Of a DNA stretch of 41,231 bases, positions 1 to 41,231 are shown one piece after another; position 1 is the first letter of the stretch; the number at the start of each line of letters is the position of its first letter. The stretch covers positions 1-41,231 of the forward strand of contig JAKOPZ010000158.1 in assembly GCA_029778615.1 (NCBI GenBank), in the 5' to 3' direction. A program made the translations under genes and the position numbers. Origin of the DNA: Chloroflexota bacterium. Lineage in GTDB: Bacteria; Chloroflexota; Anaerolineae; UBA4142; SHND01. The notes beneath the pieces are model-generated. The model was not told the origin of the DNA. It saw only the letters and a list, made by a program, of their open reading frames with translations, and did no database searches.

Positions 1-67
1 GCACCTCCATCTGAAAAGGTTCGGGGAGTCTTTGAACACTCTCATAGATTCGCTCTGCAACCATCAT
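1..67 (-). CDS. Start of a DUF2281-like small protein (partial)
   Basis: The minus strand reads ATG-ATG followed by an open frame to the window edge, giving an N-terminus MMVAERIYESVQRLPEPFQ and onward. A good ribosome binding site (AAGGAG, plus-strand complement near 75-80) lies about 7 nt upstream. The pattern 'ERIYE.VQ.LPEP.Q.EVL' is typical of the short DUF2281 or antitoxin-like proteins that often accompany PIN-domain toxins. Only about 22 residues are visible, so the family call rests on this motif alone. The second ATG (64) is an equally possible start. The rest lies outside the window. Confidence 0.55.
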   Translation of the reverse strand, partial: MMVAERIYESVQRLPEPFQMEV

Positions 68-166
68 TTGCTTATCTCCTTGTGCCTTGCTTGAAATGAA
101 TTAACCGCGTATCAATTCGCTCGCAGGTCTTTCCAACACGCAAGACGCGCCATTGTTCTGCCATCG
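68..166. other. Short intergenic gap
   Basis: This gap between the stop of the flavoprotein gene and the start of the small protein contains the latter's ribosome binding site. No hairpin with a T-tract or other recognisable element was seen. Confidence 0.4.
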
Positions 167-2629
167 TTAACTCTTTAACCTCTTTCCCTCCCCATCATAC
201 AACGGTACTTGCGTCACCGTCGCGTCATGCAATTCCCCAAAGTAATAGATTTTTACTTTTGTTCCTTCGTTCGCGTATTCGATTGGCACATACCCGTACG
301 CGATGCTCTTGCCCACAGTGTAACCGAAATTCGCGCTCGTGACATAACCCAAAACTTTGTCGTCATCCAAAATTGGCTCTTTACCCATCACAATCACTTG
401 TGAGTCGTCCAACGTCATACAAACCAATTTACGTTTGACGTTTGACGCTTTGATTTTTACCAGCGCGTCGCGTCCGATGAAATCGTTTTTGTTCAACCTC
501 ACCGCAAATCCCAACCCCGCCTCGTACGGATTGTATTCCGCGTGAATGTCCGCGCCCCAAAAGCGATAGCCCTTTTCAACTCGCAGCGATTCAAACGCGC
601 CGCCGCCGATTGCCGCGATGCCGAATGGCTGTCCCGCGTCCCAAAGCGTGTCCCACAATTTTAACGCGTATTCCGTCGGTGTGTACAACTCCCAACCCAA
701 TTCGCCCGCGTACGAAATGCGAATCGCGCGCACGGGAACGTAACCAATGTACGCTTCTTTTGAAGTGACGTACGGAAATCCTTCATTGGAAAAATCATCG
801 CGCGTAATTTTTTGAATCAAATCGCGCGCGCGCGGTCCCCACAAACCAAGCGTCGCGTAACTCGATGTCACATCCGTTATCGTCACTTGTTCATCATCAC
901 GGAGATTTTTCTTGAGCCATGCCAAATCGTGCATGCCCATTCCGCCGCCGGTCACGACGAGAAATTCTTGATGTGCGATGCGCGTCACCGTCAAATCGGT
1001 TTCGATGCCGCCGCGTTCGTTGCACATTGCCGTATAGGTGACGTGACCGAGTGGACGGTCCATCTCATTTGCCGCAACGCGCTGCAAAAATTGTAACGTG
1101 TCTTGCCCCTCGACGCGCAGTTTTGTGAACGCGGTCAAATCAAAAAGCCCTACACGTTCGCGTGTAGCGACATGTTCCGCCGCGATGATGGGCGACCAAT
1201 AGCGCGCTGCCCATCCTTCACGCATGTCTTGTTCTTTGCCTGTGAGCAGCGAACCATTCGAGTTGTACCACTGCGGACGCTCCCAACCCGCCGCCTCAAA
1301 AAATTCTGCGCCCAATTCGCGTTCGCGTTCGTAGAATGGCGAAGTCCGAATGTTGCGCGCGGCGGACGATTGTTCGAGCGGATGAATAATGTCGTAAATC
1401 GCGATGTATTGATACGACGCGCGCGCGCGAATGTATTCTTTGTTGAACGCGTAACTGTGCCAGCGATTGATGTCGTGTTCGCGCATATCAATTGGCGGTG
1501 TGCCTGTTGTCAACCACTCCGCAATCACGCGTCCCGTGCCGCCGCCGTGCGTAACCCACACCGCTTCCGCCGACCAAAAATTTTTCACGCGCATACTTTC
1601 GCCGAGATTCATGTTTGCGTCAGGCGTGAACGTGAACATGCCATTGAACGCATCGGCGATTTGCGCGTTCGCCGTCGCGGGAAAACGCTGCGCCATTTCG
1701 CTCATAAAGTGTTCGATGTTTTGCGGCGGCGCAGGCGTGAGCGCGGGATGGTCATCGTCGCGCAGTTCATCCGCGAAATGAATGATGGGGTCGTGGCGGT
1801 ACGAACCGCCGCCCCACGCGTTGCGGTGTTGGCGAAAATACAAATCGCGGTCTTGGGCGCGCACAATCGGCATTTCCAATTCGTCTTGCGCGTTTGATAA
1901 TTCCTCAATTGGCGTTGCGCGCACATAAAGATGTTCGCACGGTGTTTGTGGAATGTCCACGCCAACCATTTTTCCAATGACGGGTCCCCACAAGCCCGCC
2001 GCGCAAATCACGTACTCGCATTGAATATCACCGCGATTCGTTTTCACTGCGCGCACACGCGGCGCGCGTCCATTCGCAGGCGTCACATCAATCCCCGTGA
2101 CACGCGTGTAATCAAAAAATTCCGCGCCGCCGTCTTGGGCAAGGTTCGTGATGCCTTGCAAGAGTGCGATGCCCTTGATGTCCATATCGCTCGGCACATA
2201 GAACGCGCCGTACAAATCATCCACGCGCATTATTGGCACGAGACTTTTTATTTCGCTCGGCGTTACGAGATGCGCCTCGAGTCCCCATGCTTTCGCATTG
2301 CCGATTTTGCGTTTGAGTTCGTACCAGCGTTCGGGGGTTTGCGCGATTTCGAGCGAACCGACTTGCCACGCGCATTTTTCAGGCGCGACATTCAAATCAT
2401 TCACGCGCTTGTACGTTTCCACCGTCCACTGCGCGATTTGGCAAAAACTTTTCGCGTTGTTGTGTTGAAATAAGAGCCCCGGCGCGTGCGAAGTGGAACC
2501 GTATACCTTGAACAACGGTCCCTGTTCCAACACGACCACATCGCGCCAACCCATTTGGGTCAAATGATACGCGGTGCTGCAGCCGACGATACCCGCGCCG
2601 ATGATGACGACTTGAGCGTGGGAGCGCAT
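167..2629 (-). CDS. FAD-dependent dimethylglycine/sarcosine dehydrogenase-type protein with C-terminal GcvT domain
   Basis: This 820-residue protein has an N-terminal DAO-type FAD domain with the dinucleotide motif GAGIVG (residues 11-16). A GSTSHAPG segment follows, with His48 where dimethylglycine and sarcosine dehydrogenases carry their covalently bound FAD. From about residue 440 it continues with a GcvT/aminomethyltransferase domain (RVGLFDLTAFTKLRVEG, later GYRFWGADI), which in characterised relatives passes the released one-carbon unit to tetrahydrofolate. The length (about 820 aa) fits this two-domain family. The likely reaction is oxidative demethylation of an N-methylated glycine in the cytoplasm. 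An MttB-family methyltransferase, 3.5 kb upstream on the same strand, supports a role in betaine or methylamine breakdown. The exact substrate cannot be told from sequence. The start ATG is 7 nt from a hairpin repeat. Confidence 0.85.
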   Translation of the reverse strand: MRSHAQVVIIGAGIVGCSTAYHLTQMGWRDVVVLEQGPLFKVYGSTSHAPGLLFQHNNAKSFCQIAQWTVETYKRVNDLNVAPEKCAWQVGSLEIAQTPERWYELKRKIGNAKAWGLEAHLVTPSEIKSLVPIMRVDDLYGAFYVPSDMDIKGIALLQGITNLAQDGGAEFFDYTRVTGIDVTPANGRAPRVRAVKTNRGDIQCEYVICAAGLWGPVIGKMVGVDIPQTPCEHLYVRATPIEELSNAQDELEMPIVRAQDRDLYFRQHRNAWGGGSYRHDPIIHFADELRDDDHPALTPAPPQNIEHFMSEMAQRFPATANAQIADAFNGMFTFTPDANMNLGESMRVKNFWSAEAVWVTHGGGTGRVIAEWLTTGTPPIDMREHDINRWHSYAFNKEYIRARASYQYIAIYDIIHPLEQSSAARNIRTSPFYERERELGAEFFEAAGWERPQWYNSNGSLLTGKEQDMREGWAARYWSPIIAAEHVATRERVGLFDLTAFTKLRVEGQDTLQFLQRVAANEMDRPLGHVTYTAMCNERGGIETDLTVTRIAHQEFLVVTGGGMGMHDLAWLKKNLRDDEQVTITDVTSSYATLGLWGPRARDLIQKITRDDFSNEGFPYVTSKEAYIGYVPVRAIRISYAGELGWELYTPTEYALKLWDTLWDAGQPFGIAAIGGGAFESLRVEKGYRFWGADIHAEYNPYEAGLGFAVRLNKNDFIGRDALVKIKASNVKRKLVCMTLDDSQVIVMGKEPILDDDKVLGYVTSANFGYTVGKSIAYGYVPIEYANEGTKVKIYYFGELHDATVTQVPLYDGEGKRLKS

Positions 2630-2636
2630 GGGAGAG

Positions 2637-2705
2637 GGAGACTAGAGACTAGAGACTGGAGATTCCGAGACATGCAAAAATCTCCGGTCTCTAGTCTCCA
2701 ATCTT
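2637..2705. repeat. Hairpin repeat of GAGACTAGAGACTGGAGATT units
   Basis: The left arm (2637-2663) consists of tandem near-copies of AGAGACT ending in GGAGATT. The right arm (about 2677-2705) reads AAATCTCCGGTCTCTAGTCTCC, the reverse complement of the left arm with one mismatch. It fills the gap between the DinB gene and the flavoprotein gene. Related units occur at 12808-12868 and 38596-38660. Confidence 0.7.
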
Positions 2706-2710
2706 GAACG

Positions 2711-3238
2711 TTAAAACGGATATCCTTTCGCGCCCAAACAGCCCTTGAGCGCAGAAATTTCGCCCATGACATCATGAAGGTGTCCAACAATAAATGAGCT
2801 GAACCAAACGGGAAAGGGAACTTGTCCATAACCGATAACGCTCATATCCACACTGCCGGTCAGGAGCTCGTCGTTCGCATTGTTGATGTGCGTTTGTGTA
2901 TTCTCAAACACGGCGCGCATGTATTCTGCCAACGCGTTCAAGTCATCCACGCGAAACGCGCGCGCGTTTTCTGCGGTTTGCGCGGTCAGCATTTCAAGTG
3001 CCGGCGTGAAACCGGTGCGCCCTGCCCATTCGGACATGAACAAAGGTGCGCCGCCTAACGCAATTCCATTCATCAGCATGTCTTCTGCCATGACCGCGTG
3101 CACGTAACGTTCGCCAAGCGGGTGCATGATACCCGGAGGAATCCAGTCCGCCATTTCCGGCGTCACGTCCGCAACGGTTTTGGTGAACGCATCGTGCGCG
3201 GTTTCCAGATTGATTGAAAGCAATTGTTTGAGGTCCAT
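2711..3238 (-). CDS. DinB-family protein
   Basis: This 175-residue protein resembles the DinB/YfiT-like four-helix bundle family, putative metal-dependent enzymes often linked to thiol (bacillithiol or mycothiol) or stress functions. Characteristic features are the opening MDLKQLLSINLETAHDAF, the segment EMADWIPPGIMHPLGE with a central 'HAV.AED' helix, and a C-terminal 'GHLHDVMGEISALKG' helix with histidines. I chose the ATG at 3238 because GGAG lies about 6 nt upstream; the ATG at 3241 is too close and the longer frame has no support. Its start lies 8 nt after the stop of the SnoaL-DinB gene, so the two are probably co-transcribed. The substrate is unknown. Confidence 0.75.
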   Translation of the reverse strand: MDLKQLLSINLETAHDAFTKTVADVTPEMADWIPPGIMHPLGERYVHAVMAEDMLMNGIALGGAPLFMSEWAGRTGFTPALEMLTAQTAENARAFRVDDLNALAEYMRAVFENTQTHINNANDELLTGSVDMSVIGYGQVPFPVWFSSFIVGHLHDVMGEISALKGCLGAKGYPF

Positions 3239-3246
3239 CATCGCTC

Positions 3247-4131
3247 CTAAAGTTGCGCGCCTGTCAATGTCGCAATCCATTCGCGGTCGTGCTGCAATGC
3301 TTCTTGCATCAACTCGGCAACATTCGCATCGCCCAGTGTGCGGCGCACACCGCGTCGTTCCCACTCTTTATCAGACAGCCCGCGCAAATACTCGCACGTC
3401 GCGTTTCGCAAAAACTCGAACGCGTCGAGCAAAACATTCACATCCGTTGCGCCGAAATCATTCTCGCACGCCTCACGCTCCGGTTCCCAAAAATCAAAAT
3501 ACGGTGCGTCCTCATTTCGAATTTTTTCCAAACGCGCTTGCCAGATATTGCGTTCCGTGCGCCACAAATGTCCGACTATCGCGGGCGTTGACCAGGTGTT
3601 TGCGGTCGCGGGATGCACGCCACCGGCGCGGATTGCCGCGCGCACCAGATTCGGAATTTCCGCCAGCTCTGAAATCAGGGCAACTTGTTCCGTTTCACGT
3701 TGCAGCGCACCAAACTCGGTGTCGCTTGCGGTTTCATCGGCTTGCTGCAAGTGCGCGAGCAAATCATTTTGTGCCCAGCGTTCGACAATTTGATTTTCTT
3801 GAATGTGGAAAATTTCGATGCTTGACCACTCGATAGTTTTTTCGGTGGGCGCCATGTCCAAATACTCGGCGCGATGCGTGCCGCGCCAATCCACGCGCAA
3901 GATGGCATAGTCCAGATCCTCATACGAGTCCGCGAGTTCGACCTGCAAATTTCCAAACGCGTCAAACAGCCCGCGCGCATAATCCTGAAACTGTAGGATG
4001 TCGCCATCTTGACTTTCGGGCAGCGTATAGTCGGTGTAATGTTCCGCGCACAATTGTTCAACGGCTTCAAGTTTGGCGCGCCGCCAAATTAGTTCGAGCC
4101 ATTCTTCGGCAACGGCGAGTGGTTCTGTCAT
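3247..4131 (-). CDS. SnoaL-like/DinB-like two-domain fusion protein
   Basis: Residues about 1-130 look like a SnoaL/ester-cyclase-like NTF2 fold: a helical start (AVAEEWLELIWRRAKLEAV), AEHYTDYTLPE, then 'RVDWRGTHRAEYLDMAP' and 'WSSIEIFHIQENQIVERW'. Residues about 155-294 look like a DinB-type bundle, with HPATANTWSTPAIVGHLWR and a C-terminal ELMQEALQHDREWIA helix carrying a histidine. The ATG at 4131 is chosen because AAGGAA precedes it by about 8 nt. The gene is directly upstream of a stand-alone DinB gene and probably in the same transcript. The fusion suggests the SnoaL part binds a small hydrophobic substrate. No specific reaction can be assigned. Confidence 0.65.
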   Translation of the reverse strand: MTEPLAVAEEWLELIWRRAKLEAVEQLCAEHYTDYTLPESQDGDILQFQDYARGLFDAFGNLQVELADSYEDLDYAILRVDWRGTHRAEYLDMAPTEKTIEWSSIEIFHIQENQIVERWAQNDLLAHLQQADETASDTEFGALQRETEQVALISELAEIPNLVRAAIRAGGVHPATANTWSTPAIVGHLWRTERNIWQARLEKIRNEDAPYFDFWEPEREACENDFGATDVNVLLDAFEFLRNATCEYLRGLSDKEWERRGVRRTLGDANVAELMQEALQHDREWIATLTGAQL

Positions 4132-4208
4132 GGCAAAATTCCTTACCTGTGCGCGCCGGAGGCGATACGAATTCGGCACCAATCCGGCGCGCACGAGTAC
4201 ACTCGGTC

Positions 4209-6101
4209 TTACTTTTGGAATTGATGAGGAATCGTGTCCACCATCTTGGGTCTGTCTGTGCGTACACCGGCGGGCAGAGGTTCGGTCATCGTCACATTCA
4301 GACCGGAGATTTGTGCCGCGCGGAACACGCGTTCAAAACCCGCGCGTGCGCTTTCCGCCGCGCGCTGATAGTCCATCCGTTGGAACGCGCCGCGCGCGTC
4401 ATCCAACCGCGCGTTTGCCTCACCGAGCAGACCGGCTGCCTCGGCGGATGTTTCGCGCTGTCCAAGTTGCGCCGCAATTTCGTTCGCGCGCGTGAGATAA
4501 CGTCCCGTCAAAAAGCGATTCATGTTGTCGCGGTCAAACCAACCGAATTGATTGGTGACGCCGATGTATTGCATGATGGTGTGGCTCTCATCGCCCGACC
4601 AAGCGAAATAATAATCGCCGGTCGCGTCATAATCTATCCCCGTCGTCGAATCATAACCATCGTGGGGATGCGACATGCCGAGATGGTGTCCAAACTCATG
4701 CGTGGTTGTGGTGCTGAAACCAAAACCCGCGTCGCGCACTCCCGGATAGTCAAATTCAAATACATACGTTGGGGTGCCGCTCACCCAATCGTCGTCGGCG
4801 TAACCAAGCAAGCCCCCGTAGCCGCCCATGCGGTCGTCGGTCGTATTAAAGGCAAAGATACCGCCGATATAGCTTTTGAGCGGCTTGACGACAGGCAGGA
4901 AGCTATCGCGTTTTTCTTGGGCGGTACAGAACAATTCGGCAAAGGTTGTGCCATAGTCATTCCAGCAACCGTTCGCGCCATTCCATCCCGCCCAAATGCG
5001 AAACGGACGACGCATTTTGGAACCTTTGAGCGGTTGGTCTTTGATGGTTACGCGCCACGAGTACTGCGGTTCAAAATCGCGCATGATGCGGAGAATGTAC
5101 CTTTTGGTAATCCAGTCCAAACCGTTCGCGGAGGGGTCATCTTCAAACATGTTGATATAGAGACGCTTGCCTCTGCCGGGGAACGGTTCGCTCACCAACG
5201 GGTCATAAAGCGGCGACGTGGTAAAAAGCAAATTGATGGCGACCCAGCGCGCGACCTTGCCCAAATCGCCTGACAGATTGTCGAACGGACGATAGCCCGT
5301 CAGGTTGCCATATTCCCAGACTGGCGGCATTCGATAGTCCACATCCCCACCGCCGTCCACATCGGGCTCGTTAATGTCCCAATTCGATGACCACGCTTCG
5401 GGTCCGGCGGACAAATCATAAAACCACGTGCGTCCGTACGAGCCGCCCCAGGCAATCATTTTGCTTTGGTCATACACTGAGCCAAAGTCAACGCCGGTAT
5501 CCGGGTCCGGGTCGCCGGTATGGGTGTACACGTGGAATTGGAAATCATCGCGCCCGTACCAATTCACAAAAAAGATAGTGTAATTGGCAACGTCCAAACC
5601 CAAATCACTGCGTCCGTGCTGCATCAACCAAAGTTCCGTGGACGGCGCATCAATGTAGAGCGAGTGCGGTGGCTCGATGGTGATGGAACGATTGGACTGT
5701 GTGTTGTAAGCCTTTTGATATGCAGTGAGCGTTCCATCTGTGCCGATGCTTGTTAAATAGCCAAAGAACGAATCGTTGAATGAGCTGTCCGCGAATACAT
5801 AATTGTATTCATAGTCGCCGTGAATGTTGACGGGCAGCGTAATGCCGTAATAGACGTTGGGCGAACGGACGAGTGGGTCATACGTGGCGGGCAGTTCGGC
5901 GGAAAAATCGTCCAGATTGATGTCGGCGGGTTGATAGCCGACGAACACGACATTGATTTTGAAGGTGGTGTTCAAGGCGGTGGGGTCGTTTTGGGTTGGC
6001 GCGGTCGCGTGGAAAGTGGCAACGGGTGCGGCGAGCGCGGTTGTGCTTGCGAAAACGAGTAACGCAATGACTGCAAACAGAATGAAAGCTTGGCGCTTCA
6101 T
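4209..6101 (-). CDS. Secreted metzincin-like zinc metalloprotease
   Basis: A 630-residue protein starting MKRQAFILF, with a classic Sec signal peptide (hydrophobic core FAVIALLVFASTTALA, cleavage after ALA). The ATG at 6101 is preceded by AAGGAGA. At residue 468 it has HEFGHHLGMSH, the metzincin zinc motif HExxHxxGxxH, followed by a plausible Met-turn in SHTIMQYIG. It is therefore likely an exported endopeptidase. The N-terminal 450 residues (Asp- and aromatic-rich, with 'FFVNWYGRDDF' and a GDPDPDTG loop) match no family I recognise. The last about 100 residues are a helical region resembling a coiled coil (RANEIAAQLGQRETSAEAAG). No lipobox or sortase signal is visible. It stands alone between the SnoaL-DinB gene and the methyltransferase gene. 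Confidence 0.75.
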   Translation of the reverse strand: MKRQAFILFAVIALLVFASTTALAAPVATFHATAPTQNDPTALNTTFKINVVFVGYQPADINLDDFSAELPATYDPLVRSPNVYYGITLPVNIHGDYEYNYVFADSSFNDSFFGYLTSIGTDGTLTAYQKAYNTQSNRSITIEPPHSLYIDAPSTELWLMQHGRSDLGLDVANYTIFFVNWYGRDDFQFHVYTHTGDPDPDTGVDFGSVYDQSKMIAWGGSYGRTWFYDLSAGPEAWSSNWDINEPDVDGGGDVDYRMPPVWEYGNLTGYRPFDNLSGDLGKVARWVAINLLFTTSPLYDPLVSEPFPGRGKRLYINMFEDDPSANGLDWITKRYILRIMRDFEPQYSWRVTIKDQPLKGSKMRRPFRIWAGWNGANGCWNDYGTTFAELFCTAQEKRDSFLPVVKPLKSYIGGIFAFNTTDDRMGGYGGLLGYADDDWVSGTPTYVFEFDYPGVRDAGFGFSTTTTHEFGHHLGMSHPHDGYDSTTGIDYDATGDYYFAWSGDESHTIMQYIGVTNQFGWFDRDNMNRFLTGRYLTRANEIAAQLGQRETSAEAAGLLGEANARLDDARGAFQRMDYQRAAESARAGFERVFRAAQISGLNVTMTEPLPAGVRTDRPKMVDTIPHQFQK

Positions 6102-6139
6102 TAGAGTTCTCCTTTGAATCAAATGTTTTGCAATGCGTC

Positions 6140-7612
6140 CTAGTACATTGTCTCGCTCTGCTGAATCTCCTCCTTGCGACGCGCGACGAATTCTGCAAGC
6201 GCTTGTTCGGTTCCCGCATCCAGCGCGGGTTTTTCGTATTCGCCTAACCACTTTTTCCAAATGCGGTTCGCGCGCACATCGGCAGTCTCGGCGCCTTTTT
6301 GTTCCCAACGCACATAATTTTGGACATCGGCAATGATGGGGCGATAAAACGCGTCGCGGAAATGTCGCATGGTGTGCGCGGCGCCAAAAAAATATCCGCC
6401 CGGTCCAATTTCCTCAAACGCATCGAGCGCGAGTCCTTCTTCATCCAACGCGATGCCGCGCAAAAAGACTTGCATCATCCGCACCAACTCGACATCCATC
6501 GCGAATTTTTCGTACGAAGAAACGAGTCCGCTTTCGAGCCAGCCCGCCGCGTGCAGCACGAAATTGGTGCACGCGAGAAACGTGGGCCAGAACGTCATCG
6601 TCGCTTCCCACATCGCTTGCCCATCCGCGACTTTGCTGGAGGTTAAACCGCCGCCGCTGCGAAACGGCAATTTGTATTTGCGCGCGAGCTGCGCGCTGAC
6701 AAATAACGCGGCTGCCGATTCGGGTGTGCCGAATGCGGGGCTGCCCGATTGCATATCGCTGTTGGATAGAAACGAACCATATACCACAGGCGTTCCCGGA
6801 TTTATCAATTGGGTCAAGACAATTCCCGCCAACGCTTCCGCGTTTTGCTGCACCAACGTTCCGCCCACCGCGACGGGTGACATGGCGCCCGCGAGAATGA
6901 ACGGCGTGATAATCAACGGCTGACGCGCACGCGCATACGTGACGAGCGAATCCAACATGCGCGTATCAAACAGGCGCGGACTGTTGACGTTAATGAGCGC
7001 AAGCAGCACGGGGTCCTGCGCGATTTTTTCGCGTCCGCCAAAGACGATTGACGCGAGTTCAATCGTGTCATTCGCGTTTTCCGCTGACACCACATTGCCC
7101 ATGAACGTCTTGTCGCTCAACGTGAGCAGCGCATGAATCATGTCGAGATGACGCGTGGCTTGCGGCTCGTCGTTCGGTTCGCACACGACGCCGCCCGCGT
7201 TGTGCATGTCGGGAACAACCTGCGCGAGTTTTACAAAATTCCGAAAATCTTCCATCGTCGCTTCGCGGCGACCCTTGTCCAAATCCTGCACGTTCGGCGG
7301 ACCGTACACGGGCGCGAGCACCATGTGATTGCCGCCCATGATGATATTGTTTTCGGGATTGCGCGCGTGAATGGTGAATTCACTCGGCGCCTTGGCAATT
7401 TGTTCCATCACCAAGCCGCGCGGAAATTTCACCAGCGGCGCGGGCAACGCGTCGCGCTCCACCTCACACCCCGCGCGTTCCAGAATATCCACTGCCTCGT
7501 CGTGATTGAACGCGATGCCAAATTCTTCCAGCACGCGCATGGTCGTGTCGTGAATCGTTTCGATGTCTTGGCGGGGCAGATATTCGTACTTGGGCGCGGT
7601 GTGTGTAATCAT
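6140..7612 (-). CDS. MttB-family (COG5598) methylamine/betaine:corrinoid methyltransferase, non-pyrrolysine type
   Basis: This 490-residue protein matches the trimethylamine methyltransferase superfamily along its length: an N-terminal 'LPRQDIETIHDTTMRVLEEFG', GGNHMVLAPVYGPPNVQDL, 'MHNAGGVVCEPND', and a C-terminal 'EEIGPGGYFFGAAHTMRHFRDAF'. The frame has no internal amber codon, so it belongs to the larger non-Pyl group. Characterised members of that group demethylate glycine betaine (MtgB), proline betaine or carnitine, passing the methyl to a corrinoid protein. No corrinoid protein gene is visible here. AAGGAC lies 5 nt before the start. With the dehydrogenase at 167-2629 and the APC permease at 11111-12796 it suggests a quaternary-amine demethylation route. 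The substrate is inferred only. Confidence 0.85.
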   Translation of the reverse strand: MITHTAPKYEYLPRQDIETIHDTTMRVLEEFGIAFNHDEAVDILERAGCEVERDALPAPLVKFPRGLVMEQIAKAPSEFTIHARNPENNIIMGGNHMVLAPVYGPPNVQDLDKGRREATMEDFRNFVKLAQVVPDMHNAGGVVCEPNDEPQATRHLDMIHALLTLSDKTFMGNVVSAENANDTIELASIVFGGREKIAQDPVLLALINVNSPRLFDTRMLDSLVTYARARQPLIITPFILAGAMSPVAVGGTLVQQNAEALAGIVLTQLINPGTPVVYGSFLSNSDMQSGSPAFGTPESAAALFVSAQLARKYKLPFRSGGGLTSSKVADGQAMWEATMTFWPTFLACTNFVLHAAGWLESGLVSSYEKFAMDVELVRMMQVFLRGIALDEEGLALDAFEEIGPGGYFFGAAHTMRHFRDAFYRPIIADVQNYVRWEQKGAETADVRANRIWKKWLGEYEKPALDAGTEQALAEFVARRKEEIQQSETMY

Positions 7613-7686
7613 ACGTGTCCTTTAACGTGAATTGGCAGAACCAAAAATGCTGTATCGAAAAATGCGCGGCGTCAAACCGCCAAGCA

Positions 7687-9027
7687 TCAAGTTTCATTCT
7701 GTTTCGAAAGCAGGGCTTGCACCACGCGCGCCAAATTCATTTCCTTGCCGCGTTCCATTCGCACGTCCAATTCGGTCATGCCCAACGCGGCTTGTAACTC
7801 TGCGCGCACGGATTCAAAATCCAATTTAATGTCGCCGGTTGTCGCCGGATGTCCATACGCGAGCCCCAAAAGTTCTGCCGCGTGTTCGGCGTGGTTTGAC
7901 ATCCATTCCAGTTTCGCGAGGGCAGCAATCACGTACAATGCGAGAGAAATCGAACCGAGCGTCATGGATTCGGCAAGCGCGCGGGTGTACAAACCGCGCG
8001 CCGTTTCGCGCTCGCCGCGCGCCAATGCCAGACTGCCGAGATTCAATTCAATTAACGCGACGCCTTCGCGGTCGCCAATGTCGCGTGCAATTGTCAGCGC
8101 GTCCTCTTGATTGCGCGCCGCCGTCTCCAAGTCACCGCGCTGTTCGGCAACGACGCCCAGGTTGATGAGACGCGTCGCAATGTTGTATCGGTCGCCCAAA
8201 CGTTTGCTAATCTCGAGCGCCTCTTGGAAATAACGCGCGGCGCGGTCGAGTTCATTCTGTTCGCGCGCGACCACGCCGAGACTGTTGAGCGCACTCCCAC
8301 TGCCTTCGTCATGGCCCAATGCGCGAAAGAGCGCCAAGCTCTCCTTCAAGCATTGTTCCGCCCGTGCATTGTCGCCCTGCTGATTATAGACAATGCCGAG
8401 TTGGCGGAGCGCGTGCGCGGCAGATTCGTCGTCGTTGGCAGCGCGTGCTACTGCCAATGCTTCCTGCGCCAGACTCGCCGCGCGCGTGTGTTTGCCTTGA
8501 AGACTTGCCACGCGCGCCATGCCGCTCAGCGCGGTAGCTTGGGCATGTGCATTTTGCGCGCGGTTTGCCGCATCGAGCGCGGATTGAAAATATTCAATCG
8601 CGGCAGGATATTCTGTGCGCCGACAATACACTTCGCCGATTTGTGCCAACAGATTGGCGCGGTCCGCAGAGGTCTCGGCATCGCACAAGCCGAGCGCGCG
8701 TTCAAACGCTTGCAGCGCTTCGGGATATGCGCTGACGCGGGTGGCATATTCGCCATAACGCGTCAGATAGACAATTGCCTTGGAGTTTTCCCCTGCCTCC
8801 GCGAGATGATGTGCCAACAACAGCGCGGCTTCGTCATGGTTCGCGTCGCTTGCTTGTTCGAGAACCTGCGCGGTGATGCGATGAATTTCGCGGCGCTTTT
8901 TTTGCAAGAGCGAAGCATACGCGGTCTCTTGCGTCAAGGCATGTTTAAAGGAAAAACTTTCTCTTTCGTCTGTGCGACGAACGAGATTGTCTTGTTCCAA
9001 GCGAGCCAGTTCGCGCCAAAGGTTCAT
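7687..9027 (-). CDS. 5'-truncated remnant of an ATPase/TPR regulatory protein
   Basis: The product starts abruptly with LARLEQDNLVRRTDERESF and 'FKHALTQETAYASLL'. This segment normally follows the AAA/NB-ARC ATPase domain in large adenylate-cyclase-like or LuxR-like regulators. About ten TPR-type helical repeats follow (for example 'ALNSLGVVAREQNELDRAARYFQEALEISKRLGD'-type units) up to residue about 400. The expected ATPase and N-terminal effector domains are absent because the 3' end of the alcohol dehydrogenase gene sits where they would be. The frame stays open to 9060, overlapping that gene by 20 nt. No ribosome binding site precedes the ATG at 9027 (MNLWRELARLEQ), so it may be a pseudogene that has kept its frame. 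If expressed, it would be a TPR scaffold without its ATPase. Confidence 0.6.
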   Translation of the reverse strand: MNLWRELARLEQDNLVRRTDERESFSFKHALTQETAYASLLQKKRREIHRITAQVLEQASDANHDEAALLLAHHLAEAGENSKAIVYLTRYGEYATRVSAYPEALQAFERALGLCDAETSADRANLLAQIGEVYCRRTEYPAAIEYFQSALDAANRAQNAHAQATALSGMARVASLQGKHTRAASLAQEALAVARAANDDESAAHALRQLGIVYNQQGDNARAEQCLKESLALFRALGHDEGSGSALNSLGVVAREQNELDRAARYFQEALEISKRLGDRYNIATRLINLGVVAEQRGDLETAARNQEDALTIARDIGDREGVALIELNLGSLALARGERETARGLYTRALAESMTLGSISLALYVIAALAKLEWMSNHAEHAAELLGLAYGHPATTGDIKLDFESVRAELQAALGMTELDVRMERGKEMNLARVVQALLSKQNET

Positions 9028-9040
9028 CTGCCAAACCGTT

Positions 9041-10216
9041 CTACTGCTTGCCCATTTCAAAGGTGCGCTTGTAAATGCCTTCGTATGCTTTTTGCGTCAA
9101 GTCGCGCGGGTTGCCAATCGTCTGCGGGTCTTGGAACGCGATTTTTGCCAGCATTGGAATTTCGCTTTCGTCGAATCCCAATTCTTGCAGCGTCGGAATG
9201 TTCAAATCATCCGTGAGCTCGTACACCGCCTCGACCGCGAGTTCCGCCGCGTCGTACACATTCAAACCGCGCGTATCTTTGCCCAATGCTTGGGCGATGC
9301 GCGCGAATTTTTGCGGCTCACCCATATAGTTGTATTCCATCACGGGACCGAGAACGCGCGCGGTGAGCGCGCCGTGCGGGACATCATGCACGCCGCCTGC
9401 CGATTGGCTCATTGCGTGCGCGGCGCCCGCGCTTTCCGTACCATACGACAACGCGCCGAGCATCGCCGCCATACTCATTTTGTAACGCGCCTCGACGTTG
9501 TGTCCCTGTGCGTACGCGACGCGCAAATACTGCGCGACATATTCCATCGCAAGCAGCGCGGTGGAATCGGGGAACGGCTGCGCGTACGCGCAGGTGTAAC
9601 ATTCAATCGCGTGTGCGAGCGCGTCCATGCCTGTTCCGGCGGTGACGTGTGCGGGCAAGTCGAGCGTGAGTTCAGGGTCAATCAAGGCGACCCACGCGCC
9701 AATTTCTGCCGTGCCGCCAACGTTGAATTTGATTTTGCGGTCTTTGTCGGTGATGACCGCCCAAAGTGTTACTTCGCTTCCCGTGCCGGCGGTGGTCGGA
9801 ACACAAATCGTCGGCGGAATTCTTTTTTGAATCGGCTGCGGGTCTGCCCATTCGTATTTCAAAATGGAGCCGCCATTCTCGACGACGACGCCAACCGATT
9901 TTGCCGTGTCCATCGAGCTGCCGCCGCCAAAGCCAATGACGCCATCACATTTTTCCGATTTGTACAGCGCGGCGGCTTGATCCACCAATGCAACGGGCGG
10001 ATTCGGCGCCACGCGGTCAAACACGACAAAATCCATATCGGCTTCGCGCAGCGGGTCGGTTGCGCGCGGGAGCAGTCCCGCTTGAACAATTCCGGGGTCG
10101 GTCACAATAAACGGGCGGCGCATTCCGAGCGAACGCGCTTCATCGGCAAGCGTTTGAATCGCGCCGATGCCGTGTTTCATTACAGTAGGGACTTGGAAAC
10201 TGCGAACGTGAGGCAT
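9041..10216 (-). CDS. Iron-containing alcohol dehydrogenase
   Basis: The 391-residue protein has the hallmarks of the type III Fe-dependent alcohol dehydrogenase family. These are an N-terminal Rossmann-like part with GFGGGSSMDTAKS (NAD(P)-binding), 'PTTAGTGSEVT', 'DPELT' and GTGMDALAHAIECY. The metal-binding histidine region is AHAMSQSAGGVHDVPHG. Length is normal for the family. It would interconvert an alcohol and an aldehyde or ketone with NAD(P)H in the cytosol; the substrate is not predictable. Its 3' end abuts and slightly overlaps the truncated ATPase/TPR frame, suggesting that a rearrangement placed it there. A tandem-unit hairpin lies immediately upstream. Confidence 0.9.
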   Translation of the reverse strand: MPHVRSFQVPTVMKHGIGAIQTLADEARSLGMRRPFIVTDPGIVQAGLLPRATDPLREADMDFVVFDRVAPNPPVALVDQAAALYKSEKCDGVIGFGGGSSMDTAKSVGVVVENGGSILKYEWADPQPIQKRIPPTICVPTTAGTGSEVTLWAVITDKDRKIKFNVGGTAEIGAWVALIDPELTLDLPAHVTAGTGMDALAHAIECYTCAYAQPFPDSTALLAMEYVAQYLRVAYAQGHNVEARYKMSMAAMLGALSYGTESAGAAHAMSQSAGGVHDVPHGALTARVLGPVMEYNYMGEPQKFARIAQALGKDTRGLNVYDAAELAVEAVYELTDDLNIPTLQELGFDESEIPMLAKIAFQDPQTIGNPRDLTQKAYEGIYKRTFEMGKQ

Positions 10217-10227
10217 GATGCTCCTTC

Positions 10228-10292
10228 AGGTATCAGGTATCAGGTAGCAAGCCACACGGAATTCCGATGACCTGCTACTTGCTACATACTAC
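10228..10292. repeat. Hairpin repeat of GGTATCAGGTAGCAAG units
   Basis: The left arm (10229-10251) contains GGTATCA twice, then GGTAGCAAG. The right arm (about 10276-10292) reads CTTGCTACATACTACC, which pairs with the last 16 bases of the left arm at 13 of 16 positions. It occupies the gap between the alcohol dehydrogenase gene and the nucleotidyltransferase gene, and its right arm reaches the latter's stop codon. Confidence 0.55.
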
Positions 10293-11041
10293 CCCCTTCT
10301 CACTTCCTCCGGCAATTCATACCATTTCATTTTTTCTCCGACGCGGTCGCGCATTTTCCATTTCATGCTTTTCGGCGAGGATTGCAGTGCCGCTTCCAAA
10401 CCGCCGAGCCGCGCGCGCAATCTATCATGTTCTTCTTGGTCCATCTCGACGGTCTGCACATACCGTTTCACTTTGGCGATGCTCAACATGCTCGTTTTCC
10501 ACAAACCCCAATCGTCGCTCGTCAACTGCATGATGCGGAGAACGTTGATGGTTTCGTCATCCTTTTCGCCGATGGGATGGTCGAGCAGCAGCGCGCACAC
10601 ATCGCGAATATCTTTTTCATTCATTTCAAAAATCTGCAATTTCGTAAGCATCAATTCCGCGAGCGGAATGGTCAAGGCATCGAGAGCAAGCCGTTCGGTG
10701 ATAGGGATTCTGTGGCACATCATGAACTGCGCGACGAAAATATCAATCTGCCGCGAATGTTCCTCGTCATAAAATAGCAAGCGCACATCGCCGTTGAACA
10801 AGTTGAAATTTTTGTTTGGCACATAGCCGAGTTCGCCAAACAGTTTTTCAATTTTCGATGCTTGTTTGTTCGGCGTCGCAAAATCAATATCGGGATACGG
10901 ACGCGCGAGCGAGCGATGTTTCGCCGCCGCTTCGCTGTGCAAACGCACCGCAAGTCCGCCAAGCAGTCTCAAAGTAATGCCCTGCTGCTGTGCCGTTTGC
11001 ACCACGCGCAGGGCTTCGTCCTGAATGTTGGCTAAAGGCAT
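10289..11041 (-). CDS. Nucleotidyltransferase-fold protein
   Basis: This 250-residue protein has the signs of a minimal nucleotidyltransferase fold of the AbiEii-like/MNT type. They are 'ITLRLLGGLAVRLHS' near residue 22, a 'YPDIDFATP' strand with the paired acidic residues at about 48-52, and a third acidic strand RQIDIFV near residue 97. The helical C-terminal half (IFEMNEKDIRDVCALL, KWKMRDRVGEKMKW) matches substrate-binding regions of relatives. I use the ATG at 11041 (MPLANIQDEAL), because the longer frame starts inside the hairpin repeat just upstream. The target (a nucleotide, antibiotic, RNA or protein) is unknown and no partner antitoxin gene is adjacent. Confidence 0.65.
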   Translation of the reverse strand: MPLANIQDEALRVVQTAQQQGITLRLLGGLAVRLHSEAAAKHRSLARPYPDIDFATPNKQASKIEKLFGELGYVPNKNFNLFNGDVRLLFYDEEHSRQIDIFVAQFMMCHRIPITERLALDALTIPLAELMLTKLQIFEMNEKDIRDVCALLLDHPIGEKDDETINVLRIMQLTSDDWGLWKTSMLSIAKVKRYVQTVEMDQEEHDRLRARLGGLEAALQSSPKSMKWKMRDRVGEKMKWYELPEEVRRG

Positions 11042-11044
11042 GAT

Positions 11045-11101
11045 GAGGTGACAACGTGACAAGGTGACAGGGTGACATGAAATTCACCTTGTCACCCTGT
11101 C
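11045..11101. repeat. Hairpin repeat of GGTGACAAG units
   Basis: The left arm holds four near-tandem units of the form (A/G)GGTGACA or CGTGACA. The right arm (11083-11101) reads TTCACCTTGTCACCCTGTC, complementary to the left arm. It lies between the APC permease gene and the nucleotidyltransferase gene, with no T-run on either side. Confidence 0.65.
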
Positions 11102-11110
11102 TCTTCTCAA

Positions 11111-12796
11111 TCACTCTACCGGAATCTCTTTGTACACATTGTCCAAATCAATTCCCTGATTGCGCCGATAGATGCGCGCGGCAAAATAAATGATGATGGC
11201 AAGTCCGTACATGATTGCCATGAAAATCAACGAATTGATATTCTGCACGCCGTCGGGGTTGATGCTGTAGCCGATGCCGTACAACGCGTTGGGGTCGAGA
11301 ATCCATTCGTACAACAGGAAAATCAAAAACGCGGCAAAGATAACGCCCGCGATGGAAATCATCGGAATGCCCGCGATTTTGTATTTCGCAATCGGCGACG
11401 CTTCGTACAATTCTTTTTTCGTATACGGCAAAACGATTGCCGCAATTGTCGTCCCCAAAAACGTAACGGCGATGACCAAGGTGGACATGAGCGTGAACGT
11501 GGAAAAGTCGAACCAATTGTATACGTACAGCGCGGAAACAATCAACCCCGGAATCACCATCGCGAGCAGCGCGTAAATCGGCGTGCGCGTGCGCGGGTCC
11601 ACCTCTGCCATCTTTTCCGGCAGCAAGCGGTCAAACGCGGCGGCAAAGATGACGCGCGTCGAAGAAAGAAACACTGTTGCTGCCCAACCAAAGAACCACA
11701 TGCTCATCGCGAGCAAGACGATGAATTGCAAAATCGGTTGGTCCACGAGAAACATGGCGAGCAGCGCGGGATAGGGCCAAAAATTCAACGGCGGCGGGGT
11801 TTCGGTATAGCCCCAACGATAATTCCAGTACGCGGCGTTCGCTTTGGCGAGCCACGCAAAGGTAATGGTCTTGTCCACGAGGAGAAAAAAGACGACTGCC
11901 AACAGCGTCGTTGCGAGTAGCGCGGAACCCATGCCGTACAGATTGCGTTTGAAATCATCCGCGCCCTTGACTTCGCCATAGAGCGTCGCGCCCCAATTGG
12001 GCCAGAGATTGAAAAAGACGAGATACGGCATCGCTAAAAAGATGGGAGCAAGATTGATAACATTGCTCCACAACGTTGCGACCGCGCCCGCCTCTTCACC
12101 TGCGGCGGCCGTTGCCGCATACACATCGCCCGCCTGCGAACCGAAACGCACCGCTTGCGCGTTCAGTCCCGCTTGAAATGCTTCGTTGTTGCCAAAGAGC
12201 AAAACGATGCAGACGACCAAGAGTCCCGCGTTCCCAATCCAAAAGCAAAATTTCTGGAGTTGGGAATAGGTACGCATTCCGAGACCAATGACGATGGCGG
12301 CGAAAATGACCGTGATGACGCAAACGAGCATAAAGCCGTTTGGGTCCCACGCGAAAAAGTTGACGAGCCCGCTTTGCCCGAAAACGCCGACAAGAGGGAC
12401 AAAGAAAATGTGGCGCAGCATGTCGGCGTACAACGGTGTCCACAACCAGAGGATGAACCACCAGCCGGTGACGGCGAGAACGAAACCGACAAAGCCGCCG
12501 AGAATGCGCGACTGCCACACATAATCACCGCCTGCGCGCGGCATGACCGCAATCAAACTTGCGTATACCACGCACTCGAAAAAAATCAGAATCGCGCTGA
12601 TGACGAGCGTGGGAATCAATCCCCCATCGAGATAATACATCTGGCTGATGATGTAAAAGCCAAGCGTGACGAGGTTGATGGAAAAGAACGCATAGATAAA
12701 CGCGTCGAAAACAGACCACGAGCGGACAAGCCCCGTTGCTTTACGGAGAAACAGATTGTCGCCGCCCATACTTTTTTGTACGCCTTGCATTGCCAT
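11111..12796 (-). CDS. APC-superfamily amino acid/amine permease
   Basis: The 561-residue protein is hydrophobic throughout, with about 12-14 predicted membrane segments. It shows the APC-type pattern: an opening 'VRSWSVFDAFIYAFFSINLVTLGFYI' segment, 'PRAGGDYVWQSRILGGFVGF' (the conserved G-G-D/E-Y after the first helices) and later 'FLSSTRVIFAAAFDRLLPEKMAEV', a motif common in this family. GGAGG lies about 8 nt before the ATG. It likely takes up an amino acid or related amine with protons or sodium. Placement near the methyltransferase, on the same strand, makes a methylated amine possible as substrate; this is an inference from context only. Confidence 0.85.
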   Translation of the reverse strand: MAMQGVQKSMGGDNLFLRKATGLVRSWSVFDAFIYAFFSINLVTLGFYIISQMYYLDGGLIPTLVISAILIFFECVVYASLIAVMPRAGGDYVWQSRILGGFVGFVLAVTGWWFILWLWTPLYADMLRHIFFVPLVGVFGQSGLVNFFAWDPNGFMLVCVITVIFAAIVIGLGMRTYSQLQKFCFWIGNAGLLVVCIVLLFGNNEAFQAGLNAQAVRFGSQAGDVYAATAAAGEEAGAVATLWSNVINLAPIFLAMPYLVFFNLWPNWGATLYGEVKGADDFKRNLYGMGSALLATTLLAVVFFLLVDKTITFAWLAKANAAYWNYRWGYTETPPPLNFWPYPALLAMFLVDQPILQFIVLLAMSMWFFGWAATVFLSSTRVIFAAAFDRLLPEKMAEVDPRTRTPIYALLAMVIPGLIVSALYVYNWFDFSTFTLMSTLVIAVTFLGTTIAAIVLPYTKKELYEASPIAKYKIAGIPMISIAGVIFAAFLIFLLYEWILDPNALYGIGYSINPDGVQNINSLIFMAIMYGLAIIIYFAARIYRRNQGIDLDNVYKEIPVE

Positions 12797-12807
12797 CTCT
12801 CTCCTCC

Positions 12808-12868
12808 TTGAGATTAAAGATTGGAGACCGGAGATTGGAGCATAGTCTCCGGTTTCTGTTCTCTATCC
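12808..12868. repeat. Hairpin repeat of GAGATTGGAGACCGGAGATT units
   Basis: The left arm (12810-12840) is made of GAGATTAAAGATTGGAGACCGGAGATTGG-like units. The core pairs as ACCGGAGA with TCTCCGGT around an 11-nt loop, and the right arm extends to the stop codon of the metallophosphoesterase gene. It belongs to the same unit family as 2637-2705 and 38596-38660. Confidence 0.6.
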
Positions 12869-13807
12869 TGTCGTGAGCTGATAACTCTTGATTCCCTTTT
12901 GGGGGTCAAGTTCCACAATCGCACCTTGCAAGACTCCTTGTTCGTACAAACTCCCGGCATTGATGGCTAACGTTTTGCCCAAACGCGCCGTGCCTTTGCC
13001 TTCGTGAATGTGTCCGTGCAGCGACAGCAGCGGTTGATATTTCAAAATCGCGTCGCGCACTGCTTTACTGCCGACGGGAACGAGCGAACGCCCGGCGTCA
13101 ATCACATTCAAATTCTCGTCCAGCATCGCCGCTTCGTCGAGATTCGAACCATACGGCGGACAATGAAAATTGAAAATCATTTTTTGCATGTTCGCCTGTG
13201 ATGGAATCATCGCGTCAATGCGTTTCCCCAAATCTTCCTCTGATGCTTCGCGATGCGTTTTCCACGGTGTTACGTTGCTCCAACCCGTGCTCACCATTTG
13301 AAAGCCATCGCCCAATTCAACGCACATGCCTTCGGCGAGCGTGACGCGCTTGGCTTGCTTTACCACTTTATCAACGGAAAAATCATCGTCGTTGCCCGGC
13401 GCGACAAAGCATTTGATGTGCGTGTCCGCCAGTTTCGCATCGGCGAGTTCCATCCACTGCGCGACGACGCGCAGCATCTCGGCATTGAAAAATTCGTCCA
13501 CCTTTTTCGGGTCGGCGCGAAATTCTTGCATCCTGTCGGCGCTGGCGCGGAACGGATAATAGCCGCGCGAGCCGACGCGTTTTTCAAACTCGCGCACCTC
13601 GTCTTCGTTGCTCAACAAAAATTCCTGTTGCAAGAGGACGCCTTTCCAAGAACCGTCGGGCTGCTGCTGAATGGGGACGAGCGCTTTGCCCGTCATGTCG
13701 CCGCCGAGAATGAGGACATCTGCCTTGTAGAATTTTCCTGCGTTGAGGAATTTTTTCCAGCAAATTTCAGAACCGTGAACATCCGTTGCAAAAAAGAGAC
13801 GCGGCAT
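12863..13807 (-). CDS. Calcineurin-like metallophosphoesterase
   Basis: The 314-residue protein has the full set of metallophosphoesterase motifs in order: ATDVHG (D-x-H), LGGDMTG (GD), a 'PGNDDD' (GN[D/H]) near residue 135, 'FNFHCPPYG' (H) and 'LSLHGHIHEG' (GHxH). Two divalent metals would be bound at the active site, and the enzyme probably hydrolyses a phosphomonoester or phosphodiester in the cytosol. No signal peptide is present. The substrate cannot be read from sequence. It is separated from the upstream region by nearly 800 bases without genes. Confidence 0.88.
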   Translation of the reverse strand: MPRLFFATDVHGSEICWKKFLNAGKFYKADVLILGGDMTGKALVPIQQQPDGSWKGVLLQQEFLLSNEDEVREFEKRVGSRGYYPFRASADRMQEFRADPKKVDEFFNAEMLRVVAQWMELADAKLADTHIKCFVAPGNDDDFSVDKVVKQAKRVTLAEGMCVELGDGFQMVSTGWSNVTPWKTHREASEEDLGKRIDAMIPSQANMQKMIFNFHCPPYGSNLDEAAMLDENLNVIDAGRSLVPVGSKAVRDAILKYQPLLSLHGHIHEGKGTARLGKTLAINAGSLYEQGVLQGAIVELDPQKGIKSYQLTTG

Positions 13808-14187
13808 TGCGAATTCCTTTCGGACGGCATCAAGATTATTCGATGATATTCTCTTTGATTCATCACGTCAATAGGGTATCGCAAGGCAGCTGCCAAATCT
13901 ATCTGCTTGGCAATGGACTTGCAAGTGTCAGTCTGCGGGTGAATCGCACTTTGCCGGAAAGATTGTTTGCCGCAACCCATACATAAAACATCCCTGCGGA
14001 CGTTTCGCCGTTGCAGTCTGCAAAGCAAACTTGATGTTGTTGTCGTTAGCAACTTGAGTTGTGCCGTCACACATCACGACAGAAAGGTTAAAGGCGCAGA
14101 GCTGCATCGCAATTTACAGGATTATTTTTGCATCCTGTTCATCCTGTTCATTCTGTCAAAACGCTCTTTTGGGTAGGCAAAGCGCGT
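13808..14187. other. Non-coding stretch with a short CCTGTTCAT tandem repeat
   Basis: No convincing gene was found. A small hairpin-plus-tandem element lies at 14116-14157: ACAGGAT can pair with ATCCTGT, followed by two and a half copies of CCTGTTCAT. Short frames here overlap the upstream metallophosphoesterase or lack any recognisable motif. Confidence 0.4.
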
Positions 14188-14317
14188 AACCTGCGTTATT
14201 CCGTCTCACCATAAATGCTGAACATCGGCAATAGAATTTTGCGGAAAACGAGTCCATCTCGCATGAATCGCGCTATGAAACTGTAAGCAACTTTGGTGAG
14301 ATGGAATAGTAACGGTT
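14188..14317. repeat. 130-bp element with about 24-nt imperfect terminal inverted repeats
   Basis: The left end (14188-14210) carries AACC, GTTA, TTCC and TCTCACC in order. The right end (14295-14317) is the reverse complement of the same blocks with small insertions (GGTGAGA, GGAA, TAAC, GGTT). The interior of about 85 bases codes for nothing. The form suggests a small non-autonomous palindromic element. No target-site duplication could be recognised with confidence. Confidence 0.5.
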
Positions 14318-14435
14318 GTGAACCAAAAAATGACCGGCGTGAGAACGCGGCGAATGCGCTTTTGACCCTCCCTTGACCTCACATGGACTCGTACACGCTA
14401 TCTTGAATTGCTTGAATAGAGTTAGGACTTGCGCT

Positions 14436-14552
14436 TGTCATTTCGAACCCCTCAATCCTTCGGGGTAAACTCTGTGAGAAATCTCGGTATTGGCGTGTGA
14501 GATTTCTCGCAAAGCATGTCCCGAAGCATTGAGGGAACGGCTCGAAATGACA
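14436..14552. mobile_element. 117-bp palindromic MITE-like element
   Basis: The ends are perfect inverted repeats TGTCATTTCGA and TCGAAATGACA. Inside, CCTCAATCCTTCGGG pairs with CCCGAAGCATTGAGG (one extra base), and in the centre GAGAAATCTC pairs with GAGATTTCTC, so almost the whole element can fold on itself. The trinucleotide GCT flanks both ends and may be a target duplication. The TGTCATTTCGA...GAGAAATCTC combination resembles repeats scattered in many bacterial genomes. It lies 43 bp upstream of the hydrogenase operon and could affect its expression. Confidence 0.65.
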
Positions 14553-14595
14553 GCTAAACGATATTCCTAAGAGTATTGGAAATGGTAAGGATGAA

Positions 14596-15156
14596 ATGTT
14601 CAGTGGACTGATTGCCATCGCGATTATTATGTGTGCGGTGCAGGCGATTCGCGCCGCGCGTTTGTTGTCCTCTGCCGTCTGGCTGGCGGGTGCGAGCGCG
14701 TTGACCGCCCTCTGGTTATACATTTTGGGAGCACAGCAGCCTGCTGTAATTGAACTCTCGGTGGGCGCGGGTCTGGTGACGGTGTTGTTTATTTTTGCCA
14801 TCAGTATTTCGGGCGAAGAAGCATTTACCGCGTACCCGCGCGTGCCAAGAAAATTGGCGCTCCTTTTGGTTGTTGGCGCGGTCGCGCTGTTGGCAGTTGA
14901 CTTGGCAGTCGCGTCGGGGATGCCGCGCGCGGTGGACGAACGCGCGGTATCCACTCTGAGCGACACGTTTTGGAATGCGCGCGCGCTGGATATGTTGGTG
15001 CAGATGGTCTTGATTTTTGCCGGGGTGCTTGGCGTGTTGAACTTGATTGGGCATGAAGAAATCAAAGAGGTCGAAACGCCGGGTGAAATCCAAATAGCGC
15101 AAACGCATTTACCACAAGTCGTCGAGCCGGAAAATGAGGAGTTGCTCCGCGTATGA
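14596..15156 (+). CDS. Hydrogenase membrane subunit, NuoJ/MbhD-E-like
   Basis: First gene of the hydrogenase operon. The 186-residue protein has about five membrane helices. The segment AVIELSVGAGLVTVLFIF matches the DUF4040/MbhD/MrpA-tail signature. The later stretch RALDMLVQMVLIFAGVLGVL matches the NuoJ/MrpB-like helix after a cytoplasmic loop. It is thus like a fusion of the small MbhD and MbhE subunits, or a NuoJ equivalent. It should form part of the proton or sodium pathway that links the hydrogenase arm to the antiporter subunits. AAGGA stands 5 nt before the ATG. The stop overlaps the next start by 4 nt (ATGA), implying coupled translation. Confidence 0.75.
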   Translation: MFSGLIAIAIIMCAVQAIRAARLLSSAVWLAGASALTALWLYILGAQQPAVIELSVGAGLVTVLFIFAISISGEEAFTAYPRVPRKLALLLVVGAVALLAVDLAVASGMPRAVDERAVSTLSDTFWNARALDMLVQMVLIFAGVLGVLNLIGHEEIKEVETPGEIQIAQTHLPQVVEPENEELLRV

Positions 15157-15464
15157 ACCTATCTCCGTTGGACACGGCGATTTTTCTCGTGCTTGGTTTG
15201 TTTGGCGTAGGTTTCTATGCCCTGCTCATTGTGCGCCATCTCATCAAGCTGGTGATTGCGCTGCAAATCCTCGTCAAAGCGGCGGTGGTCGCTTTGGCGG
15301 CAGCAGGTGCGGCGAGCGGCAAACTCGAATTGGGCGCGAGTCTCGCGCTTTCGGTCATTGTGGTAGATACCGTCGTCGCGGTGGTCGCGTTGGCGCTCGC
15401 GCTTCAAGTGCGAAAACATTTCGGCACATTGGATGTGAGCGAGTTGGGGACGTTGAGAGGATGA
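15153..15464 (+). CDS. Hydrogenase membrane subunit, NuoK/MrpC-like
   Basis: This 103-residue, three-helix protein resembles NuoK and MrpC: 'DTAIFLVLGLFGVGFYALLI', then 'RHLIKLVIALQILVKAAVVAL', then 'SLALSVIVVDTVVAVVALALAL'. In NuoK the second and third helices carry buried glutamates. Here the corresponding positions appear to carry Lys/Gln and Asp (VVDTVV), as in Mrp-type relatives, although family assignment of single residues is tentative. It is translationally coupled to the upstream gene. Confidence 0.75.
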   Translation: MNLSPLDTAIFLVLGLFGVGFYALLIVRHLIKLVIALQILVKAAVVALAAAGAASGKLELGASLALSVIVVDTVVAVVALALALQVRKHFGTLDVSELGTLRG

Positions 15465-15479
15465 AAACGGGAATCAAAA

Positions 15480-17267
15480 ATGTTGGCAGGTGAACTTACA
15501 GTCCTGACGATTGCGCTTCCATGGTTTGGCGCGTTGTGCATTTGGCTTGGCGGAAATAAAGCGCCGCGCTTGACCGAACGCGCGGCAGTTGCGTTTTCTG
15601 TTTTTGCCGCGCTCGCGTCCGGCGCGCTCATCCCGTTTGCGACGAATCAAGTGGTACTGCGAATTCCCGTCGGCGGCGTGTTTGGCGAATTTACGTTCGT
15701 CCCGGATGGCTTGGGCATTTTGCTCGCGTGCATTGCCACCGGCATCGGAAGTCTCGCGGTGATTTTTTCGCTGGACTCTATGCGCGGGGAAAAAGAGCTG
15801 GCGCGCTATTACGCGCTCGTGCTGTTGTTCATCGGCGCGATGGCGGGTTTGGTTCTCACCGGCAGTTTGCTGCTGCTCTTTTTCTTTTGGGAACTGGTCG
15901 CGTTTTGTTCGTACGCGCTCATTTCATTTCACAATGACGACCCGAAAGCGGTGGCGGGCGGTATCAAAGCATTGGTCATTACGCAAATCGGCGGCGTCGG
16001 TCTCGCCGTCGGTGTGTTGCTGACGTACGCGCAACTCGGCAGTTACGAATTTGACGCGCTGTTACGCCACAGCGCGCAAATGCCGCGCGAAATTCTTGGC
16101 ATCATCGCGTTCGGTTTCCTCCTCGCGGCGTTGGCGAAATCGGCGCAAGTGCCCTTTCACACATGGCTGCCCGATGCGATGGAAGCGCCGACACCGGTGA
16201 GCGCGTTGATTCACGCGGCGACGATGGTGAATGCGGGGATTTATTTGCTCGCACGTTTTTATCCCGCGTTCGTGAACGTGCCCGCGTGGACGACGACGGT
16301 GATGGCTATCGGAATGCTCTCGGCATTGCTCGCCGCGTTGATGGCGCTCACGGCGAATGATTTGAAACGCGTGTTGGCGTACTCGACCATCAGCCAACTG
16401 GGTTACATGGTGTTTGCGGTAGGCGTCGGCGCGACGTTGGCGAGTCAATTTCATTTGTTGAGTCACGCGGTGTTCAAGGCATTGCTGTTTCTCGCGGCGG
16501 GCGCGGTCATTCATCTCACGGGCACGCGCGCGTTGGCGCAGCTGGGCGGATTGAGCGAACGAATGCCGTTTGTGCGTAATGCGTTCGTGTTGGGCGCGCT
16601 CGCGCTCGCGGGCGTTCCGCTTTTGAACGGGTTCTGGAGCAAAGAATTAATTCTCGAAGCGGGCGCGCAAAATGCAGGAATGGCTGCATTTATTTTGCTG
16701 CTGTTCGGCGTGAGCATCACCGCGTTGTATGCAACACGCGTCACGTGGCTCGTGTTTTGGGCGCCGCCGCGTGAGACCAACAAAGTCGCGTCGTCGAACG
16801 GACACTCGCGTCCAAAAGAAATTGGCGATGCGCCGCGCGCGATGCGAATCGCGTTGGGCGTACTCGTCGGGGCGACGTTCACAAGTTGGTTATTGATTGG
16901 CGGAGTGAGCGAAATGTTTGCGCGGACCTTGACCTTGGCGAATGTACATGTCCTCACGCTTTTTGAAATGATGGCGGAAATTTTCTTGACCCCGCTCACA
17001 TGGATTGCGTTAGGCGCGGTGGGGTTTGGCGTTTGGCTCTGGACTGCGCGCGAACGTTTTGCCAATGTGCGCGCGTCTTGGCAGTTTGTGACGCGCGCGG
17101 CGGAAAACTCGTTCGGCTTTGAATGGCTCAACGCGCAGGTGGTGCGCGCGACGATGGGCGCGGCGGCGCGCCTGCGCGTGACGCAAACGGGACAACTGAA
17201 TTGGAATATGGTCGGCATTGTTGGCGGATTCGTTTTGGTGTTGGCAGTGCTGATGATGCGTTGGTGA
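15480..17267 (+). CDS. Hydrogenase antiporter-like subunit, NuoL/MrpA-like
   Basis: This 595-residue protein is the larger of two antiporter-like subunits. It has about 14-16 membrane helices with the family signatures FFFWELVAFCSYALISF (the conserved Glu of helix 5), 'AKSAQVPFHTWLPDAMEAPTPVSALIHAATMV' (Lys of helix 7 and the diagnostic loop), 'LKRVLAYSTISQLGYM' and 'NGFWSKELIL' (Lys of helix 12). The C-terminus has extra helices as in NuoL, ending LVLAVLMMRW. In complex I and Mbh-type hydrogenases this subunit moves H+ or Na+ across the membrane. It lies 15 nt after the NuoK-like gene. Confidence 0.88.
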   Translation: MLAGELTVLTIALPWFGALCIWLGGNKAPRLTERAAVAFSVFAALASGALIPFATNQVVLRIPVGGVFGEFTFVPDGLGILLACIATGIGSLAVIFSLDSMRGEKELARYYALVLLFIGAMAGLVLTGSLLLLFFFWELVAFCSYALISFHNDDPKAVAGGIKALVITQIGGVGLAVGVLLTYAQLGSYEFDALLRHSAQMPREILGIIAFGFLLAALAKSAQVPFHTWLPDAMEAPTPVSALIHAATMVNAGIYLLARFYPAFVNVPAWTTTVMAIGMLSALLAALMALTANDLKRVLAYSTISQLGYMVFAVGVGATLASQFHLLSHAVFKALLFLAAGAVIHLTGTRALAQLGGLSERMPFVRNAFVLGALALAGVPLLNGFWSKELILEAGAQNAGMAAFILLLFGVSITALYATRVTWLVFWAPPRETNKVASSNGHSRPKEIGDAPRAMRIALGVLVGATFTSWLLIGGVSEMFARTLTLANVHVLTLFEMMAEIFLTPLTWIALGAVGFGVWLWTARERFANVRASWQFVTRAAENSFGFEWLNAQVVRATMGAAARLRVTQTGQLNWNMVGIVGGFVLVLAVLMMRW

Positions 17268-17268
17268 A

Positions 17269-18810
17269 ATGATGCCTGCTTTTGTGTGGTTGATTCTGGT
17301 GTTGGTGCTCGCCGCGCCGTTGGTGTATCTCGGCGGGCATGTTGGGCGCTTGCGCCAGCTCGTCGCGAATGCGACCTCTGTCGAATGGGAAACGGACCCA
17401 CCAAACCATCTTTCGCAGTGGCTCGCGTTGGGCGCGCTTGCTGTCGCGTGGATTCCGTTCACTCTCGCCGCGCGTGCAAGCGACGCCGCGTTCGCGTTGG
17501 GAACTCTTGCGCTGCGTTTTGACGGCATCGCGTTGCTCTTGTCTGCGTTGGCGCTCGGACTGGGGACACTCGTCGCGATTTTTTCCGGCGCGTATTTGCG
17601 CGGGGAAAAGCAGACCGAAAAATTTTTTGCGCTGCTGCTCGTAATGGTTGGGGTGATGATTGGCTTGGGTGCGGCGCGCGACCTCTTTAATCTTTGGGTG
17701 TGGTTCGAGGCGCTGGCAGTTGCGTCGTACATGCTCGTTGCGTTTCAACGCGATGAACGCGCCTCGCTGGAAGCGGGCGTCAAGTATCTCGTGCAAAGCG
17801 CGGCAGGTTCGGTGATGATACTGCTCGGTATCGCGCTCGTGCTCGCGCAAGCGGGAACGCTCGACCTCGAAGAACTTGGCGCGCGCCTTGTGACGGCGGA
17901 CTCGAATTTGCTTTTTGCCGCGCTCGCGTTGTTTGTTATCGGCTTTGGCGTCAAAGCCGCGCTCGTGCCACTGCACACATGGCTGCCCGACGCGCACGCG
18001 CACGCTCCCAGCGGCATCAGCGCGATGTTGTCCGGGGTGGTGATTGAAGCGGGTCTGATTGCAATGCTCCGCGTGATGCTGCCGCTCATTCCACATCTTC
18101 AGGGGCAGGGGAACCGCGTGGCGGTGTTGTTCTTGGTTTTTGGCGCAATCAATCTGCTCGCGGGAAATTTATTGGCGCTGCGGCAGACAGAGGTGAAACG
18201 CTTGCTGGCGTTTTCAAGTGTGGCGCAGGTGGGCTATATCGTTTTTGGACTCGGCATTACGTTTTGGAGCGGACAGGGCGTCGGCGCGCAAGGCGCATTT
18301 TTTCATTTGCTCAATCACGGCTTGATGAAGGGACTGGCATTTCTCGCGGCGGGCGCATTGCTCTTTGCGCTGCGCGCGGGTTTGCCCCGCCACGCGCCCT
18401 TGACGATTTCGGACTTGGCAGGCGCGGCGCGGCGTTATCCCGTTATCGCGTTCGCGTTCAGCATCGCGTTGTTGGGTTTGGGTGGACTGCCGCCTCTCGC
18501 GGGGTTCATGTCCAAATGGCAAATTTTTGTGGCGGGCGTTGACGCGGGAAATATTTGGATTGATGTGCTCGTCGTCTTTGCCGCGTTAAACAGTGTATTG
18601 TCGTTGGCGTACTATGCGCCGCTCGTGAACGCGATGTATCGTGGCAACGTGTCGCCTCTCGTCGCGCGAGGAACGCCCGTGCCACGTGCGATGGTTGTGC
18701 CCTTGGTGGTTCTCGCCGTTGGTGTGGTTGTCGTCGGTGTTGCGCCCAACGTGTTGGATTGGCTCACACAGCCCGCGAGCGCCGCGTTGTTGCATTCTTT
18801 GGGGTATTAA
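17269..18810 (+). CDS. Hydrogenase antiporter-like subunit, NuoM/NuoN/MrpD-like
   Basis: The 513-residue protein is the second antiporter-like subunit, with about 14 membrane helices. Signatures are 'FNLWVWFEALAVASYMLVAF' (helix-5 Glu), FGVKAALVPLHTWLPDAHA (helix-7 Lys), 'VKRLLAFSSVAQVGYIVFG' and 'GGLPPLAGFMSKWQIF' (helix-12 Lys). The ion-translocation residues are therefore retained. The ATG starts one base after the NuoL-like stop, so translation is almost certainly coupled. It differs from NuoL in lacking the C-terminal extension. Confidence 0.88.
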   Translation: MMPAFVWLILVLVLAAPLVYLGGHVGRLRQLVANATSVEWETDPPNHLSQWLALGALAVAWIPFTLAARASDAAFALGTLALRFDGIALLLSALALGLGTLVAIFSGAYLRGEKQTEKFFALLLVMVGVMIGLGAARDLFNLWVWFEALAVASYMLVAFQRDERASLEAGVKYLVQSAAGSVMILLGIALVLAQAGTLDLEELGARLVTADSNLLFAALALFVIGFGVKAALVPLHTWLPDAHAHAPSGISAMLSGVVIEAGLIAMLRVMLPLIPHLQGQGNRVAVLFLVFGAINLLAGNLLALRQTEVKRLLAFSSVAQVGYIVFGLGITFWSGQGVGAQGAFFHLLNHGLMKGLAFLAAGALLFALRAGLPRHAPLTISDLAGAARRYPVIAFAFSIALLGLGGLPPLAGFMSKWQIFVAGVDAGNIWIDVLVVFAALNSVLSLAYYAPLVNAMYRGNVSPLVARGTPVPRAMVVPLVVLAVGVVVVGVAPNVLDWLTQPASAALLHSLGY

Positions 18811-18814
18811 TACG

Positions 18815-19129
18815 ATGAATGAAATTCTCTTGTCGCCGCCGGTTGCCTTTTTGATTTACGTCGCGCTGGTCGGAATTTTGTTTGGCGCGGGACGGCTTTT
18901 GGCAAGCGACGCGCGCCCGAGTGTGTTCAAAGCGCTGCCATACGCGAGCGGCGAAGCGCCGCCAACCCGCGCCGCATTGCCGGGCTATCGCACATTTTTT
19001 GTCGTCGCGCTTTTTTTCGTCATCCTGCATTTGGGCGCGTTGGTGTTGGCGAGCAGTTCTTTGACATGGCTCGGGGGTGTGTACGGCATCGGACTGCTTT
19101 TGATTTTGGTGGTGTTGATTCTCAAGTGA
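18815..19129 (+). CDS. Hydrogenase membrane subunit, NuoA-like
   Basis: This 104-residue protein has three helices. The start at 18815 (MNEILLSPPVAFLIYV) lies 4 nt after the previous stop. The loop 'LPYASGEAPPTRAALPGYRTFFVVALFFVILHLGALVL' aligns with the NuoA pattern 'P(Y/F)ESG...(F)Y..A.FFVIFDVEAL'. The conserved acidic pair of NuoA (Asp-Val-Glu) is His-Leu-Gly here. In complex I NuoA borders the quinone entry and the first proton path, so the change fits a hydrogenase without quinone chemistry. The family call is reasonably secure from the helix pattern and gene order. Confidence 0.65.
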   Translation: MNEILLSPPVAFLIYVALVGILFGAGRLLASDARPSVFKALPYASGEAPPTRAALPGYRTFFVVALFFVILHLGALVLASSSLTWLGGVYGIGLLLILVVLILK

Positions 19130-19138
19130 TGGGCAACG

Positions 19139-19630
19139 ATGATAAAGCTCGAACAGGCATGGCATGACGCACTGCGTCAAATTAAAACGTGGGCGCAAAT
19201 CAATTCGCCGTGGGCAATTCATTTCAACAGCGGTTCCTGCAACGGCTGTGATATTGAAATTCTCGCGACGTTGACGCCGCGCTACGACCTCGAACGCTTT
19301 GGCATCAAACTCCAAGGCAGTCCGCGTCACGCCGATATTTTGATTTGCACGGGTCCGGTCACGCGCCAAGCGCGCGAACGACTGCGCCGCGTCTACGAAC
19401 AAATGCCCGAACCGAAATTTGTCATTGCGGTCGGTTCGTGCGCGATTTCGGGCGGCGCGTTTCAGGGCTGCTATAACATTGTGGGACACATTGACCAGGT
19501 GATTCCGGTTGACGTGTACGTGCTCGGCTGCCCGCCGCGTCCCGAAGCGATTATTGATGGCGTGGTGAAATTGTTACAAAAACTCGAGTTGAGCAAGGAC
19601 GAACGACAAAGGGCGAAAACAAATGAGTGA
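19139..19630 (+). CDS. [NiFe] hydrogenase small subunit, NuoB-like, one [4Fe-4S] cluster
   Basis: The 163-residue protein has the four cysteines for the proximal [4Fe-4S] cluster: SGSCNGCD (Cys34, Cys37), VGSCAISGG (Cys101) and GCPPRPE (Cys131). This is the short, single-cluster type found in group 4 hydrogenases and NuoB. It passes electrons between the ferredoxin-like subunit and the NiFe site. It has no Tat signal, consistent with a cytoplasm-facing membrane complex. The last 8 nt overlap the next gene. Confidence 0.92.
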   Translation: MIKLEQAWHDALRQIKTWAQINSPWAIHFNSGSCNGCDIEILATLTPRYDLERFGIKLQGSPRHADILICTGPVTRQARERLRRVYEQMPEPKFVIAVGSCAISGGAFQGCYNIVGHIDQVIPVDVYVLGCPPRPEAIIDGVVKLLQKLELSKDERQRAKTNE

Positions 19631-20108
19631 AACCGAAAGCGCATTGGCGCACGCGAAACAATTGTTGGCGCAGTGGGCGGCGGAAACGCGCGAACCGGAA
19701 ACGAATCGGCTTGACGTGATATTGACGCGCGAAAATTTGCGCGCGGCAGTACAGACATTGACGGACGCGCGATGGGGCTATCTCGCCGCGCTTACGGGAC
19801 TCGATTTGTTCAATCCGCTTCCGAAAAAAGGCGAGCCGCTGAACGACGCGTTTGAAATTTTGTATCACTTTTGCGCCGGCGCCGCCGTGCTCACGCTGCG
19901 CGTGACAATTCCGCGCGCCGACGCGTTCGTGCCGACGGTGTGCGATATGATTCCGGCGGCGAGTCCATTTGAACGCGAATTGATTGAAATGTTCGGGGTG
20001 CAAGTAAGCGGCACACCCGACGCGTCGCGTTTATATTTGCCCGAGGATTGGGAAGCGGGTGTGTATCCGCTTCGCAAAGATTTTGTCTTGACCGAAAGTG
20101 AGCGTTGA
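19623..20108 (+). CDS. Hydrogenase accessory subunit, NuoC-like
   Basis: The 161-residue protein matches the 30-kDa subunit family: an N-terminal part with 'LTDARWGYLAALTGLDLF', 'FEILYHFCAGAAVLTLRVTIPR', and the typical 'ASPFERELIEMFGVQVSGTPDASRLYLPEDWE...PLRKDF' ending. In related complexes it supports the interface between the small and large catalytic subunits. It overlaps both neighbours (8 and 11 nt). Confidence 0.88.
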   Translation: MSETESALAHAKQLLAQWAAETREPETNRLDVILTRENLRAAVQTLTDARWGYLAALTGLDLFNPLPKKGEPLNDAFEILYHFCAGAAVLTLRVTIPRADAFVPTVCDMIPAASPFERELIEMFGVQVSGTPDASRLYLPEDWEAGVYPLRKDFVLTESER

Positions 20109-21312
20109 CGTGCACAACACGCAAGCCGAAAAATTTATCGTCCCGATGGGACCACAGCATCCCGCGCTCAAAGAGCCCGGACATTTCGAGTTTACGCTCG
20201 ACGGTGAAACGGTAACGCACGCGGGGGTGCGTTTGGGCTACGTTCATCGCGGGATTGAAAAAGCCACCGAAGCGCGCACGTGGGTGCAAAATTTATATTT
20301 GCTCGAACGCATCTGCGGCATTTGTTCGCACACGCACGCGACCGCGTTTGTGCTCGGCGTGGAAAAACTCGCGGGCATCACCGCGCCGCCGCGCGCCCAG
20401 GCGATTCGCGCGCTCATCGGCGAAATGGAACGCATTCACAGTCATTTGCTCTGGCTCGGCGTTGCCGCCCATGAGGCGGGCTTTGACACGCTGTTTATGT
20501 TTTCGTGGCGCGACCGCGAGACGATAATGGACTTGTTGGAAGAAATCACTGGCAATCGCGTCAACTATTCCGCGAATGTTTTGGGCGGCGTGAAATATGA
20601 TGTGCAAGAAAAACACGCGGACGCGCTCCGGCGTGCGTTGGATTTTTTGGAGACGCGCACCGAGCACTATCTTGAGGTAGTGAAAAACGATGAAATGTTT
20701 TTGCGGCGCACGCGCGGGGTGGGTGTCATGTCGCGCGAACTCGCGGAAGCATGGGGCGTTGTCGGTCCGACGGCGCGCGCGTCGGGCGTGGCGCGCGATG
20801 TGCGCGTGGATGCGCCGTATGCGGGGTATGTGGATTTTCCCGCGCGCCTAATTTTGCAAACGGAAGGCGACCTCGAAGCGCGCTTTAGTGTACGCATTCA
20901 AGAATTATTCGAGAGTTATCGGCTCATCCGCGCGCTGCTCGACCATTTGCCGACGGGCGAACTGGTGAAAACCGTGCCGCGCCGCATCAAAGCGGGAGAA
21001 ACGGTGAGCCGCATCGAAGCGCCGCGCGGCGAGCTCTTTTATTTTATCAAGAGCAATGGCGGCGATAAACCGGAACGCGTCCATATCCGCACACCCTCCA
21101 TTTGCAACATGTCGTCGGTGCTGTCGCTCGCAGTGGGGCATCCGCTCGCCGATGTGCCCATGCTGTTGGCAGGCATTGACCCGTGTTTTTCATGCAATGA
21201 CCGCATGGTCCTTCTCAAACAGACTGCGCGCAATGGCGCCCACGCGGACGAATGGACGTGGGAACAATTGCATCAGCACGGGATTGAATATTATCGAAAG
21301 CAGAAACGATGA
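20098..21312 (+). CDS. Group 4 [NiFe] hydrogenase large (catalytic) subunit, NuoD-like
   Basis: This 404-residue protein has the complex-I 49-kDa fold together with both pairs of nickel-ligand cysteines: ERICGICSHTH (Cys73, Cys76) and DPCFSCNDR (Cys363, Cys366). True NuoD lacks these, so this is a hydrogenase. A 35-residue tail follows Arg369. Such tails are removed by an HycI-type protease after nickel insertion, and that protease gene closes the operon. The gene starts with GTG at 20098, overlapping the NuoC-like gene, and ends overlapping the NuoH-like gene (ATGA). Together with the absence of NuoE/F/G genes, the likely reaction is ferredoxin-linked H2 formation or uptake coupled to ion pumping. 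Confidence 0.93.
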   Translation: MSVDVHNTQAEKFIVPMGPQHPALKEPGHFEFTLDGETVTHAGVRLGYVHRGIEKATEARTWVQNLYLLERICGICSHTHATAFVLGVEKLAGITAPPRAQAIRALIGEMERIHSHLLWLGVAAHEAGFDTLFMFSWRDRETIMDLLEEITGNRVNYSANVLGGVKYDVQEKHADALRRALDFLETRTEHYLEVVKNDEMFLRRTRGVGVMSRELAEAWGVVGPTARASGVARDVRVDAPYAGYVDFPARLILQTEGDLEARFSVRIQELFESYRLIRALLDHLPTGELVKTVPRRIKAGETVSRIEAPRGELFYFIKSNGGDKPERVHIRTPSICNMSSVLSLAVGHPLADVPMLLAGIDPCFSCNDRMVLLKQTARNGAHADEWTWEQLHQHGIEYYRKQKR

Positions 21313-22226
21313 ACGCGTTATTGGCGCTCTTGCTTTTTCCGGGCGGCTTGTTTGTGATGCTGAATGGTCTCGCGTACGAATGGGTGGACCGCAAATTGGT
21401 CGCGCGAATGCAGAACCGTTTGGGACCGCGTTGGTTTCAGCCGCTTGCCGATGTGGCAAAACTTTTGGGCAAAGAAGAAATTGTGCCGCGCGGCGCGGAC
21501 GCGCGTTGGTTCAATGGCTTGCCCATTGTCGCCCTCGCGGCGGTTTTGACTGCCGCGTTGTACGTGCCGCTGCTCGGAATCCTGCCGTCGGTTGGTTTCG
21601 CGGGCGACCTGATTGTGACGATTTATCTGTTGAGCGTGTTGACGCTGTGCCTCGCGCTTGCCGGTTCGCTTACGTCTGACCGCTTTGGTTTGCTCGGCGC
21701 GACGCGCACGCTGACGCAGCTCTTTTCGTACGAAGCGCCGTTCTTGCTCGCGCTGCTCGGACCCGCCGTTGTTGCGGGCAGTTGGCAAATTGGAACAATT
21801 TTAAATTATGCCAGCGGACAATGGTTGATTGTGACGCAGCCCATCGGGTTTTTCATTGCGGTGATTGGTTTGATGGGCAAATTGGAGCTGCCGCCGTTCG
21901 ATGCGCCCGAAGCGCACACCGAAATTGTCGCGGGCGCGCTGACCGAATACAGTGGGCGCGGCTTGGCGCTCTTTCGTCTTGCCAAGAATGTGGCGCTCGT
22001 CGTCGGCTTGACCTTGATTGCGGGATTTTATTTGGGCGGCATTGCAAACGCGTTTGAATTTGTAGGCAAGACGCTCGCGCTGCTCGGCGTGATTGTGGTA
22101 CTGCAAGTTTTGTTTGCGCGTTTGCGGATTGACCAATTGGTCGGCATGTGGTGGCGCGTCGGCGCGTTGTTGGCGTTGGCGCAGTGGCTGCTCCTGATTG
22201 GCTGGAAGCTGTGGAGCGCGAATTGA
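21309..22226 (+). CDS. Hydrogenase membrane anchor subunit, NuoH-like
   Basis: The 305-residue protein has about eight helices. Signatures are 'GLAYEWVDRKLVARMQNRLGPRWFQPLADVAKLLGKEEIVP' (the conserved ERK...GP.....Q...D..KL..KE pattern) and 'ELPPFDAPEAHTEIVAGALTEYSGRGLALF' (the E-x-PFD-x-PEAE-x-E-loop). Here the third acidic residue of the PEAE motif is His (PEAH). It anchors the peripheral hydrogenase arm and connects it with the ion pathway. The start overlaps the large subunit stop by 4 nt. Confidence 0.9.
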   Translation: MNALLALLLFPGGLFVMLNGLAYEWVDRKLVARMQNRLGPRWFQPLADVAKLLGKEEIVPRGADARWFNGLPIVALAAVLTAALYVPLLGILPSVGFAGDLIVTIYLLSVLTLCLALAGSLTSDRFGLLGATRTLTQLFSYEAPFLLALLGPAVVAGSWQIGTILNYASGQWLIVTQPIGFFIAVIGLMGKLELPPFDAPEAHTEIVAGALTEYSGRGLALFRLAKNVALVVGLTLIAGFYLGGIANAFEFVGKTLALLGVIVVLQVLFARLRIDQLVGMWWRVGALLALAQWLLLIGWKLWSAN

Positions 22227-22232
22227 GGAACC

Positions 22233-22655
22233 ATGAAACTCGGCGGAATGTTCGCGGACATTTGGCACGCGCTGTGGCGCAAACCCGCGACCGAAAAATA
22301 TCCGTTTGAAAAACGCGCAGCGCCGGAACGCTTGCGCGGCGCGCTCTATTTCAACCCGGAAAAATGTACCGGCTGCGGCATGTGCACGCGCGATTGTCCC
22401 GCCGACGCAATCGAACTCGTAACGTTGGACAAAAAAAACAAACGCTTTGTGCTGCGCTATCACCTCGACCGCTGTACGTTTTGCGCGCAATGCGTCGAGA
22501 CGTGCAGTTATGATTGTTTGGGCATGTCGAATGAACAATGGGAACTCGCCGCGCGCGACAAGGAACCGTTCACCGTCTATTATGGCAACGCGGAGGACAT
22601 TCAAACCTTTATGGCGCGCGCAGCTCCAAGCGAAACTGACGCACAAACCAAATGA
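22233..22655 (+). CDS. Hydrogenase ferredoxin-like subunit, NuoI-like, two [4Fe-4S] clusters
   Basis: The 140-residue protein has two complete CxxCxxCxxxC motifs: Cys45-48-51-55 (CTGCGMCTRDCP) and Cys81-84-87-91 (CTFCAQCVETCSYDC). It should carry electrons between a soluble ferredoxin and the NuoB-like subunit. GAGG precedes the ATG by 5 nt, and the gene is 6 nt from the NuoH-like stop. Confidence 0.9.
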   Translation: MKLGGMFADIWHALWRKPATEKYPFEKRAAPERLRGALYFNPEKCTGCGMCTRDCPADAIELVTLDKKNKRFVLRYHLDRCTFCAQCVETCSYDCLGMSNEQWELAARDKEPFTVYYGNAEDIQTFMARAAPSETDAQTK

Positions 22656-22659
22656 ACCT

Positions 22660-23139
22660 TTGCCGCGCGTGGCCATCCTCGGCGTCGGCAATGAACTGCG
22701 CGGCGATGATGCGGCGGGCGTCGTCCTGGTGCGCGCGCTCCAACGACAAATCGGTCGCGTGCCCGAAGGTGTGCTGCTGCTCGACGCGGGCTGCGCCCCC
22801 GAAAATTTTGTCGGGACCTTGCGTCGGTTTGAACCCAAAGTGGTTCTCTTGATAGATGCCGCGCAGCTGGATGAAAGCCCCGGGACACTGCGCGTCTTGG
22901 ATGTGGCGCAAGCGCAGGGCGCTCTCTCCACACATTCCTTTTCCCCGCGTCTGTTTGCGCGATATATTTCTACCGCACTGCCTTGTGAAATTTTGATTCT
23001 CGGCATTCAACCTTCGGACACTGCGTTGGGCGCGCCGCTTTCGCCGCGCGTACGTTTGCAGATTCATCGCGCCGCGCGCGCGATTGTCGCGCTGCTTGAA
23101 TCCGGCGAACGAAATGCAGCCCATCTCCTCCGAAAATAA
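22660..23139 (+). CDS. Hydrogenase maturation endopeptidase, HycI/HyaD family
   Basis: From PRVAILGVGNELRGDDAAGV onward this protein (about 159 residues) has the nickel-binding protease signature G-x-GN-x-L-x-x-DD. The second acidic block LLIDAAQLDESPG and a histidine in ALSTHSFSP also fit the family. It would clip the C-terminal tail of the large subunit after metal insertion. No ATG fits well. I chose TTG at 22660 because it directly precedes the conserved core; GTG at 22669 and an upstream ATG at 22582 (overlapping the ferredoxin gene by 74 nt) are alternatives. It is the last gene of the operon and is followed by a strong hairpin. Confidence 0.8.
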   Translation: MPRVAILGVGNELRGDDAAGVVLVRALQRQIGRVPEGVLLLDAGCAPENFVGTLRRFEPKVVLLIDAAQLDESPGTLRVLDVAQAQGALSTHSFSPRLFARYISTALPCEILILGIQPSDTALGAPLSPRVRLQIHRAARAIVALLESGERNAAHLLRK

Positions 23140-23208
23140 ACCGCGAATCCACGCGAATCTACGCGAATAGAATTTGGGGTTCGCGCAGATTCGCGCGATT
23201 CGCGGTTC
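23139..23208. repeat. Long near-perfect hairpin of CGCGAATC units after the hydrogenase operon
   Basis: The left arm AACCGCGAATC...CGCGAATCT.CGCGAA (23139-23167) pairs with the right arm TTCGCG.AGATTCGCG.GATTCGCGGTT (23180-23208) with only two mismatches and one bulge around a 12-nt loop. Each arm is itself three tandem copies of an 8-9 nt unit. It begins inside the stop codon of the protease gene. There is no T-tract, so if it stops transcription or protects the 3' end it does not do so as a standard intrinsic terminator. Confidence 0.75.
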
Positions 23209-23452
23209 CTAAATTTTCATTGGCTTCGGGGTGAGCCAACGGCGCATAGGCAACTCCTTTGCGCGCACCACCGCGCACAATCGCCGCATTGTCACAATTC
23301 GACAGTTTCACAAACCCCCAACTTGGTTTTGACCTTTTTCAGACTGTTGCAGTGTACTCTCAAGCGCGAGTACGCTCACGGAATTCATTCTTGGCGGCGA
23401 GGCAGGCAATTGCCTTGTTTCGCCGCGTTCAATGGAAAGGCAGGGTACGGCT
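23209..23452. other. Intergenic region, no recognised feature
   Basis: No gene or clear promoter was recognised. The last bases carry the AGGG ribosome binding site of the bactofilin-like gene at 23453. Confidence 0.3.
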
Positions 23453-24781
23453 ATGAAACTTACAACGCTTGCCAAATGGCAACTGCTGGTTGTCTTGGGT
23501 TTGCTTGGCTTGCTCTTGCTCGGCGGTATCGGGTCTGCCTCTGCCAGTGACATTCGCAGCGGCGATACGGTCACCATTGCCGCTGGAGAAGTGATCGACG
23601 ATGACCTGATTGTCTTTGGCAATACGGTCGTTATGAACGGGACCGTCAACGGCGATTTGGTCGCGTTCGGTAACACCATTACGGTGAACGGAACGGTAAA
23701 TGGAAGCGCAATGCTCGCCGGACAAACGCTCTTGGTGGGCGGAACCGTCAAGGGCACATTGTACGGCGGCGGCTCAACGCTTACCCTCGCGCCTTTGGCG
23801 CGCATCGAGCGCAACATGTTTTTCGGCGGCTACAATCTTGAAACCCGCAGCGAGAGCGTGATTGCGCGCGATTTGGTATTTGGCGGCTCGCAGGCGGTGC
23901 TTGGCGGAAGTGTGGGACGCGACGCGAAATTGGCGGGACAGGCGCTCGAACTCAACGGACGTGTGGCGGGCAACGTGCGCGCTGAGGTTGGCGAACCGCA
24001 AGTGATTCCCATGAATTTCTTTGCCGGCGCGAATCTGCCGCCCGCAATTCCTTCCGGACTGCGTGTCAGCAAGAATGCGGAAATTGGCGGTCAACTGCTC
24101 TATGCGAGCACGGTGGAGCAAGCCGGCGCCATTCTCGCACAGCCGCGCGGGGGCGTTGTCTATTCGCAACAAATTCGCGCGACCTCGAACGCACCCGCGC
24201 CTTCGCCCTACGAGTGGTTGTTTACGCGTCTGCGCGATTTCTTTACGGTACTGATTCTCGGCGCGCTGGCGCTGTGGATTGCGCCGCGCTATGTGAATCA
24301 AGCGGTCACGCACGCGCGCGACAAGACGCTCGCTGCGACGGGTTGGGGTTTGGTGGTGCTCGTCGTCGGTTACGCGTTGGTGGCGGTGGCGGGCATTGTG
24401 CTGATGATTGTTGGCATTGTCATCGCGACGACGACATTGGGCGGTCTCGCCGCAGCGACGTTTGGCATTGGCGCGGGCGCTACCGCGCTGCTCTTTACGG
24501 TTTTTACGGCAGTCGTTCTGTGGGGCAGCAAAGTTATTATTGCGTGTCTCATTGGCAAACTGCTGTTCCAAGCTGTTGCCAAACAGTACGCGGACAATCT
24601 GCTCGCCGCGTTTGTCGTGGGGTTGGTTCTTTTTGAAATCGTCGCGGCGATTCCGTTTTTGGGGACCATCGTGACGATTGTGGCAGTATTGCTCGGACTG
24701 GGCGCGATTTGGTACGTCTATTATGACCGTCGCAGAACGCACCCGCTGCCGATTCCAACCACAGCTCCCGCGCCTGCATAG
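23453..24781 (+). CDS. Membrane protein with bactofilin-like beta repeats
   Basis: The 442-residue protein starts MKLTTLAKW with a signal or anchor segment (LLVVLGLLGLLLLGGIGSASA). Residues about 30-190 are strand repeats of the polymer-forming cytoskeletal (bactofilin-like) type. Examples are 'DDDLIVFGNTVVMNGTVNGDLVAFG', 'ITVNGTVNGSAMLAG' and 'VRDA-LAGQALELNGRVAGNV', each with hydrophobic residues spaced for a beta-helix. The C-terminal 170 residues hold about five membrane helices (VVLVVGYALVAVAGIVLMIV and following). Such proteins are common in Chloroflexota and are probably cell-envelope structural or regulatory elements. AGGG about 8 nt upstream supports this start over the ATG at 23432. 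Confidence 0.75.
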   Translation: MKLTTLAKWQLLVVLGLLGLLLLGGIGSASASDIRSGDTVTIAAGEVIDDDLIVFGNTVVMNGTVNGDLVAFGNTITVNGTVNGSAMLAGQTLLVGGTVKGTLYGGGSTLTLAPLARIERNMFFGGYNLETRSESVIARDLVFGGSQAVLGGSVGRDAKLAGQALELNGRVAGNVRAEVGEPQVIPMNFFAGANLPPAIPSGLRVSKNAEIGGQLLYASTVEQAGAILAQPRGGVVYSQQIRATSNAPAPSPYEWLFTRLRDFFTVLILGALALWIAPRYVNQAVTHARDKTLAATGWGLVVLVVGYALVAVAGIVLMIVGIVIATTTLGGLAAATFGIGAGATALLFTVFTAVVLWGSKVIIACLIGKLLFQAVAKQYADNLLAAFVVGLVLFEIVAAIPFLGTIVTIVAVLLGLGAIWYVYYDRRRTHPLPIPTTAPAPA

Positions 24782-24789
24782 GCACATTG

Positions 24790-24832
24790 AAAAAGAGAGC
24801 GAGGCAATTCACAATGCCTCGCTCTTTTTTTT
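24790..24832. terminator. Intrinsic terminator, possibly bidirectional
   Basis: A perfect 11-bp stem (24796-24806 with 24815-24825, AGAGCGAGGCA/TGCCTCGCTCT) with an 8-nt loop is followed by eight T on the plus strand and preceded by five A. It ends the plus-strand gene at 24781 and could also serve the convergent minus-strand gene at 24881. Confidence 0.85.
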
Positions 24833-24880
24833 GTCAGAGTTTGTTGGTCACATTCCAAGCGCGCGCGTTATGAAAAAGCT

Positions 24881-25816
24881 TTACTGCTTTGCCTGCGCGG
24901 TTTGCGTTGTCGGCGACGGCTGTGCCAAAATAAATTCGTATGCGCCGAGCGCGGCTTTGGCGCCTTCGCCAATTGCAATCAATACTTGCTCCGCCGGCGC
25001 ATTGGTCACATCGCCCGCCGCGAAAATTCCCGGCGCGCTGGTGCGATTGTGTGCGTCGGTCAGAATCCGTCCGTTTTCATCGCGCAGCAACAGACCCGCG
25101 ACAAAATCCGAATTGGGCTCCAGTCCCATTTCGACAAAGATGCCGTCCGCTTGCAGCTCGCGTTCTTCGCCCTCGAACTGGACGACAAGCGCGCGCGCAA
25201 AGGTTTGTCCTTTGACGCGGGTGGGGCGATATCCTTCCAGCACGGTAACATTATCCCAATAGCGCAGAGGCACGCTCCACGCGCTTTCATCCGTCAAGGG
25301 GTTGGGCGTCACGAGCGTAACGTGATGGGCGATGCGCGCGAGCTCCAACGTGGCGCGCAGCGCGTCGTCCGTGTCGCCCACGACGATGGCGGTGCGGTCG
25401 GCAAAGAGCGGCGCATAACTGAGCGCGCTATACGAGATGCCGCGCATTAAAAATTCGCGTTCGCCGGGCACGTTCATCGAACGCGCGTTTGCGCCGGTGG
25501 CAATCACGATGGCGCGCGCGTCATAGGTCTTGTCCTCTTGCGTCTTGATCCTGTAGCCGCCTTGAATTTCTTGGACCTCTTGGACGCGTGCAAGGACGCG
25601 CGCAAAATCCAAATGCTCGATTTCGTTCACAAACCGTTTGATGATTTCATCGCCGCTGATGACGTGGTGACGGTCTGTATTGGGCAAATCGAGCGCATAG
25701 TTGGTCTTGCCGCCGAGGTCGCGGCTGATGAGCAAAAAATTCAGACGTTTGCGCAGCGCGTACATTGTCGCGGTGAGTCCGGCTGGACCGCCGCCAATGA
25801 TGACCAAATCGTACAT
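24881..25816 (-). CDS. Thioredoxin-reductase-like flavoprotein lacking the redox CxxC
   Basis: The 311-residue protein has the two-domain fold of the low-molecular-weight thioredoxin reductase/AhpF family: FAD motif GGGPAGLTA (8-16), 'IVIATGANARSMNVPGE', and the closing 'GIFAAGDVTNAPAEQVLIAIGEGAKAALGAYEF'. The active-site position, normally CAxC(D), reads SYSALSYAP, with Ser130 and Ser133 replacing both cysteines. The NAD(P)-binding GxGxxA motif is also altered to GDTDDA (147-152). It therefore cannot act as a normal thioredoxin reductase. It may be a ferredoxin/flavodoxin-type reductase or a binding protein. The ATG at 25816 is preceded by GGAGG; a GTG at 25828 is a less likely start. Confidence 0.8.
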   Translation of the reverse strand: MYDLVIIGGGPAGLTATMYALRKRLNFLLISRDLGGKTNYALDLPNTDRHHVISGDEIIKRFVNEIEHLDFARVLARVQEVQEIQGGYRIKTQEDKTYDARAIVIATGANARSMNVPGEREFLMRGISYSALSYAPLFADRTAIVVGDTDDALRATLELARIAHHVTLVTPNPLTDESAWSVPLRYWDNVTVLEGYRPTRVKGQTFARALVVQFEGEERELQADGIFVEMGLEPNSDFVAGLLLRDENGRILTDAHNRTSAPGIFAAGDVTNAPAEQVLIAIGEGAKAALGAYEFILAQPSPTTQTAQAKQ

Positions 25817-25964
25817 CTTTACCTCCACTCTCGTTCCGGATACCGCGCGTCATGCCGCGCACGGAATAAATTCTTGCTCTTTTACAAGTTGTTTCCAAAT
25901 TTTCCCTGCGTTCGGTCAAAAACACGTTGGGATTCGGTTCGTACAGGGTCGCAAGTATTCGGCA

Positions 25965-26375
25965 TCACGCGGGCGTCAACGCGCGCTTGTTCAGAGTGGT
26001 GTCGCGCTGCGGACCGCGCAGAGTTTGGCACCGCACACACAAGGTTGCATAGGGCAGTGCCTTGAGGCGCGCCGCCGGAATGGCGCGTCCACAATCCTCA
26101 CAAATGCCGTAGCGTCCGTGCGCGAGACGCGCTTGGGCGGCTTGCACTTGATGCAGCTCGCGCGTGAGTTGTTCAAGGATTCCAATGTTGCTCGCTTGTT
26201 CGGTCACCTCCGCCGCCTCGTCGAGCAGTTCGCCGCGCGTTGCGCCGGGTTGTTGGATTAACTCTTGCTGCTGTTGAATGGCACGTTCAAGGCGGCGCGC
26301 TTGCTGTTCAAAATATTGTTGCAGAGCACGCGACGGATACTTGTTTCTTTTGAGAGTTGGTTGTGACGTTTTCAT
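25965..26375 (-). CDS. DksA/TraR-family zinc-finger protein
   Basis: The 136-residue protein has a long N-terminal helical region (residues 17-88, coiled-coil like) and a C-terminal Cys4 zinc finger CEDCGRAIP...LCVRCQ (Cys92, 95, 113, 116). This is the TraR/DksA layout. DksA proteins insert the coiled coil into the RNA polymerase secondary channel and respond to ppGpp. The C4 finger indicates a true zinc-binding member. Acidic residues at the coiled-coil tip, usual for E. coli DksA, cannot be mapped with confidence. GAGGGA precedes the ATG. Confidence 0.82.
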   Translation of the reverse strand: MKTSQPTLKRNKYPSRALQQYFEQQARRLERAIQQQQELIQQPGATRGELLDEAAEVTEQASNIGILEQLTRELHQVQAAQARLAHGRYGICEDCGRAIPAARLKALPYATLCVRCQTLRGPQRDTTLNKRALTPA

Positions 26376-26704
26376 ATTGTCCCTCGCTTTCAGCTTGCCA
26401 AATCAAGGCAAGGGAAATTCAACGCGAACATTGTGTGGAAGAGTTTTTGCCGGCGCGTTTGCCGGCAGGATTTTTTTAACTTGCAGATTTGATGCACCCG
26501 CGACATATCACGCTTCATTGTGGCATGGCGCGGTCAAAATCAAGTTTGCTTCAGGTTCCAATGCAGCGTTATCAGAACCTTTAGACCGAGCTGGAACAGG
26601 GAAGGCACTCGCTTTTGACCTGACTGTGTTAACCGTAACGTGACAAGATATTCTTGGTGTTGGCATGGACGTCGTAGCTGCGCGTGAGGAAATGAGGTGA
26701 GTGT
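26376..26704. other. Divergent intergenic region
   Basis: This region separates the DksA-like gene (minus) and the baeRF3-like gene (plus) and should contain both promoters. GAGGTGA near its right end is the binding site for the plus gene. No operator or RNA element was recognised. Confidence 0.35.
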
Positions 26705-27859
26705 ATGTTTATGTTTTCGCGTGACGAGTTGGTCGAATTGGCAAATCATCAAAACGGCTGGGCAGTCTCGCTTTACATGCCGCTTCATCCACAAAACGGA
26801 GAACGCCGTCAGGATGTGATTCGCTTGCGCAATTTGCTCAAAGATGCAGAACAGCAATTGACGCGGAATGGCATGTCGGCTTCCGCACGCGCGGAATTAC
26901 TCTATCCGGCGCGCGCCTTTGTCGAGACAATGCCTTTTCGAGAATCCATTGACGACGGGCTCGCCCTGTTTGTTGCCGCGCAGTTTTTTGCTTCGTTCCA
27001 ATGTCCACTGTCCTTTCAAGAGCGCGCGGTCGTCGGCAGAGAAATGTATATCAAACCACTGCTGCCGCTTGCAGAACAGGCGGGAACGTTTTATGTGTTG
27101 GCTTTGAGTGAGAATCATGTGCGCTTGCTGCGCGGGCTGCGCGATGGTCTGACCGAAGTTCCAATGCCGCACATGCCGCACAGTCTCAAAGAAGCGCTCG
27201 ATTCGGAAGAGGTGGAAAAGCAGCACCAGTACCGCACCATCGCGCCAACGGTGGGCACAGGTTCGCGAATGGCGATTTTCTATGGACAGGGACAGGGCAT
27301 CGAGGACAAAAAGGAACGACTGTCGCGTTTCCTCGCCATGGTCAATCACGGGGTCAGCAATGTTTTGCGCGAGGAACATGCCCCGCTGGTCGCGGCGGGG
27401 GTTGGCTATCTCATTCCGCTCTATCGTCATGTGAATGATTATGCCGGTTTGTGCGATGCATTTATTCCCGGCAATCCGGATGGCTGGAGCCCGAATCAAT
27501 TGCATCAACGCGCGCGCGAAATCGCTGCTTCCAGTTTCAAGCAACCGCTGGAACACGCGCAGGCGCGCTATCAACAGCTTCAAGGCACGCCGCGTACGGC
27601 GGAAACGTTGGACGAGATTTTACCCGCCGCGGCACAAGGCAGAATCGAGACGTTGTTCTTGCGCGCGGGCGCAGACCGCTGGGGATATTTTCATCCGGAA
27701 ACGGGCGCGTTGTCACAGCATGACGAATATGAAGCGACGGACCAGGAGCTGCTGAATTTGGCAGCCATCCACACCCTGCGCGGCGACGGCGAAATTTATC
27801 TTTTGGACGCGCAGGAGATGCCCGTTGCTGCATCGAGCGCCGCGATCCTGCGTTACTGA
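26705..27859 (+). CDS. baeRF3-like protein (bacterial archaeo-eukaryotic release factor family)
   Basis: The 384-residue protein opens with 'SRDELVELANHQNGWAVSLYMPLHP', the typical start of the baeRF3 family. An N-terminal region 'RLRNLLKDAEQQL' follows, then 'AFVETMPFRESIDDGLALFVA', and a C-terminal eL30-like part with 'ILPAAAQGRIETLFLRAGADRWGYF'. Relatives of peptide-chain release factor eRF1 in bacteria are predicted to act at ribosomes under stress or against invaders. No GGQ motif is evident. The start is uncertain between 26705 and 26711. Confidence 0.65.
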   Translation: MFMFSRDELVELANHQNGWAVSLYMPLHPQNGERRQDVIRLRNLLKDAEQQLTRNGMSASARAELLYPARAFVETMPFRESIDDGLALFVAAQFFASFQCPLSFQERAVVGREMYIKPLLPLAEQAGTFYVLALSENHVRLLRGLRDGLTEVPMPHMPHSLKEALDSEEVEKQHQYRTIAPTVGTGSRMAIFYGQGQGIEDKKERLSRFLAMVNHGVSNVLREEHAPLVAAGVGYLIPLYRHVNDYAGLCDAFIPGNPDGWSPNQLHQRAREIAASSFKQPLEHAQARYQQLQGTPRTAETLDEILPAAAQGRIETLFLRAGADRWGYFHPETGALSQHDEYEATDQELLNLAAIHTLRGDGEIYLLDAQEMPVAASSAAILRY

Positions 27860-28179
27860 TGCGCGCACAAGTTGGAACCGCTCATGCTTCAAGAATTGAC
27901 TCCCGAGCAGCTGCGGCGGGGGCGGGCATGACGGTTGCATTCGCGCGTGCGAATCTTTTGACAATTCTTGTCGCGGATGAACCGAAACGGAATCTCGAAT
28001 CCAATAAAACACACATTACTTTTCAACCTACTGATACGACAAAACCGCTCGTCCACACCACACTTTACTTTTGGCGCGTGCGCGCGTGCAACGATATGGG
28101 TTGCAACGATTGGACACCATATTGGAAATTTCAAATCGGTGCATTTGGTAACACACCAGATAAACTCTTGGAGGAGTGA
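27859..28179 (+). pseudogene. Remnant of a fibronectin-III-like C-terminal domain
   Basis: The frame gives 106 residues, but only the last 35 or so look like protein: 'TTLYFWRVRACNDMGCNDW' resembles the last strands of a fibronectin-type domain. A similar segment, GKYYWRVKACSRVRCIES, ends the protein encoded immediately downstream (28179-30308). There is no signal peptide and the first 60 residues are unlike anything I know. The ATG overlaps the upstream stop, and the stop overlaps the downstream start (TGATG). It is most likely what is left of a deleted secreted protein gene of the same family, although coupled translation is possible. Confidence 0.5.
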
Positions 28180-30308
28180 TGAAAACAAAAATCGCACGGC
28201 ACTCAATTACTCTGACGAGTCTTGTGTTTGCGCTTGCAATCGCGATGGGGTTGGGGCAACCTTTGGCGCTTCATGCCGCGACCATCAATGTCGGTTGTGA
28301 CGTGACCGAACTCATCAATGTGCTTGATAACGCAAACGCGAATGCGGACGCGGATACGTTGGAACTCGCGGCGAACTGCGTCTACACGTTGACGCAAGTG
28401 AACAACATTGACACCACACTCGGACCGAACGGCTTGCCCGTTATCACGAGCGAAATCATCATCAACGGCAATGGCGCAACCATTGCGCGCGACGCAAGTG
28501 CACCGCAGTTTCGATTATTTCAAATCAATGCAGGTGCTGTCGTCACTTTCAATCAAGTGACGCTTACCGGCGGCGACCCGGGCTTTAACACCGATGGAGA
28601 TGGCTTGGATGGCGGCGCGATTCACAACAGTGGCACGTGTAATTTGAACGACACGACGATTCATCGCAATCACGCGGGCGACGGGCGAGCGGCAGACCCC
28701 TTTGGCACTCTGGCGGGAGATGGCGGGCGCGGGGGCGGATTGTTCAATAAAGGCACTGCCATATTCAACAACGCAACGGTGAGCCAAAATCGCGCCGGCA
28801 GTGGGAATTGTGCCGACGAGCTCTGTTATGGCAGCACGCGCGGTGGAGATGGCGGCGGTATCTATAATCTCGGCGCCCTGACGTTGAATCAGAGCAGAGT
28901 TTTGGAAAACACGACGACTGACACAATCGGAAACAGGGGCGGGAGTGGAGTTGGTAGCGGCGGCGGCATCTTTAATCTCGGTACTGTCAGCACAAGTACC
29001 TCCGAATTTTCGGACAATGAAACCGGTAATGGCGGCGGGTACATGTTGGGTGATTTCTGGGGCAACGGCGGAGCCGTGTACAATCAAGGCGAATTCAACA
29101 TCACTTCAAGTTCATTCGCCCGTAACAAAACAGGGGCGAATTTTGGCGCAAGCGGCGATGCAAGTGGCGGCGCAATTTACAACGCCGCGGCAGGGCAATT
29201 GAATGTGAGCGCCAGTCAATTTGTCGAAAACATGACCGGGATTGGCGGCTCCGTATATGAAGGTGTGAATGGCGGCAACGGCGGAGCCATCGCAAACGCG
29301 GGAACACTGTCCGTCGCCGAATGTACATTTGAACAGAATGAAACCGGCATGGGCGGCAGCAATTCGTTTCATGGCGGCGAGGGCGGCAGCGGTGGCGCAA
29401 TCTACAGCGTGGGCGTCCTGCAAGTGTTGGCGAGTACATTTTTCCAAAACAAGAGCGGCAATGGTGGAGGCAGTAGCGACATTGGCGGAAGTGGTGGCAG
29501 CGGCGGTGGGATTTACGCGATGGGCTCTGCGTTGATAACAAATTCCACATTTCATGCCAATCACACCGGCGCGCGCGTGACCGGTCCGGCTGGAAACGGA
29601 AGCGATGGATTTGGCGGCGCGATTCAAAGCGACGGGCAGACAACTCTGGTGAACGTGACCATCAGTGGGAATGCAGGCGGCGCGCATCCCAAATCCGGCA
29701 CCGGCGCGGGGCTGAGTGGAACGTTTACGGTAAAGAACAGCATCATCGCGGACAATTCTCCGGGAAGGAATTGTGTGGGAACCATTACGAATGGCGGCGG
29801 TAATCTCCGATTTCCAAAAACAGATGCCTCGTGCGTGGGAACGTTCGCGAATCCGAAACTCGGCGCGCTGCAAGACAACGGCGGTGCAACGCAAACGATG
29901 TTGCTCGCACCGGACAGTCCTGCCATCAACGCGGCAGTGGACGCAAATTGTCTTGCAACCGACCAACGCGGCGTCGCGCGTCCGCAAGGCAAACGTTGCG
30001 ACATTGGCGCGTTGGAATTAGAGCCGCCGACGCCGCCGGCACTGCGTCAGCCGCGCGCAGGCAGTGTATTGAACAAAGCAACGGTTGAACTCAAATGGCG
30101 CGCGGCGGAACGCGCAGTGGAATATCGCGTGCTCGTGCGCGCCGCTTCGCCCAAAGGGAAAAAAGTGGTCAACCAAAAAATTTCAACCGTGACGTACACG
30201 ACACCCCAACTCGGTAATGGAAAATATTATTGGCGTGTCAAAGCGTGCAGTCGCGTGCGCTGCATCGAATCTCTAACGCGCGATTTTGAAATCAACATCG
30301 CACCGTAA
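28179..30308 (+). CDS. Secreted glycine-rich parallel beta-helix (choice-of-anchor type) protein
   Basis: The 709-residue protein has a signal peptide (hydrophobic stretch to LALHAA). From about residue 90 to 500 it carries many repeats of the form G-G-(A/G)-I-(Y/H/F)-N-x-G-T-(L/V)-x-(V/L)..(S/T)-x-(F/V)..N, typical of polymorphic-outer-membrane-protein or beta-helix folds. A choice-of-anchor-like end follows ('PDSPAINAAVDANCLATDQRGVARPQG', 'DIGALELE'). The last about 95 residues form a fibronectin-III-like domain ending 'YYWRVKACSRVRCIES'. It probably functions as a surface adhesin or wall protein. GGAGG precedes ATG 28179. No lipobox or LPxTG motif is present. Confidence 0.82.
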   Translation: MKTKIARHSITLTSLVFALAIAMGLGQPLALHAATINVGCDVTELINVLDNANANADADTLELAANCVYTLTQVNNIDTTLGPNGLPVITSEIIINGNGATIARDASAPQFRLFQINAGAVVTFNQVTLTGGDPGFNTDGDGLDGGAIHNSGTCNLNDTTIHRNHAGDGRAADPFGTLAGDGGRGGGLFNKGTAIFNNATVSQNRAGSGNCADELCYGSTRGGDGGGIYNLGALTLNQSRVLENTTTDTIGNRGGSGVGSGGGIFNLGTVSTSTSEFSDNETGNGGGYMLGDFWGNGGAVYNQGEFNITSSSFARNKTGANFGASGDASGGAIYNAAAGQLNVSASQFVENMTGIGGSVYEGVNGGNGGAIANAGTLSVAECTFEQNETGMGGSNSFHGGEGGSGGAIYSVGVLQVLASTFFQNKSGNGGGSSDIGGSGGSGGGIYAMGSALITNSTFHANHTGARVTGPAGNGSDGFGGAIQSDGQTTLVNVTISGNAGGAHPKSGTGAGLSGTFTVKNSIIADNSPGRNCVGTITNGGGNLRFPKTDASCVGTFANPKLGALQDNGGATQTMLLAPDSPAINAAVDANCLATDQRGVARPQGKRCDIGALELEPPTPPALRQPRAGSVLNKATVELKWRAAERAVEYRVLVRAASPKGKKVVNQKISTVTYTTPQLGNGKYYWRVKACSRVRCIESLTRDFEINIAP

Positions 30309-30354
30309 TACGGACAGTTGCCTTGAATTAACGGGACAAATTCCCCATGCTCCG

Positions 30355-30389
30355 GCACCTTGTGCCATGTAACAATGCGCCCAAGGTGC
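30355..30389 (+). promoter_or_regulatory. Inverted repeat covering the ribosome binding site of the PCYCGC gene
   Basis: GCACCTTG (30355-30362) and CAAGGTGC (30382-30389) form a perfect 8-bp dyad with a 19-nt spacer. The right arm contains AAGGTG, the probable ribosome binding site of the ATG at 30397. The dyad could hide that site in the mRNA or serve as a repressor operator. Which of the two applies cannot be decided from sequence. Confidence 0.45.
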
Positions 30390-30396
30390 AATGCTT

Positions 30397-30834
30397 ATGA
30401 AGAGTCTCTTGTCCATTTTCGTGTTGGCGAGTCTGTTTGCGCCGTCGTTCATGATGATGACCGCGTGCGCGCCGAACGAAACGCAGCATGAACTACACAT
30501 GGCGCCCATGTCTGAAATGTCGGCAGAGATTGCTAGCGCGCGCGAACCGATACAGCAAGCGTATCAATTCGCGGTCGCAAACCCAGAACCGTTGAAAAAC
30601 GTTCCGTGCTATTGCGGCTGCGGGACGCTCGGGCATACCAGCAATTACGACTGCTATATCAAGGACGCGCCCACGAACGGCAAAATTGTGTTTGACGAAC
30701 ACGCGCTCGGCTGCACCATCTGCATAGACATCACGCAAGATGTGATGCGGATGACGCGCGCGGGACGCGCGCCGCCCGCCATCCGCGCGGAAATCGTCAA
30801 GATGTACAGTCAATTTGGACCGTCGAACCAGTAA
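30397..30834 (+). CDS. PCYCGC-motif lipoprotein
   Basis: The 145-residue protein has a lipoprotein signal peptide ending MMTAC (lipidated Cys24). At residues 70-76 it has PCYCGCG, followed by Cys86 (YDCY) and a GCTIC pair (Cys106, Cys109), giving six cysteines outside the anchor. This is the PCYCGC family, extracytoplasmic proteins of unknown function whose cysteines probably bind metal ions. I prefer ATG 30397 (AAGGTG 8 nt upstream) over 30391. The next gene, 134 nt downstream, encodes the candidate selenoprotein, so the two may act together at the outer face of the membrane in metal or thiol chemistry. Confidence 0.75.
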   Translation: MKSLLSIFVLASLFAPSFMMMTACAPNETQHELHMAPMSEMSAEIASAREPIQQAYQFAVANPEPLKNVPCYCGCGTLGHTSNYDCYIKDAPTNGKIVFDEHALGCTICIDITQDVMRMTRAGRAPPAIRAEIVKMYSQFGPSNQ

Positions 30835-30968
30835 CGCCACATTCAACGTTCGCGCGGTCATCGGATTCGATGTTGTGTCGCCGCGAGCGTCGCGTACCGG
30901 ATGCTTGCGGCGCATGTTGTACACGTGCGTCGGTTCCCTGTTCCAAAATAGATTTGTGAGGAAAAATC

Positions 30969-31460
30969 ATGTCGGGAAAACCCAGATTCGATTGCGCGCA
31001 TCCTGCGCGCAAAAAGCGCCAACAAAATTCGTCGTGGTTCCTGTTTGTTGGCATCGCGTTAATTGCCGTCGCGCTGCTCGCGTTCATTTGGTTCGCTTTG
31101 ACGCCGCAACGCGCGAGCAGCGGCACCCCCCAGTTGCAAGTGAACACCGAGCGTTTGGATTTTGGCAAACAGATTTTTGAAAAACCCGTGCATGCGAGTT
31201 TCCAAATCAAGAATGTGGGCAGCGGCACCCTCACCCTAAGCGTTCCGCGCTCTGCAACGCTGCTGGAGGGATGCTGACCACCCCAAGTTATCGTCGGTCA
31301 GACGATATTGGGTCCCGGAGAAAGCACAACTATTTCAACCGATTTCACGATGCACCAAGGCATGGGCGGACCACACCTGTTTGAAATTCCGCTCACGACG
31401 AACGACCCCGCGCAGCCGCTCAAAAAATTACTCATTGCGTCGGATTGGCAGCCGAGCTGA
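30969..31460 (+). CDS. Membrane-anchored DUF1573 protein with in-frame UGA: candidate selenoprotein
   Basis: The frame opens at ATG 30969 (GAGG about 7 nt upstream) and runs to a TGA at 31275. It continues in the same frame for 60 more sense codons to the TGA at 31458-31460. Read through, it gives 163 residues: a basic N-terminus, one membrane helix (23-44), and a DUF1573 immunoglobulin-like domain ('LDFGKQIFEKPVHASFQIKNVG', 'GPGESTTI', 'LTTNDPAQPLKK'). The UGA is residue 103 in the context LLEGC-(UGA)-PPQV. From memory, family members carry a Cys-Cys pair before Pro-Pro there, so the UGA stands in a Cys position. A hairpin fitting a bacterial SECIS follows. The reading as Sec is an inference but a strong one; without it this would be a broken gene. 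Confidence 0.8.
31275..31312 (+). promoter_or_regulatory. Candidate bacterial SECIS element
   Basis: Directly after UGA (31275-31277) the sequence folds as CCCAA (31282-31286) with TTGGG (31308-31312), a two-base bulge GU, then TATCGTC (31289-31295) with GACGATA (31301-31307), closed by the loop GGTCA (31296-31300). The first two loop bases are G, and GGUC stands 19-22 nt after the UGA. This is the same spacing and loop as in the E. coli fdhF element as I remember it. Such hairpins bind SelB and direct selenocysteine insertion. Confidence 0.8.
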
Positions 31461-31489
31461 GCGCGCACAACTTTTCATGGGACGACAAG

Positions 31490-31525
31490 GACGGGCAAAC
31501 CGCAGTTTGGTTTGCCCGTCTTGGT
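31490..31525 (+). terminator. Probable transcription terminator after the selenoprotein gene
   Basis: A perfect 12-bp stem, GACGGGCAAACC (31490-31501) with GGTTTGCCCGTC (31509-31520), around a 7-nt loop. Only a weak T-rich stretch (TTGGTTGT) follows, so it may be inefficient. Confidence 0.6.
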
Positions 31526-31701
31526 TGTGCCGCCGTCGAGTGGAAATGGAAACATAACAACGTAACGCACACCCACAAAAAAAATCCGGGGCGCCCGCCA
31601 AATCGAAAAACTGATAGAATGGGATGGAATACGCGTGGTGCGCCGATTTCTGTTCTCGTTCAAAATGCAAACGCGTTGAATCCCAGATGGAGAATTTCGC
31701 C

Positions 31702-32289
31702 ATGCCGCAAAATAGTTTGGTCACGCGCTGCGAATGGAGCGGCAGCGACCCGCTCTACATTCAATATCACGATGAGGAATGGGGCGTGCCTTTGCACGAC
31801 GAACAGAAACTTTTCGAGTTTCTCGTCCTCGAAGGAATGCAAGCGGGCTTGAGTTGGATTACGATTCTCCGCAAGCGCGAAAATTTTCGCAAGGCGTTCG
31901 ATAATTTCGATGTGAATAAAGTCGCGCGCTACAAGGAACGCAAAATCGAAGCGTTAATGCAAGATGCGGGCATCATTCGAAATCGGCAAAAAATTCTCGC
32001 GACGATTGACAACGCGCGCGCATTCCTTGCGGTGCAGGATGAGTTCGGCAGTTTCGACAAATACATTTGGAGTTTTGTGAACGGGAAACCGATTCGCAAT
32101 GAATGGAAAACGTTGCAACAGATTCCGGCGAAAACGCCATTGAGTGAGACGATTAGCAAAGACTTGATAAAGCGCGGCTTTCGTTTTGTCGGACCGACGA
32201 TTGTTTATGCACACTTACAGGCGACGGGTGTTGTTCAAGACCATCTCGTTTCCTGTTTTCGTTACAAGGAATTAAAAAGGGCGGAATAG
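31702..32289 (+). CDS. tag: DNA-3-methyladenine glycosylase I
   Basis: The 195-residue protein matches Tag over its length: 'CEWSGSDPLYIQYHDEEWG', 'LFEFLVLEGMQAGLSWITIL', 'GFRFVGPTIVYAHLQATGVV' and 'DHLVSCFRY'. The zinc-binding residues Cys10, His23 and the C-terminal His and Cys of DHLVSC are all present. It removes 3-methyladenine from alkylated DNA. GGAG 9 nt before the ATG at 31702 supports this start over the ones further upstream. Confidence 0.92.
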   Translation: MPQNSLVTRCEWSGSDPLYIQYHDEEWGVPLHDEQKLFEFLVLEGMQAGLSWITILRKRENFRKAFDNFDVNKVARYKERKIEALMQDAGIIRNRQKILATIDNARAFLAVQDEFGSFDKYIWSFVNGKPIRNEWKTLQQIPAKTPLSETISKDLIKRGFRFVGPTIVYAHLQATGVVQDHLVSCFRYKELKRAE

Positions 32290-32469
32290 AATTCGCCCTT
32301 CGTCGTTTGTCTCTAATAAATCGTCCTATCTCGAACTGTGCCGTGAGTGGAATGCGGAAAGAATTTTGTGACTGTCGTTCGGTGATTGAATGACCATCTC
32401 GTCAGTTGTCATCGCTACAAAAATGTGGCGCGCGCTCGAAAACGCGCGGTGAGCGCGGGGGAATAATCA
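32290..32469. other. Short intergenic gap
   Basis: AAGGGCG and CGCCCTT around the tag stop codon form a weak hairpin without a T-tract. Nothing else was recognised. A GGGGGA sequence precedes the next start. Confidence 0.3.
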
Positions 32470-33423
32470 ATGCTGATTTCTTCGATTACGGTATTGCTTC
32501 CCGTTTTATTTGTGATGGCGTTGGGGTATTGGGCAGGAAAAAGCAAGGAAATCACGCGCGAACAGGTGGGCGGCATCAACGAGTTGGTCATTGATTTCGC
32601 CTTGCCCGCGTTGACATTTGTTGCTACCGTCAAAACTACGCGCAGTGAAATGTTTGCCCAAGCGCCATTCTTGCTTGCGATTTTGATTGCCTTTGCCGGC
32701 GTGTACGGCGCCACGGTGTTGGTAAGTTTGTATGGACTGCGTCACTCACTCGGCGAAGCGGCACTGCAAGCCGCGCTCGTCGCGTTTCCTTCGGTCTCGT
32801 TTTTTGGTATCCCCATTTTCAGAGGACTGTTTGGCGAGAGCAGCATCCTGACCATTGCGTTGGCAAGTGTGATGGGAATGGTAACGCTCGTGCCGCTCAC
32901 AGTTGTCCTGCTGGAGATTCACACACAGCGCGCACAGCAAGACACGTCGCAAGAAATCGGCAAGCTGATACGCGGCGGACTGGTCAAAAGTTTCAAGCGT
33001 CCGATGGTGTGGGCGCCGCTATTGGGCGCGGGGCTCGTCCTGTTGGATTTGAAACCGCCGGCGGAAATTGATGCGATGCTTTCGCTCATCGGTTCGGCAA
33101 CGGGCGGCGCGTCCATTTTTCTCGCGGGGCTCATTATCGCCGCTTACAATATCAAAATCAGCGCCGAAGTGATTGGCAATGTAATTGCCAAAATGATTGC
33201 GCAGCCGCTGTTGATGGTCGGGCTCGTCGCCGCTTTGGGAGTTACAGACCCGCTCGCGCGCGAAGGGATTCTCATCTGCGCGATTCCGACGGCGGTCTTT
33301 GCGCCAATGCTTGCGCCGCGCTATCATGTCTATGAAACGCAAGCGTCGTCAACGCTCGTGCTTACGGCATTGACGATGATTGTGACGTTACCCCTTGCCA
33401 TCGTGTTGGTGGGAGCAACATAA
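32470..33423 (+). CDS. AEC-family transporter (auxin efflux carrier type)
   Basis: The 317-residue protein has ten likely helices in two blocks of five around a hydrophilic loop, as in the AEC/MdcF family. Signatures are 'LPVLFVMALGYWAGKSKEIT', 'GGINELVIDFALPALTFVAT', and the second half 'MVGLVAALGVTDPLAREGILICAIPTAVFAPMLAPRY'. Bacterial members export or exchange organic acids such as malate. The gene is 3 nt from the P450 gene, suggesting co-transcription; whether it moves a substrate of the P450 is unknown. Confidence 0.85.
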   Translation: MLISSITVLLPVLFVMALGYWAGKSKEITREQVGGINELVIDFALPALTFVATVKTTRSEMFAQAPFLLAILIAFAGVYGATVLVSLYGLRHSLGEAALQAALVAFPSVSFFGIPIFRGLFGESSILTIALASVMGMVTLVPLTVVLLEIHTQRAQQDTSQEIGKLIRGGLVKSFKRPMVWAPLLGAGLVLLDLKPPAEIDAMLSLIGSATGGASIFLAGLIIAAYNIKISAEVIGNVIAKMIAQPLLMVGLVAALGVTDPLAREGILICAIPTAVFAPMLAPRYHVYETQASSTLVLTALTMIVTLPLAIVLVGAT

Positions 33424-33426
33424 TTT

Positions 33427-34611
33427 ATGGGACAATCGTCTCTATCTTCTGATTCAAAAACATTTTACAATTTCCAAGCGCATCCGACTGCCTTACAGCG
33501 TGACGAAAACGGAACGTGGCATGTGCGGGGGTATGCCGAAGCAAAAGCGATTTTGCTCGGCGATACCACGCAAGCGGGCTTTAGCGCGGAACTGGTGAAA
33601 CAGATGCCGCTAAAAATTCAACAGCCCGTTTTGTTTCAAGCCGGCGCGGAACATCGCGAACAGCGCGCACAGATTGCAAAATTTTTTACGCCGACGTTTA
33701 CACAGCAGCAGCACGCGGCATTGATGGAAAAATACGCGGACGCCATTGTGGACGAATTTGTGCGCGCGGGCGGCGGCGATTTGAACAAGATGACCGCGCG
33801 CATGGCGCTGGCAGTCGCCGCGGACGTGATGGGGCTCACCAATTCCAACCGCGCGCACATGGCGCGGCGGCTCGATACGATTTTGCACGCCGACATGAAC
33901 TTTAGCGCCAAGAGCGTGCAAGGCATTGTGCGTTACGTGAACGTACAGTGGAACATGCTGCTGTTTTATTTGTTCGACGTGCGCCCCGCGATACAATTCC
34001 GCAAACGCGCGCCGCAGTCGGATGTGATTTCGCATTTGCTCGCCAAAGGTCGCAGCGGCACGGAAATTTTAATCGAGTGCATTACCTATGGCGCGGCGGG
34101 CATGGTGACGACGCAAGAATTCATTTGCCTCGCGACGTGGCAAATGTTGGAGCATGACGCACTGCGTCAAGAATTTTTGCGCGGCGACGCGGAAACGCGC
34201 TATCGCATTTTGCATGAACTCTTGCGCCTCGACCCGGTGGTCGCGCATTTGCTGCGCCGCGCGGCGAGCGACCTCTGCGTGCCGAGCGGTGGCGCGACCG
34301 TAACCATTCCGCGCGGCGCGCTGATTGATTTGCACTTGAACGAAATCAACGCGGACGCGCGCGCGGCGGGCGCGGAACCCCTGCATTTGAATTCGCACCG
34401 CGCGCTGGAAAAAAGTGTCCCGCGTTCGCTGATGGGGTTTGGCGCGGGACCGCACCGCTGTGTCGGAGAGTTTATCGCGCTCGCCGAGTCCGACATTTTT
34501 TTGCAGCGGTTGATGCGTATCAACACCCTAAAGCTTGTTCAAGCGCCCAAGATTCAACGCAACGAAACCATCAAAGGATATGAGCTGCGCGAATTGATGT
34601 TGAGCGTCTAA
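33427..34611 (+). CDS. Cytochrome P450
   Basis: The 394-residue soluble-type P450 has the heme-binding loop FGAGPHRCVGE (axial Cys345), the K-helix ExxR in HELLRLDPV, and an I-helix segment YGAAGMVTTQEF close to the oxygen-binding AGxxT pattern. It has no membrane anchor and would need a ferredoxin and reductase, none of which is visible nearby. The substrate is unknown. It is followed after 15 nt by a WS/DGAT gene, so a lipid or fatty alcohol substrate is a possible but unproven guess. Confidence 0.88.
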   Translation: MGQSSLSSDSKTFYNFQAHPTALQRDENGTWHVRGYAEAKAILLGDTTQAGFSAELVKQMPLKIQQPVLFQAGAEHREQRAQIAKFFTPTFTQQQHAALMEKYADAIVDEFVRAGGGDLNKMTARMALAVAADVMGLTNSNRAHMARRLDTILHADMNFSAKSVQGIVRYVNVQWNMLLFYLFDVRPAIQFRKRAPQSDVISHLLAKGRSGTEILIECITYGAAGMVTTQEFICLATWQMLEHDALRQEFLRGDAETRYRILHELLRLDPVVAHLLRRAASDLCVPSGGATVTIPRGALIDLHLNEINADARAAGAEPLHLNSHRALEKSVPRSLMGFGAGPHRCVGEFIALAESDIFLQRLMRINTLKLVQAPKIQRNETIKGYELRELMLSV

Positions 34612-34626
34612 CCGAAAGGAAGCATT

Positions 34627-36069
34627 ATGCGTCGACGCGAAAATTTTTCACTGGTGGACGCCGCCTGGCTGCACATGGATGAGCCGACAAGCATGGCGAT
34701 GATTGTTGGCGTCATCACGTTCGAGAAACCACTCGAACTGGCTGCCCTGAGAAAACTCATGCGCGCGCTGGTGCAGCGCGTGCCGCGCTTTCGCCAACGC
34801 GTGCGCGAACCGCGCTTGGGCTTGGGAGTCCCGCAATGGGAAGACGACCCGCACTTTGACCTCGACGCGCATCTGCATCGCATCGCCTTGCCCGCGCCGC
34901 ATGACCAGAACGCGCTGCATGATTTGGTCGGCGACCTCATGTCCACGCCGCTCGATTTCACCAAGCCGCTGTGGCAATATCATCTTGTCGAAAACTATGA
35001 CGGCGGGTGCGCGCTGATTTGTCGCTTGCATCACGCGATGGCGGATGGCTTGGCGCTGGTCCAAGTTTTGCTTTCGATGGCGGACAGCGCGCCGCCCTCC
35101 GGCAACGGCACTGAAAAACACGCGCGCGCGTCAAAAAAACCGCGCGAAAGTGTCGTTGACCAAACGCTGCGGCTCGCTCTGCGCGGCGCGCGTTTTGCCA
35201 ACGCGCTCACCAGCGATTCGCAAATGCTGCGCCAAGCTGCCCGGTTCGGCGCCAGCGGTTCGCTCGCGCTGGGCAAATTATTGTTGATTGGTCCCGATAC
35301 GCCGTCGTTATTCAAAGGCAATGTCGGCGTCATCAAACGCGCGGCGTGGTCGAAACCGTTGGCATTGAACGACGTGAAATTTGTGTCCAAAGCGTTCGAA
35401 GCAACCATCAACGATATTCTGATTTCGTCAGTGACCGGCGCGCTGCGGCGGTATATTGAAGGACGCGGCGAGACGACGCAAGGCATGAATTTGCGCGCGA
35501 TGATTCCGGTCAATCTGCGCGACGTGAATCAACTTGACCTCGAACATTTGGGCAATCAGTTCGGGCTCGTGTTTCTGGATTTGCCCGTTGGCATTCGCGA
35601 ACCCACCGCGCGCATGTCGGTGCTCAAAGACCGTATGGATGAAATCAAGGGCACGCCCGAAGCGTTGGTCGCGTATGGCATTCTTGGCGTGATTGGCGCG
35701 ACGCCGAGCGTGATGGAAAAAGTTATCAATCGCCTGTTCAGTATGAAAGCGTCGGCGGTGATGACGAATGTGCCGGGACCGCGCGAGCCATTGTACTTGA
35801 TGGGGAGTCGCATCAATGGACTGATGTTTTGGGTGCCGACGCCTGCGAATCTGGCGCTCGGTGTGAGCATCATCAGTTATGCGGGACAGGTGGTCGTTGG
35901 GGTAGGGACGGACGCGGGGCTGGTGCCGGACCCGGAAGAAATTGTGAACGCGTTCGTGGAAGAATTTCGCGCGCTCGAACGCGTCGCGTTGCGGCGCGCC
36001 ACCGCGCAGCGCAAACGACGCGCCAACAAAAAAGCGCGCGCGGCGCGAGAACGCGTTGGCGTCAAGTAA
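34627..36069 (+). CDS. Wax ester synthase / diacylglycerol acyltransferase (WS/DGAT)
   Basis: The 480-residue protein carries the catalytic HHxxxDG (HHAMADG, His135-Gly141) with 'FTKPLWQYHLVENY' before it. The second conserved part includes 'FEATINDILISSVTGALRRYI' (ND motif) and 'MTNVPGPREPLYLMG'. It would make wax esters or triacylglycerol from acyl-CoA. The C-terminus is a Lys/Arg-rich tail. The gene is 35 nt upstream of ppk2 and possibly in the same transcript. Confidence 0.9.
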   Translation: MRRRENFSLVDAAWLHMDEPTSMAMIVGVITFEKPLELAALRKLMRALVQRVPRFRQRVREPRLGLGVPQWEDDPHFDLDAHLHRIALPAPHDQNALHDLVGDLMSTPLDFTKPLWQYHLVENYDGGCALICRLHHAMADGLALVQVLLSMADSAPPSGNGTEKHARASKKPRESVVDQTLRLALRGARFANALTSDSQMLRQAARFGASGSLALGKLLLIGPDTPSLFKGNVGVIKRAAWSKPLALNDVKFVSKAFEATINDILISSVTGALRRYIEGRGETTQGMNLRAMIPVNLRDVNQLDLEHLGNQFGLVFLDLPVGIREPTARMSVLKDRMDEIKGTPEALVAYGILGVIGATPSVMEKVINRLFSMKASAVMTNVPGPREPLYLMGSRINGLMFWVPTPANLALGVSIISYAGQVVVGVGTDAGLVPDPEEIVNAFVEEFRALERVALRRATAQRKRRANKKARAARERVGVK

Positions 36070-36104
36070 AACTATTGGTTACCCAAGAATCGAATCGAGG
36101 GACA

Positions 36105-36908
36105 ATGAAAAATTATCGCGTGAGCGCCGAAAATAAAATCAGTCTGCGCGAACTCGACCCCGCTGACCGCAGTGAATTTTTGGGCGACAAGGACCAAGCC
36201 GAAGCTGAGGTCAAACACATTACGCGCGAGTTGGATGATTTGCAAGAACGATTGTACGCGGAAGGCAAACGCGCGATGCTCTTTGTCATTCAGGCGCCGG
36301 ATACGGGCGGCAAAGACGGAACGATTCGCCACGTCTTTGGCAATTTAAATCCGCAGGGCTGCCGCGTCGCCTCGTTCAAAGCACCGTCCGCGACGGAATT
36401 GGCGCACGATTACTTGTGGCGCATTCACGCGGCGATGCCGCGGCGCGGCGAAATCGGCATTTTCAATCGCAGTCATTATGAGGATGTGCTGGTCGTGCGC
36501 GTGCACAATCTTGTGCCGCGCGAGGTTTGGGAAAAACGCTACGCCCAGATTAACGCGTTCGAGAAAATGTTGACGGAAGAAGGCACGACGATTGTGAAAT
36601 TCTTTTTGCATATCAGCAAAGAGGAGCAAAAAGAACGCCTGCTCGCGCGCGTGGCAGACCCGACGAAACATTGGAAGTTCAACCCCGCCGATTTAAAAGA
36701 ACGCGCGTTGTGGGATGAATATCAGCGCGCGTATGAGGATGTCTTGAACAAGACGAGCACTGCGTACGCGCCGTGGTACGTGATTCCTGCAAATCGCAAA
36801 TGGTACCGCAACGTCATCGTCGCGCGGATTGCCCATCAAACGCTCAAGGACCTTGACCCGCAGTATCCTGAAACGAATATAGATTTTTCCAATATCGCGA
36901 TTGAATGA
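36105..36908 (+). CDS. ppk2: Polyphosphate kinase 2
   Basis: The 267-residue protein matches the PPK2 family: a helical N-terminus, Walker A-like QAPDTGGKDGTIRH, then 'FNRSHYEDVLVVRVH' (Walker B region), and 'HWKFNPADLKERALWDEY' with the lid helices. A final 'WYVIPANRKWYRNVIVARI' follows. PPK2 enzymes move phosphate between polyphosphate and nucleotides. GAGGGA lies just upstream of the ATG at 36105; longer frames into the WS/DGAT gene are shadows. Confidence 0.92.
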   Translation: MKNYRVSAENKISLRELDPADRSEFLGDKDQAEAEVKHITRELDDLQERLYAEGKRAMLFVIQAPDTGGKDGTIRHVFGNLNPQGCRVASFKAPSATELAHDYLWRIHAAMPRRGEIGIFNRSHYEDVLVVRVHNLVPREVWEKRYAQINAFEKMLTEEGTTIVKFFLHISKEEQKERLLARVADPTKHWKFNPADLKERALWDEYQRAYEDVLNKTSTAYAPWYVIPANRKWYRNVIVARIAHQTLKDLDPQYPETNIDFSNIAIE

Positions 36909-36944
36909 AAAATCTGACGCGGCGCACCGCGTCAGATTTTTTTT
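36908..36944. terminator. Bidirectional terminator shared by convergent genes
   Basis: ATCTGACGCGG (36912-36922) pairs perfectly with CCGCGTCAGAT (36927-36937) around a 4-nt loop, with A5 before and T8 after. It serves ppk2 on the plus strand. On the minus strand the T-run's complement encodes the last lysines and the stem holds the stop codon of the cytochrome gene. Confidence 0.88.
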
Positions 36945-37588
36945 ATGTGACGGAATATCACGAGCGAAACGAGTACGCCCAGTGCGCTTGCGGCACCGAG
37001 CGCGAGGAAAAACGGTGACTGAACATTGCGCGCGGGCTGGAGTGAAATCGCGCGCGCATTCGTTTCGTCCACCGTTCGCACACTCACCCCGTGCTCTCGC
37101 AGGAGGAACGCGACGAGCTGCCAATACTCTTGCTGTGTCAGCGCACCGGGCGATTGATACGGCATCCGCGTACTGACAAAATCAAACAACGCTTGCGCGT
37201 TTTCGTACCGGGTCAGCGTGTTCGCGCCGACGAGCGCGGGCGCGAAATTTTTCGGCAAAGTGAAACCTTCCGGCGGATGACGCGCGCCGTGACAGGTGGA
37301 GCGCGCGCAATCTTGGTGTTCCACATCCCACTGCGCGCGCCATTCTGTAGAAAGCCCCTGTCCCTTGTCGCCGTGACATGCCATACAGCGATAATAGTAC
37401 AACACCGCGCCCGCGTCCGCTTGGGTATTTCCCGGCGCGGGCGGCGTCATCCATGCCGGAAACATTCCACCACCCGGCAGTGGTGTGGGCAAACGCGTTG
37501 GGCGAGGAGTGGGGTTTTGTGCGTGCGCGACGGGGGCGCAAAAAAGAAATGCTCCAACAAGAATGAGTACAAAAATTCTCGTGAGCAT
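36932..37588 (-). CDS. Membrane-anchored dihaem cytochrome c
   Basis: The 218-residue protein has an N-terminal signal segment (FVLILVGAFLFCAPVAHA), a Pro-rich stretch, and two haem motifs: CMACH (Cys68, Cys71) and the longer CARSTCH (Cys94, Cys99; CX4CH). The following 'MPYQSPGALTQQEYWQLVAFLL' can supply a distal Met ligand. A single C-terminal membrane helix anchors it (FFLALGAASALGVLVSLVIF). It would carry electrons on the outer side of the membrane. I prefer ATG 37588, because the frame's first ATG (37642) has no properly spaced binding site and lies in a hairpin. Confidence 0.75.
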   Translation of the reverse strand: MLTRIFVLILVGAFLFCAPVAHAQNPTPRPTRLPTPLPGGGMFPAWMTPPAPGNTQADAGAVLYYYRCMACHGDKGQGLSTEWRAQWDVEHQDCARSTCHGARHPPEGFTLPKNFAPALVGANTLTRYENAQALFDFVSTRMPYQSPGALTQQEYWQLVAFLLREHGVSVRTVDETNARAISLQPARNVQSPFFLALGAASALGVLVSLVIFRHIKKI

Positions 37589-37607
37589 TCCAAAACCTGC
37601 CGCTGCT

Positions 37608-37642
37608 TTCAAAAAGCTTGTTTGAAAATTTTTTGAAAGCAT
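37608..37642. repeat. AT-rich hairpin between the permease and cytochrome genes
   Basis: GCTTTCAAAAA and TTTTTGAAAGC are perfect inverted repeats around a 13-14 nt spacer. It follows the stop of the minus-strand permease gene directly and may act as a weak terminator or processing site. Confidence 0.45.
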
Positions 37643-37645
37643 CCT

Positions 37646-38590
37646 CTACTTGACGCCGCGCAAACGCGGGTCCACGATATCGCGAATCGCATCTCCAATG
37701 AGATTCCACCCCAGCACAAAAAACAACAATGCCATGCCGGGATAGACGACAATGAACCAATATTTGCTCAGGTTCGTTATCCAGTTGCGCGAGAGCGCGA
37801 GCATTTGTCCCCAATCCGCGTAACCGAGTTCCGCGCCCAAGCCGAGAAAACTCAACGCGGCAAAGGAAAGGACATACGTTCCAATTTCCAGCGACGCGAC
37901 GACAATGACCGGAAAAATGGAATTTGGCAGAATGTGCCGCAAGAGAATGCGCCAATCGCGCACGCCGAGCGAACGCGCCGCGAGGACGTACTCGCGTTCT
38001 TTGGTGGAGAGAATGTCTCCGCGAATCAAACGCGCATAACCCATCCAGCCAAACGCGACGAGCGCGATGATGCCCGTGTACAAGCCGCGTCCGAGTTTTG
38101 GCTGGAGCACCGCCGCGAGGGTGAGCGCGGCGATGAGAAACGGAAACGCGAGAAAAATTTCCGTGATGCGCATGAGAACATCGTCCACCCAGCCGCCAAA
38201 ATACGCGGCGAGCGAACCGACGGTGAGTCCGATGACGAGCGCGAGTGCCACAATCAACAGCCCCGCCAAAAATGCAGTGCGCGTGCCCCACACCACGCCA
38301 TAAAAAATATCGTACTGTCCTTCGGTCGTCCCAAAAGGATGTTCCGCGCTCGGCGCTTGCGGTTCGGACTTGAAACCGTCACGCGGAATAATATACGCAT
38401 CGCGCGCGCCGGCAGGGGGGGGGGCAATCACCGGCGCAAAAACCGCAATCGAAACAAACAACAACACCAGAAAAATTCCGACGATGGAAAGCGGATTGCG
38501 CGTAATCTGCCGCAGCATTTTTGACCATTCGGAATTTTGCCGTACGACGGTGCGCGATGCGGGTGAAAAGGAAAGGGTTTGTTGTGCCAT
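37646..38590 (-). CDS. Peptide-type ABC transporter permease, DppC/OppC-like
   Basis: The 314-residue protein has six membrane helices and the family features: an N-terminal 'RNPLSIVGIFLVLLFVSIAVFAPVIAP', 'HPFGTTEGQYDIFYGVVWGTRTAFLAG', and the EAA loop 'EREYVLAARSLGVRDWRILLRHILPN'. It ends 'GWNLIGDAIRDIVDPRLRG'. It forms the channel with the DppB-like protein. A run of ten G (38415-38424, plus strand) lies within the codons for APPPAG. A hairpin repeat separates it from dppB. Confidence 0.92.
   Translation of the reverse strand: MAQQTLSFSPASRTVVRQNSEWSKMLRQITRNPLSIVGIFLVLLFVSIAVFAPVIAPPPAGARDAYIIPRDGFKSEPQAPSAEHPFGTTEGQYDIFYGVVWGTRTAFLAGLLIVALALVIGLTVGSLAAYFGGWVDDVLMRITEIFLAFPFLIAALTLAAVLQPKLGRGLYTGIIALVAFGWMGYARLIRGDILSTKEREYVLAARSLGVRDWRILLRHILPNSIFPVIVVASLEIGTYVLSFAALSFLGLGAELGYADWGQMLALSRNWITNLSKYWFIVVYPGMALLFFVLGWNLIGDAIRDIVDPRLRGVK
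38415..38424. repeat. Poly-G(10) tract inside the permease gene
   Basis: Ten consecutive G on the plus strand (C on the coding strand) encode part of the proline run near residue 57 of the DppC-like permease. In the present state the frame is intact. Such tracts are prone to slippage. Confidence 0.7.
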
Positions 38591-38595
38591 GGGAA

Positions 38596-38660
38596 GGAGA
38601 TTCGAGACTGGAGACTAGAGATTTCGCACTCGGTTCGGAATGACAATCTCTAGTCTCTAT
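38596..38660. repeat. Hairpin repeat of GAGACTGGAGACTAGAGATT units
   Basis: The left arm GGAGATTCGAGACTGGAGACTAGAGATT (tandem units) pairs at its end with AATCTCTAGTCTCT (38645-38658; 13 of 14 bases). It lies between the dppC-like and dppB-like genes and shares units with 2637-2705 and 12808-12868. Confidence 0.65.
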
Positions 38661-38771
38661 CGGAAATAGACCGGCTTGGGATGTACACGATTCAATGCAG
38701 AATCAAATTTAGAGAATCATGTTAAGCGTGTTACGCGTGTCAAAAATCGTATTCCCGTTCAAATCTTGTAT

Positions 38772-39800
38772 TTATGAAACGCGTACGCGCGGGTCCAAAA
38801 ATCCGTACAACAAATCTACGACGAGATTCGCCAATACGAGCAGTCCCGCGCTAAACAGCGTGATGCCCAAAACCGAAATCACATCGAGGCGCAGCGCGGC
38901 GTTGGCGGCGAACCAGCCCATGCCGCGAAAATTGTAGACCGTCTCGGTGATGATGACGCCGTTGAGGAGCCCGATGAAAATGAGTCCGCCGAGCGTGGCG
39001 ATGGGAATCAACGCGTTCCGCAGCGCGTGCGTGTTGATGACGACTTTTTCTTTGAGCCCTTTGGCGCGCGCGGTGCGGACATATTCTTGATTCAAAACAT
39101 CGAGCATGGACGTGCGCGTTACGCGCACAAAGACTGCCCAATTCAAAAACGCGAGAGTGATGACGGGGAGGAACAAATGACGCAGTGCGTCGAGCGTTAC
39201 ATCCACGCGCCCGTTCAAGAGCCCGTCCACCGTGAACATGCCTGTCACCTGACGAAACGATTCATCATTCACAATGCGCTGCATGTCATCGGAAAGACGC
39301 CCCGGCGGAAACCACTGCAAGTTCGCGTAAAAAATCATCAACATCAACAATGCAAAGACGAACGACGGGAACGAGGTCCCGACCATCGAAAAGATGCGTG
39401 CGGAATGGTCAATCGCTTTGTCGCGATGCACGGCAGCTTGCACGCCAAGAAACACGCCGCCGACGACGATTGGAAGGATGCTCAAGAGCGCGAGCTCGAG
39501 CGTCGCGGGAAAGTAATAGAGAATCGCTTCGGTGACCGGACGCTGCGCGGTGCGCGACCAACCGAGGTCGCCTTTTGCCACTTTGCCCATCCAATCCGTG
39601 TACTGCTCCCAAATGGGTTTGTCGAGTCCGTACTTGCGAATGACTTCTTTGACCGCGTTCGGATTTTTGGGCACATCTCGCACATACAGCGCGGCGCGTT
39701 CGGCAGGGTCGAGCAGCTGGAGAATTCCAAAAATCAAAATCGTCACGCCAAAGAGAATGACGGGTAAAAAGAGCAAGCGGCGAATGATATAGCGCGTCAT
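38772..39800 (-). CDS. Peptide-type ABC transporter permease, DppB/OppB-like
   Basis: The 342-residue protein starts MTRYIIRRLLFLPVIL and has the family layout: a first helix, a long periplasmic loop (LDPAERAALYVRDVPKNPNAV to TDWMGKVAKGDLGWS), five more helices with 'PSFVFALLMLMIFYANLQWFPPG', and the EAA loop 'EYVRTARAKGLKEKVVINTHALRNALIP'. It lacks a clear ribosome binding site, because the ATG stands 7 nt after the T-run of an intrinsic terminator. Its expression must therefore depend on read-through or on a different promoter. Confidence 0.92.
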   Translation of the reverse strand: MTRYIIRRLLFLPVILFGVTILIFGILQLLDPAERAALYVRDVPKNPNAVKEVIRKYGLDKPIWEQYTDWMGKVAKGDLGWSRTAQRPVTEAILYYFPATLELALLSILPIVVGGVFLGVQAAVHRDKAIDHSARIFSMVGTSFPSFVFALLMLMIFYANLQWFPPGRLSDDMQRIVNDESFRQVTGMFTVDGLLNGRVDVTLDALRHLFLPVITLAFLNWAVFVRVTRTSMLDVLNQEYVRTARAKGLKEKVVINTHALRNALIPIATLGGLIFIGLLNGVIITETVYNFRGMGWFAANAALRLDVISVLGITLFSAGLLVLANLVVDLLYGFLDPRVRVS

Positions 39801-39803
39801 GGT

Positions 39804-39860
39804 TGAAAAAAGGGCGTTGAATCCAAGGACAAAAAACGTTCTGCCTCACATTCAACGCCC
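39804..39860 (-). terminator. Intrinsic terminator directly before the dppB-like gene
   Basis: On the minus strand GGGCGTTGAAT (complement of 39850-39860) pairs perfectly with ATTCAACGCCC (39812-39822) across a 27-nt loop and is followed by six T. The element ends 7 nt before the permease start codon, so full termination would silence both permease genes. Confidence 0.75.
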
Positions 39861-40110
39861 GCTGGTTTGCTTTGAGCGGGACAGGGGTTTCGGGCTCCAC
39901 CAAAACCCCCGCCCGTGACAAACGTCGGAGCTAGCGTCAACCGCAGGGTCAGCAATCCCTCCGGCAGCGACTAGAGCTGCGTTTGTCATCACGCTCACGA
40001 TGTGAAGGAGACCCGACAGGTTTTGCGCCAAGAGGTAATTTGCCGAGTGCGATGTCTTGCGCGTATGGTAAGGTCAACGACTGCTCCGGAACCCTGTCAA
40101 GTCTGGTGTC
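39861..40110 (-). promoter_or_regulatory. Highly structured leader region between binding-protein and permease genes
   Basis: Read on the minus strand, the region folds into several stems. GACAGG pairs with CCTGTC (long range). GCGCAAG pairs with CTTGGCGC. A long imperfect arm starts GACAAACG and ends CGTTTGTC (39917-39987) with inner AGGG/CCCT and GCCG/CGGT pairs. CGGG..GGGGTTT pairs with AAACCCC..CCCG. Finally CCCGCT can pair with AGCGGG, using bases shared with both the previous stem and the terminator. I matched it to no known riboswitch consensus. It may alternatively be a decayed insertion-element end. Confidence 0.5.
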
Positions 40111-41231
40111 TTAATTGCACGTTCCGTCCCAACCGCCTTGTTTGATAACCCAATCTTTGCTCATGCCGACGGACCAGTAGCCCGCCATCAATTGCAGCCA
40201 CGGGGCAAACGGACGATTGAGCGTGATGGTCACGGTGTTGTTGGCATCGTCGGCGGTGATGGTGTTCAAGATTTTTTCGCACGCCGCTTTGAGACCGCTC
40301 GCGGGAATGCTGTTGATGTCTTCGGGTGTTTCGCTCATGCCTGCTTCTTGCGCGGCAAGGTCTTTGAGCGAAGGCAAGCCAAACAGCGGCTGGTAGTACA
40401 AGTTTTGCGGACCGTCGGTGCGGTCTTGAATCAGACCGCGCTGCAGCGAGTACGCAATGTCCGATGCTTTGAGTTCGCCGCCTTCGTGGAACTGTACGCC
40501 TTTGCGAATGTGGAACGTATAGGTTTTGCCATCCGACGAAAGGTCCCACTTTTCGGCAAGCCATGGCACGACTTGCGTCACGCTGTCTTTTTTCAACCAC
40601 ACGAGCGGGTCATAGATATTTTGCAAAACGCCGCCGCCGAACGATTCATAACTCCAGTTCGGGTCAAGGGTTTCTGCATCGCCGAACGTGATGTAGGTGA
40701 ATGTGTCAGGATTCTTGGCGTCCGCCGCTTTGGCGTACTGATAGAACCAGCCGCAGTCGCACGAGTACGATGGATTGTAATAGAACCCCTGCACCCACGG
40801 TTGGAAATAGCGACGCGTAAGTCCTTGCGCGAGATACAGATGAATCGCATTGTCGTACACGAATTGTTCCAAACTTTCGTACAACTTTTGTCGTTCTGCC
40901 GTGTCGGTCGCGCTCACTGCCTGGTCAATCATTTCGTCAACCTTCGGCTGCAAATCTTTTGGTACGCCCGAACCGTACGTCCCGTAGGATGCGAGGAAGG
41001 GGACAACCCAGTTGTGCGGGTCGTGATAATCTTCGCCCCAACCGATGGTATAGACCGGCAATTTTTGCGCGGTGCGTTCTTTGAGGAACACGGGCCACGG
41101 CAGCGCAAACACTTCGATTTTGAATTTCGGATTCACTTGCTCGATGTTGCGTTTGATGATTTCCGCAATGATTTGACGCGTGCTGTTGCCGGTGTTGTAC
41201 GTAATTTGCATGTAAAAGCCCGCGTCCCACA
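40111..41231 (-). CDS. Peptide ABC transporter substrate-binding protein: C-half of one domain fused to truncated N-half of a second (partial)
   Basis: The frame is open to the window edge. The first about 165 visible residues are the C-terminal part of a family-5 solute-binding protein ('IGWGEDYHDPHNWVVPF', 'TAERQKLYESLEQFVYD', ending 'GWFYQYAKA'). At about 40730 it passes in frame into a typical N-terminal part of the same family ('NPDTFTYITFGDAETLDPNW', 'PWLAEKWDLSSDGKTYTFHIR', 'KASDIAYSLQRGL'). It stops with GGWDGTCN, roughly 205 residues in, well before the second lobe. So it is a tandem fusion whose second copy is cut short. The missing remainder is not downstream. The N-terminus with the expected lipoprotein signal lies outside the window. 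Confidence 0.8.
   Translation of the reverse strand, partial: WDAGFYMQITYNTGNSTRQIIAEIIKRNIEQVNPKFKIEVFALPWPVFLKERTAQKLPVYTIGWGEDYHDPHNWVVPFLASYGTYGSGVPKDLQPKVDEMIDQAVSATDTAERQKLYESLEQFVYDNAIHLYLAQGLTRRYFQPWVQGFYYNPSYSCDCGWFYQYAKAADAKNPDTFTYITFGDAETLDPNWSYESFGGGVLQNIYDPLVWLKKDSVTQVVPWLAEKWDLSSDGKTYTFHIRKGVQFHEGGELKASDIAYSLQRGLIQDRTDGPQNLYYQPLFGLPSLKDLAAQEAGMSETPEDINSIPASGLKAACEKILNTITADDANNTVTITLNRPFAPWLQLMAGYWSVGMSKDWVIKQGGWDGTCN

Follow-up and report, generated by a model that had tools for sequence, protein, structure and literature searches.

The window analysed here is a 41,231-nucleotide stretch of DNA from a Chloroflexota bacterium, corresponding to contig C268 of a host assembly of 6.0 Mb in 372 contigs. 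A gene on its forward strand is open throughout except for a UGA at 31275-31277, beyond which the frame can be read directly for 60 further codons to a TGA stop at 31458-31460, as the first-pass annotation had described. That annotation proposed a selenoprotein carrying a Cys-Sec-Pro-Pro motif and followed by a SECIS hairpin, a proposal that receives strong support from comparison across the protein family. The gene, its upstream partner and the elements considered below are as follows, in order along the window.

30391-30834, forward strand: PCYCGC-motif protein (PF13798), Cys form, the upstream partner (Pfam 87.1 bits vs 25)
30958-30962, forward strand: GAGGA, resembling a ribosome-binding site, 6 nt 5′ of the ATG at 30969, by direct reading
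30969-31460, forward strand: selenoprotein gene encoding 163 residues and ending in a TGA stop, with the internal UGA almost certainly read as selenocysteine (Sec); UGA or Cys at this column in 90 homologues
31035-31103, forward strand: membrane segment predicted from the translation, residues 23-45, preceded by basic residues
31122-31457, forward strand: Ig-like (HYDIN/DUF1573-type) domain, residues 52-163, assigned from PF22544 and the predicted fold
31272-31274, forward strand: TGC codon of Cys102, Cys in 93/93 aligned members
31275-31277, forward strand: UGA codon of Sec103 (codon 103)
31282-31312, forward strand: lower stem CCCAA/TTGGG, pairing 31282-31286 with 31308-31312; it folds here and is not kept across the family
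31289-31307, forward strand: SECIS apical stem-loop, pairing 31289-31295 with 31301-31307 (TATCGTC/GACGATA) around the loop GGTCA at 31296-31300; indicated by covariation, loss in Cys forms and codon constraint
31350-31376, forward strand: codons of Met128, Met132 and His136 in an MHxGMxGxH loop, putative Cu(I) ligands with Cys102/Sec103

Homologues were first sought in 99 relatives. Approximately 40 were recovered, the most divergent at 34% identity, and almost all of them contained a single internal TGA; a separate related-locus search of the contig collection returned only two close loci. A profile search was then extended to 396 genomes of the class, and the family members scoring over 100 bits make up a set of 90. 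Column 103 in this set is occupied only by UGA (82/90) or by a Cys codon, TGT or TGC (8/90), and the motif is always G-C-[U/C]-P, which answers the question raised in the first-pass annotation of whether the column would be Sec or Cys in other members. Five further members found elsewhere in the phylum all carry UGA, four of them within GCUP and one within SCUP; within the one Chloroflexota class the family is found in many families. Cys102, Sec/Cys103 and Pro104 are invariant across 93 aligned members, and Gly101, Met128, Met132 and His136 are each present in 92/93, including all eight Cys forms. A sequencing error at the UGA, which had been raised as a possible explanation, is excluded by the presence of UGA at this column in 82 genes of other assemblies and loci.

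The Sec/Cys state requires four changes on the 93-row tree, and well-supported branches force all four. Since the Cys members are nested within Sec clades, Sec seems to have given way to Cys more than once, with at least four origins of Cys on a sequence tree that is midpoint-rooted only. Two genomes each have a Sec form and a Cys form near one another, about 3.4 kb apart at L053 and adjacent at L119. Near-duplicate family loci, L168 (genome G223, contig C1 near 4125400) and L151, occupy opposite ends of a single contig. The frame of the L168 copy is broken 3′ of the SECIS, perhaps as an artefact of assembly at the contig end.

The position of the hairpin, both of its stems, the GGTCA loop and the spacing of GGTC, 19-22 nt past the UGA, are all as first described in the window. 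The SECIS of E. coli fdhF carries GGUC at the same spacing from its UGA, and the window stem-loop likewise lies immediately after the UGA; across the family, however, the element departs from the fdhF type in that its loop is variable, beginning with GGU, AGU or GGG followed by a variable base in the 82 UGA genes, and in that its lower stem is unconserved. The initial description of a textbook SECIS goes further than a single sequence allows, as the fold taken by itself is unremarkable (−16.9 kcal/mol, z −1.58, with 15/200 shuffles equally good). An Rfam search of the window at gathering thresholds returned no match. As the fold of the single sequence is weak, the case for Sec rests on comparison across the family, which raises the hairpin well beyond chance expectation.

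When stem pairing was scored at a fixed register, with two genes shifted by 3 nt, the apical stem was kept in 82/82 UGA genes (5 or 6 of 6 pairs), whereas only 1-3 pairs remained in the eight Cys genes, the hairpin being absent from all eight. In an alignment of 47 distinct sequences, pairing is kept in 98.6% of cells and both-sided changes occur in 35 cells, compared with 11.0 in shuffles. The stem covariation score is 0.401 against 0.226 ± 0.017 for shuffled alignments, with 0/500 shuffles as high and slid registers reaching at most 0.233. Constraint is also visible in the coding sequence: synonymous variation is nil at codons +5, +6, +8 and +9 and only 0.09 bits at +7, where 1.6-1.9 bits would be expected, and returns to near background in the codons 3′ of the stem. 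The residues encoded by the stem covary as sets, reading V-V-G-S-T-T in some members and T-I-G-S-M-V in others, concerted changes of the kind that RNA pairing calls for.

The machinery for Sec insertion is present in the host genome, a point on which the first-pass annotation had asked for a search. A tRNA-Sec (68.4 bits; ARAGORN anticodon tca), selA (579 bits) and selD (364 bits) were identified, together with both ends of selB, the N-terminus of which runs off contig C160 (L014, 3-215) and the C-terminus of which starts contig C144 (L013, 2-739), so the assembly breaks inside selB. The host selD itself contains an in-frame TGA near its N-terminus (L019 around 1533, contig C271), as Sec-type SelD proteins do. 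The Sec trait was considered as a discriminator of the family and rejected; selA occurs widely in the class whether or not the Ig-domain selenoprotein gene is present, and Sec machinery is therefore a requirement rather than a signature. Genomes with the Cys form lack selA more often than those with the Sec form (3/5 vs 5/43, p 0.03, with a contig-end fragment in G065 scored as missing), a weak test given that tRNA-Sec is present in three of those five Cys-form genomes (G001, G018 and G065). Another Cys-form genome, G231, also has tRNA-Sec, and in G325, a single-contig Cys-form genome, neither selA nor tRNA-Sec scored over the cut-off. On this comparative sequence evidence the window protein is almost certainly a selenoprotein, with Sec inserted at the UGA.

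The C-terminal domain passes the PF22544 (HYDIN/VesB Ig-like) cut-off, at 32.5 bits against 25.5, and narrowly misses that of Pfam DUF1573 (PF07610), at 25.8 bits against 26.1; hhalign to ordinary DUF1573 gives 98.9%. A structure predicted from three sequences is a beta sandwich (pLDDT 75) that matches solved HYDIN-type domains, PapD-type chaperones and P. gingivalis 2qsv, with VIA-align Z values of 11.9 to HYDIN 2e6j and 11.8 to 2qsv. The domain had initially been placed on the outer membrane face, a location that the sequence does not bear out: it offers one N-terminal membrane segment only, and the domain is predicted to lie outside the cytoplasmic membrane. Within the model, the loop bearing Cys102 and Sec103 sits between strands 46-49 and 59-63, in the weakest part of the model (pLDDT about 55), and the MHxGM loop sits between strands 68-75 and 83-93. 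Sandwich loops two strands apart tend toward the same end; the two loops could accordingly form one site in the modelled fold. Conservation of Cys102, Sec103, Met128, Met132 and His136 suggests that these residues constitute a candidate Cu(I) site.

The view that no selenoprotein had been described in DUF1573 did not survive a search of the literature, as one such protein, OS_HP2, was reportedly described by Zhang and Gladyshev (2007, 2008). OS_HP2 is a DUF1573 selenoprotein of pfam07610 with a UxC motif (Zhang and Gladyshev, PMC2398784), listed with the motif UGC in reviews (PMC9312934, PMC13188914). Like the window protein, it combines a DUF1573-type domain with a Sec in the loop where ordinary DUF1573 proteins have CGC; in OS_HP2, however, Sec takes the place of the first Cys of that motif, whereas the window motif is G-C-U-P. 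In a profile alignment to ordinary DUF1573 proteins, Cys102 corresponds to the second Cys of CGC and Sec103 to an extra residue, an assignment made less certain by gaps near the motif. The OS_HP2 model (NCBIfam NF041425) matches residues 61-157 of the window protein weakly, with 16.7 bits where 100 are needed to pass the cut-off, and a search of 301 genomes of the phylum found no member over that cut-off. Proteins that share a domain and differ in Sec position are treated as separate subfamilies in a 2026 review, which counts 119 families and subfamilies (PMC13188914) and whose table holds no entry that fits the window protein. The different Sec position in the profile alignment and the low OS_HP2 profile score indicate that the window protein likely belongs to a distinct subfamily of DUF1573-type selenoproteins. 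No description of it was found in the literature searched, which did not extend to subscription papers or database annotation, and the subfamily is for that reason only provisionally regarded as apparently undescribed.

The commonest neighbour of the family is the PCYCGC protein, found at 43/67 family loci and at none of 20 control loci taken from family-bearing genomes. It belongs to a recurrent cassette, common in one Chloroflexota class, in the order PCYCGC protein, CuA-type cupredoxin, NapH-like polyferredoxin, CuA-type cupredoxin-cytochrome c fusion and selenoprotein. Nearly all examples of the two cupredoxins (27/28 and 33/34, respectively) carry CxxxCxxxHxxM, the CuA motif. All four partners are enriched relative to the control loci (loci treated as independent; p 7e-8 to 1e-5). 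A copper ATPase is also enriched near the family (p 4e-4 vs control loci, likewise treated as independent), and multicopper oxidase and HMA genes occur near family loci. At the level of whole genomes, the polyferredoxin co-occurs with the family (20/27 vs 8/73 relatives, p 2e-9, by a hand tally treating relatives as independent), as do COX2 domains (35/37 family genomes vs 13/31 others) and Sco (32/37 vs 13/31), the latter two counts ignoring kinship. Some observations count against a copper link. A COX2 domain was not found in G034 and G097, the genomes of two family members; in the window only the PCYCGC partner adjoins the selenoprotein gene, and a search of the host genome, the assembly of which is incomplete, did not recover the polyferredoxin.

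Several features of the neighbourhood are recorded in their own right. Just upstream of the PCYCGC gene, at 28176-30308 of the window, lies a gene for a 710-residue protein with a choice-of-anchor Q domain (NF041518, 92 bits) and no Pfam match. At four other loci (L134, L140, L146 and L154) the PCYCGC neighbour is itself a selenoprotein, with an in-frame TGA in a HAFGUSICVDIT-type motif of the UxxC form, and a hairpin follows the UGA in each. The upstream partner shares its Pfam family, PF13798, with the known OS_HP4 / CYCXC family (NF041379), to which the UxxC form in these four relatives' loci is also similar; it is a different protein from the window selenoprotein and occurs in the window as a Cys form, scoring 65.8 bits on the OS_HP4 model, below the cut-off of 90. 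In G097 (L037/L074) and G034 (L045/L083) the Sec domain is fused C-terminal to a Met-rich domain.

The first-pass annotation had suggested redox or metal/metalloid chemistry; that suggestion can be narrowed toward copper and CuA by the cassette context and the conserved residues, and a copper/CuA role is the best-supported functional reading. In the proposed mechanism, SelB with Sec-tRNA would decode the UGA as selenocysteine by means of the hairpin 12-30 nt downstream, and the product would be anchored by its single N-terminal membrane helix, displaying the Ig-like domain outside the cell membrane. There, the G-C102-U103-P loop together with Met128, Met132 and His136 would most likely make up a site for Cu(I) binding or copper redox chemistry that serves the cassette's CuA-type copper proteins, either as a chaperone or through a selenol that keeps copper or CuA cysteines reduced. 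A link between the selenoprotein and CuA/copper biology is probable from gene context, and the copper-linked reading as a whole is given a probability of roughly 0.6. That the protein itself binds or hands over Cu(I), as residue conservation and gene context hint, is a tentative proposal at somewhat worse than even odds. More doubtful is a fuller version in which an undescribed subfamily uses Sec itself as copper ligand or as reductant for copper/CuA sites outside the membrane, in a cassette that can hold two selenoproteins, the second being PCYCGC.

The proposed role would be analogous to that of pCuAC and Sco, CuA-linked proteins located outside the membrane whose copper sites consist of Met/His or Cys/His. 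The CuA-linked Met/His copper site of pCuAC follows the motif H(M)X10MX21HXM, with two His (PMC6696091); the window family differs in fold, does not fit this motif and has only one near-invariant His. Sco differs in having a thioredoxin fold and a copper site of two Cys and a His, whereas the window protein has an Ig-like model and no thioredoxin-type Pfam match. A role for the selenoprotein as a Sco replacement was rejected, as Sco co-occurs with the family.

A vicinal Cys-Sec pair could alternatively act as a redox couple, forming a selenenylsulfide within the electron chain of the cassette without stable copper binding, for example as an enzyme outside the membrane that reduces thiols, disulfides or peroxides. 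Redox activity is usual among known selenoproteins (PMC13188914), the cassette with its polyferredoxin, CuA cupredoxin and cytochrome c resembles an electron-transfer chain, and the PCYCGC partner is Cys-rich and at times itself a UxxC selenoprotein; however, this explanation does not account for the conservation of Met128, Met132 and His136 in 92/93 members, nor for the copper ATPase and Met-rich partners, and although not exclusive of a copper role it is considered unlikely. That the selenoprotein confers resistance to mercury, to arsenic or to some other soft metal or metalloid is a good deal less probable: Sec binds soft metals, and vicinal CU motifs are present in the selenoproteins HgcA, SaoL and MbdU (PMC13188914), but no mercury or arsenic gene is prominent among the conserved neighbour clusters, and the neighbours that recur are instead CuA cupredoxins, copper ATPases and proteins of the multicopper oxidase type. 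It is least credible that the gene does not encode a selenoprotein, its UGA being a sequencing error, a pseudogene lesion, an ordinary stop or a codon read through with another amino acid; the non-significant single-sequence fold would fit, but the covarying hairpin that is absent in Cys forms and the Sec machinery of the genome speak against it, and error or pseudogene is already refuted by the 82 genes with UGA at one column and a conserved protein beyond it.

Under the ordinary code such genes would be cut short at the UGA, and the final third of their product would be missed. The loss of the SECIS in every Cys form makes the family a clean natural experiment, and a well-supported subfamily is added to the selenoproteins, one whose fold is of the Ig type and not that of thioredoxin. 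Through its tie to CuA-type proteins, this subfamily connects selenium with the biology of copper sites in a way that can be tested.
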